This document shows positions 1 through 64,000 of a DNA stretch of 64,000 bases, one piece after another. The stretch is from the NCBI RefSeq assembly GCF_003473485.1, contig NC_053044.1, positions 198,501-262,500 on the forward strand. Reading direction: 5' to 3'. Within the stretch, counting starts at the first letter, position 1. Every line of letters begins with the position of its first letter. This DNA is from Medicago truncatula (Eukaryota > Streptophyta > Magnoliopsida > Fabales > Fabaceae). The notes under the pieces were generated by a model. It did no database searches, had not been told where the DNA came from, and saw only the letters and a list, made by a program, of their open reading frames with translations. A program made the translations under genes and the position numbers.

Positions 1-1324
1 ATGACATTGGCTTAATGACTGTAATATCGGAGGTAAGGGAGTATATTAAGGATGGGAAGATCACCAAGATGATTTTGCTTCAGCTAACTGATCACATGTT
101 GATATCTTATTTTATGAGGCATGTTAAGATTTATCTTCGTTTTGTTTATAGAAGGGACCGTCGTTTAAACTTCTGTTTGGTTTTTGTCACTAGTAGAAAA
201 TGTGAGATTGCTCTGTTTGGAGATTATGTGGATCACTTGAAACAACTCATGGCCAAAGTTGATGAAGGTTTGCATGTGTTGGATATGCAGTTCACAAAAG
301 TGAAGATTTTCAGTGGTGTATTTTTGGTCTATTTCTTCTAAACATTTTGAAATTTTAATGTATGAATATTCTTATAAGTTTTGTCATTGGTTGAATTTTT
401 GTAGAGAATGGATCCCCGCAAAATGTAGTGAATACTACTCGAATTATGATCAATCCGGATATATCAGAGGCTGCTGAATTTAAGAAAGGGTTAGTTATTT
501 TATTTGGATTGTCGTGGTTTTTAATATATGTTCAGATTCCGATACACATTAATTAAATATGTATGTGTTGCGTTTGTTTACGCCTCAATGTCTGCATATT
601 GTATCAGTTTGGATGTTAATTCAATCGGAAGTAGCCCACTGTGCCGCTTATTGGTCCGAGGGGTAAACCATCGATAGATGAAGATTTCTTGCATCTCCAT
701 CCAAAGAAGTCTATTGCAGAACTAAAGGAAGTTAGGGTGAGTGATACGTTTATATTTTGTGGTACAATTGATGGTATAGTTGAGGAATAGGAATGGTGGT
801 ACCCTTCTTTGATTGAAAAAAATTATCATCGTCATGGTGGTAAAATTACTATTTTAAACTTTAGTCCTTTGGCCGTCTGATACTAATCAATTTTTTTTTC
901 CTGAATAAATGTTTGACTTACATGTTCATAGAGCTTCCAGAGGAGTTGAGTTAGGAAGTTTATACAGAGATAAATTGCACTAAATATTGTAAGAAAGTTC
1001 AGGTTAATTATACAAAAAACATTACCAACAATCATATCTTATCAAATCTCAACTTCTATAGGTGATAAGTGAAACTGTTTAAAAAATAGAAAGAAACTCG
1101 ATGAAGTTCAAATTTATTTCTATACCCTTTACCCTGCATCGGTTCCAATTAGTTTCAACTTAATTATGATCATGTTTTCCTGGTTTCATGAACAAAGTAT
1201 ATCATCTTTTCATGAATCAAGACTTGGTAGAACTTTCATAAATATTTTGGTAAATATTTCTTTTGGAATATTTTTTTTACAAGATACGTTATTCAACCCG
1301 TGCGAAGCACGGGTTTGTAACTAG
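1..1324 (+). mobile_element. Helitron, 3' part (5' end outside the window)
   Basis: The right end has the textbook Helitron terminus. A perfect 7-bp-arm hairpin (CCCGTGC-GAA-GCACGGG, 1297-1313) is followed seven bases later by CTAG (1321-1324) and then T, matching insertion between A and T. Upstream lies a decayed gene resembling the replication protein A large subunit, which plant Helitrons commonly carry. No Rep/helicase sequence lies in the visible part, so I cannot say whether the element was autonomous. The 5' TC end should lie left of base 1. Confidence 0.8.
15..1010 (+). pseudogene. RPA1-like (replication protein A 70 kDa) gene remnant inside the Helitron
   Basis: The first open stretch (to about 320) reads like the OB-fold region of plant RPA1-like proteins, with KITKMILLQLTD, CEIALFGDYVDHLKQLM and DMQFTKVKIF motifs. 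Further exon-like pieces follow after introns: at about 404-490 (NVVNTTRIMINPDISEA) and about 637-790 (PLIGPRGKPSIDEDFLHLHP, then a FIFCGTIDG stretch and a WWYP motif typical of the C-terminal RPA zinc-binding domain). A stop at 788-790 lies just before WWYP, and the spacing of the later Cys residues (about 975-995) is degraded. I read it as a non-functional Helitron-borne copy rather than the cell's working RPA1. Confidence 0.65.
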
Positions 1325-2200
1325 TGAAGGATGACAAGATGATAGATGGACATTTTTTAAGAATACTTTATGTGATCGATCAAATGAGATGCATGGTGAA
1401 CATATCACACAAGTAGACAATTATTGAAAAGAATTTTAGAACTTCAATGATCAAGTTCAATTATGCCGCGGGCTCTCTCCTGAAGAATCGAATGATATAA
1501 CCACTGTTTTAGTTATTGAGCTTCAAAATTTATTATAAAATGGTTGTACAAATAATATTATTTTTCACTTCTCTTCCATTATTTTTTATTTTTGATTTTA
1601 CTTGTCACATGTTTCTTACTTTTATAATTCATCTGGTATTTAAACAAGTCTAGTCTAGTGTAGTTAGTAAAAGAAGAATTTGAGCTATTTATGAAGCAAA
1701 TTTTAAGATAGAGATGCCATGATGACATATGTTGCCCCTCAATGCACGTTGAAAACTACTTCAGAACACAAAATGCGCTTATTTTCAGGACACTTTCTTG
1801 TCTCTACTCCAACCACCACTTTTATTATTCATCCATTTATTTTCTTTCGTTAAATTAACGTCTTTTTTATTTTTTATAAAATTTTGTTAAATGTCAGAAT
1901 AATATAAATTATTAAACAAGAGATATTTTTTTATTTTCCTCCTAAACAGTATAAAAAGTATTAATCATTATATAAATTAAAATTAAAATCTAAAACCAAA
2001 AAACAAACAAAGCAAGGCACATACACAATACAACTGTACAAACATTATTATATTATATATACAGTATAAAATTATTATAATTAAGAGAAAAATATTTGTC
2101 TCTAACACTAAAATTGAAAATAGCGTTGAAATAGTGAAATGATTTCGTAAGAGGAGAAGTATCAAATCGTTGAAAATAGAAAGAACATTTATTAATAAGC
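1325..2200. other. Intergenic DNA between the Helitron end and the MES14 promoter
   Basis: AT-rich non-coding sequence. I see no convincing gene, tRNA or transposon terminus here. The only sizeable open frame, on the minus strand at 1983-2165, is low-complexity Leu/Ile-rich translation of AT-rich DNA and is not supported as a gene. Confidence 0.5.
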
Positions 2201-2208
2201 TATAAAAA
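2201..2208 (+). promoter_or_regulatory. Candidate TATA box of the MES14-like gene
   Basis: TATAAAAA lies about 157 bases upstream of the chosen ATG at 2365, a normal distance for a plant core promoter with a 5' leader of roughly 130 bases. The leader is purine-rich and A-rich (2260-2364) and holds no upstream ATG that would continue in frame. Confidence 0.45.
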
Positions 2209-2364
2209 TCAGTTGTGAATTCGTTTTTAATTATTTAATATTATTTTTGCATTTATATCCAACAACTCCCACAAATTCCAAACAAAAAACACAATCAAAC
2301 TTCAACAACAACCCAAGTTTCTTTGTTTCATTAAATTCTCAGAAAAAAGAAAAAGTTGAAAAAA

Positions 2365-5300
2365 ATGGGAAACCGTTTAATTTGCATGACAAAAAAAGAT
2401 TCAAAAGAAGTTGGATCAAGAAGCAAAAGAATGGGTGGTGGTGGTAGATCACAGAGGAAACTTGTTACTGAAGAAGAATTGCATCTTCAAGCTTTATCTA
2501 TGGCACTTCAACAACATTCTCAGAGGTTTGAAGGTTCTATGTCTAGAAGAATTGGTTCTACTAGCTCTAGAAGACGTACTTTACCTGATTCTGTTCCAGT
2601 CAACAAACAGGTTCTGCTCTTTTTTTTTTTCTTTTCAATTTCTATTTTGGGTTTGCATGATTTTTGGATTATTGATTGTAAAGTTTTGATTTTTGAATCA
2701 TTTAATCAGTTTCAGAAAGTGGGTTGTCAGGATTATGGTTTATTGATTGATAGTAAAGTTTTGATTTTTGAATTATTTGATAAGTTTCAGAAAGTGGGTT
2801 ATTATGATTTTTTTAAGATCTTAAATCTTAAAGTAAGATGGTTAGAAAAATTATTCAATTGTAAATGGAAACATGATGTGTCTGAAAAGTGTAGTTAAAA
2901 AGGTGGTGTATGTATCTAGAAAAGTACAGGACCAAAATTCACTGTGTTAATGAAAAGTAGATATATGAAATTAATTTATGATTATTTGTACTTCTTTACA
3001 ATACATCCATACCCCACTTCCAGACTTGTGTAGGATGAGATGAGGTGCTCAGTAGTGGCTAGTGTAGTGTTGACTCCACTAATTACTGATGTGTTGTTAT
3101 TATTGTTAAGCATGGAGTACTAGGAACATGTTTTTTCTTACTTTTTAGAGTCTATGGTGAAGAATCTAATGGGGTGGGCAATTAGGGATGTTTCATGTTG
3201 AGCATCCTCCTAGTTTGTACCTTTATTGAAGTCAATCACCATCTATTCTGGACTTGGTGCTTAATTCTTATACAGTTGGATTGCTTGTGATTTAATCTAA
3301 ATTAAGTGCATCTTTTGGGAGAGTTAAAATTGATTTTGATACGTTTGGGGTTCCTGGTTATAATTGATTTTGTCTTTAGAATTGATTTTAACTTGAAGCT
3401 AGCTTTTGCCTCCAAACATGATTTTTGCACTCAAATTTATTGTTCAACTCACTTTCACGTGAATGTATCCAATATAAATCATTTTGTTTTAAACTCAGTT
3501 TCAACTAAAATCAATTTTATATTGTCAAAAAAAAAAAAAAAAAAAAACTAAAATCAAGTCTATCAAAATCAATTTCCGCCACCGTAGAACCAACACACTA
3601 CACACGCTAACTAACTCCTTTTCTTAAGGCTGTTTGAAATGTTGTTTGGATTAATTCATAGATTATACTTAAATATTTGGGAGAGGCAAATGTGTTGCAT
3701 GAACCTAGAATGGAAAAGGATTTGAATTTGAGTAATCAATATATATGTTCACAATCTTGTGTTTGCACAAAAGATTTGTTAACAAACTTTGCTAGCCATA
3801 TTTCTGAAATTAATGATAAATTATAGCGTATAACAATACTGTTTTAATCTTTTCGGTTGAACATGTTATAACCTGCTATATTCCATCCAGGATCCAGAAC
3901 TTCTGGTGAACATTAAAACAAAGAAGTTTGTATTGATCCATGGAGAAGGCTTTGGAGCATGGTGTTGGTACAAGACTGTTGCTCTTCTAGAAGAAGTAGG
4001 ACTTCAGCCTGTTGCATTAGATCTTACAGGATCTGGAATTGATCTTACAGACAGCAACAATGTCACTACATTGGCAGAATATTCAAAACCTTTAACTGTT
4101 TATCTTGAAAACCTTCCTGAGGACGAAAAGGTTCAGATGCGTGACATTGAAATTAAAGCATTTATTGTCCTGCATTCTGTTATGTATATATTTCATAAAA
4201 ATGGAAATTTTGCAGGTTATTCTTGTTGGTCATAGCATTGGTGGTGCTTGCATTTCTTATGCTTTGGAACACTATCCACACAAGATCTCAAAAGCGATCT
4301 TCCTTTGTGCTACAATGGTGACCGATGGTAAAAGGCCGTTTGATGTTTTCGCTGATCAGGTATTTTCTTCGTTTACTTATGTGACCAGTTGAATTTTTGA
4401 GAGTTCGCATATTATATGGTGAATAAATCCTTAAATCAAACTTAAATTCCCTAATATACAGCCAAAACATTTTCATCCAATGTATAGTGTGCCAACTAAA
4501 CTTTCCATGTCTCTTTCAAAAAAAAAAAAACTAAACTTCCATGTCAGTCATATTTCGTACAATTATATAATATTAATATGGTACAAAATATTGCCCTTCC
4601 ATGTTTCACCTCGGTTGTTCAATCTCAACTAATTGGGGTAATATCTTCATCTATTATCACGAATTTACCGTCACACGGCTGTCTCAATTTCAATAACCGA
4701 CATTATAACTTGAAGTCTTAGCGAACAATTCAGGGAATCTTTCATTGCTCTAATAGGCTGCGTATGACATATCTGCCTTGGTAAAATATGTTTACTAACC
4801 ACAAAAGTAGTATAAATATAGAAACTAATGATAAAAGCTGTTTCTAGAAAGCTGAAAATTTTGTTTCTGTGAAATGAAAAGAATTTGTATTTTGTAGAAA
4901 GCACATCCAAATGTGATCACAATTAATTTCTTCGCATAAACCCTCAAAGTAAATATTATTATAGCTGTTAAATTAAAGTTCTTTATGATGAAATTTCATT
5001 ACCAAATAAACATTTTCCCCTTTTCAAATTACATCTTATTTTGCATTTTTCTTGGAAGATCTTATAATTGCTATAACAAATCATCTATACTGCAGCTAGG
5101 ATCTGCTGAACAGTTTATGCAAGAATCAAAATTTCTGATCCATGGTAATGGTAAAGAAAAGCCCCCGACAGGATTTATGTTTGAGAAAGAGCAGATGAAA
5201 GGCTTGTATTTTAATCAATCCCCAACAAAGGTATGCAGGATTTGAGTCTATTTCTAACTTTTTACTTTCTAGATATTTTGTTGCTATTCATTTAAGTTGG

Positions 5301-7983
5301 CTGCGTAAAATTAAGCTGCTTCACTACTCGATTTACTTTCTCCCTTTTTTCTCTTTCATTTTTAAGAAATGGTTGGGTGGAGGGTAATAAGCAATATACA
5401 ACTTAATATTATATGGCAGAGAGAAATATGGTTTCATCTGAAATGCATTACTGTGGTGCCCAATACATTGTTAATAGCTTAAGAGGAAAGCTTGCCTTTT
5501 GATAATACCAAATAAGTAATTATCACATTTTTTTATATCAATAGATTTACCGGTTCATGGAAGATACACGGGGTCTTATGCAAGCCACTGGCACTGCTCA
5601 TGATTTATATAAAATAGGGGGAGGGAAAAGTAGGGATGTCAATGGGGCAAGGCGGGGGTGGGGAGTGCTCCCCCTGTCTGGCTGTCCCCGCCCCTCAAAA
5701 TGTTCTTCGTCCACATTCCCCACCATGGGTAGCGTGGGTACCCCATCGACATTGAAAAATTGTAAATTCTATATTACTTTTAGGATAAATTTCAATCCAC
5801 TTGAGGTTTATTAAGATAATAGGAACAAGAGTGACTGACGTGTTATTCTGTTGTAAATTATTATTATTATTCTTTTAAATGGAAAAAAGACCAAAAGAGA
5901 TGTATTTGTAAACATGTAGGGTCTGTTTGGTAAGCCCATCTAATGAGCTTATAGCTTATAGCTTATAAGCTCGTTTGACAAAAATAGCTCTGTTTGGTAA
6001 CAATTTTTTACAACGAGCTTATAGCTTATTTTATGAGCTTATAAGCTATTTTTCAGATGCTATTACAAGTAGCGTTTGAGCTTATAGCTTATCATGTTTT
6101 ATTCCATTTATACCCTTACCACTTTAACTAAAACCCATGTTTACCCTTAATAATTAATTTTATTATAATTTAAAACAAAACAAAAACGATGCTACATCTA
6201 CATGTACACACGATTAAGCTTACAATGGTTGAATCTCTACCACGAAACCATTGTTCAGTATAAGATACATACAATTTTTTTTTTCTATTGTTGTTGTCCT
6301 TTTAATTATGCAATGTAATTTTTATTTTCAATTGTGCTACTGCTGGGTATGCATGTATACGTATTTTTTTTTGTTTTATCCTTCGTTTTTTTTAACAATT
6401 TTTTTTTCAATCTTATGAATTGATTATTTTATTCTTAAAATAAATTTGTATACTTTAGTTTTTTTATTAATGTATAATAACTGGAAACTGAATCGAAATA
6501 AATTGAAAATAAATTTTTACCGAAAAACAATAATTTAATAATATATAAACATTTATTAAATTTAAAATATTTAAATTATCAAATATCTTAAATATTAATT
6601 TATAGTGGTATAAATTTTATATGAATTAATAATGTCCTTTTATGTAATTTTTCATTTATCAGCTAGTTCAGCTATCAGCTTATCAGCTATCAGTTGTAAG
6701 CTATCAGTCATCAGCTATCAGCTATAAGCTAGCTTATCAGCTGTCCGCTATTTTTACCAAACAGAGCCGTAGTAATATTCTTAGGGACAGGACCCTGTGG
6801 GGAGGAATAGTTCCCGTCTCCATTCACAAAATTCCTACGGTGGGATTTTCTCCCTTGTCCACAAAGGAAAAAATCCCTACCCGTGGGGCCCCAAATGGGG
6901 CAGTCTTTGCTGGGGACCCACTTACGGGGCGAAATCGACATCCATTGGGAAAAGAGAAGAGTGAAGGAGGTAATTGTAAATGCTAACTACATTAACAACT
7001 AGATGGGCTGTTTTCTTTGTCTAAATAATTTGGTGTTAGGGTAATTTCTTTGGGACGTAGTTATGCACAACAAGATTTCATTCATAATGGATAATGCCCT
7101 CATAACTCCAAAAATAATTGGCTGGTATTCAACCTGGCTTTAAGATTAAAGGAAAAAAATCTCTTTTTTCCTCTAAAACTTAAGTATTAAGTATTGTAGA
7201 TTTGTTTAAAGTTCCCACTTTCCAAATTATTTAGAAAGGAGCTTTTATTTTTTTTTGTTCTTTTCTCTTCACGAAAAAACATGCCCTCCTATTCATGTGA
7301 GTGGGAACTGTTACTTTTTTAGAAGGCTTTCTTTCCTTAATCCCTTTTGTTTTACTTTATTCTTTTCACTTGTATTAATCTACCAAGATAGAAGAGTGTG
7401 GTCTATTGACTGCGCTGGTACCTTTTCTTGAAGCTCCTATTTTCTATATCATAGTTAACTTTTGCTCATGATTCAAAGGAATTATCATTAACTGAACATT
7501 CTTATTGCACATTCTTTCGTAGTTTCAGTCTTATCCTCCCTGTAGCCGTGCGTGACTCTTCTTTAACAATCTTTCAATGTCTTTGGATGTTATCTAAAAC
7601 AACGGAGACTATTTTTATCGTAGATTATTACCTTAATTTCCAGCCAGATTTATAGATTCTCACTATATAAGTATCTGATCTGGTAAAATTTGATATCTTG
7701 TGTGATACAGGATGTTGCTTTAGCCATGGTTTCAATGAGACTTAGTCCAATTGGTCCACTCATGGAGAAGCTGTGTTTATCTCCTGAAAAATATGGTACT
7801 GCTCGCCGTTTTTACATTCAAACGCTAGATGATCGTGCTCTTTCACCAGATGTCCAAGAGAAGCTTGTGGGGGAAAATCCACCTGAAGGAGTTTTCAAAA
7901 TCAAAGGCAGTGATCATTGTCCATTCTTCTCCAAACCACAATCTCTCCACAAAATATTAGTTGAAATAGCTCAAATTCAGTAA
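2365..7983 (+). CDS. MES14: Putative methylesterase 14-like alpha/beta hydrolase (chloroplast-targeted MES family)
   Basis: Five exons in phase 0: 2365-2610, 3891-4130, 4216-4359, 5096-5230 and 7711-7983, giving 345 residues. The N-terminal 80 residues are basic and Ser-rich (MGNRLICMTKKDSK..., RSQRKL, SMSRR), like the predicted transit peptides of Arabidopsis MES11-MES15, and are closest to MES14 as I recall it. The hydrolase core follows: FVLIHGEGFGAWCWYKT (oxyanion region), nucleophile elbow VGHSIGGA with Ser169, candidate acid Asp295/296 in QTLDDRALSP, and His324 in KGSDHCPFF. The family hydrolyses methyl esters of hormones such as methyl-IAA, methyl jasmonate and methyl salicylate; the substrate here cannot be read from sequence. 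The ATG at 2365 is chosen because MGN opens the family. Intron 1 is 1,280 bases, and intron 4 (2,480 bases) is swollen by transposons. No disabling lesion is seen. Confidence 0.9.
3326..3600. mobile_element. MITE-like imperfect palindrome in MES14 intron 1
   Basis: The left end has AATTGATTTTGATACGTTTGG-like sequence and the right end carries the reverse form (TATCAAAATCAATTT), with a further internal inverted AATTGATTTTG / CAAAATCAATT pair and a run of about 20 A near 3527-3547. The same AAAATCAATTTTG / GTTTGGTT words recur at 25835-26060, 29940-30610 and 34870-34930, which suggests one family of small inverted-repeat elements. I could not fix exact ends or a target-site duplication. Confidence 0.4.
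5631..6946. mobile_element. hAT-superfamily non-autonomous DNA transposon in MES14 intron 4
   Basis: Ends are TAGGGATGTCAATGGGG on the left and the inverse of AATGGATGTCGATTTCGCCCC on the right, alike at 8 of the first 10 positions. They are flanked by a perfect 8-bp target-site duplication GGGAAAAG (5623-5630 and 6947-6954). The TAGGGATG start recalls the Ac/hAT terminus. Sub-terminal regions are G/C-rich, unlike the AT-rich surroundings. No transposase is present. The core is occupied by a second element (5919-6768). The insertion is intronic and leaves the MES14 splice sites untouched. Confidence 0.75.
5919..6768. mobile_element. MITE nested inside the hAT element
   Basis: Terminal inverted repeats are GGGTCTGTTTGGTAA (5919-5933) and TTACCAAACAGAGCC (6754-6768). 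Both shoulders hold iterated AGCTTATAGCTTATAAGC / AGCTATCAGCTTATCAGC words that pair across the element. The flanking GTA on each side (5916-5918, 6769-6771) could be a 3-bp target duplication, which would fit a Tourist/PIF-type element, but the superfamily is not certain. It contains no coding capacity. Confidence 0.65.
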
Positions 7984-9139
7984 CTAGCTTAATGATCAAC
8001 AATACATGATTTGTTACTTTTATCTTTCCATCTCCCAACTCACCAAATTAAAGAATAGAGTTCACATGGCCCAGCTGGGAGATGAGTTAGATTTTATTTT
8101 TTATAATCATGAAATATAATAGAGGAAGATCTTGATTTATTGCCTTTGAGACAATTTAGTATTTAACTAGTGAAGGACTTCTGTAAGCTTCTCTTATATT
8201 TTTGGTTCATATGTATAGTACAGTAAAATTTTATACTTTAGATTTTGACTTTGGCAACCAATGTTTATTGTTTATTCAATTCAACACATAGTAAAAAGTG
8301 CATATACGTTTAACGAAATCACATGTAAGTGGCTTCATTTTTCTTTCTATCTATCATGAAACTTAAAATATTCTCTAATTATTTTTACATTATGAAACTC
8401 AAAATAATTAAAGAATCGACCTTTTTTTTTTGCTTTCCAAGAATGTATAATACGTTATGTTATTATCTATGCAATTTTTTTAAACTATCTTATATCAATT
8501 ACTGACCTTGACAATATCCTACAATTTCATTACCAATTTACTTTAGGTGGTCACTTTTTAACAATGTCTCAAGTGACAACAAAATAGATAGGATAGATGT
8601 CAGATTTTCAATGGCAACTTCCCCAAAACATAGCTCAAGTGGCTGAAGTAGAACACTTGAAAGATTTTAAGAAGATTATCCAAAGGTTGAACCCACTACT
8701 AATATATCATATTAACAACTAATATTTGTTTGTAATTATTTCCACCATAACTGTTAACTCAGCTTAGTAGACTACTGATTCAACTAGAATATGTCTCATC
8801 TATTTGAATCCCCACAGGTTTGGTTACCGACGGAGATTAGTCACTGTCGGCGGTGAAAACTTCGTACCGATAACATAGTAAGCAAAAAAATAAAATATTA
8901 AACAATAGTCGATTCTCATAAATATGCTTTCTTAACATTCATCCTACAATTCTTCACGCTGCTGGTAGGGTTCTAATCTCCGACGATGCTTCATGATCCA
9001 AAAAGCAAAAACATAATATTAAAACAATCAAACACAACATACACAAGTGCAGAAGTGCCTGTTACTAGTTGGTACCAAAACTACTCATAGGTTGCAACAA
9101 CACGCCTCATTCATCACAGCTGAAAGGAAGCACATATCG
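7984..9139. other. Intergenic region: MES14 3' flank and REM-A 3' flank
   Basis: No gene is seen. The first few hundred bases are probably MES14 3' UTR. From about 8935 to 9090 the sequence matches the 3' flanks of other REM genes in this window (GGTTCTAATCT, ACACAAGTGC and TTACTAGTTGGT words), so this part probably belongs to the 3' untranslated region of the minus-strand gene ending at 9140. Confidence 0.5.
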
Positions 9140-11836
9140 TTAGTCAAGATAGTCAACCGCACGAAACATTGTGACTTCTAGCACAACCGGCTTCTTCTTG
9201 ATGAGCTCATACACACAATAATCTCGATGTGACAGATTGTTGTCAGTTACAAAATTAGAAAATCCCTTCACTATTCGCATCGACGATGATCCGACAGTAT
9301 TCGGTACGCAAAACACTTCCCACTGTTTTCCATCAGAATTTTGGAGCTTTGTAGGAACCTTTGGTTTCAAATACTTTTCAGCAAAATCACGAGGAATATA
9401 CTGCAAAATGGATGAGATCAATTTAGTGGAAACATAAATAACTCAACATATACTTTAAACCAAAAGCTATAAAGTAAAATCCTCACCGTATAATTCTGCT
9501 TGGCGATTATTGAACAAAAATAAGGGTTTTTTGGTTTGAATTCATTGGCAGCAACCTCTGCTCTTGTAGAAGCATGTTTAGACACGCTTTTGGCCTTTTT
9601 CCCATGACACTCACTTGTTTCAACCTTGGACCTTTTCGTAGGACTAGCACATTTTGTGTTTGGTTCTCCATTAACACTTGGAGTTTTTAATGGATAACAA
9701 ATCTCAACATAAGTTACGTCAAATATAATAACACTAAACTTTGAATTCCCTTCGTATTTGAAAGATAGGTAGCAACCATACCCTAATGAATAGTATTTTG
9801 CGAACTCTTCCCATTCGTTGGAAAAGAAAATGTCATTGCCGCGTTTCTTCAATCTCATTTTCCAATCACGACCATCGGGAACTGTAACTGTAGCAACTTT
9901 CTCGAGTTCATTCCCAAACATTGTTATAAAGTCTTCAGGAATTCTCTGCAGTGATAACAGCTCATCAGTGAATTTTTTAATTCTTCTTATTATGGTTTTA
10001 TACTAATTAGCATATTAGAGACATCGACAATCCAACGTCACAGTTTCGAGTTATTAACTTATATACCAAATCACATATGCTTTTTTACTATTTAACAGAA
10101 AGCAAAGAATGACAGTAACTAAAAACGGAAAGGGAAACTTACTATCTCTTTGTCATGAATGGGCGAGGGAAGTATGGCCTTCTTGAAATGTTTGGATTCC
10201 CTTACTTCCTTTTCTGTCATTGACTGGACAGACCTTCCCTGTGGAGGCTGCATTGCAATAAGCAATAACTATTATCACTTTATGCATCAAGTTCACCAAC
10301 AGTTCAGACATTAAAAGAAAAAACTGTAAAAGAAATTAGAATTGATGAATAAACAAATGTGAAAGATTTTTAAACCGTGCAAATCGCTGTAACTTGTAGC
10401 ACAACAACAGGCTTTCTCTTGATCAGCTCAAACACATATGTAACTCCCTCTAGTAGATTGTTTTCCCTTGCAAATTTACCGAATCCACCGGTTATTCGCA
10501 TTTGCGAATTTCCTTTGTTATGCAATACACAATAAACTTCCCACTGCTTTCCTTGAGAATTTTGGAGCTTGAACGGAACCTTTAGCGTCAGATACTTTTC
10601 AGCAAAAATAGAAGGAACATACTGCACAATGGAGAGGTCAATGCAAATGGAACCATAAATATAAATCATACCGTAACTTTAAAAACCAGAAAGTAATTAA
10701 AATCCTTACTGCATAAAAGCCCCTGTTGGATTTTGAATAAAAATATGGGTTTTTTGGGTTGAATTCACTGGCAGCACAATTTTCTCTTTTGGAAGCAGAG
10801 TTGGGACCCTTTATCCTTTGATCTCCATTAGTACTTGGAGTTTTGAATGAATAAGAAATCTCAACAGAAGTTGTATCATATATAACAACATTAAACTTTG
10901 AATTCCCTTGATAGTTGAAATCTAAATAACAACCATAATAAATACAATAGTATTCTGCAAACTGTTGCCAATTGTTGCTAAGGAAAACGTGCTCGCCACA
11001 TTTCTTCAGTCCCATTTCCCATTCATGACGACCATCAGGAACAGTAATCGTAGCAACATTCTTTAGTTCGTTTCCAAATCTTTTTATAAACTCATTTGGA
11101 ATTCGCTGCAGCGTTAATAGCTCATCAGTTATACCACTATATGATCAATCAATCTTCAAAAGATTCTAAGAATAGATTCTAACTTGTTGCCGTGACTCAA
11201 AGTTTTCTGCCATCAAACATTGTTTTTATGCTCAAAAATCACTATGAAGCAAATATAAATCACTTTCGACTCAACTCACTCTTAGTTTGTGTTCAGATTC
11301 AAAATCATATTTTACAAACTTAGAACCAAACACAACAACAGCAACAATATTTGATTTAGATGAAGCATAAAGGTATAAAACAAGGTAATACACACAGTTT
11401 ATTACTCCCTCCGTTTCAAAATACATGTCCATTTTGGAGAAATTGCACTGACCAAGAAACCAAATAAATTTTGTTATTTTTGATGAAAATATATGTGTGT
11501 TTTCTATAATACCCTTAATCATTTATTATTTCATTTTATTTTTTTCTCTCTCTACAATAAATATGCAAGGGTATTATTGACAAAACAATAATTAATGTTG
11601 CATTGAAACTTGAAAATGACAAATATTGTGAAACAAAATTATTTTCTAAAATGGACAACTATTATGAAATGGAGGGAGTACTTTACAGCATTATATCCTC
11701 AAAGTTAAAGAGTTATACAAATGAAACTTACTATCTCTTTGGTGTGATCAGGAGGGGGTAGTATGGCTTTCATAAAATGCTTCGATGCTTTCTCCGGCGC
11801 CGGTGACCGGCCACATCTTCTCCGGTGAGGCTGCAT
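9140..11836 (-). CDS. REM-type transcription factor with four B3 domains (gene A)
   Basis: Six phase-0 exons read on the minus strand: 11836-11732, 11105-10710, 10621-10376, 10247-10143, 9945-9487 and 9400-9140 (stop included), giving 523 residues. Every exon is a multiple of three. Four B3 domains lie at roughly residues 17-125, 150-249, 265-375 and 420-520. Domains 1 and 3 open with SKHFMKAILP / SKHFKKAILP, followed by RIP..FI.(R/M)FGNEL and VTVPDG; domains 2 and 4 open with NPKNPYF-type sequence, followed by (A/F)AEKYL and a FELIK / YELIK strand. A basic KRSKVE segment in exon 5 could be a nuclear localisation signal. REM proteins are plant DNA-binding factors often expressed in reproductive meristems; targets are unknown. 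Intron 1 (626 bases) carries a Stowaway MITE. The two halves are paralogous and look like a fusion of two two-domain units. Confidence 0.82.
11405..11678. mobile_element. Stowaway (Tc1/mariner) MITE in intron 1 of gene A
   Basis: It begins CTCCCTCCGTTTCAAAATA and ends with the inverse (TATTATGAAATGGAGGGAG). It is bounded by TA on both sides (11403-11404 and 11679-11680), the Stowaway target duplication. The 274-base length and lack of coding are typical. Confidence 0.9.
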
Positions 11837-13400
11837 TGTGTTGTTTGTTGCAATGCAAATAATAATGATAAGTTTTACGTTATGCTGCTGCATTTAGTTT
11901 AGTAGTACTATACTACTTCACAATATTATAGTAATTATCAATGTGACACTGACATGACTAGAAACTATGATTTAGAAGTGATAGATTGATCTTGATGTAA
12001 TATCACAAGTAAAGAAAAGTAAATGTTTATCACAAAAATAGAAAGAAAACAAACCAAACGAGAGTATAAAAAGGAGGGAAGAAGAAAATGAGTTGTCACA
12101 AATATATATAATTGATGAACTATCTTCTTAATTTAATGGGTAGTCCACTGCTCTTATCCCAAACATAATATTTAATGATTAGTTTCTATTTTTTATGTTT
12201 TTTTTTTTTTTAAATAAATATGAAATTCAGAGTTTCTACATGGCGCAACATCTCTATCAATTGAATTATTTTTATATTGAATTCATAGTTATTTTTAATT
12301 CGTAAAAAAATCAAAATTATAATTCATCTATAAATATAAAAATTGTGGACATTTACAATGAGATTTTTATAAATAGTGATATGGAACATAGTAAATTTAT
12401 CGCGATCTTCACTATTATATTTGAAATTTCAAACATTTTAGTGATTAAAATTTAAAAGAAGTGAGCAATTTAACATCCGTTGTTGACATGTTATCATATT
12501 TGACGGGAGGGGCCGAGAATAAAATGTTAAATTTGAGCAATAGATCTCGATAAATTTTAAATAGGGTGGGAAAGATGAAAAATATTTCTCCTACTTGATT
12601 CTATGCCTTTTAACAAAATAGGGTGGGAAAGTTGAAAGGAGTAAACCATCAACTTAGTTTATGATTTTGTAGGACGATCTTAAATAGATCTTTAACTTTA
12701 TGAATATTCCAAAAATGACTTTAACTCTATTAAATTTGACTCATATTAGTACTTCAAAGATCATTATTCCTTTTTATCCTAATATATTTGTTCTAATATG
12801 GTTCAAGAATAAGTGATATTTTAATTTTTGTTGTCATTATTATTATTTTCTAACCAGCTCTATGGAAATGGTAAAAAAAGGATAAGACTCTTTATATAAG
12901 TTATCAAATTTTAATCATTTTAATAAAAAAATGGTATTATCAAATTTTAATCATTTTAATAAAAAAATGGTATGAATTAGTTTTACACAATGTTTTTTTT
13001 AAGAAGTATAAAAAATAATTAAAAAAGTATAATTCGTTCGATTTTGTTCACTTTCTAAACTATAGAACCAATAATCTGTTCCGCTCCGTCATAACATACC
13101 CAAACAAAGGAATTAAACATTTATTCCGTTTCGTTCCATTCTATTATGTTCCATCAATCTAAACAAAGCCTTACTCTAAAACAAAACTATTGGATCTATG
13201 AAATTTTTATATTGAGGATAAATTAGTCCTATGTTTTAATTAGTCAAAATTAATAAAGGGATTTATTTGTTTGGGTATTATTTTTATACCAGAAAAATAT
13301 GAATATTATTTTTTGGTTAGAGATCGAATTGAATTGCAAGCGGAAAAGTGTCCGTACAAAACGTGAGAGGTGGTGGGTGTTAATAGTAACCCATTTGAAT
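11837..13400. other. Intergenic region between gene A and RPS9-1
   Basis: This region holds the gene A promoter and AT-rich filler. A short direct duplication sits at about 12904-12969 (ATTATCAAATTTTAATCATT words twice). At 13070-13170 there are NGTTCCG / CCAAACAAAG words typical of a decayed MITE end. I see no gene. Confidence 0.4.
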
Positions 13401-13408
13401 ATAGCAAG

Positions 13409-13431
13409 TGGGCTTTTGAGATTAGGGTTTT
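13409..13431 (+). promoter_or_regulatory. Site II and telo-box motifs upstream of RPS9-1
   Basis: TGGGCT (site II, TGGGCY) is followed within a dozen bases by TTAGGGTTTT (the telo-box in reverse), about 85-105 bases before the RPS9 ATG. This pair is characteristic of plant ribosomal-protein promoters and coordinates their expression in dividing cells. The second RPS9 copy has the same pair in mirrored position. Confidence 0.6.
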
Positions 13432-13451
13432 GGAATTGTATGCACATTTGA

Positions 13452-14874
<1,423 letters not shown>

Positions 14875-15637
14875 ATTTATGATTTTCTTTTGCTTAGATC
14901 CTTGCTCTAGCCTTTTTATATCTGCCCTAGACTTTAGATTTTCTGTCATGCAAATGACTTTTACCATTTTCCCATCCCTGTTTATTGTGTGAGGAAATCT
15001 TTGCTCGAGACATGTTGTTTTTGATCTTTTCTTTTCTAAGTATTAAGTTTTGCTCCAATACATTTGATGATCTTTGTGATGATTGAACCTTTTACTTGAT
15101 GCTCTGTGTAAGAGAATATTATTTAGCTGTTTGATATTGCTTGTTTTGATGGTATACCCGTGTATCCAACCGAAACTTTGATCCAACTATGCTTCATTGA
15201 TTGAAGCATAGTTGATTTTGAATATTAGTTTGATTCTGTGTGTAAGAGAATAACAACAATAACAATAATAATAATAATAATATTTTGATTCTAAATTAAG
15301 GAAGGAAATATGTTTGATTCTAAATTCTAAAGTTGTAAAATTTGATTTTGAATCTTTCATTGATTGAGCCTGTGTTTTGGATTAATGGAGACTTTATCAT
15401 TTTCATTTCTCAAGACATGTCATTGTGATTTTATAGACCTAGAAATTGGAGCCTCTCCGCAGACTCATCATCACAACATGATTTTTGCTAATAATGAAAG
15501 TGACTTATATCTGATTAGAAATCATGTTTGGATGCAAAAAACTTCGAGTTAGGGCTACAAGTTAGGATATATTCTTCGAGTCGGGGCAATAGGTTTAGGA
15601 TATATTCTAGAGTCAAAAGCAATGCTGCCCAAATTTG

Positions 15638-15750
15638 AACCCACTTGGGTTGGCCTAGTGGTATTGACTTGGGATCAGGGAGTGTGCTTTTCCTTAAGGT
15701 TTGAGGTTCGATTATCTCTAGTGGTAATTTAGCTTCTTAAAAAAAAAAAA
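15638..15750 (+). mobile_element. tRNA-derived SINE with intact target-site duplication
   Basis: A perfect 16-bp direct repeat, ATGCTGCCCAAATTTG (15622-15637 and 15751-15766), brackets 113 bases. The body has a pol III box A-like TTGGCCTAGTGG and a box B-like GAGGTTCGATT, spaced as in tRNA-derived plant SINEs, and ends in a run of about 13 A. Everything needed to call a retroposed SINE is visible. The family name is not determined. Confidence 0.85.
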
Positions 15751-15949
15751 ATGCTGCCCAAATTTGTAAATAATTTTTGTGTCGAAAATTAATGTTGCCT
15801 CCCACAAAATTTAGTCCAAACATGTACTTAGCTGAAGTTCTTTTTGAGAGTAGTTACTTAAATCGTAGAATTCTCATAAATGTGTCACCCCTCTTTTGAA
15901 GATTGATTGATCCTTTAGTAGTATAAATGATGAACTGTTAACACTGCAG

Positions 15950-17953
15950 CAAATTCCAGATGAGTTTATAACAAGATTTGGGAATGAACTCGACAATGTT
16001 GCTACCATTACCGTTCCCGATGGTCGTGAGTGGGATATGGAACTCAAGAAATGTGGCGGCCAAGTTTTCTTTTGCAACAATTGGCAACACTTTGCAGAAT
16101 ACTATTCCATCAGTTACGGTTGTTATTTAGATTTCAAGTATGAAGGAAATTCAAATTTCGTAGTTGTTATATATGATCCAACTTTTGTTGAGATTTCTTA
16201 TCCATTCAAAACTTCAAGTACTAATGGAGATCAAAGCATAAAGGGTCCTAACTCTGATTCCAAAAGAGCAAATTGTGCTGTCGGTGAATTCAACCCAAAA
16301 AACCCTTATTTTCATTCAAAATCCATCAAGGGCATTTTTGCGGTGAGGATTTCACTTTCTAGTTTTTTGGTTTTTAAAGTTAATGTTTGAGTTATATACT
16401 TACGGTGTTGTTTGAATTGACTTCTCATTCATTCTGTAGTATGTTCCTTCTGGTTTTGCTAAAAAGTATTTGATGCTAATGGTTCCGTTCATGCTCCAAA
16501 ACTATCAAGGAAAGTAGTGCGAAGTTTTTTTTTTTTGAATACAAAAGGAAACTCATCAATGCGAATAACGAGTGGATTCAGTAAATTTGCAAGGGAAAAC
16601 AATCTATTAGAGGGAGTTACATATGTGTTTGAGCTGATCAAGAGGAAGCCTGTTGTTGTTGTGTTACAAGTTACTGCGTCTTGCACGGTAAAACGTTGTT
16701 TCACATTTGTTTATTCATCAATTCTAATTTCTTTCACAGTTTTTTCTTTTAATGTTTGAACTGTTGGTGAACTTAATGCATAAAGTGATAATAGTTATTG
16801 CTTATTGTAATGCAGCCTCCACAGGGAAGGTCTTCCCAGTCATTGACAGAAAAAGAAGTAAGGGAATCCGAACATTTTAAGATGGACATACTTCCCTCGC
16901 CCATTCATGACAAAGAGATAGTAAGTTTCCCTTTTTGTTTTGAGTTACTGTTATTCTTTGCTTTCTGTTAAATAGTAAAAAAAAATCCATGATGATAAGA
17001 ATAAAAAAATTCACTGATGAGAAGAAAAGCATTGAAAATATTCAGCTTTGGATTAGTCTATGTCTCTGTGATATGGTTTGAAGTTAATTACTCGAAACTG
17101 TGACATTGGATTGTTGGAGACGAAAGGTCCAAATACAACCTCCAAGTTAGAACTGAAACTCGGGTAAAACAATTATACTTGAGAGCACTTAGACGTGTCC
17201 AAATCAAATTTAGGTGTCTAGAATCATTTTTTTTTATCTTGAAAAACTACTTCAAAACATCAAATTGGGGAAATCTCAAACGTGTTACCCTCCTTTTGAA
17301 GTTTGGTATTATAGTATAACCAATGTGCTGTTATCACTGCAGAGAATTTCAGATGAGTTTATAACAAGATTTGGGATAGAACTCAAGAATGTTGCTACAG
17401 TTACTGCTACTGATGGTCGTGATTGGAGAATGAGATTGAAGAAACACGGCAATGACATTTTCTTTTACAACGAATGGCAAGAGTTTGCAAAATACTATTC
17501 GTTAGGATGTGGTTGCTACCTATCTTTCAAATACGAAGGAAATTCAAAGTTTAGTGTTGTTATATTTGATGTAACTTCGGTTGAGATTTGCTATCCACTC
17601 AAAACTCCGAGTACTAATGGAGAAACAAATACACAATGTCCTACTCCTAGAAAAAGTTCAAGGGTTGAAACAATTGGCAGTCAAGTGATAAAGCTCAAAA
17701 TCAGGTTTGGACATGCTTTTAAAAGTGCAGAGGTTGCTGCCAATGAATTCAATCCAAAAAACCCTTATTTTTGGCTTAAAGTAAATGTTGAGTTATTTAT
17801 GTTGTCACTTAAATTGATCACTCATCTATTGTGCAGAATGTTACTGCTAAATTTGCTCAAAAGTATCTAATGCCAAATGTTCCAATCGCACTCCAAAATT
17901 CTCAAGGAAAGCATTGGAAAGTTCATTGTATACTCTATAATCCCAAATCATTC
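15950..17953 (+). pseudogene. Broken four-B3 REM gene (gene B), plus strand
   Basis: Homologous exon by exon to gene A but on the opposite strand: 15950-16342 (B3-1), 16440-16687 (B3-2), 16816-16920 (linker exon), about 17343-17780 (B3-3) and a stub about 17838-17953 (B3-4). The first exon (the SKHFMKAILP strand) is missing; homology to gene A upstream ends near 15895. The second B3 exon has CAG changed to TAG at 16515-16517, then an expanded T run that shifts the frame. The third lacks its exon end and donor because a few dozen bases are deleted near 17780. The fourth stops about 40 residues in, at a rearrangement border. Unlikely to make a full protein, though the B3-1 and B3-3 frames remain open. 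Confidence 0.8.
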
Positions 17954-17954
17954 T

Positions 17955-19036
17955 CATAAAATCCCAAATCAAATGGATGAAGCATATGTTTGTTTGATCG
18001 TGGTGAACCCATGGTACTCAACTCACCAGGTCTAACTCATTGTTCTACAGCAGCCACTATTGTGTGTTGACACCCCTTTCAAATTCTTGTAAACCAATCC
18101 CCCTAATCTGTCTTCAGGACTTCATGAGCACCACCTTTCATTCATATTGCAGCAAAAATTTTATGGAATTGTAGCTCTTGAGATCAGCATTTGAAATATG
18201 TTTGGATGAATTTGAGATCAGCATTTGAGTAATGGTTACACTTCAGTATTCAGAAATATGAAATTGCCAAATGAAAGTGCAAATGGTTGTCTATTTTAAA
18301 CTGATTTAATAACTTTTGATTCAAGTGTACCATATGCAAAAGAGCAATATTTGTTGTGAACCATACTCAACTTAATAGCCTGAAAACTTCCCCAAAGCAA
18401 TTACAACATTCACAAATTTACTTCAATCATAATTTATTTCAGCACTTAGATTTTCTCTTTGGTTGGGGTTCAAAAGAGCACAAGCATCCATAAATATAGC
18501 AATGAAAAAAACAGAAAAAAGTGGTGAATGTAAATTATCCTATCAAGCACTGAGTTGAAGTTCAACTGGCATTTTCTTAATCAACTCAACCTCTGACAGA
18601 TCATTGTCCATCGCAAATTTAGCAAATTTTCTCTCCATTCGCATTGCTAAACATCTAGAATACATTATTCATTATACATGCAATAAACTTATCATCGCTC
18701 AATGCGCCTTTTTAATAGTCATAAGTTTGAAGACAACTCCTAGTCCAACAATTCCTAAACCTGCTTATAGGATTCTAATCTTCTCTATTGTTTCATGATA
18801 CAACAAACAGAAAATCCCATTACAGCAATCAAACACAGAAATACACAAGTGCATATTACTAATTTGTGCAATGCATGGAAATTATCAAATACCAAAACCA
18901 CATGTAGCATGCAACGTCATGACTCATTATTTATAGTGGGGAGGCTAGATGTACATGAGTTGTTAATCGCAATAGTCAACCACATGAAACATCGTGACTT
19001 CTAGCACAGGAGGGTTCTCGATCAGCTCATACACGG
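17955..19036. repeat. Duplicated segment (copy 1) of the gene C 3' end and flank
   Basis: This stretch matches 21477-22466 in the same orientation, with scattered substitutions and a few indels (for example, extra sequence near 18661-18725 here). It carries the last about 60 bases of a REM final exon on the minus strand (18973-19033, VTMF..VDY motif), the conserved REM 3' flank and an older B3 relic (18545-18650). It is joined on the left to broken gene B and on the right to the RPS9-2 3' flank. Confidence 0.8.
18545..18720 (-). pseudogene. Relic of a B3 domain C-terminus
   Basis: Minus-strand reading gives R.ERKFAKFAMDNDLSEVE then LIKKMPVELQL and a stop, recognisably the last third of a REM B3 domain. 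It most resembles the final domain of gene F (KFATYNNLSNGDKCKVELIKK). The glycine-aspartate turn before VELIKK is deleted and the upstream part is unrecognisable. A sister relic lies at 22025-22150. Confidence 0.6.
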
Positions 19037-19319
19037 ATATACCATCAAAACATGCAATATCAAACTGCTAAATAATATTCTCTTACACACACCATCAAGT
19101 AAAAGGTTCAATTATAACAAAGATCATTTAAATGTATTGGAGCAAAACTTAATACTTGGAAAAGAAAAGATCAAAAACAACATGTCTCAAGCAAAGATTT
19201 CCTCACACAATAAACAGGGATGGGAAAACGGTAAAAGTCATTTGCATGATAGAAAATCTAAAGTCTAGGACAGATATAAAAAGGCTAGAGCAAGGATCTA
19301 AGAAAATGAAAATCATAAT

Positions 19320-20830
<1,511 letters not shown>

Positions 20831-20916
20831 TCACCGCCGGTATGCCTCCGCCCCTAATAGGTTTTTGATGAAGTGAAAGAAGAAGAATATGGTAAAATGT
20901 GCATTTTATGGTTTTC

Positions 20917-20944
20917 AAAACCCTAATTTATTGTGGGTTGGGCT
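20917..20944 (-). promoter_or_regulatory. Telo-box and site II motifs upstream of RPS9-2
   Basis: AAAACCCTAA (20917-20926) and TGGGCT (20939-20944, also a TGGGC core on the plus strand) lie 93-120 bases upstream of the ATG at 20824. This is the same motif pair as in RPS9-1 and supports copy 2 having a working ribosomal-protein promoter. Confidence 0.55.
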
Positions 20945-21476
20945 TTACATTTTAACAAACCCCGGTTTTTATATTTTCAAATCGTATACTATTAGCACCC
21001 CTCCCACCTTCTTGATGATTCATTATAAAAAAATATAATGAAAAAGAAGAAGAAAGGATGGGAGTAATTTTTTTGGTACAAACGGAAAGAGAAGAGGAGA
21101 CGTAGAAGCAAGGAGAAAAAGGGTAATAAAACAATATAGTTGATGAATGAATAAAACAATTGTGGTATTTTTTCATCAAAAAACAATTGTATTTGATACA
21201 TATAGTTAAACCTTCGGTTGATACTAGTTGTAATACGGGTTAATCATCAATGTTATGTTAGTGGTTTCCCATGACCATGCATAAGTATTTAAAAAAAAAT
21301 TGTAGACTTTGAAAATTTAATTTGAATTTATAATAGATTTAATTGATTAAATAAATTAAATTAATTAAGCGATTAAATTTTTAAAGTTATTCAATAATTC
21401 TAAACGATGAAAGTGAAACATGTGGGAATCAAATAAAAATAGATATCTTTTTTGATTCAAATTTTGTAATATCCTC

Positions 21477-22466
21477 ATAAAATCCCGAATCAAATGGATG
21501 AAGCATATGTTTAACTCATTGTTCTACAGTAGCCACTATTGTGTGTTGACACCCCTTTCAAACTCTTGTAAACCAATCCCCCTAACCTGTCTTCAGGACT
21601 TCATGAGCACCACCTTTCATTCATATTGCACCAAAAATTTATGGAATTGTAGCTCTTGAGATCAGCATTTGAAATATGTTTGGATGAATTTGAGATCAGC
21701 ATTTGAGTAATGGTTACACTTCAGTATTCAGAAATATGAAATTGCCAAATGAAAGTGCAAATGGTTGTCTATTTTAAACTGATTTAATAACTTTTGATTC
21801 AAGTGTACCATATGCAAAAGAGCAATATTTGTTGTGAACCATACTCAACTTAATAGCCTGAAAACTTCCCCAAAGCAATTACAACATTCACAAATTTACT
21901 TCAATCATAATTTATTTCAGCACTTAGATTTTCTCTTTGGTTGGGGTTCAAAAGAGCACAAGCATCCATAAATATAGCAATGAAAAAAACAGAAAAAAGT
22001 GGTGAATGTAAATTATCCAATATCAAGCACTGAGTTGAAGTTCAACTGGCATTTTCTTAATCAACTCAACCTCTGACAGATCATTGTCCATCGCAAATTT
22101 TCTCTCCATTTGCATTGCTAAACATCTAGAATCATTATTAACAGTCATTTAAGTTTGAAGACAACTCCTAGTCCAACAATTCCTAAACCTGCTTATAGGA
22201 TTCTAATCTTCTCTATTGTTTCATGATCCAACAAACAGAAAATCCCATTACAGCAATCAAACACAGAATACACAAGTGCATATTACTAATTTGTGCAATG
22301 CATGGAAATTATCAAATACCAAAACCACATGTAGCATGCAACGTCATGACTCATTATTTATAGTGGGGAGGCTAGATGTACATGAGTTGTTAATCCCAAT
22401 AGTCAACCACACAAAACATCGTGACTTCTAGCACAGGAGGGTTCTCCTCGATCAGCTCATACACAC
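21477..22466. repeat. Duplicated segment (copy 2), contiguous with gene C
   Basis: Direct copy of 17955-19036. Here it runs unbroken into the last exon of gene C, so this copy is probably the ancestral arrangement and the other one the displaced copy. It includes a B3 relic on the minus strand at 22025-22150. Confidence 0.75.
22025..22150 (-). pseudogene. Relic of a B3 domain C-terminus (second copy)
   Basis: Same relic as at 18545-18720 (KK.PVELQL end on the minus strand), with a further small deletion in the KFAKFA part. It lies about 240 bases beyond the stop of gene C and probably marks a former REM gene that decayed before this segment was duplicated. Confidence 0.55.
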
Positions 22467-24947
22467 AACAGTCACCATATGATAGATCGTTCTCCCTTAT
22501 GAATTGACTAAATCCCTGTGTTATTTGCATGGCTGGTGACTTTGCTTTACGCGTTGATGATCTGGCATTATGCTCTATGCCAAAAACTTTCCACTCCTCT
22601 CTATGAGAATTTAGGAGCTTTATAGGAGCATTTGGCTTCAGATATTCTGAAGCAAATATAGAAGGAACATACTGCACAATGAAGGAAAGATCAATTTCAA
22701 TGACAACAAAAATAACTCAACGCTTACTTTAAACCAAAAACTATAAAGAGAAATTCTCACCGCATGTCTTCCCTTGGTGATTTTTGAACGAAAATGAGGG
22801 TTTTTCGGGTTGAATGCATTGGCAGCATCCTCTGCCCTTTTATAAGCATAATTAGACATGCTTTTGACCTTTTTCCCTGGACTCTCACTTGTTTCAACCT
22901 TGGACCTTTTCATAGGCCTAGGACACTCGGTGTTTGTTTCTCCACTAGTACTTGGAGTTTTTAATGGATAGCAAATTTCAACAGAAGTTGCATCAAATAT
23001 AATAACGCTAAAATTTGAATTCCCTTCGTATCTGAAAGACAGGAAGCAACCGTATCTTAAAGAATAGTATTCTGCAAACTGTTGCCATTCCTTGTTGCAA
23101 AAGTAAACATCCTCGCCACATTTCTTCAAGTCCATTTCCCAATCACAACCATCGGGAACAGTAACTGTAGCAACATTCTCGAGTTCATTCCCAAACATTG
23201 TTATAAAGTTTTCTGGAATTCTCTGCAGTTATCATCACTTGTTTAATTGATTATAAAATAACTCATCAGTTATACTATTAGAAAGAGAGAAGAGAATTTT
23301 ACAATTTCTTTGTCATAAATGGGTGAGGGAAGTATAGCTTTTTTAAAATGTATGGATTCCCTAACTTCCTTCTCCGCCTGCAATTCAATAAGTGATAAGT
23401 GTTAACGCTTCTCACATTCAGAACACCAATTCGCATTACAAACAAAGAATAATGAACTTGTATGTGGCGTGACGTGTGAGTGGTTCATGTTGCGGAAGAA
23501 CACATGTACACTCTCAGACTTAGAGTATTTGAAACTAAATAATGAGAAAGAATTAATACAAGTTTTATTCACTGCTAATGCACGGCTTTTGTTACTAAAT
23601 ACACTTGGCCCGTGTTGTTCATTGATGGTCGCTATTAGTAACTAAAAAACCTAACAACCAACCAAACTACCTATAATATGAATTACAATACATCAGTTCA
23701 GATTTTAGAAGGAAAAAGTGTTAAAATGAAAATAGAATTGATGAACAAACGAACGTGAAACAACTTTTTACCATGTGAGACGCTGTAACTTGTATCACAA
23801 CAACAGGCTTCTTCTTGATCAGCTTAAAGCGACAAATAACTCCATCTAATAACTTGTTTTCCCTAAGAAATCTACGGATTCCAATAGTTATTCGCATTGC
23901 TGGTTTTCCTGGTCTATCCAATGCACCAGAAACTTCCCACTGCTTTTTTTGAGAATTTTGGAGCATGAACGGAACATTTGGCTTCAGATGCTCCTTAGCA
24001 AATTCACCAGGAACATACTACACAATGGAGAAGCAGTCAATTTAATCCGCAACAAAAATGTAACTCAAACATTTACTTCAAAACCAAATACTATGAAGTA
24101 AAATTCTTACTGCGTAGTTGTTCTGGACTTTGGAACAAAAAGAAGTGTTTTTTGGGTTGATTCCATTGGCAGCATCCTTTGATCTTTCGGAAGCAGAGCT
24201 CGGACAGTTTATGTTTGCTTCTCCATTAGTCCTCCGAGTTTGGAATGGATAAGAAATCTCAACAGAAGTTGTATCGTATATAACAACATTGAACTTTGAA
24301 TTCCCTTCGTATTTGAAATCTAAATAACAACCATAATAAATAGAATAGTATTCTGCAAATTGCTGCCAATTGTTGCAAAAGAAAATTTGGCCGCCACATT
24401 TCTTGAGTTCCATATCCCACTCAAGAGCATCGGGAACGGTAATGGTAGCAACATTGTCGAGTTCATTCCCAAATCTTGTTATAAACTCATCTGGAATTCT
24501 CTGCAGTGATAAACAACTTATCTGTTACACTATAGACCACTAAACTTCAAAGTTTATGATATTTTCACAATTGATTTAAATAATTAATCTCATAAAGAGT
24601 TTCAGGTAAATTCTAAATTGAAACTATAAGATTTAAAATTTTGTAACTCCAACTATAATTTATAGCCTAAAATATATTGTTGAATTCATTAATTTATACA
24701 ACCTTAGAATGAAAGACACACTAACTAAACAAGCACATTTGATCATTATTATATCCTCAAAGTTTCAAGTAGAAAAATAATGATGCATAGTAACTCATAT
24801 ATAATATCAAAAAGAGAGAGAGAGAGATACTATCTCTTTTGTATGATCAGGAGGAGGAAGTATGGCTTTCATAAAATGCTTTGAATCTTTCTCCGCCGCC
24901 GCCGCCGGTGACGTTGACGGAACACGTCTTCTCGGGCGAGGCTTCAT
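22390..24947 (-). CDS. REM-type transcription factor with four B3 domains (gene C)
   Basis: Six phase-0 exons on the minus strand: 24947-24831, 24500-24111, 24017-23772, 23377-23303, 23222-22761 and 22671-22390, giving 523 residues. The start codon opens a basic leader (MKPRPRRRVPSTSP, then five Ala from a GCC-type run) before SKHFMKAILPPPDHTKEI, the first strand of B3-1. Domain order is as in gene A: B3-1 (about 21-130), B3-2 (about 155-251), B3-3 (about 258-370) and B3-4 (about 413-520). Exon 4 is 75 bases rather than the 105 of gene A because it lacks the PPQGRS part. The linker has KRSKVETSE, a likely nuclear localisation signal. The last exon has a few extra residues (around RSSTRKAKSP) relative to paralogs. 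No stop or frame break is seen; probably functional. Confidence 0.82.
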
Positions 24948-26078
24948 TGTTTCTTTGTTGCATATGTGATATACTGGAAGGGAAATGTGTTCAAAGTTTA
25001 ATAAGTAAGTTTTCAGTTTAAGTGATATATTATGTAATTAAAATTAAACTCATCACAGTGATGTGAGGAGACACTGATGTCGATGTGATTTTCAGAAGAA
25101 AGACACCACACGATAAGGCAATTATATGTTTTTTTTTTATGAATGACGTAAGGTATCACCTGCTGCGTATCTTGCACCAATACTTGACAAATATTTTCAG
25201 TTACGTATTAGAAGAATATCCGATAATTATCCTACACATATATCTGCCCCGGTATTTTTCAATTAATGTCAACTAAAATTATTTAACTCTTGAGTATTGA
25301 TGTGTTCTTTTTTGGATAAAATGCTTCTTTTTTTGATCGATAAAGTATACTACGGATGGATATAGTATAGCACTCATGTTGCTCTTTTTGAGATATATTA
25401 TGTATGTAATTGACTAATAATCACTCTCTTAATCGTCAATATTATTTATATTTACGTTGATGTGGTACGAGCCTATGACTAATTTCTTTTGTTTGTTAAT
25501 ATATTTGTATATTAAAAAAATGGTTATAATTATATTGTACATTTAATTATATAATTTTTTTTATTAACGTATCTCAGTCGTATCATATATTGATTTTTGA
25601 AATTTTTCCGTATCGACGTACTGATGCAGTATCATATTTGTATCGTATCTCATATCCGAGCTTCATAGAAGCTACTCAACTCATAAAAAGATTGAAAATT
25701 ATGTCAGAATATTTTTAAATATATCTAACGGACATATAATCACTTTTAATGAAAATGTTAACAATCAAATTGTTTGAGATTAATAAGATATTTTGTTATA
25801 TCTTGTCAAAATTTATACTTTTGGATGACTCAAAATTGATTCTAGAGGTAGAGAATTGATTTTGTAATGTTTGGTTTCTTTGTAGAATTGATTTTATTTT
25901 CATATTTGATTTTACTTAAAGTTAGAGATTGTGGCTTCTAATTTTAGAATTAATTTTTATACTAAAGTTTATTGTTACAAAATCAATTCAATTTTACAAA
26001 ATCAATTTATTCATAAAAACAAATTTTCTCACTACATAAACAAACATACACTAAATTGAATTTTAGTATATTTTTAAG
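24948..26078. other. Intergenic region upstream of gene C
   Basis: Presumed promoter of gene C, then AT-rich sequence without genes. At about 25835-26060 there is another AAATTGATTTTG-type imperfect inverted repeat (GAATTGATTTTGTAATG near 25855, CAAAATCAATTTATTC near 25997) like the element in MES14 intron 1. Confidence 0.4.
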
Positions 26079-26079
26079 G

Positions 26080-26367
26080 GGTTAATTAAGTAAATTGTTG
26101 CTATAAATATCTAAAGTTTTGTTTTTAGTCCCGACAAAATAAAATAAAATCAGACTCTTTAGTCCTTGTAACATGTTTGTTTGGCTTTTTAAGGACTAAA
26201 ATTGGCTACGGAAATTTTTTGCAAGGATTAAAATTGTTAATAAATATTTTTATAAGGACTAAAAATGCTAGCAGAAAAGATTATAAGGACTAAAAAGTAT
26301 GATTTTTATTTGTAGAGATTAAAAACAAAAATATAGATATTTATAGGAATCATTTGCTTAATTAACC
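26080..26367. mobile_element. MITE with GGTTAATTAAG inverted ends
   Basis: The left end GGGTTAATTAAGTAAATTGT and the right end, which inverts to GGTTAATTAAGCAAATGATT, stay alike for about 50 bases (TATAAATATCT and TTTTGTTTTTA words on both arms). Iterated AAGGACTAAAA words fill the middle. The ends resemble those of the larger fold-back element at 31287. No target duplication was resolved. Confidence 0.55.
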
Positions 26368-26583
26368 ATACTTCCAAAGTAGCTTTTCGGATCATAAAAG
26401 TGTCTGACCAAATTACCATGCCCCAATTTTATCACAGTAATTCATGGAATCGAGAAAATTTTTTATCTCTAGGATGTTGTACTTGTTCCACATCCAGGTG
26501 GAGAACTGAAAATTGGTTACTAGATGAATTCTCAAAACAATATTTCATTTTTCTCATTAGCCAAATTAATTACTATTTAAGGA

Positions 26584-26740
26584 ATGCTAAAGACACTCTC
26601 TTTTCAACACTCTCTTCAACACTCATTCTCTTATTGGATAAACCAATATATGACCCACCACTTTAAATGGAGTCCCTTTCCAAAGTGTGAGACCCATCAT
26701 ATTTTAAATCAATTAAAAAGTGAGTGTTGAAGAGAGTGTT
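26584..26740. repeat. Small inverted-repeat element (CAACACTCTCTTCAACACTCA arms)
   Basis: The left arm holds CAACACTCTCTTCAACACTC and the right arm the inverse (GAGTGTTGAAGAGAGTGTTG), an almost exact match about 150 bases apart with GCTAA / TTAGC outside. It looks like a short MITE. The class is not determined. Confidence 0.55.
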
Positions 26741-26784
26741 GCTAACACTCTTCTTACTTTCGTGATTCACCTATCCATTTCTGC

Positions 26785-28121
26785 TCAAGCATGTTGAATC
26801 ATACAATCAAATTGAAAGTTTCAAGTATCTTATGGGATTGGAAATTACAAAGTCCAACAAAAGTACATCATATTACTATTTGAAGATAGAGAAAGTCTTA
26901 GATGGAGACAACCCCAAATTAAAATAATTTGGACACTGTTGGGTATTTGAGTATTGACTTCATTGTTGCTAAAACAAATACTCATGTATGATGTTGGATA
27001 CGATGTTCCAACATCTTGGCACGGTTCAGTGTGTCTTGTTTGTGGCTTGGTTTTCGCGAACTTTATCTTTTTAAGGAAACCCCGACTTATTTCTTGTTCA
27101 CCAAGTAACATATTTTTGTCCAAAATCAGCTGGGTGATTTATTTCTAAAATATAGCAATATTTTAGGACTCATTGGCGGTGTGTTTGACGGTTCCTAAAG
27201 ATGTTCCTACTTTTTAGGAGTTGCTATATTTGTTACTATTTTGTTATGTGAGATCATTGAAGATTCTATGAAGATTTTATTCACGTGACTTGTGGTCCAA
27301 GAGACTTGTGTTTCCAGAAGAAATATATTTTTCAGATGGATATTTTTATTTGTGAAATATATTTTCAAAAGAGATTTTGGAAGATATATTTTTGAAAAAT
27401 ATTTGTTTCAATATATTTCTGAAAAAGAATATTTGATATAAATATATGTTTAGCCTATGACGAAAAAGCCCATGCTGCTGAATGGTTATATAAGGAAGAC
27501 TCAAACCCTAGTTTTATTCACCAATTCATTGTTATTGAATTGAGTCTTTTAGGGTTTCATTGTTAAGCCTTGAGCTTTATTTTGTGAGCCTCTCTTTGTG
27601 TCATATTGATGCACTGAGCAGGTCTTGTAGTTGAGTTGTATCAAAACCATCATTTTATATAAGAGAATAGATTTTAGGGTTTTGAGTCGTGTTTTTGCAT
27701 GTTTTTCTCTTATATCGTTTTGATGCAAGTCTAAGACTGTTTGTTAATGACTATTTATTGAGTTGTAACTCGTGTGCTACCCCAAAGCTTTGAAGCAAGG
27801 TAATAGTTTGTGTTTGAAGGTAACTTCAATATTTTGAGTTGTAATCGTAAAATCACAGGGGCTGTGATTGATTGAGGGAAGTGAGATGAGATCTCATATC
27901 TAGAAGTTCCTAGGTTGAAGTCAATACGGGTAGGTTCTAGGTCTAGGGTTGTAAACGAGGATGGGTTAACAAACCTTCCGTGGCTTTTACTTTTATGTGC
28001 CTTTTACTTTTTTGTCCTTTATATTTTCCTTAATGTGAATGTTTTCTGCTAGCTCGATGTTGAAATATCTTACTCAACATACTGTTTGTGTCTGATGTTG
28101 AAACATTGTATAAAACATCAG
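26785..28121 (+). mobile_element. Ty1/copia LTR-retrotransposon fossil: internal scrap plus probable LTR
   Basis: A short stretch at about 26785-26960 reads like the reverse-transcriptase/RNase H border of copia elements (LKYLMGLEITKS). From about 26995 a TGTTGGAT... sequence runs about 1.1 kb to ...AAAACATCA near 28121, with a TATATAAGGA promoter-like box at about 27487, as in an LTR. The element is clearly broken and most of its interior is gone. The age is old, judging from decay, but cannot be dated without a second LTR. Confidence 0.45.
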
Positions 28122-28429
28122 GAAGCTAACTCGTCAGAATTCCAGACACACTCACAAAACATAGAAAAATTTAAATGAGAATAAAATTAAATGATATTAA
28201 TTGATGTGACTGATTTATTTTTATTTTTATTTTTCCATCTTATATGAATGTGTCTAAATCTTTTTGATTTGAGGTTGTGACTATATTAGACTTTCTCTTG
28301 AAAACAATGCTTTTATCTCCATTTAATCATTGTCACTATCCAAATATGCTTTTATCTATAGATCCTAAACTATTTGGCATGTTGATTTAACTCATTCTTT
28401 TTAAGACTGATATCATATTTGTTGTCAAC

Positions 28430-28795
28430 AAACTCAGCCATTCCATTTAGATGCCATTTTATAGTAGCTAAGTTCTACACAAGAGCAGGGAATTCTTTTC
28501 CATGCTCACTCTTCCACTAAACTCACAACCTATGTATACCAATCAGGCCAAATGTAGTAGCTCTAGCTCAAGCTTTAACAGAGGCAGAATGTAGGTCAAT
28601 TGCTTGTCTCACAAGTGAACTTCTCTTGATCCAACCACTTAATTTATCTTTGAAATTCAATTGCCTCCCACTATATGGTGATCTATTATGATATGTTAGC
28701 AATTTCGATAGAATACATGATATAGCATACAATGAAATATCTAAAACATATTTGATAATGATTGCAACTTCATCAAGCAACATGCAATATTATCA
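28430..28795 (+). mobile_element. Ty1/copia fossil, RNase H region
   Basis: Plus-strand sequence keeps the RNase H signature of copia polyproteins (ALTEAECRSIACLTSELL, FNCLPLYGD). Only this C-terminal scrap is present, without LTRs, and it is broken. It belongs to the duplicated unit, so it predates the 8.7-kb duplication. The open frame on the opposite strand here is an antisense shadow. Confidence 0.6.
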
Positions 28796-29047
28796 GTAGA
28801 GGTAAGCAACATGTCAAATATCATATTTTGTAACAATCATCTAAGTCCAACAATTTCTCAAGCTTCTCGTAGGGTTCTAATTTTCTGCACTATCCAAAAA
28901 GAAAAAACATCCCAATAAAGCAAAATGAAACATAGAATACACATGTGCCTATTACTAGTTGGTGCGATCCATGTAAATATCAAATACCAAAACAACCTGA
29001 AACATCATGTCTCATTCATCATCAAAGTGGAGAGGATCGATAAGTTA

Positions 29048-30995
29048 TTAAACGTAATAGTCAATCACACGAAACATTGTGACTTTTAGCACATCCGGCG
29101 TCTTATTGATCAGCTCGAACACACAATAATCTCCATGAGACAGATTGTTGCCCCTTAGAAATATAGGAAATCCCCTTGATATTATCATTGCTGTTGATGA
29201 TGATTTGGCATCATGCATTGCACATGAAACTTCCCACTGCTTTCCGTGAGAATTTTGGAGCTTTATAGGAACATTTGGATTCAGATGCTTTGAAGCAAAA
29301 TCAGCATTAACATACTGCACATTAAATGAGATATTAATTAAAGTGGCAACATAAATAAATAACTCAACATTTGCTTTAAAGTAAAATCCTCACCACATAA
29401 TTTCCCTTAAGAATTTTGGAACAAAAATAAGGGTTTTTTGGATTAAATTCTTTGGCAGCTTCCTCTGCTCTTTTAGAAGCATGATTGTCACTTGTTTCAA
29501 CCTTGGACCTTTTCCTAGGACTATGAAACTTTGTTTTTGTTTCTCCATTTGTACTTTGAGTTTTGAATGGATAGCAAATCTCAATAGAAGTTGCATCAAA
29601 TATAAAGACACTAAACTTTGAATCCCCTTCATATTTGAAACACAGGAAGGAACCATACCCTATAGAATAGTATTCTGCAAACTGTTGCCATTTGTTGCAA
29701 AAGTAAACGTCATTGCCGCATTTCTTCAGTTTCATTTCCCAATCACAACCATCGGGAACAGTAATTGTAGCAACATTCTTGAGTTCATTCCCAAATCTTT
29801 TTATAAATTCATCTGGAATTCTCTACAGTGATAACAGTTCATCCGTTATAGTATAGGACCAAATTTTAGAGCAGGGCTGACACATTTGAGATTTACATAA
29901 TTGGTTTGCTTCTATTTCTCCTAGTTTCACTTTTCTTCAATTTGTTCAAAATCAATTTTTGTCGCCATTGAACCAAACGAAGATAAGTAGACTTAGTAGA
30001 AAAAAGAAGGATAAACCTTAAACAGAATGGATCATACCAAATGTCAAAATTAAATCGAATCATGTAAAAGAGTCACAAAGCATTTCAAATAGATTCCCTA
30101 AACAATCGTAAAGAGACTTTCGAGGAAGCACAATTTATCATTTTATAACTAATATTATAAGATAATATTACATGCATATGTAAAAGCACAAAACAAGCTA
30201 CCCACAATTCACAAATTAAACGTCACGGTTTCTAGTCATCACCTTGAAACCACTGAGACAAAGACAAAGACAAACCCAAAAAGATTAAATATTTTTCATG
30301 CTTTTTTTCTTACAAGGGATTTTTTTTATTACAACCATTGAAGTATTTAGCAGAAGCATAATACAAAGAATGAATTATTTGAAGTTGAGATTTAAAGTTT
30401 TCTACTACAAACATGAATTTTAGTCTTGAATTGACTCTTAAGGGAATGTAATGAAACATAAGTCTCTTCTGATTCAACTATGGGAATGAAATCAAACATA
30501 AGTTAATGTAGTTTGTAGAGACAAAAACTCCAAATTCTAGCTTCATGTTAAAAACACATGAACAAATGTCAAAATCAATTTCACATCTCCAAAATCAATT
30601 TTGCCTTATCCAAAAGTGAAACCAAACATACACTAAACTAACTTAAGAAAAGATTAAAAATCAATTTTTACAACCTTAGAATGAAAGAAACAATAAACAG
30701 AACAAGTGATCAACATGACAAAGAGACTTTCAGCACATTTAATGATTTTATAAAATTAATAATAACATTTGATTGACATGCATGCATGCATAATAGTACA
30801 AAACAAGCCAGAAAAAAGCACTAGTATTTGAGACATAAACATATATAGGCAGAAAAACAACTCAAAAGAAAGAGACAAAAATAAACATACTAATTTAGTG
30901 TCATGAATGGCTGAGGGAAGGATGGCTTTCATAAAATGTTTAGAATCCTTCTCCGCCACCGGTGGCCGGACAGAGCTTCTCCGGCGAGCCTGCAT
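29048..30995 (-). CDS. REM-type transcription factor with two B3 domains (gene D)
   Basis: Three phase-0 exons on the minus strand: 30995-30891, 29822-29394 and 29314-29048, giving 266 residues. Exon 1 encodes MQARRRSSVRPP then KDSKHFMKAILPSAIHDTKL, the basic leader and first strand of B3-1. Exon 2 holds the rest of B3-1 (RIPDEFIKRFGNEL, VTVPDG, CYPFKT-type strand), a linker with PRKRSKVE (possible nuclear signal) and the first strand of B3-2. Exon 3 completes B3-2 (NADFASKHL, GDYCVFELI, VTMFRVIDY). It is closest to gene E, then to the second half of genes A and C. Intron 1 is about 1.07 kb. The acceptor of exon 2 is CTACAG-type (TAG) where most paralogs have CAG. An apparently identical copy, D', lies 8,706 bases to the right. 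Confidence 0.82.
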
Positions 30996-31286
30996 ATTGT
31001 TGCAATTTTGTAAAAAGTGTTCAAAGTTTACTTCATATTCTAAATATATGTTATTTATTTTTGAGTTAAATATCTTTTGATCATGTAAATATACCAATTT
31101 TTTATTTTAATGAACTTTTAGTCCCTCAAAACTTTTCATCTTCATTTTTTGACGTTCATTTTAAGTAAACTCATATATAGAATTCACATTTTTGAATGAA
31201 TTTTTTGCAGAAAAATTTATAATATTATAATATTCTCTCCAAAAGAATAATTTTTTTTTAATAAAATATGATTTTTTATATTTTTT

Positions 31287-32146
31287 AGGCTTAATTATTA
31301 AAATTGACCTTGTAATATATGCGAAATCGAAAAACGATCCTGTAAAATAAAAAACACATATTATAACCCTGTAATTTGGGATTCTTATTATTTTTTTACC
31401 ATAAAATATAGTTGAAGTCCAAAAAATTCTTGGAGGTTGAATTTTTTCATAGTTTTTTTCAAACATGTTTAGTACGTTAAAACATGACTTTACACAAAAA
31501 TTTAAATTTTTTCAACTAAGGACGAATTGATTATGAATTTTTAATGTGTCAAAAACACAAAAAACAAAATAATGATAACTCCAACCTAAAATCAAATTTT
31601 GAGCTCATTGTTTGACAAAGACATCTATAGAAATACATAAAAAGGATCTGCAAAAATTTGTAGCATTTCAAAAATGTTTCCATATTTTTTATTTTTCAAC
31701 CAAAACGTGCGAAATTGCAATTTTGATCCGAGTGCATACTCATGGGTCAAATTTTGTTCTCTAATTTTGTAGGCATGGTTATAACATCACAAGAAACTTC
31801 ACCTTTAAATTTTGGAGATTTTAAACGAGACAAAAATTAATTCTGAATTGTTTAATAAATTCATCCTTAGTCGGAAAAATCTATTTTTTCGTGTAACACC
31901 GTGTTTTAACATCCTAAAGATGACTTTTCTTTTTAAAAAAAAAAAAACATCCTAAAGATGGTTGGAAAAAAAATCATGAAAAAATTCAATCTCTAGATAA
32001 CTTTTTTGGACCACGAGTTTCTTATAGAGTCAAAAATAAGAAGAATTTCAAATTGCAAGGTTAAAATATCTATTTTTTATTTTACAATGTCATTTTTCAG
32101 ACATCACGTATTTTACAGAGTCAATTTAAACAATTAACCCTATTTT
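31287..32146. mobile_element. Long fold-back (inverted-repeat) element of about 860 bases
   Basis: The ends invert onto each other: TTAATTATTAAAATTGACCT on the left and the inverse of TCAATTTAAACAATTAACCC on the right. Pairing continues inward through TGTAAAATA / TATTTTACA, and the middle has a second inverted pair around ACTAAGGACGAATT / CATCCTTAGTCGG. No coding. Likely a non-autonomous DNA transposon with very long terminal repeats (MULE-like by shape only). Confidence 0.55.
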
Positions 32147-32955
32147 TTAAGATTAATTTCATATTTAACTAAAAAATTCTAATTTATTTTAGGAAAGAAT
32201 GATCGAAAGTGGTGATTAAAAATTTAATATATATTAAAAATCGAAGAAATTTTTTCAAAGGCCTAAAACAAAATGTTAATATATTTATGCAGCTTGAAAA
32301 TATATTTAACCTTTTATTTATTATATATAAAGAATAAAGAAAAATCAACTAGTATAATGTGATAGTGACGGGACGAGACCTGCAAAGGCAAAGACACAAA
32401 CTGACAAAAATAAGATTTTCTCTTCTTCTATTTTTGACATGATCTTTCGATTATGATTGATCTAATGAAAAATAAATTAAAAAAAAATAAGAAGAAAGGA
32501 GAGGAGAGGAGTATAAAAACGAGGGAAGAAGAAAAAAAAGATTTTAAGAAACGAAAAACGTGACCTTTTATTTTGTCTAACAATAAAATTGAGTGTCACG
32601 TTTTTTTTGTTGGACTTTTTCTTATAACATTCATTCATTTTATAATGGAAAGTGAAATGGTAATGGTTGGAGTTCGAACATCAGACACTCTACTTTTTCA
32701 CAATTAAAATAAACGTGTTACTTGATAATAAAAAAGAAAGTAATTTTATAAAAAAAAAAAAAAGACATTTCAATTATAGACGAGGTTTGATTAGGACATG
32801 ACTCACGATGAATTATTGTTTAAATTTAATTGAAAGAGATATCAATATTTAATTCTAATACATTTAAGAAATCTGTATATACCAAACTTTCCAATTCTAT
32901 AGATAGATAACATGCTCTCGAAGTTAGTCTCTATGAACCCAAATTATATCATTAA

Positions 32956-33187
32956 GGGTGTATTTGGATGGAGGGTTTAGGAGGGGAGGTTTAGTTTTCA
33001 TTTTTAAATTACGGACATTATGAAATGTTTTTTAAAAAGTTAACATATTAACATAATAAACAATCTTATAACACTTCAATCATACTTGATTTATTTTAGA
33101 AAAACATGTTACATAGTCCGTAATTTAAAAAAGAAAAGTAAATTCTCCCCTCCCTTCTCCTCCTAAACCCTCCATCCAAACAGACCC
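32956..33187. mobile_element. Tourist-type (PIF/Harbinger) MITE
   Basis: Long, nearly perfect inverted ends (GGGTGTATTTGGATGGAGGG and the inverse of CCCTCCATCCAAACAGACCC) extend through GTTTAGGAGG. The element is bounded by TAA on both sides (32953-32955 and 33188-33190), the expected 3-bp target duplication. Even the interior (AAATTACGGAC / GTCCGTAATTT) is inverted, so the whole 232 bases could fold into one hairpin. Confidence 0.85.
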
Positions 33188-33429
33188 TAAATGGTATAAT
33201 CGAAGGAATTAGGAATGGTGAAATTGGTTATGGATGAATTTTCAAAGTACATATTTTAAAGTTGAAGGTCGCTTTAGTACACATAAAACCAAACTTTTAG
33301 TCAACATTTTTTTTAATGATAAATGTTGTGATTATAGATTCTCTGTTATAACTTGCTCATCTTACTAATTTTTTTATGTAGATTGCATCATTATAGCTAG
33401 TCTTAATCCATTGGTGATGAAGGCAACAA

Positions 33430-33620
33430 ATTAAACATGTTGAATTATATAATCATATTGAAAATCTCAAGGATCCTGTGGGATTCTAAATTGCAAAGTT
33501 AAACAAAAGTACATTCTATCACTGTTGGAAGACAATGATTTTATTCTAGTTAATCATCGTCTCAATCCAAAGATCCTTATTTAGACTCCATGGCAGTGGA
33601 ACCGACCGTCCATAGAACAT
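33430..33620 (+). mobile_element. Probable Ty1/copia fossil scrap
   Basis: It shares words with the copia scrap at 26785-26960 (CATGTTGAAT.ATA.AATCA, GTGGGATT..AAATT, AACAAAAGTACAT) and is even more decayed. It is broken, has no ends and cannot be dated. Family assignment is by similarity to the other scrap only. Confidence 0.35.
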
Positions 33621-33995
33621 AAATCCTAAATATTTTGAGGATGCATACCGGTATAAGAGCCATTGACCGTCACAAGAATGCAGTTCGGTTGGTGATATGA
33701 GAGACATCAAAGGCGTACTACTAGAAGGTTCAGGGTTCGAACCCTAAAAACTAATATGGAAGGCAACATGGCATGTTGATTTTTAGGCCTGTCATCATAG
33801 CCATTTCATTTACATGTCACTGACTACATTAGTACCTAAGTTCTAATTCTACACTGCTTCAAGGTCGAAAAAGCAAAGACATCCTATATAAGCAATATAA
33901 AACAGAATACAAAGTGCCTATTACATTACTTGTTGGTGCAATGCATTGAAATTATCAAATACCAAAACATCAAAGTAGAGAGGATACATAAGTTG

Positions 33996-36203
33996 TTAAT
34001 CGCCATAGTCAGCCGCACGAAACATTGTGACTTTTAGCACCAACGGATTATTCTTGATCAGCTCAAACACACAATAATCTCCATGTGACAGATTATTGTC
34101 CCTTTGAAATATTGAAAATCCCCTCGTTATTTTCATTGCTGATGACGAATTGGCGTCATGCAATATGCCAAAAACTTCCCACTGCTCACCATGAGAAGTT
34201 TGGATCTTTATAGGAACATTTGGCTTTAGATACTTTGAAGCAAAATCAGCATTAACATACTGCACATTAAATGAGATATCAATTAAAGTGGCAACATAAA
34301 TAAATAACTCAACATTTGCTTTAAAGTAAAATTCTCACCACATATTTTCTCTTAAGAATTTTGGAACAAAAGTAAGGGTTTTTTGGATTGAATTCCTTGG
34401 CAGCTTCCTCTGATCTTTTAGAAGCATGATTGTCACTTGTTTCAACCTTGGACCTTTTCCTAGGACTATGACACTTTGTGTTTGTTTCTCCATTAATACT
34501 TTGAGTTTTGAATGGATAGCAAATCTCAACAGAAGTTACATCAAATATAACAACATTAAACTTTGAATCCCCTTCATATTTGAAACGCAAGAAGGAACCA
34601 TACCCTATAGAATAGTATTCTGCAAACTGTTGCCATTTGTTGCAAAAGTAAACGTCGTTGCCGCATTTCTTCAGTTCCATTTCCCAATCACAGCCATCGG
34701 GAACAGTAATTGTAGCAACATTCTTGAGTTCATTCCCAAATCTTTTTATAAATCCATCTGGAATTCTCTGCAGTGATAACAACTCATCTGTTATACGTGT
34801 ATGAGATTGTCACAATTGGTTCACTTCTATGACTCTTGGTATCACTTTTGTTCAATATAATTCATTCAAAATCAGCTCGCTTTTCAACAATTTGTTCAAA
34901 ATCAATTTTTGGCGCCATAGAACCAAACGAAGATAATTCAACTTTGTAGGAAAAAGAAGGATAAACCTCAAGCAGAACTGGTCATCATCTTGAATAGAGA
35001 GAGAGCACCAAATGTCAAAATCCAATCACGCAAAATTGTCACAAAGCATTTCAATAAACAATTATAAAGAGACTTTCGAGAAAGCACATTTTATCATTTT
35101 GTAATTCATAATATAATATTTGACATGCATATATAAAATCATAAAATTACAAGCTAACCACAGTTCACTCCTTCACATAGAGGTGAAAAGCAGCAGCGTT
35201 TCCGTAACTTCAATATCACAGTTTCGAGTCATCAATTTCAAAACACAAAGACGATTCCAAAAAGATTAAATATTTTTCGTGCTTTTCTTCTCAAGAAGGA
35301 TTTATTTGATTACAATCATAGAAGTATTTAGCGCAGAAACGTATTACAAAGAATGAATTCTACCTTAAAGTTGAGATTTTAAGTATTGCACTCCAAGTGT
35401 GATTTTAGTCTCAGATTTATTGTTGAATTCACTCTTAAGGGAGTTTAATGAATTCAACTAAGTATGTACTATGCAATCACTTTCAATTCAACTATGGGAA
35501 TGTAATCAAACATAAGTTATTGTAGTTTGTAGTGACAAAAGCTCTAAATTCTAGCTTCAGATTGATAACAATTCTAGAAGCAAAATCAATTTTACTCGAG
35601 CACAAGCAAGGGGGGTTGGATAGCTCAACTGGTTTGAGCTAAGAGTTAAGTAGTCGGAAGCCTAGGATTCAAGTCCTCACAAGGAAATAAAAAAACTAAC
35701 ACAACAATTAACATACTAACATTTATCATTAAAAAAATGTCAAAATCAATTTCACATCTCTAGAATAAATTTTGCCACATCCAAAACTAAACCAAACATA
35801 AACTAAACTAAACTCACAATAAAAGTTTCAAAATCAATTTTTACAACCTTAGTATGAAAGAAACACTTAACAGAACAAGTGATCGACATGCAAACAGACA
35901 CAAAAGAACAAAAACAATGACAAAGAGACTTTGTAGCACATGAACATTTAAATATCATTTTATAAAATTAATAATAACATTTGATTGACATGCATGCATA
36001 ATAGTACAAAACAAGCCAGAAAAAACACTAGTATTTGAGACATAAACATATATAGGCAGAAAAACAAGTCAAAAAGAAAGAGATAAAAATAAACATACTA
36101 TTTGAGTGTCATGAATGGGTGAGGGAAGGATGGCTTTCATAAAATGTTTAGAATCTTTCTCCGGCGCCGGTGGCCGGACAGAGCTTCTCCGGCGAGCCTG
36201 CAT
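33996..36203 (-). CDS. REM-type transcription factor with two B3 domains (gene E)
   Basis: Three phase-0 exons on the minus strand: 36203-36099, 34767-34339 and 34259-33996, giving 265 residues. Exon 1 encodes MQARRRSSVRPPAPEKD then SKHFMKAILPSPIHDTQI. Exon 2 holds the B3-1 body (RIPDGFIKRFGNEL, ITVPDGCDWEM), the PRKRSKVE basic linker and the start of B3-2. Exon 3 completes B3-2 (NADFASKYL, GDYCVFELIKN, VTMFRAADYGD). It is a tandem paralog of gene D in the same unit; the introns are alignable but diverged, so D and E split well before the 8.7-kb duplication. Intron 1 is about 1.33 kb and contains a SINE-like insertion. Apparently intact. Confidence 0.82.
35619..35700 (+). mobile_element. tRNA-like SINE fragment in intron 1 of gene E
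   Basis: GGTTGGATAGCTCAACTGG looks like pol III box A and GGATTCAAGTCCT like box B, about 45 bases apart. There is no acceptor stem or cloverleaf that would make it a real tRNA. The same sequence is present in the duplicate at about 44322-44403. Confidence 0.5.
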
Positions 36204-36845
36204 TGTTTGTTCACTTGTGCAAATAATAATAAAGTGAAATGAGTTTCAAAGGTTACTTCACATTCTAAATATATAGTATTTTATTTATTATTCTATAAAG
36301 AAAAGTCAATTATATAGTATTTTATTTATCAATGAATCTTCTATTTTTTATACTATTTTTGACATAATCTTTTGATTGATATACTCAATAAAAAATAATT
36401 AAAAGAAGAAGAAAGTAAAGGAGTATAGAAATGAGGAAGAAGAAGAAAAAAGATTGAATTCAATTCAGACTCTCACAATTTTTTAAGGGGTTAATTAAGT
36501 CTTTGACATAAAATACTTCAATTAATCTCTGAAATTTTCATACTATAGACAAATTAGTCTTTAACTTAATATATCAGAGAAAATAATTTGTCCCCAATAT
36601 AAAAATGACATGATTAATTTGAGTTTATTTTTTTTGTTAAGGACTGTTTTGACCCACAAGAATTGAATCTACATTGAAGAATAAATGGATAAGGTAATTC
36701 TTTTTTGACTTGAACAAAATATAGTATCACATTTTTTTCAGGCCTTTTTTCCTTATAACATTCATTTTATAGAAGTCATTATTATGTGGTATTTATATTT
36801 ATAGGTAGAATGGCTCAGTCAAACTCATGTGATAATTATTCCTTC

Positions 36846-36875
36846 TTTTTCTATGTTTCACAAAACATAGAAAAA
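36846..36875. repeat. Perfect hairpin at the tandem-duplication junction
   Basis: TTTTTCTATGTTT (36846-36858) and AAACATAGAAAAA (36863-36875) are exact inverse arms around a 4-base loop CACA. The 8 bases 36850-36857 belong to neither unit, and the right arm is the start of unit 2. The filler therefore looks copied from the unit start by snap-back priming. Confidence 0.85.
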
Positions 36876-37753
36876 TTTAAATGAGAATAAAATTAAATGA
36901 TATTAATTGATGTGACTGATTTATTTTTATTTTTATTTTTCCATCTTATATGAATGTGTCTAAATCTTTTTGATTTGAGGTTGTGACTATATTAGACTTT
37001 CTCTTGAAAACAATGCTTTTATCTCCATTTAATCATTGTCACTATCCAAATATGCTTTTATCTATAGATCCTAAACTATTTGGCATGTTGATTTAACTCA
37101 TTCTTTTTAAGACTGATATCATATTTGTTGTCAACAAACTCAGCCATTCCATTTAGATGCCATTTTATAGTAGCTAAGTTCTACACAAGAGCAGGGAATT
37201 CTTTTCCATGCTCACTCTTCCACTAAACTCACAACCTATGTATACCAATCAGGCCAAATGTAGTAGCTCTAGCTCAAGCTTTAACAGAGGCAGAATGTAG
37301 GTCAATTGCTTGTCTCACAAGTGAACTTCTCTTGATCCAACCACTTAATTTATCTTTGAAATTCAATTGCCTCCCACTATATGGTGATCTATTATGATAT
37401 GTTAGCAATTTCGATAGAATACATGATATAGCATACAATGAAATATCTAAAACATATTTGATAATGATTGCAACTTCATCAAGCAACATGCAATATTATC
37501 AGTAGAGGTAAGCAACATGTCAAATATCATATTTTGTAACAATCATCTAAGTCCAACAATTTCTCAAGCTTCTCGTAGGGTTCTAATTTTCTGCACTATC
37601 CAAAAAGAAAAAACATCCCAATAAAGCAAAATGAAACATAGAATACACATGTGCCTATTACTAGTTGGTGCGATCCATGTAAATATCAAATACCAAAACA
37701 ACCTGAAACATCATGTCTCATTCATCATCAAAGTGGAGAGGATCGATAAGTTA

Positions 37754-39701
37754 TTAAACGTAATAGTCAATCACACGAAACATTGTGACTTTTAGCACAT
37801 CCGGCGTCTTATTGATCAGCTCGAACACACAATAATCTCCATGAGACAGATTGTTGCCCCTTAGAAATATAGGAAATCCCCTTGATATTATCATTGCTGT
37901 TGATGATGATTTGGCATCATGCATTGCACATGAAACTTCCCACTGCTTTCCGTGAGAATTTTGGAGCTTTATAGGAACATTTGGATTCAGATGCTTTGAA
38001 GCAAAATCAGCATTAACATACTGCACATTAAATGAGATATTAATTAAAGTGGCAACATAAATAAATAACTCAACATTTGCTTTAAAGTAAAATCCTCACC
38101 ACATAATTTCCCTTAAGAATTTTGGAACAAAAATAAGGGTTTTTTGGATTAAATTCTTTGGCAGCTTCCTCTGCTCTTTTAGAAGCATGATTGTCACTTG
38201 TTTCAACCTTGGACCTTTTCCTAGGACTATGAAACTTTGTTTTTGTTTCTCCATTTGTACTTTGAGTTTTGAATGGATAGCAAATCTCAATAGAAGTTGC
38301 ATCAAATATAAAGACACTAAACTTTGAATCCCCTTCATATTTGAAACACAGGAAGGAACCATACCCTATAGAATAGTATTCTGCAAACTGTTGCCATTTG
38401 TTGCAAAAGTAAACGTCATTGCCGCATTTCTTCAGTTTCATTTCCCAATCACAACCATCGGGAACAGTAATTGTAGCAACATTCTTGAGTTCATTCCCAA
38501 ATCTTTTTATAAATTCATCTGGAATTCTCTACAGTGATAACAGTTCATCCGTTATAGTATAGGACCAAATTTTAGAGCAGGGCTGACACATTTGAGATTT
38601 ACATAATTGGTTTGCTTCTATTTCTCCTAGTTTCACTTTTCTTCAATTTGTTCAAAATCAATTTTTGTCGCCATTGAACCAAACGAAGATAAGTAGACTT
38701 AGTAGAAAAAAGAAGGATAAACCTTAAACAGAATGGATCATACCAAATGTCAAAATTAAATCGAATCATGTAAAAGAGTCACAAAGCATTTCAAATAGAT
38801 TCCCTAAACAATCGTAAAGAGACTTTCGAGGAAGCACAATTTATCATTTTATAACTAATATTATAAGATAATATTACATGCATATGTAAAAGCACAAAAC
38901 AAGCTACCCACAATTCACAAATTAAACGTCACGGTTTCTAGTCATCACCTTGAAACCACTGAGACAAAGACAAAGACAAACCCAAAAAGATTAAATATTT
39001 TTCATGCTTTTTTTCTTACAAGGGATTTTTTTTATTACAACCATTGAAGTATTTAGCAGAAGCATAATACAAAGAATGAATTATTTGAAGTTGAGATTTA
39101 AAGTTTTCTACTACAAACATGAATTTTAGTCTTGAATTGACTCTTAAGGGAATGTAATGAAACATAAGTCTCTTCTGATTCAACTATGGGAATGAAATCA
39201 AACATAAGTTAATGTAGTTTGTAGAGACAAAAACTCCAAATTCTAGCTTCATGTTAAAAACACATGAACAAATGTCAAAATCAATTTCACATCTCCAAAA
39301 TCAATTTTGCCTTATCCAAAAGTGAAACCAAACATACACTAAACTAACTTAAGAAAAGATTAAAAATCAATTTTTACAACCTTAGAATGAAAGAAACAAT
39401 AAACAGAACAAGTGATCAACATGACAAAGAGACTTTCAGCACATTTAATGATTTTATAAAATTAATAATAACATTTGATTGACATGCATGCATGCATAAT
39501 AGTACAAAACAAGCCAGAAAAAAGCACTAGTATTTGAGACATAAACATATATAGGCAGAAAAACAACTCAAAAGAAAGAGACAAAAATAAACATACTAAT
39601 TTAGTGTCATGAATGGCTGAGGGAAGGATGGCTTTCATAAAATGTTTAGAATCCTTCTCCGCCACCGGTGGCCGGACAGAGCTTCTCCGGCGAGCCTGCA
39701 T
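37754..39701 (-). CDS. Two-B3 REM transcription factor, tandem copy D'
   Basis: Exons 39701-39597, 38528-38100 and 38020-37754 on the minus strand, 266 residues, with the same translation as gene D throughout. Domains, basic linker and TAG acceptor are all as in gene D. Because the duplicated unit includes at least 1 kb upstream of exon 1, this copy keeps the same proximal promoter and could double the dosage of D. Reads of D and D' would not be separable by sequence. Confidence 0.8.
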
Positions 39702-39992
39702 ATTGTTGCAATTTTGTAAAAAGTGTTCAAAGTTTACTTCATATTCTAAATATATGTTATTTATTTTTGAGTTAAATATCTTTTGATCATGTAAATATAC
39801 CAATTTTTTATTTTAATGAACTTTTAGTCCCTCAAAACTTTTCATCTTCATTTTTTGACGTTCATTTTAAGTAAACTCATATATAGAATTCACATTTTTG
39901 AATGAATTTTTTGCAGAAAAATTTATAATATTATAATATTCTCTCCAAAAGAATAATTTTTTTTTAATAAAATATGATTTTTTATATTTTTT

Positions 39993-40849
39993 AGGCTTAA
40001 TTATTAAAATTGACCTTGTAATATATGCGAAATCGAAAAACGATCCTGTAAAATAAAAAACACATATTATAACCCTGTAATTTGGGATTCTTATTATTTT
40101 TTTACCATAAAATATAGTTGAAGTCCAAAAAATTCTTGGAGGTTGAATTTTTTCATAGTTTTTTTCAAACATGTTTAGTACGTTAAAACATGACTTTACA
40201 CAAAAATTTAAATTTTTTCAACTAAGGACGAATTGATTATGAATTTTTAATGTGTCAAAAACACAAAAAACAAAATAATGATAACTCCAACCTAAAATCA
40301 AATTTTGAGCTCATTGTTTGACAAAGACATCTATAGAAATACATAAAAAGGATCTGCAAAAATTTGTAGCATTTCAAAAATGTTTCCATATTTTTTATTT
40401 TTCAACCAAAACGTGCGAAATTGCAATTTTGATCCGAGTGCATACTCATGGGTCAAATTTTGTTCTCTAATTTTGTAGGCATGGTTATAACATCACAAGA
40501 AACTTCACCTTTAAATTTTGGAGATTTTAAACGAGACAAAAATTAATTCTGAATTGTTTAATAAATTCATCCTTAGTCGGAAAAATCTATTTTTTCGTGT
40601 AACACCGTGTTTTAACATCCTAAAGATGACTTTTCTTTTTAAAAAAAAAAAACATCCTAAAGATGGTTGGAAAAAAAATCATGAAAAAATTCAATCTCTA
40701 GATAACTTTTTTGGACCACGAGTTTCTTATAGAGTCAAAAATAAGAAGAATTTCAAATTGCAAGGTTAAAATATCTATTTTTTATTTTACAATGTCATTT
40801 TTCAGACATCACGTATTTTACAGAGTCAATTTAAACAATTAACCCTATT
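39993..40849. mobile_element. Long fold-back element, copy in unit 2
   Basis: Copy of the element at 31287-32146, carried along by the duplication rather than transposed; one A shorter in the internal A run. Confidence 0.55.
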
Positions 40850-41658
40850 TTTTAAGATTAATTTCATATTTAACTAAAAAATTCTAATTTATTTTAGGAA
40901 AGAATGATCGAAAGTGGTGATTAAAAATTTAATATATATTAAAAATCGAAGAAATTTTTTCAAAGGCCTAAAACAAAATGTTAATATATTTATGCAGCTT
41001 GAAAATATATTTAACCTTTTATTTATTATATATAAAGAATAAAGAAAAATCAACTAGTATAATGTGATAGTGACGGGACGAGACCTGCAAAGGCAAAGAC
41101 ACAAACTGACAAAAATAAGATTTTCTCTTCTTCTATTTTTGACATGATCTTTCGATTATGATTGATCTAATGAAAAATAAATTAAAAAAAATAAGAAGAA
41201 AGGAGAGGAGAGGAGTATAAAAACGAGGGAAGAAGAAAAAAAAGATTTTAAGAAACGAAAAACGTGACCTTTTATTTTGTCTAACAATAAAATTGAGTGT
41301 CACGTTTTTTTTGTTGGACTTTTTCTTATAACATTCATTCATTTTATAATGGAAAGTGAAATGGTAATGGTTGGAGTTCGAACATCAGACACTCTACTTT
41401 TTCACAATTAAAATAAACGTGTTACTTGATAATAAAAAAGAAAGTAATTTTATAAAAAAAAAAAAAGACATTTCAATTATAGACGAGGTTTGATTAGGAC
41501 ATGACTCACGATGAATTATTGTTTAAATTTAATTGAAAGAGATATCAATATTTAATTCTAATACATTTAAGAAATCTGTATATACCAAACTTTCCAATTC
41601 TATAGATAGATAACATGCTCTCGAAGTTAGTCTCTATGAACCCAAATTATATCATTAA

Positions 41659-41890
41659 GGGTGTATTTGGATGGAGGGTTTAGGAGGGGAGGTTTAGTTT
41701 TCATTTTTAAATTACGGACATTATGAAATGTTTTTTAAAAAGTTAACATATTAACATAATAAACAATCTTATAACACTTCAATCATACTTGATTTATTTT
41801 AGAAAAACATGTTACATAGTCCGTAATTTAAAAAAGAAAAGTAAATTCTCCCCTCCCTTCTCCTCCTAAACCCTCCATCCAAACAGACCC
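41659..41890. mobile_element. Tourist-type MITE, copy in unit 2
   Basis: Copy of 32956-33187 with the same TAA flanks, duplicated passively with the 8.7-kb unit. Confidence 0.85.
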
Positions 41891-42698
41891 TAAATGGTAT
41901 AATCGAAGGAATTAGGAATGGTGAAATTGGTTATGGATGAATTTTCAAAGTACATATTTTAAAGTTGAAGGTCGCTTTAGTACACATAAAACCAAACTTT
42001 TAGTCAACATTTTTTTTAATGATAAATGTTGTGATTATAGATTCTCTGTTATAACTTGCTCATCTTACTAATTTTTTTATGTAGATTGCATCATTATAGC
42101 TAGTCTTAATCCATTGGTGATGAAGGCAACAAATTAAACATGTTGAATTATATAATCATATTGAAAATCTCAAGGATCCTGTGGGATTCTAAATTGCAAA
42201 GTTAAACAAAAGTACATTCTATCACTGTTGGAAGACAATGATTTTATTCTAGTTAATCATCGTCTCAATCCAAAGATCCTTATTTAGACTCCATGGCAGT
42301 GGAACCGACCGTCCATAGAACATAAATCCTAAATATTTTGAGGATGCATACCGGTATAAGAGCCATTGACCGTCACAAGAATGCAGTTCGGTTGGTGATA
42401 TGAGAGACATCAAAGGCGTACTACTAGAAGGTTCAGGGTTCGAACCCTAAAAACTAATATGGAAGGCAACATGGCATGTTGATTTTTAGGCCTGTCATCA
42501 TAGCCATTTCATTTACATGTCACTGACTACATTAGTACCTAAGTTCTAATTCTACACTGCTTCAAGGTCGAAAAAGCAAAGACATCCTATATAAGCAATA
42601 TAAAACAGAATACAAAGTGCCTATTACATTACTTGTTGGTGCAATGCATTGAAATTATCAAATACCAAAACATCAAAGTAGAGAGGATACATAAGTTG

Positions 42699-44906
42699 TT
42701 AATCGCCATAGTCAGCCGCACGAAACATTGTGACTTTTAGCACCAACGGATTATTCTTGATCAGCTCAAACACACAATAATCTCCATGTGACAGATTATT
42801 GTCCCTTTGAAATATTGAAAATCCCCTCGTTATTTTCATTGCTGATGACGAATTGGCGTCATGCAATATGCCAAAAACTTCCCACTGCTCACCATGAGAA
42901 GTTTGGATCTTTATAGGAACATTTGGCTTTAGATACTTTGAAGCAAAATCAGCATTAACATACTGCACATTAAATGAGATATCAATTAAAGTGGCAACAT
43001 AAATAAATAACTCAACATTTGCTTTAAAGTAAAATTCTCACCACATATTTTCTCTTAAGAATTTTGGAACAAAAGTAAGGGTTTTTTGGATTGAATTCCT
43101 TGGCAGCTTCCTCTGATCTTTTAGAAGCATGATTGTCACTTGTTTCAACCTTGGACCTTTTCCTAGGACTATGACACTTTGTGTTTGTTTCTCCATTAAT
43201 ACTTTGAGTTTTGAATGGATAGCAAATCTCAACAGAAGTTACATCAAATATAACAACATTAAACTTTGAATCCCCTTCATATTTGAAACGCAAGAAGGAA
43301 CCATACCCTATAGAATAGTATTCTGCAAACTGTTGCCATTTGTTGCAAAAGTAAACGTCGTTGCCGCATTTCTTCAGTTCCATTTCCCAATCACAGCCAT
43401 CGGGAACAGTAATTGTAGCAACATTCTTGAGTTCATTCCCAAATCTTTTTATAAATCCATCTGGAATTCTCTGCAGTGATAACAACTCATCTGTTATACG
43501 TGTATGAGATTGTCACAATTGGTTCACTTCTATGACTCTTGGTATCACTTTTGTTCAATATAATTCATTCAAAATCAGCTCGCTTTTCAACAATTTGTTC
43601 AAAATCAATTTTTGGCGCCATAGAACCAAACGAAGATAATTCAACTTTGTAGGAAAAAGAAGGATAAACCTCAAGCAGAACTGGTCATCATCTTGAATAG
43701 AGAGAGAGCACCAAATGTCAAAATCCAATCACGCAAAATTGTCACAAAGCATTTCAATAAACAATTATAAAGAGACTTTCGAGAAAGCACATTTTATCAT
43801 TTTGTAATTCATAATATAATATTTGACATGCATATATAAAATCATAAAATTACAAGCTAACCACAGTTCACTCCTTCACATAGAGGTGAAAAGCAGCAGC
43901 GTTTCCGTAACTTCAATATCACAGTTTCGAGTCATCAATTTCAAAACACAAAGACGATTCCAAAAAGATTAAATATTTTTCGTGCTTTTCTTCTCAAGAA
44001 GGATTTATTTGATTACAATCATAGAAGTATTTAGCGCAGAAACGTATTACAAAGAATGAATTCTACCTTAAAGTTGAGATTTTAAGTATTGCACTCCAAG
44101 TGTGATTTTAGTCTCAGATTTATTGTTGAATTCACTCTTAAGGGAGTTTAATGAATTCAACTAAGTATGTACTATGCAATCACTTTCAATTCAACTATGG
44201 GAATGTAATCAAACATAAGTTATTGTAGTTTGTAGTGACAAAAGCTCTAAATTCTAGCTTCAGATTGATAACAATTCTAGAAGCAAAATCAATTTTACTC
44301 GAGCACAAGCAAGGGGGGTTGGATAGCTCAACTGGTTTGAGCTAAGAGTTAAGTAGTCGGAAGCCTAGGATTCAAGTCCTCACAAGGAAATAAAAAAACT
44401 AACACAACAATTAACATACTAACATTTATCATTAAAAAAATGTCAAAATCAATTTCACATCTCTAGAATAAATTTTGCCACATCCAAAACTAAACCAAAC
44501 ATAAACTAAACTAAACTCACAATAAAAGTTTCAAAATCAATTTTTACAACCTTAGTATGAAAGAAACACTTAACAGAACAAGTGATCGACATGCAAACAG
44601 ACACAAAAGAACAAAAACAATGACAAAGAGACTTTGTAGCACATGAACATTTAAATATCATTTTATAAAATTAATAATAACATTTGATTGACATGCATGC
44701 ATAATAGTACAAAACAAGCCAGAAAAAACACTAGTATTTGAGACATAAACATATATAGGCAGAAAAACAAGTCAAAAAGAAAGAGATAAAAATAAACATA
44801 CTATTTGAGTGTCATGAATGGGTGAGGGAAGGATGGCTTTCATAAAATGTTTAGAATCTTTCTCCGGCGCCGGTGGCCGGACAGAGCTTCTCCGGCGAGC
44901 CTGCAT
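42699..44906 (-). CDS. Two-B3 REM transcription factor, tandem copy E'
   Basis: Exons 44906-44802, 43470-43042 and 42962-42699 on the minus strand, 265 residues, same translation as gene E. Its upstream flank (44907-45552) is the full flank present before gene F. The promoter of E in unit 1 is cut about 650 bases upstream by the duplication junction, so E and E' may differ in distal control although their coding sequences agree. Confidence 0.8.
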
Positions 44907-45663
44907 TGTTTGTTCACTTGTGCAAATAATAATAAAGTGAAATGAGTTTCAAAGGTTACTTCACATTCTAAATATATAGTATTTTATTTATTATTCTATA
45001 AAGAAAAGTCAATTATATAGTATTTTATTTATCAATGAATCTTCTATTTTTTATACTATTTTTGACATAATCTTTTGATTGATATACTCAATAAAAAATA
45101 ATTAAAAGAAGAAGAAAGTAAAGGAGTATAGAAATGAGGAAGAAGAAGAAAAAAGATTGAATTCAATTCAGACTCTCACAATTTTTTAAGGGGTTAATTA
45201 AGTCTTTGACATAAAATACTTCAATTAATCTCTGAAATTTTCATACTATAGACAAATTAGTCTTTAACTTAATATATCAGAGAAAATAATTTGTCCCCAA
45301 TATAAAAATGACATGATTAATTTGAGTTTATTTTTTTTGTTAAGGACTGTTTTGACCCACAAGAATTGAATCTACATTGAAGAATAAATGGATAAGGTAA
45401 TTCTTTTTTGACTTGAACAAAATATAGTATCACATTTTTTTCAGGCCTTTTTTCCTTATAACATTCATTTTATAGAAGTCATTATTATGTGGTATTTATA
45501 TTTATAGGTAGAATGGCTCAGTCAAACTCATGTGATAATTATTCCTTCTTTTACTTCTACCTATAAGTATGACTTGAACAATGCTGCTTCAAGAACCAAA
45601 TGAGCAAAAGCATTCCATTAAAGCCTAACAATGCCATAGTTGGTGAATGTAAATTGTAAAATA

Positions 45664-47709
45664 TCAAACAAGATCAAGTTGTAACACAACTGGCGATGAT
45701 TTCTTAATCAACTCAACCTTGCATTTATCACCGTTTGACAAATTGTTGTACGTTGCAAATTTAATGAATCCTTTCCCCAATCGCAGTCCTGAACGACCTA
45801 AACGTGTACAACAAACATCCCATTGCTCTCCTCCATTGCAATTTTGGAGCTTCACAACAACATTTCGTTTCAGATGCTTTGATGCAAAATCAGCATTAAT
45901 ATACTGCACAAGGGAGCGAGGTAGGACACATCAATTTAAGGAACAACAACAACATATATATATCAATTAAAAACTAAAATCCTCACTCACCAGAGTTCTA
46001 TACTTATAGGTAGAAGTAAAAGAAGGGTTTAATTCTGTTCCTTCATCCTCACTTGGTGAATCATCAGCATAATTGATTTCAACCCTGGACCTTTTCGTAG
46101 GTCTAGGACACTCTGTGTTTGTTTCTCCATTAGTACTTGGAGTTTTGAGTGGATAGCAAATCTCAACAGAAGTTACATCAAATATAATAACACTAAACTT
46201 TGAATTCCCTTCATATTTGAAAGACATGAAGCAACCATATCTTAAAGAATAGTATTCTGCAAATTGTTTCCATTTGTTGCAAAAGTAAACATCCTCCCCA
46301 CGTTTCTTCAATTCCAATTTCCAAGTAAGACCATCCGGTACAGTAATTGTAGCAACATTCTTGAGTTCGCTCCCATATATTGTTATAAAGACTTCAGGAA
46401 TTCTCTGCAGTTATTATCACTTGTTTAATTGATTATAAAACAACTCATCAGTTATACTATTAGAAAGAGAGAGAGAGAGAGAGAGAGTAGTGAATTTTAC
46501 AATTTCTTTGTCATGAATGGGTGAGGGAAGTATGGCCTTCTTAAAATGTTTGGATTCCCTAATTTCCATCTCTGCCTGCAATTCAATAAGTGATAAGTGT
46601 CAACACTTCACACATTCAGATCACCAATTCACATTATAAACAAAGAATAATGAACTCGTATGTGGCGTGACGTGTGAGCGGTTTATGTTGCGAAAGAAAA
46701 CACACTTAGGATATTTGAAATTAGAAAATGAGAAAGAATGAATGCAAATTATTTTATTCACTGGTACTGCACTGCTTCTGTTACTAACAACACTTGGTCC
46801 ATATTGCTCATTGATGATAGCTATTAGTAACTAAAAAAACCTAACAACCAACCAAACTACCTATCATATGAATTGATATACAACGGTTCAAAAATTATAA
46901 GGATTGATGAATAAACAAATGTGAAACAACGTTTTACCGTGCGAGATGTAGTAGCTTGTAACACAACAACAGGCTTTCTCTTTATCAGCTCAAAGTTGTA
47001 AAAAACTTCCTTTGATAGATTGTTTTCCCTTGCAAATCTACAGAATCCACTCGTAATTCGCATTGGTGTTTTACTTGCTCTATCCAATACACAAGAAACT
47101 TCCCACTGCTTTCCTTGATAATTTTGGAGCATGAACGGAACATTTGGCTTCAGATGCTCCTTAGCAAATTCACCAGGAACATACTACACAATGGAGGAGC
47201 AATCAATTTAAGCCGCAACATAAATGTAACTCAAACATTTACTTCAAAACCAAATACTATGAAGTAAAAATTCTTACTGCGTAGTTGTTCTGGACTTTGG
47301 AACAAAAAGAAGTGTTTTTTGGGTTGATTCCATTGGAAGCAGAGCTCGGACAGTTTATGTTTGGTTCTCCATTAGTCCTCCGAGTTTGGAATGGATAAGA
47401 AATCTCAACAGAAGTTCTATCGTATATAACAACATTGAACTTTGAATTCCCTTCATATTTGAAATCTAAATAACAACCATAATAAATACAATAGTATTCT
47501 GCAAACTGTTGCCAATTGTTGCAAAAGAAAATTTGGCCGCCACATTTCTTTAGTTCCATATTCCACTCACGACCATCGGGAACAGTAATGGTAGCAACAT
47601 TGTCGAGTTCATTCCCAAATCTTGTTATAAACTCATCTGGAATTCTCTGCAGTGATAACAACTCATCTGTTACACTATAGGTATCTAAACTTAAAAAGAT
47701 AGGTAACAT
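45664..47709 (-). CDS. REM-type gene with four B3 modules but no recognisable first exon (gene F)
   Basis: Recognisable exons on the minus strand: 47646-47278 (B3-1 body), 47183-46938 (B3-2), 46575-46501 (linker exon), 46404-45991 (B3-3) and 45903-45664 (B3-4), all phase 0 and open. The exon that should supply SKHFMKAILP is absent in the 1.3 kb upstream; homology to gene C stops near 47690. If translation starts at the ATG at 47709 and reads through into exon 2, the product has 468 residues with 21 unrelated N-terminal residues (MLPIFLSLDTYSV) in place of the first B3 strand. The linker between B3-3 and B3-4 is shortened and acidic (DDSPSEDEG). The last domain is the most divergent (YINADFASKHLKRN, GDKCKVELIKK). 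It may be a 5'-truncated gene, or its first exon may lie further away. Confidence 0.65.
46465..46488. repeat. GA dinucleotide microsatellite
   Basis: About 12 GA units in the intron just upstream of the linker exon of gene F. Gene C has only a short GAGAGA at the equivalent place, so this tract expanded after the paralogs separated. Confidence 0.85.
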
Positions 47710-48540
47710 GTTTATGAAATTTCAAACATTTAAGTTTCTATTTTAAAGAGCTTCTTCAACTAAGTTATTGTTTGGATTCACTATTGTGCACAATGAATAA
47801 AAGATTTAGAATCCATTTTAAAAAAAAAATCAAAAACTATATCACGATATGTATGTTGTCCGGCCAATATGTCTTGCCACTATCCATATTTTCCAACACT
47901 TCTTTTCTCGTGTTCATGAATCTAATATCTAGCATGTTAGAGTCCAGTAGGATCTTATATCCATGATTAAATAAGATGTGAAAATAATTCTCTCATCCAT
48001 CATTTATATCATTTTCCTAAACCAAAACTTTACATTCTTCATCCCTTTTATGCTTCACTTTGTTCAAGTCTATTGTTCTTATTTCTCACCCCCTACCTAG
48101 CTTATATTATAGATTTGTCTCCTTGAAGCCTAAAGATTGATGTAACATGTCAAAGTATTGAGTTCAAATCCCCTTAAAAAGAGTTGTTAAAATGACCATT
48201 GGTATAATCTTCATTAATAAAATAAATTTCCTTACTCGATCCTTTTTTTTTTATATAAAAATTTGGTATAACCCATCAAAAAATTTAGTTTTTACTTCGT
48301 CCACCGGCTTCTTCATCTCTTTCTTAGCTTCCTTATATTTTTTTGACTTTTTGACGTTTTTACACCTACTACAAAGATTTGTTAACCTTGAGTCTAAAAC
48401 TACGAGTTCTACTTGACAATATATCATCAATTGAAATCAAATCAAATCATGGGAAGACCTAAAGCTAATATTGTTTTTTTTTTTTTTTTTTTAATTTACC
48501 TAAAGCTAATATTGTTAAAAGGAATCATTTTATCTCAAAA
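47710..48540. other. Intergenic region upstream of gene F
   Basis: No gene is seen. The expected first exon of gene F is not here. A box-B-like GAGTTCAAATCCCC near 48160 hints at a decayed SINE, without ends. Long T tracts occur at 48240-48255 and 48474-48492. Confidence 0.4.
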
Positions 48541-49790
48541 AAATACCCAAATCAAACGATCAAGCCCCAAAAAAAAAAGACTTTTACTTTTCCCACCATG
48601 CTGCCTCCTCGCGTGCCTTGCAAAATTTACTAAAATACTCCTGGTCCGGATTACATAATCCGGACTATTGTTAGTGATTTGCGAAAACAGAAATCCGGAC
48701 CAGATGTTATGTAATTTTCTGTGTTTTTCTTTGATGTCAAGGGTCTCTGTTGACCGTTATATGAACCCCACACAAGCTGCAATGCATTGTAATTGCAGGG
48801 TTCCTATGAACGGTCGACAATGACCATGACACCATCGACACCCCTAAAAAACTAAAAAACATTTGAAGAAAATGGAAGAAAAGAGGTGAAGTGAAGAATG
48901 AAGGTATTTGTTAAAGATGGAAGTCTATTTATAGCCTAAAACAAGTCCTAGGTCATTAATACAGTCAATGAAAACGTGTTAGTGGTTGTAACCGTCCAAA
49001 CCCACATCAATGGCTCTGAAATAGCCTTCCAAACCCCACCATTTTTCACACCATCCTCTCCCACTCTCTCCTCCTCTTCTTCCTTATACAACCATGGTTT
49101 TCCATCGTTGGCCTTTCATAGATAAGGGGCCTTGTTGAAAACTTTCAGGGTTTGTATGAACGGTCAATGAGGATGGAACCGCGTTGCAACGAAGTGCGGT
49201 TCATCTGTGGGTCAATGTGGTTCTTAGATTGACCTGTCTAGGCGTAAGTTTGAGCACCCCCACCCCCCCCCCCCCCCCCCCCCCCCCCCATCTCCCTCAA
49301 GGGCATTGTTTTCTTCTTCCCGCCCTCCTCTTCCTCCTCCTCCAGTTTTCCTCCAATAGGCAAACTACTAGTATGTCCCATCACATACTAGTGGTTAGGC
49401 TCTTAGGAGATTAGAATTAGGCTCATAGGAGGTTAGAAATAGATTTAGGATCTTATGTAATAAGTTTAAAAAGCTTGAAAATTATTGTAATGTATTGTTC
49501 ATATATTAATAAAATGAGTTGTTTTTATGTTTGTGTCTATTTATTTATGTTATTTATTTTAGTCGCATTTTTTTTTACGAAATGTAAAGCTTAAAATTGC
49601 AAAACTTCTGGTAAAACATTATTCCGGATTGTCAAATCCGAAAACATCTGCAAAATTCTAGCAATGCAATCCAAAATTCAAACTAGGGGTAAAATTGAAG
49701 AAGAAAAAAAAAAAAAAGGACGCGCGAGGAAATGCATAGAGTGGGAGAGGATGCACGAGGGGTAAAATTCTAACAAAACTTAACGTTGTC
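48540..49790. mobile_element. Probable non-autonomous DNA transposon with long imperfect inverted ends
   Basis: The left border has TCCCACCATGC..CCTCGCGTGCC followed by TCCGGATTACATAATCCGGA. The right border, read inversely, has TCCCACTCTATGC..CCTCGCGCGTCC followed by GATTTGACAATCCGGAATAA. The two borders thus share order and words in inverse orientation over more than 100 bases. The interior has repeated GAACGGTC words, a 27-base C run (49263-49289) and an AATAAA-like tail near 49510. No transposase frame. The shape suggests a MULE-like element, but no target duplication was resolved. Confidence 0.45.
49263..49289. repeat. Homopolymer of 27 C
   Basis: An uninterrupted C run, very unusual in this AT-rich region. 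It creates an artificial poly-proline open frame on the plus strand, which is not a gene. The exact length should be treated as uncertain in any assembly. Confidence 0.9.
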
Positions 49791-51791
49791 AAACCAGCCA
49801 CAATCTTATGCAAAACTGCATGATTCTAGAACGAGAGCAAGTGTTTGAGTAAAATTGGGACTCACTGGGACAAAGTGACCGCTGTCACCAATTTTCTGAA
49901 GAAAAAAAAAATTACTTATTTTTTAAATACTACCATTTTGGCCAGACTTAATGGCCAGACTGCAACTCAAAAGCTCACCACCGTTTCTCAATTTCTCGTA
50001 TGAAAGACATCCCACCAAAACGAACAAAAACAGAAAGGAATAAAGAGTTGTGCAACGAGGATCTGGGTTCTCTCATGTTGAAACCAACATGAAAATAATG
50101 TGGCAACCTTGGCCCTTGAAAGATAAAGAGATGAGGATTTTGGAATTTTCAATAAAAGGGAGAATTTGGTTGATGGCAGAAATTTGAAACATCAAAAGAC
50201 ACGACATGCTTATCATTTTGGTCCTGCGTGCCATTCCTTATCATTTTGTAAATAATTTGTATTCAAAAATAAGTCCCTCATCTGGGATGTGTACCGAAGA
50301 CATGTTAACATCCTATTAGTAATAACAAAATATACATCATGTGCATGCTAAAATCAAGTATTAAGCTGTTCATACAAACACTAAGCCTTTCATACAAACC
50401 CTACTCGACTATATATGTCAAATGAACCTGACTAAATTGTGTTTGTTCCGCGTTTAGAACCCACGGAACCCACATTTAGGGTGAAGCTACCAATTGGAGC
50501 TTCATTTCTACTGCACGTTTAGTGCATACTTGACACAGTTCCAAACACCTGCTAAATGATTCACTTTCCTATGGCAAGTACCAAAACTATACAGCTAAAT
50601 TCCAAACACAAACATTTCCCAAAACCAAAATATTCGAAAAGACACGAACCATACAAGGGTCTAACCCATCAACATGGTTAACAATGTCGGTATGTTTTCG
50701 GTAAATAGTCATGTCAAGGAGGTCTGTAATTTTGCATTCCTTCAATTCTACAGGCTCTGTCAGGCAACAACTGGATCATCTTTCTGTAAAAGTCCATTAG
50801 AAATTGATTACAAGCCAAAGAAATTTAAAAAATTGAAGAATTAAAGCAACATTCAAGTAGTCTGTATTAACAAAAATTGAACTTGCACAGACCTTACAAG
50901 TAGCTTAGGCTCATGTCGACCTGAATTGGACGCGGATGATGTCCTAAACAGATCCCTAGCTCAATGTAGCAGGAATGATCCCCTCAATTTTTCAAGTAAT
51001 TGTTGCGCTAACCGAGTGTCCATTATCTGTTTGCAAAATTGTAAGCACTCTTAAAGCACTGGCTAAAGCAACATCTGTTATTACTAAAGCACATTTGTTC
51101 AAATTAAAATCATGATTATCGAAAGTCTAAATAAACTTTTGGATGTTTATATTAAAGGAACTCCTTTAACATCTTAAAGCTCGCAACTTGTGTATATAAT
51201 CCTTTAACATATTAATTAAAGCTCACTAACTTATGTGTAAAGCATCCGAAGTTTCGTTAGACTTATGACATCATGATAATCATAAAATCAAGTAATCTAC
51301 TTCTATGACTTCACAGTTCTGCGTTCACTTCTAAACACAAACGCACATGTGATGCATATTTAGTTACACAGAGGGATTCAACAGCTTTTAGTTTCATGTG
51401 AATTCATATTTCAAGGTTAACCCAATTAAGACTAATTTTCTTTTCTTTCTTTTTTTTGGTTTTCAACGGGTTATATAGTGATTTTATTATTGAAAATTGC
51501 CAAAAATTCACATGATTGTTTTGAAGAGTTAGGAACAATAGATCAAGGTTTTGTGAACATTAACAATCCATTCAACAGTCAGTTGAGCTCAACAAGTAGA
51601 GCAAAAACAGTTGAAGAAAATCACAAATATATCACAACTAACCACAAGTTTTACAGAAAGTTTTCTCAGATATCAATCTTTGTCAGAATGAGTTACTGAT
51701 CCCCCATTGATGCAATAAACTCTGAATTTCATTCAGATGAGACAAGACAATAAAACAAGATACAAAAAACTAACGACTTACCACAGATATT
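49791..51791. other. Region downstream of UPF3
   Basis: The bases next to 51791 are probably UPF3 3' UTR. The remainder shows no supported gene; the open frame at 51478-51699 (+) runs antisense to the UPF3 downstream flank and matches nothing I know. Confidence 0.4.
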
Positions 51792-54700
51792 TTAAGTGCC
51801 TGAAGATGACTTCTGAACCCAAACTTGTTTCTGCATACAGAAAAGCATTTTACAGGGCGATTCAAGCAAAGAGGTGGCGACAGAATACATCAATATAACA
51901 TGTATACCTCATGAGTACTATTCCCAACACCTTTCTTTGAAAGTTTCCCTTCACTCGAACTGACTGCACCATCATCCTTCACTATATAGGGAGCCCCACG
52001 ACGAGTAAAAATTCTTTGTGAACCTACAGAGATAAAAAGAACGATTCAAACATTTATCTATCAGAACCCAGATAAATACCTTCTATAGTTGTTTATATTG
52101 TGAGTTTTTATTTATTATCCATAATCAGTAAAGACACACCAACCATTCTCAACGGAGGGACTACTACGTCCACCTGCAGAAGCTGAGAATTCACCACTCC
52201 TGTTTCCCGAATAAGCATTTTCTTTTACCTCTCCTGCTAAAAATTGAAAATCACCACCATACAATAGATTTCAATCACTCAGCTTTGTTTTGAAATTTCA
52301 AGTGGATTGACAGAAATACATCTACTTTGTGTGTAGAAAACTTGTTGTCTAGTCAATGGTCATACCTTCAACTGATTCAGGATTTGATGGTGCAGACTGT
52401 GCCAGTGAGGATGATGAGAGCTCATTACTAGAATGTGAAGAATCAGAACGGCGAAGAGGTGCCCAAACACCACGATCAGGCCTGTCCTTGTTTCTAGTAC
52501 GTCTTTCGGTTTTATCACCAATACCCGAACCATGAAAATCTCTTCTTACAAACTTTTCATCCAAATCCCTTTTAGATTCCCCTTCAGAATTAACATGCCC
52601 AGCATCATGACTAGAGACTTGATCACTTAACCCAGACCTTGAACCAAAAGGACGAGGTGGACGCCTCCCATTCTCAGAAGTTAAGATTTGAATCTTATGT
52701 TGTGCAGTAGATGTAGACTGACTCTGACGAGATTCATTATTTAGAAGTATGCTCCTGATCAATCTTCCACCGGCTTCACGCCTTTGGTTCTGTTTTGCAG
52801 TAGTTGGAATGGGCAAATTTGCAGATTGTGCATTTTGCTGTTTAACCATACCTTCAGTGGCCTGAAAGTTCCATAGAAAGTTCATAATGAAAAATTTAAT
52901 AAGGGCCTATTCATGTTTAAGTGACTGTACTGCTCCAAACCAACTTTCAGGGAAGGGCAACACTAGGGTATTTAAAGAGAGAGAAAAAATCTAATGTCTA
53001 CCCATACAAAGAATAACTCCAACGTTAGTAGAATGGGAGAAAAATGAACTTTATATTGCATTTGCTTATATGAAGAACATTATTTTCTTATAAGGAAATG
53101 AGAGACTTAAGATCATTTATAAAAGTAAGTGAAATGGACATGAGCAAGGTACGGGTGAAGGCAAATGAAAATTTAACAGATAATTAAACCTACTTTGGGA
53201 ATTTCCCGCTGTTTTCCTTTCAGAAGGAGGATCTTTTTCTTTCCTGAGTCAGAAGTCAGTGGTATTCCAGAGATGGAACCTTCAATGCCATGCACTGCAA
53301 ATTCATCAATCACATGCGCTGCAAATTCATCAATCACAAATAATTTATCAGCTAAAATACATGAAACTTGGAAACGAGACTTAAAAGCACAATTGCAATT
53401 GCTGAATCTTCAAAAAAAAAATTGACAAATTTAATTTGGCTGATGTATTACTTTAATGCAAACATGTTTCTGTAGTATTCCCCTCCGTTATGTATCATTC
53501 TGATATACTTCGTACAGAGTCCCGAATGATTAAAAACAATTACAAGGAGTTTCTGGTGGACAATCTGAAAAGTGACCATCTTGTTCCATCGAGTTTGTGA
53601 AGCAGACCCAAATAAGAACGGGTCTATGTCCTACAAAAGTTATCTAAATTTTTTTCTCCTATGGTGTTGTTTACCTTTTAAAGCAATCAATTTATTCAAA
53701 TAAAGTATGGTTTTAGCCATGTAACAACAATTCAGGGATTACCACATCTTGTGGTGGTTGCTTATTTACAGCCATTACACTGCTCTTTACTCAGACAGGT
53801 ATTCATTCAATGGAAGTTAAGAAACAACACAACAAGTTTCTATACTAGGCACCTACTTTTCATCCACTTTTCTACTATAAAGCATTTTTTGCTGATTTAG
53901 TTTATAGGTTTGGAAAAGGTGGGCAAAATTAAGAGAGGAAAATTTGTGCAATAGTTGCTATTCTTCACTTCTTCAGTATAGTTGGAGCGAGGTAACAACA
54001 TTTAAGGATATCTCGTCCTATAATATCAATTGAAACTCCACTATATAGGAAAAGTAGACTGAATCCTTGATTTCAGAGGAAGCCATCTATATATTAAACT
54101 GGAAAGCTGCGGCAAAGAATAGAAACAAAAGGAAACTATAGAGATGACCTATGAGAATGAATGACTCCCCACCCCCAGTTTCTCCTCATATGATTATGAT
54201 TGTTAGGTCAAATAAATTCTTGTATTTTGAACAAAAACCACTTTAGTAACTTATTTTTATGAATTTATGTATGATTTGATCGATAATGTTATGATACTAT
54301 CTAGTACTGATGTACTAGCACACTTTATTAAGGAGTTGGAATGTTGAATTATTGTTGTGTTAAGCTGTTCTATGTTATGATACTATCTACTTCACTTTAT
54401 TAAGGAGTTGGAATGTTGAATTATTGTTGTGTTAAGCTGTTCTATATTATGTATATATGCCATGTATAGGTTACTTTGATATTGGGTGAACTCTTACGAG
54501 TTTGAGAGTCAAGTCTACGAAAGCTCCACCAATTTCTGTAGACTCTCGGAACATGCAATTAATACACCATAAGCAACGAACAGATATGATTAGGAGTTGG
54601 GAGAATCGCAGAGACAAAAGCTGTATAAGGAAGAGACTTTTGTTTTGGTTCAAAACTACCATACATCTTGAAATCAAATATGGAAGCAATTAAAAGCAAA

Positions 54701-57700
54701 TTACACATATTAAGCTTTTGAAAAAGGGAAAAATGAAGACAGTGAACTTGGCATATACAAGGTGAAAGTAGAGTACAATACGCCTATACAGAACTGAATA
54801 ACTATACCACACCAGAGATATTCACATGAAAAAGATGATCTAACAAAATCTAAAGGAAGAAAAGATGACTTACAAGAATCAATTTCATATACTCCTTTTA
54901 TACTTGATTCAGAAGAATGGTCCTCACGCCTAGGGACCACAGTAAAGGCAGATTTGTCTTTTGAATCTTTCCGATTAGCATTCTTGACATTGTCCTTCTG
55001 AACATACTGACAACCAAAACTAATTTTCATCAAGTGGAACAAATCTATGTGATTTTGCAAGCACAAATAGAACATCTATATATCAACAATAGGAGAATCA
55101 AACAATCTGAAGACATATAGGGGAAGACAAACATCCCTCCCTCTATCATGCTAACTTGATTGAACCCATGTTTCAATTCACATCTATCTAGGTCAATACA
55201 GCCACACCTTTCATGTGGGTCATGTTGCCACACCCAAAAAGAGAAAGGAAATAAATCAAAATATAAATAGAGAAATGTTGAGTCACTGTTTGGCTTTGCT
55301 TGGTTTTGATAAAAGAACCAAAGCATTAGATAAAAGATAATAGACTGGAAATGAGGGAATGGTTCAATAAGTTCCTTCATAATTGATTGTTTTTTTCTGG
55401 CGGAATTAATTGATTGTTTATTGAAATAGAAAGAATTGAAAAAAATGGGTTTAGACCACAGCCTAACCCACTTGGCCCCATACATCCCCACTGAATGTAC
55501 ATTCCCTTCTTGAGTGGACTTCAAGCCCTAACACATTAATTTATTTTTGTGTGCAGAGCCAGAGGCTAAAACTGGCCAGTCCCCTCCTTAGCTGCGGGTG
55601 TTGGTGGGTGATTCATGCACATTCTTGCCCTCTTTAGGTGTAGTTGAAAAACAAACTAAAAACTAGACATAAGGAGCCAAGCAATTGACTAGTTAATGAA
55701 TTTAAAATTGTCTGCACAAGAAATTTATGAGACACGGTCCATCTTTTTTTTCAATCCACACATTTTCCTTTTGCGTATAAGAATTAATCGGTATCAATAA
55801 ATTAACACCTTTGTAATCTATCCTATTGATTAAATATAAAATACATAGTAATTAAATAGAAAATTAAATTATTAATAAGAAAATCCAAATTGGAAAGAAA
55901 ATAAAACAGAATAGTTTGAAATCTTCAGTTTATGAATATTCACGAAGTTTACATAATTAATAAATCATTTTAATAATAGTATGCATGAGTGTGTGCGTAT
56001 ATCTAACTACACCTACTGCCTCTATAGTCAATAATGGCCATAGTGGCTGTTATGGCATCATCATGTTGTGTAGCTTAGCAGCCCCCTAACCATTTCACAG
56101 ACATTTTGGTTTCCAAGCAACAATAAGATGACAAAATATTATTTCTCGGCCACTTAGTAGACAAATACTAATTGAATATTAAGATGCTACACATAGAATT
56201 AAGAATGCTACAAAGGAGGCAATAACAGCATGGTTTCTCTTGTCTTTATTAAACTAATAAAAATTAATAGGAAAGTTGCAACTTTTATGTCAACAAAGTC
56301 ATGGCATTCAAAATGAGTAAAGTGATTATACATTGCCTCCAGCAATATAATAATATATACTTGAAATTCATTATAAAGGCTCACCTTTTTCTTTTCGGAT
56401 CCCCGTCTGGTATTACTGGGGCCAGGCTTGCCTTGCATAGCTCTGGCTCTTCTGCCAACTCTTGTTGCGGCCGATGAAACCTGACACAAGATGTGGAGTA
56501 TTGCATGTCAGCATATACCCAAGCAGGAGGCCATCTTAACTTATATTTATCTGTAATTTAATAAGTTTCTTATATATAATAATACCAGAATAATTCCATC
56601 CAACAGGAGTTGAAGATTAAAGCCACAATCATGTGAAGGCATAATAATATAAATGAACAATGCATACCAACAAATTTTAGTGCATTTTCCACATTTTTCA
56701 AAAATCAAAATTCACCAGACCCATTGAAGGCCCAAAAAGTATAGAGAGCTAACAAAGGGGGAAGGATGAATCAGCTAAGTACATATGCCCAAGCATCATA
56801 AATAAAAAAACAAACCTGTTGGAAAGAACAAAATAAAAATTCATTTCAAACAGGTGTAACCCCAAGCATGAATATAATTGTTCAAATACATTTGAATCCA
56901 TAAGTTAGAATTCAATCCAAAGTTTTAGTTGCTCAAATATAATTGTTCTTTCAAAAAACTCCCTCATATAAGTCATATGAATATGCTTCCAAGTAGTTAT
57001 GCTATGTGTTGAAAATAAAATTATGATCTGTGTACTCATTGCATGGGCTGTGAATCTGTGATATGGATTGCGGATGGCAAACCATAGCAGAAGGCCAAAA
57101 TTCTGCTCTCTCCGCCATAAACATCATGGTGCTGCCATCCTTCACAGATTGGTCATGGCGGATGGCAAATTCTTTGCCAGAGCACTCTGCCATGGCTGCT
57201 ACTTGATAACAATGTAGGACAGGCATATCATATCACATAAATAAGGGTAGAATATTATGTATCTCTATTGCACTATTTGCTTTTAAAACATAATAAAGAG
57301 ACTCCTGTGTCGTTGAAACACACCGTTTCAAAATATTTTGCCTCTTTCTCTCTCATTCAACACTATGATACCAAATTCCTCGAGAATTTAAACAAGAGGC
57401 AAATGAGACACTTAAAGCATGAACCATAAATAGAATATGTTCTAGCATCAGAGCATTTAGTAGTAACTATTAGAATTAAAAGAATAAGGAGGGAAAACCC
57501 ACAGCTCACAATATATATTTCGAAATGTCTTTCTTACTCGAATTCAAGGTCAATCTCCAAAGCACATTCTTATAAAAAAACGCTTATAGCTATGAGGAGC
57601 ATACATAAAATTTTACTACTACACCCCTTTATAGTATAAGAAAAAACAAGAAGTACTCAGAAGTCCCAGAATCATTTACCAGTGGACCACTGTCAACAGC

Positions 57701-59819
57701 ACGCTTCTGACGTATGTATGCCATCAGGGGTGTGACAATAGGTGCTTCCTTGCTAGCCCCTAGAAAGGAGGAGAAAATATGAGACAAATGGTACTGAAAT
57801 TTACCTACATATAACTAACCAGCTTGCTCAAAACACATTTACATAAGAATAGTGATTAGACTGCTTTAATAAGTGTAAATCAAATAAAGGTGGTCAACAA
57901 ATAACTAACCAGCTTGCTCAGCTTCCTTTCTTTCCAATTGTATTTCTGCACTCGGAAGATGTTCTTGAGGCTTCGAAATGAGTTTGAGGAACTCGAGATA
58001 GTCTGGATCTGTCCTTATTAAAAAACAATAATCATAAACATGAAGAGCACATGCCGTTAACCTAGATAATTAGCATTAGAACACTTTTATATCTTGAAGG
58101 CACAAAAATGACAACTACATTGATACCTTTATATATAGTCCCTTCACGGCCATCCTTTTTGGTACTCAGCTTTGGAACACGCTGAGAAGGTGCATACTCA
58201 ACTACTGCTTTATGCTGGACACCTGATTGAATATCAAGCATTAATATTTTGCATGGCACAAAAAAAAAATCAACATTTAGAAAGGAAAGAAAAACAAATT
58301 ATGATAAACAGAATACCGGAATGATAGTTAGAATTTTGAGTCTACTAACATCAATTACGCCGCGAAAAACATTCAATTGAGTTCCCAGTACAATAACTAC
58401 TAACCCATTTAACAAATAACAAGTGAAGGTTTAAATGGAAAACATAATAACTCAGGTCTAAACAATTAAGGCTCTAATAACTCAGGTCTAAAGAATTAAG
58501 GTTCTATTTAGTTAAACAACTTAATTAAGCGCTTATAACATAACAACAACAACAACCAAGCCTTATCCCATTAAGTGGGGTCGGCTTATATATGAGCTAT
58601 TTCTATAACAGAAGATAAAATAAAATAAAATTATATTCATGTAAGTTATAAGTTGTTTTCATAAGTTATCCTATAGAGCTTACGGAAATAAGCTGAAAAC
58701 AGCTTATGGACATGCATAGGTTGTTTATCATAAGTTCATTCAAATAGTCTCACAAATGTTTATGCTATAGTTGATAAGCTGAAATAACCCAATCCAAACA
58801 TGCCCTAAAAGCTATGTTCCATATTGCATATGAAAAAAAAAAACGCTACAAAAGGAGAAAAGAAAAAAACAAAAACCAGGAGAAATGAATTTGAAACAGA
58901 AAAATTCACCTTTCTCGTTAACGAAAACGTGTCCATTAAAGAACTCCGCAAACTCGAAAACATCATCAGGTGAATTGAAGTCTAGATACGCTCTTGCATA
59001 CTTTTGATTCCTATAACTGCACATATCAATTTTCAACAAATCACGCACAAAATCATAACAACAATCACGACAAAAAACACAAAACTACAATTAACATCTT
59101 CAATAATTACAGCTATACCCGCAAAACTAAGCTTAAGAATTTCAACAAATTACACATAATCATAACAACAACAATTACAATAACAAACCACGCATAATCA
59201 GAACAATAATAATCATGATAACAAACGCAAAGCTAAGATAAACAACTTCAATAATTATGATTATAAACGAAAAACTAAGACTAACAGCTTCAACTAATCA
59301 AGCATAATCATACCAACAATAATCACAATAAAAACGCAAAACTAAGATTAAGAACTTCAATAATCATTATCAACAAAAATGAAACTGAATCGTTAGGGTT
59401 TTGCAAGAGAAGAACAACAGCAAATAACAATTATAAACGCAAAAATAAGATTAACAACTTCAATAATCATAATTATAAACACAAAGCTAAGATTAACAAC
59501 TTCAACAAATCATGCATAATCATAACAACAATAATCACAATAACAAAGGCAAAACTACAATTAAGAACTTCGATAATCATAATTATAAACACAAAACAAA
59601 GATTAAGAACTTCAATAAACATTATCAACGAAAATGAAACAGAATTGTTAGGGTTTTGTGAGAGAAGAAGAACCTGGTGTTGCCGGAACGGAAAACGAAC
59701 CAGTGATAGCGAGAAGAGAAACGGTTATCGATGTGTTGAATGAGATCAGATTCGGTTAGAGAAGGTGGTAAATGCCGTATCACAACTTTCGTTCTTCCCT
59801 TTTCCGAACGCGCCTTCAT
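51792..59819 (-). CDS. UPF3: UPF3, nonsense-mediated mRNA decay factor
   Basis: Twelve exons on the minus strand: 59819-59674, 59016-58910, 58222-58127, 58008-57910, 57759-57680, 56480-56385, 55006-54874, 53294-53194, 52861-52366, 52236-52144, 52023-51908 and 51830-51792, giving 533 residues. The Smg4/UPF3 RRM-like domain (about residues 8-150) has KVVIRHLPPSLTESDL, NQKYARAYLDF, FFNGHVFVNEKG and VEYAPSQRVPK; this surface binds UPF2 in the family. Then come PIVTPLMAYIRQKRA, a basic RVGRRARAMQ stretch, GKKKILLLKGK, and RNKDRP at about 409-414, matching the exon-junction-complex-binding motif of animal UPF3 proteins. The plant-specific end has RRGAPYIVKDD and terminates KQVWVQKSSSGT. UPF3 links exon-junction complexes to UPF2-UPF1. 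Exon 4 begins at a CAG, not the nearer AAG, because only that keeps KDPDYLEFLK in frame. Length and order match Arabidopsis UPF3. Confidence 0.95.
53294..53341 (-). promoter_or_regulatory. Tandemly duplicated 3' splice site of UPF3 exon 8
   Basis: On the minus strand the 24-base word starting GTGATTGATGAATTTGCAG occurs twice in direct succession, placing two TTTGCAG acceptors exactly 24 bases apart (exon starts at 53318 or 53294). Both keep the frame. The distal choice adds eight residues (SHVIDEFA replacing the junction codon) without a stop. I used 53294 for the main model because it matches the family spacing. Confidence 0.7.
54288..54446. repeat. Two-copy tandem repeat in UPF3 intron 7
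   Basis: A unit of about 72-86 bases (GTTATGATACTATCTA ... CACTTTATTAAGGAGTTGGA ... GTTAAGCTGTTCTAT) is repeated in tandem. The second copy lacks about 14 bases (GTACTGATGTACTAGC). Confidence 0.8.
57040..57225. repeat. Repeat-like GC-richer block in UPF3 intron 5
   Basis: The block is distinct in composition from the AT-rich intron, with GCGGATGGCAAA occurring in both halves (near 57071 and 57160) and CCGCCAT / ATGGCGG inverted between them. It resembles dispersed legume repeats of this type, probably a MITE fragment, but no ends were found. Confidence 0.4.
58490..58810. mobile_element. TAAGCTTAT-rich MITE interrupted by an Au-SINE-like fragment
   Basis: The outer sequence (GTTAAACAACTTA on the left, AATCCAAACATGCCCTAAAA on the right, with AAGCTGAAAACAGCTTAT inside) looks like the GTTTGGATT MITE group. 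Inside, 58541-58600 reads AACAACAACCAAGCCTTATCCC..GTGGGGTCGGCTTATAT, which in inverse matches the conserved 3' end of plant Au SINEs (AAGGCTTGGTTGTTGTTG tail). It lies in UPF3 intron 2. Confidence 0.5.
59030..59671. repeat. Diverged tandem repeat array in UPF3 intron 1
   Basis: Most of intron 1 consists of variants of AAGATTAA(C/G)AACTTCAATAATCATAATTATAAACACAAAACTA. A longer unit of about 70 bases occurs at 59346-59415 and again at 59601-59673, where it abuts exon 1 and includes the TTAGGGTTTTG(T/C)(G/A)AGAGAAGA segment next to the donor site. Confidence 0.75.
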
Positions 59820-61720
59820 CTTCTTCTTCTTCTTCTTCGGAAATGAAACTAACTTCGAATTTTGTTTTCTCTCATATTGCTCTTTCGTTCTTCTTTTTCA
59901 GCACAAAACAATAGAAACTGGGCTTATCAATGTTAGTTTTAGTATTGCATTTTCTACTTGTACCCCCACCTAGATCATATACCCACAATACTAGTCATTT
60001 CTTTGTTATGCTTAATTCTCAGTTTATTTTTCGTATTAGTATTAGTATATGTTGATTGTTACGTTGTTAGTATTTGTTGGAGATAAGAATTGAATTTGAG
60101 ATCGTTGTTCTCGCTTCATTTATTTGTTCGTTCTCTTATCTGAGTACCAACCGTTTTCACTTCGTTCATTCGCTCTCTTATTTGAGTCATCAAACAAACC
60201 TTATATGTTATGGATTGTTCGGTAGCAATAATTTTTTGAAAGAAAATGTTTGATACGTAAATGTGTTTCACACATTTTGCTTGTTACGAGTTTGAAACCT
60301 TATGCAGTGCAAAAGCAAAAAAAGAGTCGTGCTTCCTCGACTTTTTAAGATATTTGTCAGACTAGAAGTTATATGTACTATTTTTCGTAAGTTGTTTCAA
60401 TAACATCTTACAAACGGTCTCGCAAATAATAATGATAGTAGATAAGCTCCATGATAGGGTAATTAACATACAAAATCTCTCGTTGACGAAAATCTCATCC
60501 TTCAAAATACAAATCTCATGCAAAAGCATGTATGTTATTTTATCAAACATAGTGTCACAATAACATCATTTAATATCAAAGAATTCGACCCACAAAACAT
60601 TAATGTTATTGCATAATGGGTAATCATTCATAACGGCAAAGCGTGTATTGTGAAGGACATGGAGAACATATCAACACTCTTTTTGATGTAAAGATCTTGC
60701 TAAGTTTTTGAACGACATAGGAATAAGACAAAACATTTGCTTGTTAGATGAATGAGTTGCGAAAAAGTGGAACATGGATGCAAGTGTTGGAAGATCGGTT
60801 TAGAAGTAGGGAACACAAGAAACACGAGAAAAATGTGGGAAGAGCCAGCAAACCAAGCATTGGTGCAATCCCTGAATAAGTTGTTCCACTCTAACGACGT
60901 TTCTTGTTAAAGAGGGTGATGATGTTATGATGAACATTGGTTGTGTTGTCCTTGTCGTCCAATAATGTTTCTTGGAAGATTGAAGGAGGTATGGCATAGG
61001 AAACTCTTGAGAGGAAATAGTTTGTGTTCAATTGAGTTGTGATGTAGTAATTGTGAGAGACCCACAAACTTAAATAAATAAGAAAAAAAAAAGGGTCATG
61101 TGCATGGATCGATTAAAACTGACTTTTTGATCAGGCTATTTATAAAAAAAATTAACATTTTTTTGAATTATGTTGACATTTCACTAAAAAAACCGACTTT
61201 AGATATTATTGATAATTTTGTGAAAGTTTATTTGTTATCGAACTCTTTTAATTAGTCTTGATATTTTATTCAACTGAATTTGTGCAGTCGTTTTTGTTGT
61301 TAAGGTTACACACAAGTTATGTCGAAAAAGAAAGGTTTAATTACATTTGGTGATTCTTTATTTTATTGGGTATGTATAGAAAGCGGTAAACACTACATGA
61401 AACATATAAACAATTGCGAGGTCTTGTGTTCAAATCCACGTGAATGTGTCAAACCTAGTTTTTTTTTAAGTCAGACTAACCCGTTGTAATTAGCACCAAA
61501 GAGAATCAAATCTAAAACCTTGAGAGGAGCACATTTGAAAAAAAAAAATAAATTTACTTGTACCCCACCATATATCCCCCCAAACCTAGTAAATTACCAA
61601 ATAATTATTTTCTATTAAACTAAATTTTCTTAAAAATTCCACTGACTCGAGAATAAAAATAGAACATCCCTCTCCCTCAAGTTTATTAACTCTCTCACCT
61701 CCGTCAACAAACTAATCTTA
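59820..61720. other. Intergenic region upstream of UPF3
   Basis: The first few hundred bases should hold the UPF3 leader and promoter (CTTCTTCTTCTTCTTC just before the ATG). Beyond that, a box-B-like GTGTTCAAATCCACG near 61428 is the only SINE hint. No gene is supported. Confidence 0.4.
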
Positions 61721-61722
61721 TA

Positions 61723-62003
61723 CTCCCTCCGTCCCAAATTATATGACATTTTGGACATGTCACAGATATTAAAAAATATAATTAATATTGTATGGAAAAG
61801 ATATATTATGAATTGTTTTACAAAATTGTCCTTAATAAATAATATGGGAAAGATAAATAAAAGACTTGAAAGAAAAGAGAGTAATAAATAGTTAAGGTTA
61901 TAATAGAAAAAATGATATTAATGTTTCATTAGTATTGTAAAGTGACATACAATTTGGGACAAATATTTTTTCTAAAGTGACATACAATTTGGAACGGAGG
62001 AAG
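61723..62003. mobile_element. Stowaway MITE
   Basis: It starts CTCCCTCCGTCCCAAATTAT and ends with the inverse (CAATTTGGAACGGAGGAAG), flanked by TA at 61721-61722 and 62004-62005. A second inner copy of the end (ACATACAATTTGGGAC near 61943) lies just inside the right terminus. 281 bases, no coding. Confidence 0.88.
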
Positions 62004-62595
62004 TATCTTCTTACTCGGTCAATTTAATTTGTTTGACATTTTTATTTTTAATGAAAAGTTTGACCATAAAGGTTGAGTGTACATTAATAAATAAATTCAC
62101 GTTACGTATAAATTATAGGAAAAAATTAGGTGGAGATTACCAAATCAAACAACGAAAAAGTTTAAGGTGGCCAAACTCACACAATCATGTTACTTATGAG
62201 GTTAAAAATGCAATTAAATACTGTTTCAGTTCTCGGCAGAAAATAATACTCAAATTATTAGTAAGTAAATTTTTTCACACAAAATGAAAATTGGCCACTC
62301 TATTGGTAATTTAGCAGAGTGAATAATTTGTTCCTCATATAAAAACATGATAGATAAATTTAATATATTATTATTTTAAAAAATTGATAGTATTCTTTTT
62401 TATGAAAATGAATTAATTGGAGTGTTTTGGAGCCGAAGCAAAAGGTGAGGACAAAAGGGTCATAACGAATATAGAGGCTTGGAGGCCAAGGAAAGTGCAA
62501 GGACAAAAGAGTCTTTATGAACATATAAAAGAAAGAAAACTAGGGTTGTTGTTGACGTTGAGAGAAGGCACCGTCGTTGAAGAAGAAGAAGAATC

Positions 62596-63048
62596 ATGCC
62601 GAAGAACAAGGGAAAGGGAGGAAAGAATAGAAAGAGAGGAAAGAACGAAGCTGACGATGAGAAACGCGAACTGATCTTCAAAGAAGACGGTCAAGAATAC
62701 GCACAGGTAACACGTATGCTTGGAAACGGACGGTTGGAAGCGAATTGCATCGACAACGAGAACAACATCAGAAAACGTCTCTGTCATATCCGGGGTAAGA
62801 TGCACAAGAAGGTTTGGATTGCTAACGGAGATATAATACTTATTGGATTACGTGATTATCAGGATGATAAGGCTGATGTGATATTGAAATATATGCCGGA
62901 TGAGGCGAGGCTATTGAAGGCTTATGATGAGATTCCGGAATCTATTAGGCTTAATGAAGGTATTGCTGGTGGGATGGATGATGATGATGCTGATGGTGAT
63001 GCTAATGATTATGTTCATTTTGAGGATGAGGATATTGATAGGATTTGA
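62596..63048 (+). CDS. EIF1A: Eukaryotic translation initiation factor 1A (eIF1A)
   Basis: Intronless frame of 150 residues. The basic N-terminal tail ([17 protein letters not shown]) is followed by the S1/OB-fold domain (about residues 25-100: [55 protein letters not shown]) and an acidic C-terminal tail ending [10 protein letters not shown]. eIF1A binds the 40S A site and, with eIF1, promotes scanning and start-codon selection; the DIDRI end is the conserved eIF5B-contact motif of the family. The length (about 145 in most plants) is increased by the Asp-rich repeat near residue 130. The leader contains CTAGGGTTG and GAAGAAGAAGAA. It looks functional. Confidence 0.95.
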
Positions 63049-64000
63049 GAACTTTGATTATGATCATTTTTATGTTTTTATTTTTATCATTTAGTCGACT
63101 ATGTGATCGAGTGATATCATTCATATGATATTGCCAACACGAGAATAATGTTTAATAGTTTGTTATCATCTTTCTTATTGTTAATCATCATGATTTGTTT
63201 TGGCTGCCGTGTTCAGTTTGCTTTTGTTGTGTTGATTGCAAAGTTGAATGATAAGAATTAGGGCTTGCTTGGATTGACTTGTTTTTGATCTTATGTAAAA
63301 ATAGCTTATGCAAATAAATAAACTTTTATGTTTATTCATTTGATAAGCTTATGAAAAGTGTTTGTTATCATCTTAGTTTATTTGCTGCTCTGTTTGAAAT
63401 TATGCTCTTATGATTATAATGATTGTTATTGCTGCTGTTGTGTTTGGTTGTGATTTACTGTTTGCTTTGATTGTGTTGTATTTTTGGTTTTGATTGCTTC
63501 AAGTGGGAGTAGGACTTGATTGTGATTTTGCTTTTAGGTTGTTGTTGTTGTAATGAGAATGAAGATTGAACTAATGTGGTGTTTCACTGTCCTGAGAATT
63601 GTTTTTGTTTTCTTCATCAGTACATGTCAGTTGTCAAGTTTAGCTTCAACTCAATTGTTTATTTATGTTTATCATTTGTAGTGGTACACATTCTACAATT
63701 AGACTCTGATGATAGAGAGACACTGTCAATTCAATACTCTATGTTTACACAATTTTAATTGAGTTTAAATGCAAACATACTAATACACAGCGTCGTTAAA
63801 TAGTTTTGCTATATAGCAGAATTTCATCAAGCTGTTGTTTTCTGCAATTTGCGATTGACAACATTACTACATATCTTTTTATTACCACTCAAAAGCATTA
63901 AATCTGTATAATAACAGACTTGAATTGGCACTGGATCATCCAAATTATGCGACTGAGGAAGCAGTTAACTTAATACAAATATGCAGATGTATATATTTGT
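63049..64000. other. eIF1A 3' flank
   Basis: 3' UTR followed by T-rich intergenic DNA. At about 63262-63365, GGGCTTGCTTGGATTGACTT and AAATAGCTTATGC / GATAAGCTTATG words suggest one end of a GTTTGGATT-type MITE. No gene is supported up to the window end. Confidence 0.4.

Follow-up and report, generated by a model that had tools for sequence, protein, structure and literature searches.

A block of 8.7 kb with two adjacent, intact REM-type B3 genes, here called D and E, stands twice in head-to-tail order in the Medicago truncatula assembly. From its sequence, this arrangement is very probably a real and recent tandem segmental duplication of the one block, formed by end joining. The preliminary description had allowed for a very young duplication, for homogenisation and for an assembly artefact, and had leaned towards recent copy-number growth; this view is supported by outer breakpoints that lack homology and by an 8-bp inverted filler between the copies. 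The window, to which all coordinates refer unless a contig is named, is the whole 64-kb stretch that was analysed (C3:198501-262500).

The two units and their genes

Self-BLAST of the window and a base-by-base walk delimited two units in direct orientation (Table 1). The walk revealed 0 substitutions over 8695 aligned bases and exactly three differences, each corresponding to one A fewer in unit 2. In the self-BLAST, the same pair was by far the best repeat, with 0 mismatches and 3 gaps, confirming the earlier statement that the units are identical apart from three one-base differences in A runs. The variable runs end at 31947, 32487 and 32763 in unit 1, where they have lengths of A13, A9 and A14. 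They represent three of the unit's four A/T runs of 9 or more, while the other seven of the ten A/T runs of 8 or more are of equal length in both units. The three differences are clustered within 817 bp because the longest A runs sit there, and they are compatible with true slippage and with consensus error alike. No N letters occur in the window, and chance is excluded as the origin of the match.

The other window repeats above 1 kb found by self-BLAST are far more diverged, with 82% identity for D versus E and 86-87% for 22.9-24.6 versus 46.1-47.7 kb and for 10.1-11.2 versus 15.9-17.0 kb. Some short repeats (0.3-0.65 kb) near 13-22 kb reach 95-99%. An ORF with ribosomal S4/S9 domains (20381-20830) has an inverted partial copy at 13515-13931, about 7 kb away and 98.6% identical; nearby pieces are 94.6% identical in inverted and 97.0% in direct orientation, so the rearrangements here may be fairly young.

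Table 1. Features of the duplicated region, in window coordinates.
Feature	Position	Strand	Remarks
Probable solo LTR (TG...CA)	26937..28144	.	GACAC at 26932-26936 and 28145-28149; ends inferred from TG/CA and GACAC
Remainder of older dispersed element hosting the LTR	28150..28297	.	inverted self-similarity; unit 2 starts inside
Unit 1 of direct tandem duplication	28152..36849	.	8698 bp; self-comparison and walk
Gene D (REM-like, two B3 domains, 266 aa)	29048..30995	-	exons 30891-30995, 29394-29822, 29048-29314
MITE-like dispersed element between D and E	31285..32149	.	inverted ends; copied in unit 2
Abundant hairpin-type MITE-like element between D and E	32950..33193	.	copied in unit 2
Gene E (REM-like, two B3 domains, 265 aa)	33996..36203	-	exons 36099-36203, 34339-34767, 33996-34259
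Perfect inverted repeat over the seam	36846..36875	.	arms 36846-36858 and 36863-36875; loop CACA
8-bp filler TCTATGTT at the junction	36850..36857	.	inverted copy of AACATAGA; sequence walk
Unit 2 of direct tandem duplication	36858..45552	.	8695 bp; self-comparison and walk
Gene D'	37754..39701	-	exons 39597-39701, 38100-38528, 37754-38020; coding sequence identical to D
Gene E'	42699..44906	-	exons 44802-44906, 43042-43470, 42699-42962; coding sequence identical to E

The gene models were built from sequence, with splice sites picked by eye, using GT/AG signals and the D/E comparison for D. Both D and E have three exons and GT/AG introns and are open and complete. As the preliminary description had it, the four B3 genes form two indistinguishable pairs. 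A Pfam search identified two stretches of the B3 domain (PF02362) in D (E = 9.9e-27) and two in E (3.1e-25); B3 was the sole Pfam family at E <= 0.01 in these models, with no AP2, ARF or other partner domain. A TAG inside a B3 match of D raised the possibility of a pseudogene, which was rejected: this TAG is a splice acceptor, E has CAG at the same place, and D reads through to 266 aa. The two PDB matches of E, VRN1 (PDB 4I1K, E = 2.9e-14) and At1g16640 (PDB 1YEL, E = 4.9e-6), are B3 proteins counted as REM members in PMC2688026. Their similarity to E is distant and does not point to a common target or function.

Tandem clustering, a trait of REM genes, was found at the locus. The window holds at least 14 B3 matches among the matches listed, 8 of them inside the two units, and further B3 ORFs lie at 22.6-24.5 and 46.0-46.4 kb, outside these 14. 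Genome-wide, 151 B3 matches were counted, with 150 of 583 candidates scored. The REM cluster extends from about 9 kb to about 48 kb in the window, since blastn at 1e-20 found nothing that matches the window in the 9.5 kb on each side.

D and E also share a stretch at 29288-29824 (about 34233-34770 in E) which includes intron 2 and is 96% identical, against 89% overall, a value reached by none of 2000 shuffles. Their dN is 0.078 and their dS 0.142 (NG86), the latter unevenly spread, rising from 0.09 in exons 1-2 to 0.25 in exon 3. The patch is most simply read as the trace of an older, partial gene conversion involving the two genes; selection confined to exon 2 would leave the identity of intron 2 unexplained. 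D and E group together in a tree (98/98 support) built on a 338-bp piece that falls almost wholly within the conversion-like patch, a possible bias.

The seam and the breakpoints

The sequence on the left of unit 1 reads ...CCAGACACAC|TCACAAAACATAGAAAAA and that on the right of unit 2 reads ...CCTTCTTTT|ACTTCTACC, while between the units it reads ...CCTTCTTTT-TCTATGTT-TCACAAAACATAGAAAAA. Base-by-base comparison of the outer breakpoints, ACACAC|TCACAA and CTTTT|ACTTC, revealed no homology between them. The 8-bp spacer that joins unit 1 to unit 2 reverse-complements AACATAGA, which occupies unit bases 7-14 (28158-28165, and 36864-36871 in the second copy) and so lies 6 bp inside the unit. Together with its neighbours, the filler forms a perfect inverted repeat, TTTTTCTATGTTT-CACA-AAACATAGAAAAA, with 13 bp per arm. 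The junction strand folds as a 13-bp hairpin at -10.4 kcal/mol, compared with a shuffle mean of -2.1 (z = -6.5), and none of 200 shuffles folded equally well. In 20,000 trials with random 8-mers of the same composition, a direct or inverted match near either break arose by chance in 0.56% (20 nt), 0.85% (30 nt) or 1.6% (50 nt) of cases.

Two marks of end joining were found at this locus, namely direct head-to-tail copies whose outer breakpoints lack homology, and inserted bases copied from beside the break (8/8 bases, chance 0.56-1.6%). The seam fits end joining with a templated insertion of the polymerase-theta-like kind and does not fit unequal crossing-over. Such crossing-over between repeats could have drawn on the REM paralogues and dispersed elements around the block, but the recombined repeat expected at its seam was looked for and is absent, the outer breakpoints are without homology, and extra bases are present at the seam; this origin was rejected as extremely improbable.

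In the mechanism that we propose, polymerase-theta-like end joining would have linked, in head-to-tail order, two DNA ends that came either from sister chromatids or from a replication fork that broke and restarted. The TTTT with which the block closes on the right could have paired with the AAAA at 28166-28169 of the other end. Copying of 28165 to 28158 would then have extended the paired end by exactly TCTATGTT, and the extended end would have been released before being sealed to the start of the unit. One junction is insufficient to prove which polymerase acted, and we infer polymerase theta from this seam alone.

The two breaks differ in their surroundings. The solo LTR, inserted in the older dispersed element, ends 7 bp left of the unit-1 breakpoint, while the DNA at the right break matches nothing elsewhere, as judged from the search with the right-edge piece. 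Of two LTR relatives elsewhere, one is followed by TGGTATCAGAGC, which we take to be a tRNA primer-binding site, and the other is not. The LTR may have inserted before or after the duplication. A transposon carrying both genes was considered, given that a unit edge lies in a dispersed element, and was rejected: the element appears to continue left of the breakpoint, split by the solo LTR, the right edge matches nothing besides the two units, and the 8-bp spacer, being absent from the outer edges, is no target-site duplication. Within the units, the MITE-like element at 31285-32149 is spread over all eight large contigs and also forms part of a tandem array on C7 described below.

Copy number, age and competing explanations

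Genome searches covered 429.9 Mb in 42 contigs, nearly all of it in eight contigs longer than 40 Mb. As would suit Medicago truncatula, 159 matches to the late-nodulin (NCR-type) family were counted, with 150 of 1197 candidates scored. The full 101-bp junction matched at one place in the genome (15/15 candidates scored). The right-edge piece, on which the copy count mainly relies, matched only the two expected places (2/2 candidates scored). A 1151-bp internal piece gave two full-length 100% matches, which are the units, its other matches being a short dispersed element (40/577 candidates scored), and the matches of the left-edge piece comprised the two units and dispersed repeats (40/196 candidates scored). 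No third copy of the unit was found by these piecewise searches with the right-edge, internal and left-edge pieces, at the numbers of candidates scored. A search with the whole unit was swamped by the dispersed element (39/3364 candidates scored, with the units themselves unlisted) and is uninformative on copy number.

Three repeats from the same assembly, chosen from earlier matches rather than sampled, were compared with the duplication. At C4:6226839-6235089, NCR-type genes are arrayed with a 2244-bp period in four near-identical copies, with 2 mismatches in 6007 bp. The tandem array at C7:27149524-27268964 repeats every 8.5 kb or so and gave at least 12 matches, and neighbours that were read are 99.7-99.9% identical; the stretch examined had no Rfam match at the gathering score and contained no more than three ORFs of at least 120 aa. 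A repeat pair on C4, 45 kb apart, is 98.9% identical. Elsewhere in the assembly, too, there are thus young tandem copies, or else errors of the same sort.

With 0 substitutions in 8695 bp and an assumed rate of 7e-9 per site and generation, the 95% upper bound on the age of the duplication is 24,645 generations, and assumed rates of 1.5e-8 to 5e-9 give bounds of 11,501 to 34,503 generations, all presuming no exchange between the units. As conversion between tandem copies is plausible here, the lack of substitutions dates the event only if such exchange did not take place.

This bears on an explanation in which the duplication is older and its units have stayed identical through gene conversion or through unequal crossing-over that took place repeatedly between them. 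The 96% patch that D and E share over a distance of about 5 kb makes it probable that neighbours in the cluster have exchanged sequence, which speaks for homogenisation. However, the identity of the units is complete in introns, in intergenic DNA, in the two dispersed elements and to both edges, and homogenisation would need to span all 8.7 kb with both edges included, whereas the old D/E patch is merely partial, as gene conversion usually is. The filler palindrome, moreover, is still perfect, with 13/13 paired. We regard homogenisation of an old pair as improbable.

Slightly less credit still is given to an assembly artefact, in the form of a single real unit written twice, of split haplotypes or of a chimeric molecule. 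The three differences between the units all concern the length of homopolymers, which is where a long-read consensus usually errs, and fold-back chimeras can form during library preparation. Nevertheless, the window has no gap, and the outer flanks are unrepeated beside the other unit. The seam links two non-homologous points through a filler that is absent from the outer edges, and so was presumably in the reads; an overlap join or haplotypes placed side by side are not expected to yield such a filler, while end-joining repair would. The sequenced line, which we assume is probably a selfing inbred, also counts against this explanation. The structure of the seam thus argues against an assembly artefact.

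Consequences and relation to known systems

The duplication would double the gene dosage of D and E, and it would have touched the upstream DNA of one gene. The boundary of the unit lies 646 bp upstream of the E start codon. Beyond this point E has lost its native upstream DNA and meets the filler and then the downstream region of D', while E' retains its native upstream DNA. For D and D', the unit includes all upstream DNA as far as the neighbouring E or E', and native upstream DNA is kept. With the upstream DNA of D, D' and E' intact, only E has a changed upstream context. E and E' would consequently be identical predicted proteins with partly different upstream regions.

A more specific proposal, which we advance tentatively and hold to be possible rather than probable, is that the duplication is confined to this line or to its closest kin, is at most a few thousand generations old, and produced in one step an E/E' pair whose upstream sequences differ from -646 onwards. 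If this is true, any divergence between E and E' in expression, or in siRNA or DNA-methylation targeting, could be read as an effect of the rearrangement itself and not of later mutations. Two identical 8.7-kb units make unequal exchange easy, so the event may seed further copy-number change. Four Arabidopsis REM proteins reportedly recruit RNA polymerase IV and direct DNA methylation (PMC12270911). By analogy with such proteins, REM dosage could have wide effects, which is hypothetical for D and E.

The closest mechanistic parallel comes from C. elegans, as described in PMC7368036. There, BRCA1-pathway mutants acquire tandem duplications that span 1 kb to 1 Mb, most of them measuring some 10-20 kb. 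Their junctions show microhomology and now and then an insertion, the duplications are suppressed when polymerase theta is lost, and templated insertions are given as a hallmark of this polymerase. The likeness to the present locus lies in the head-to-tail order, the size of about 10 kb, and the microhomology and occasional inserted bases at the seam. The difference is that those duplications arose in mutants, whereas here the locus is a natural one in a plant, with the enzyme inferred from one seam. The same text describes no tandem duplication in wild-type C. elegans in 240 generations, which counts against the end-joining reading.

Within the species, gene-level tandem copy-number change has been described for an NBS-LRR gene of M. 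truncatula HM034 (PMC5369179). That case concerns another family, and the duplication (or deletion in HM101) is PacBio-supported, whereas the present one is known from the assembly alone. Among the titles listed from the literature on Medicago truncatula B3/REM genes, none was on this locus.

The locus is a well-preserved example of a known process, a gain of gene copies of an ordinary kind and not very unusual. Tandem duplication is an established way for REM clusters to grow, but in our judgement single events are usually too old to read. What is new here is the intact seam, which shows one route, probably end joining with a templated filler rather than unequal crossing-over. Romanel 2009 (PMC2688026) and the study describing the pepper G8 group (PMC10949715) deal with lineage-specific tandem expansion of REM genes, in which clusters grow, as here, by (recent) tandem duplication; compared with these, the present locus offers a single event with its seam intact, 0 substitutions, and two genes duplicated as one block.
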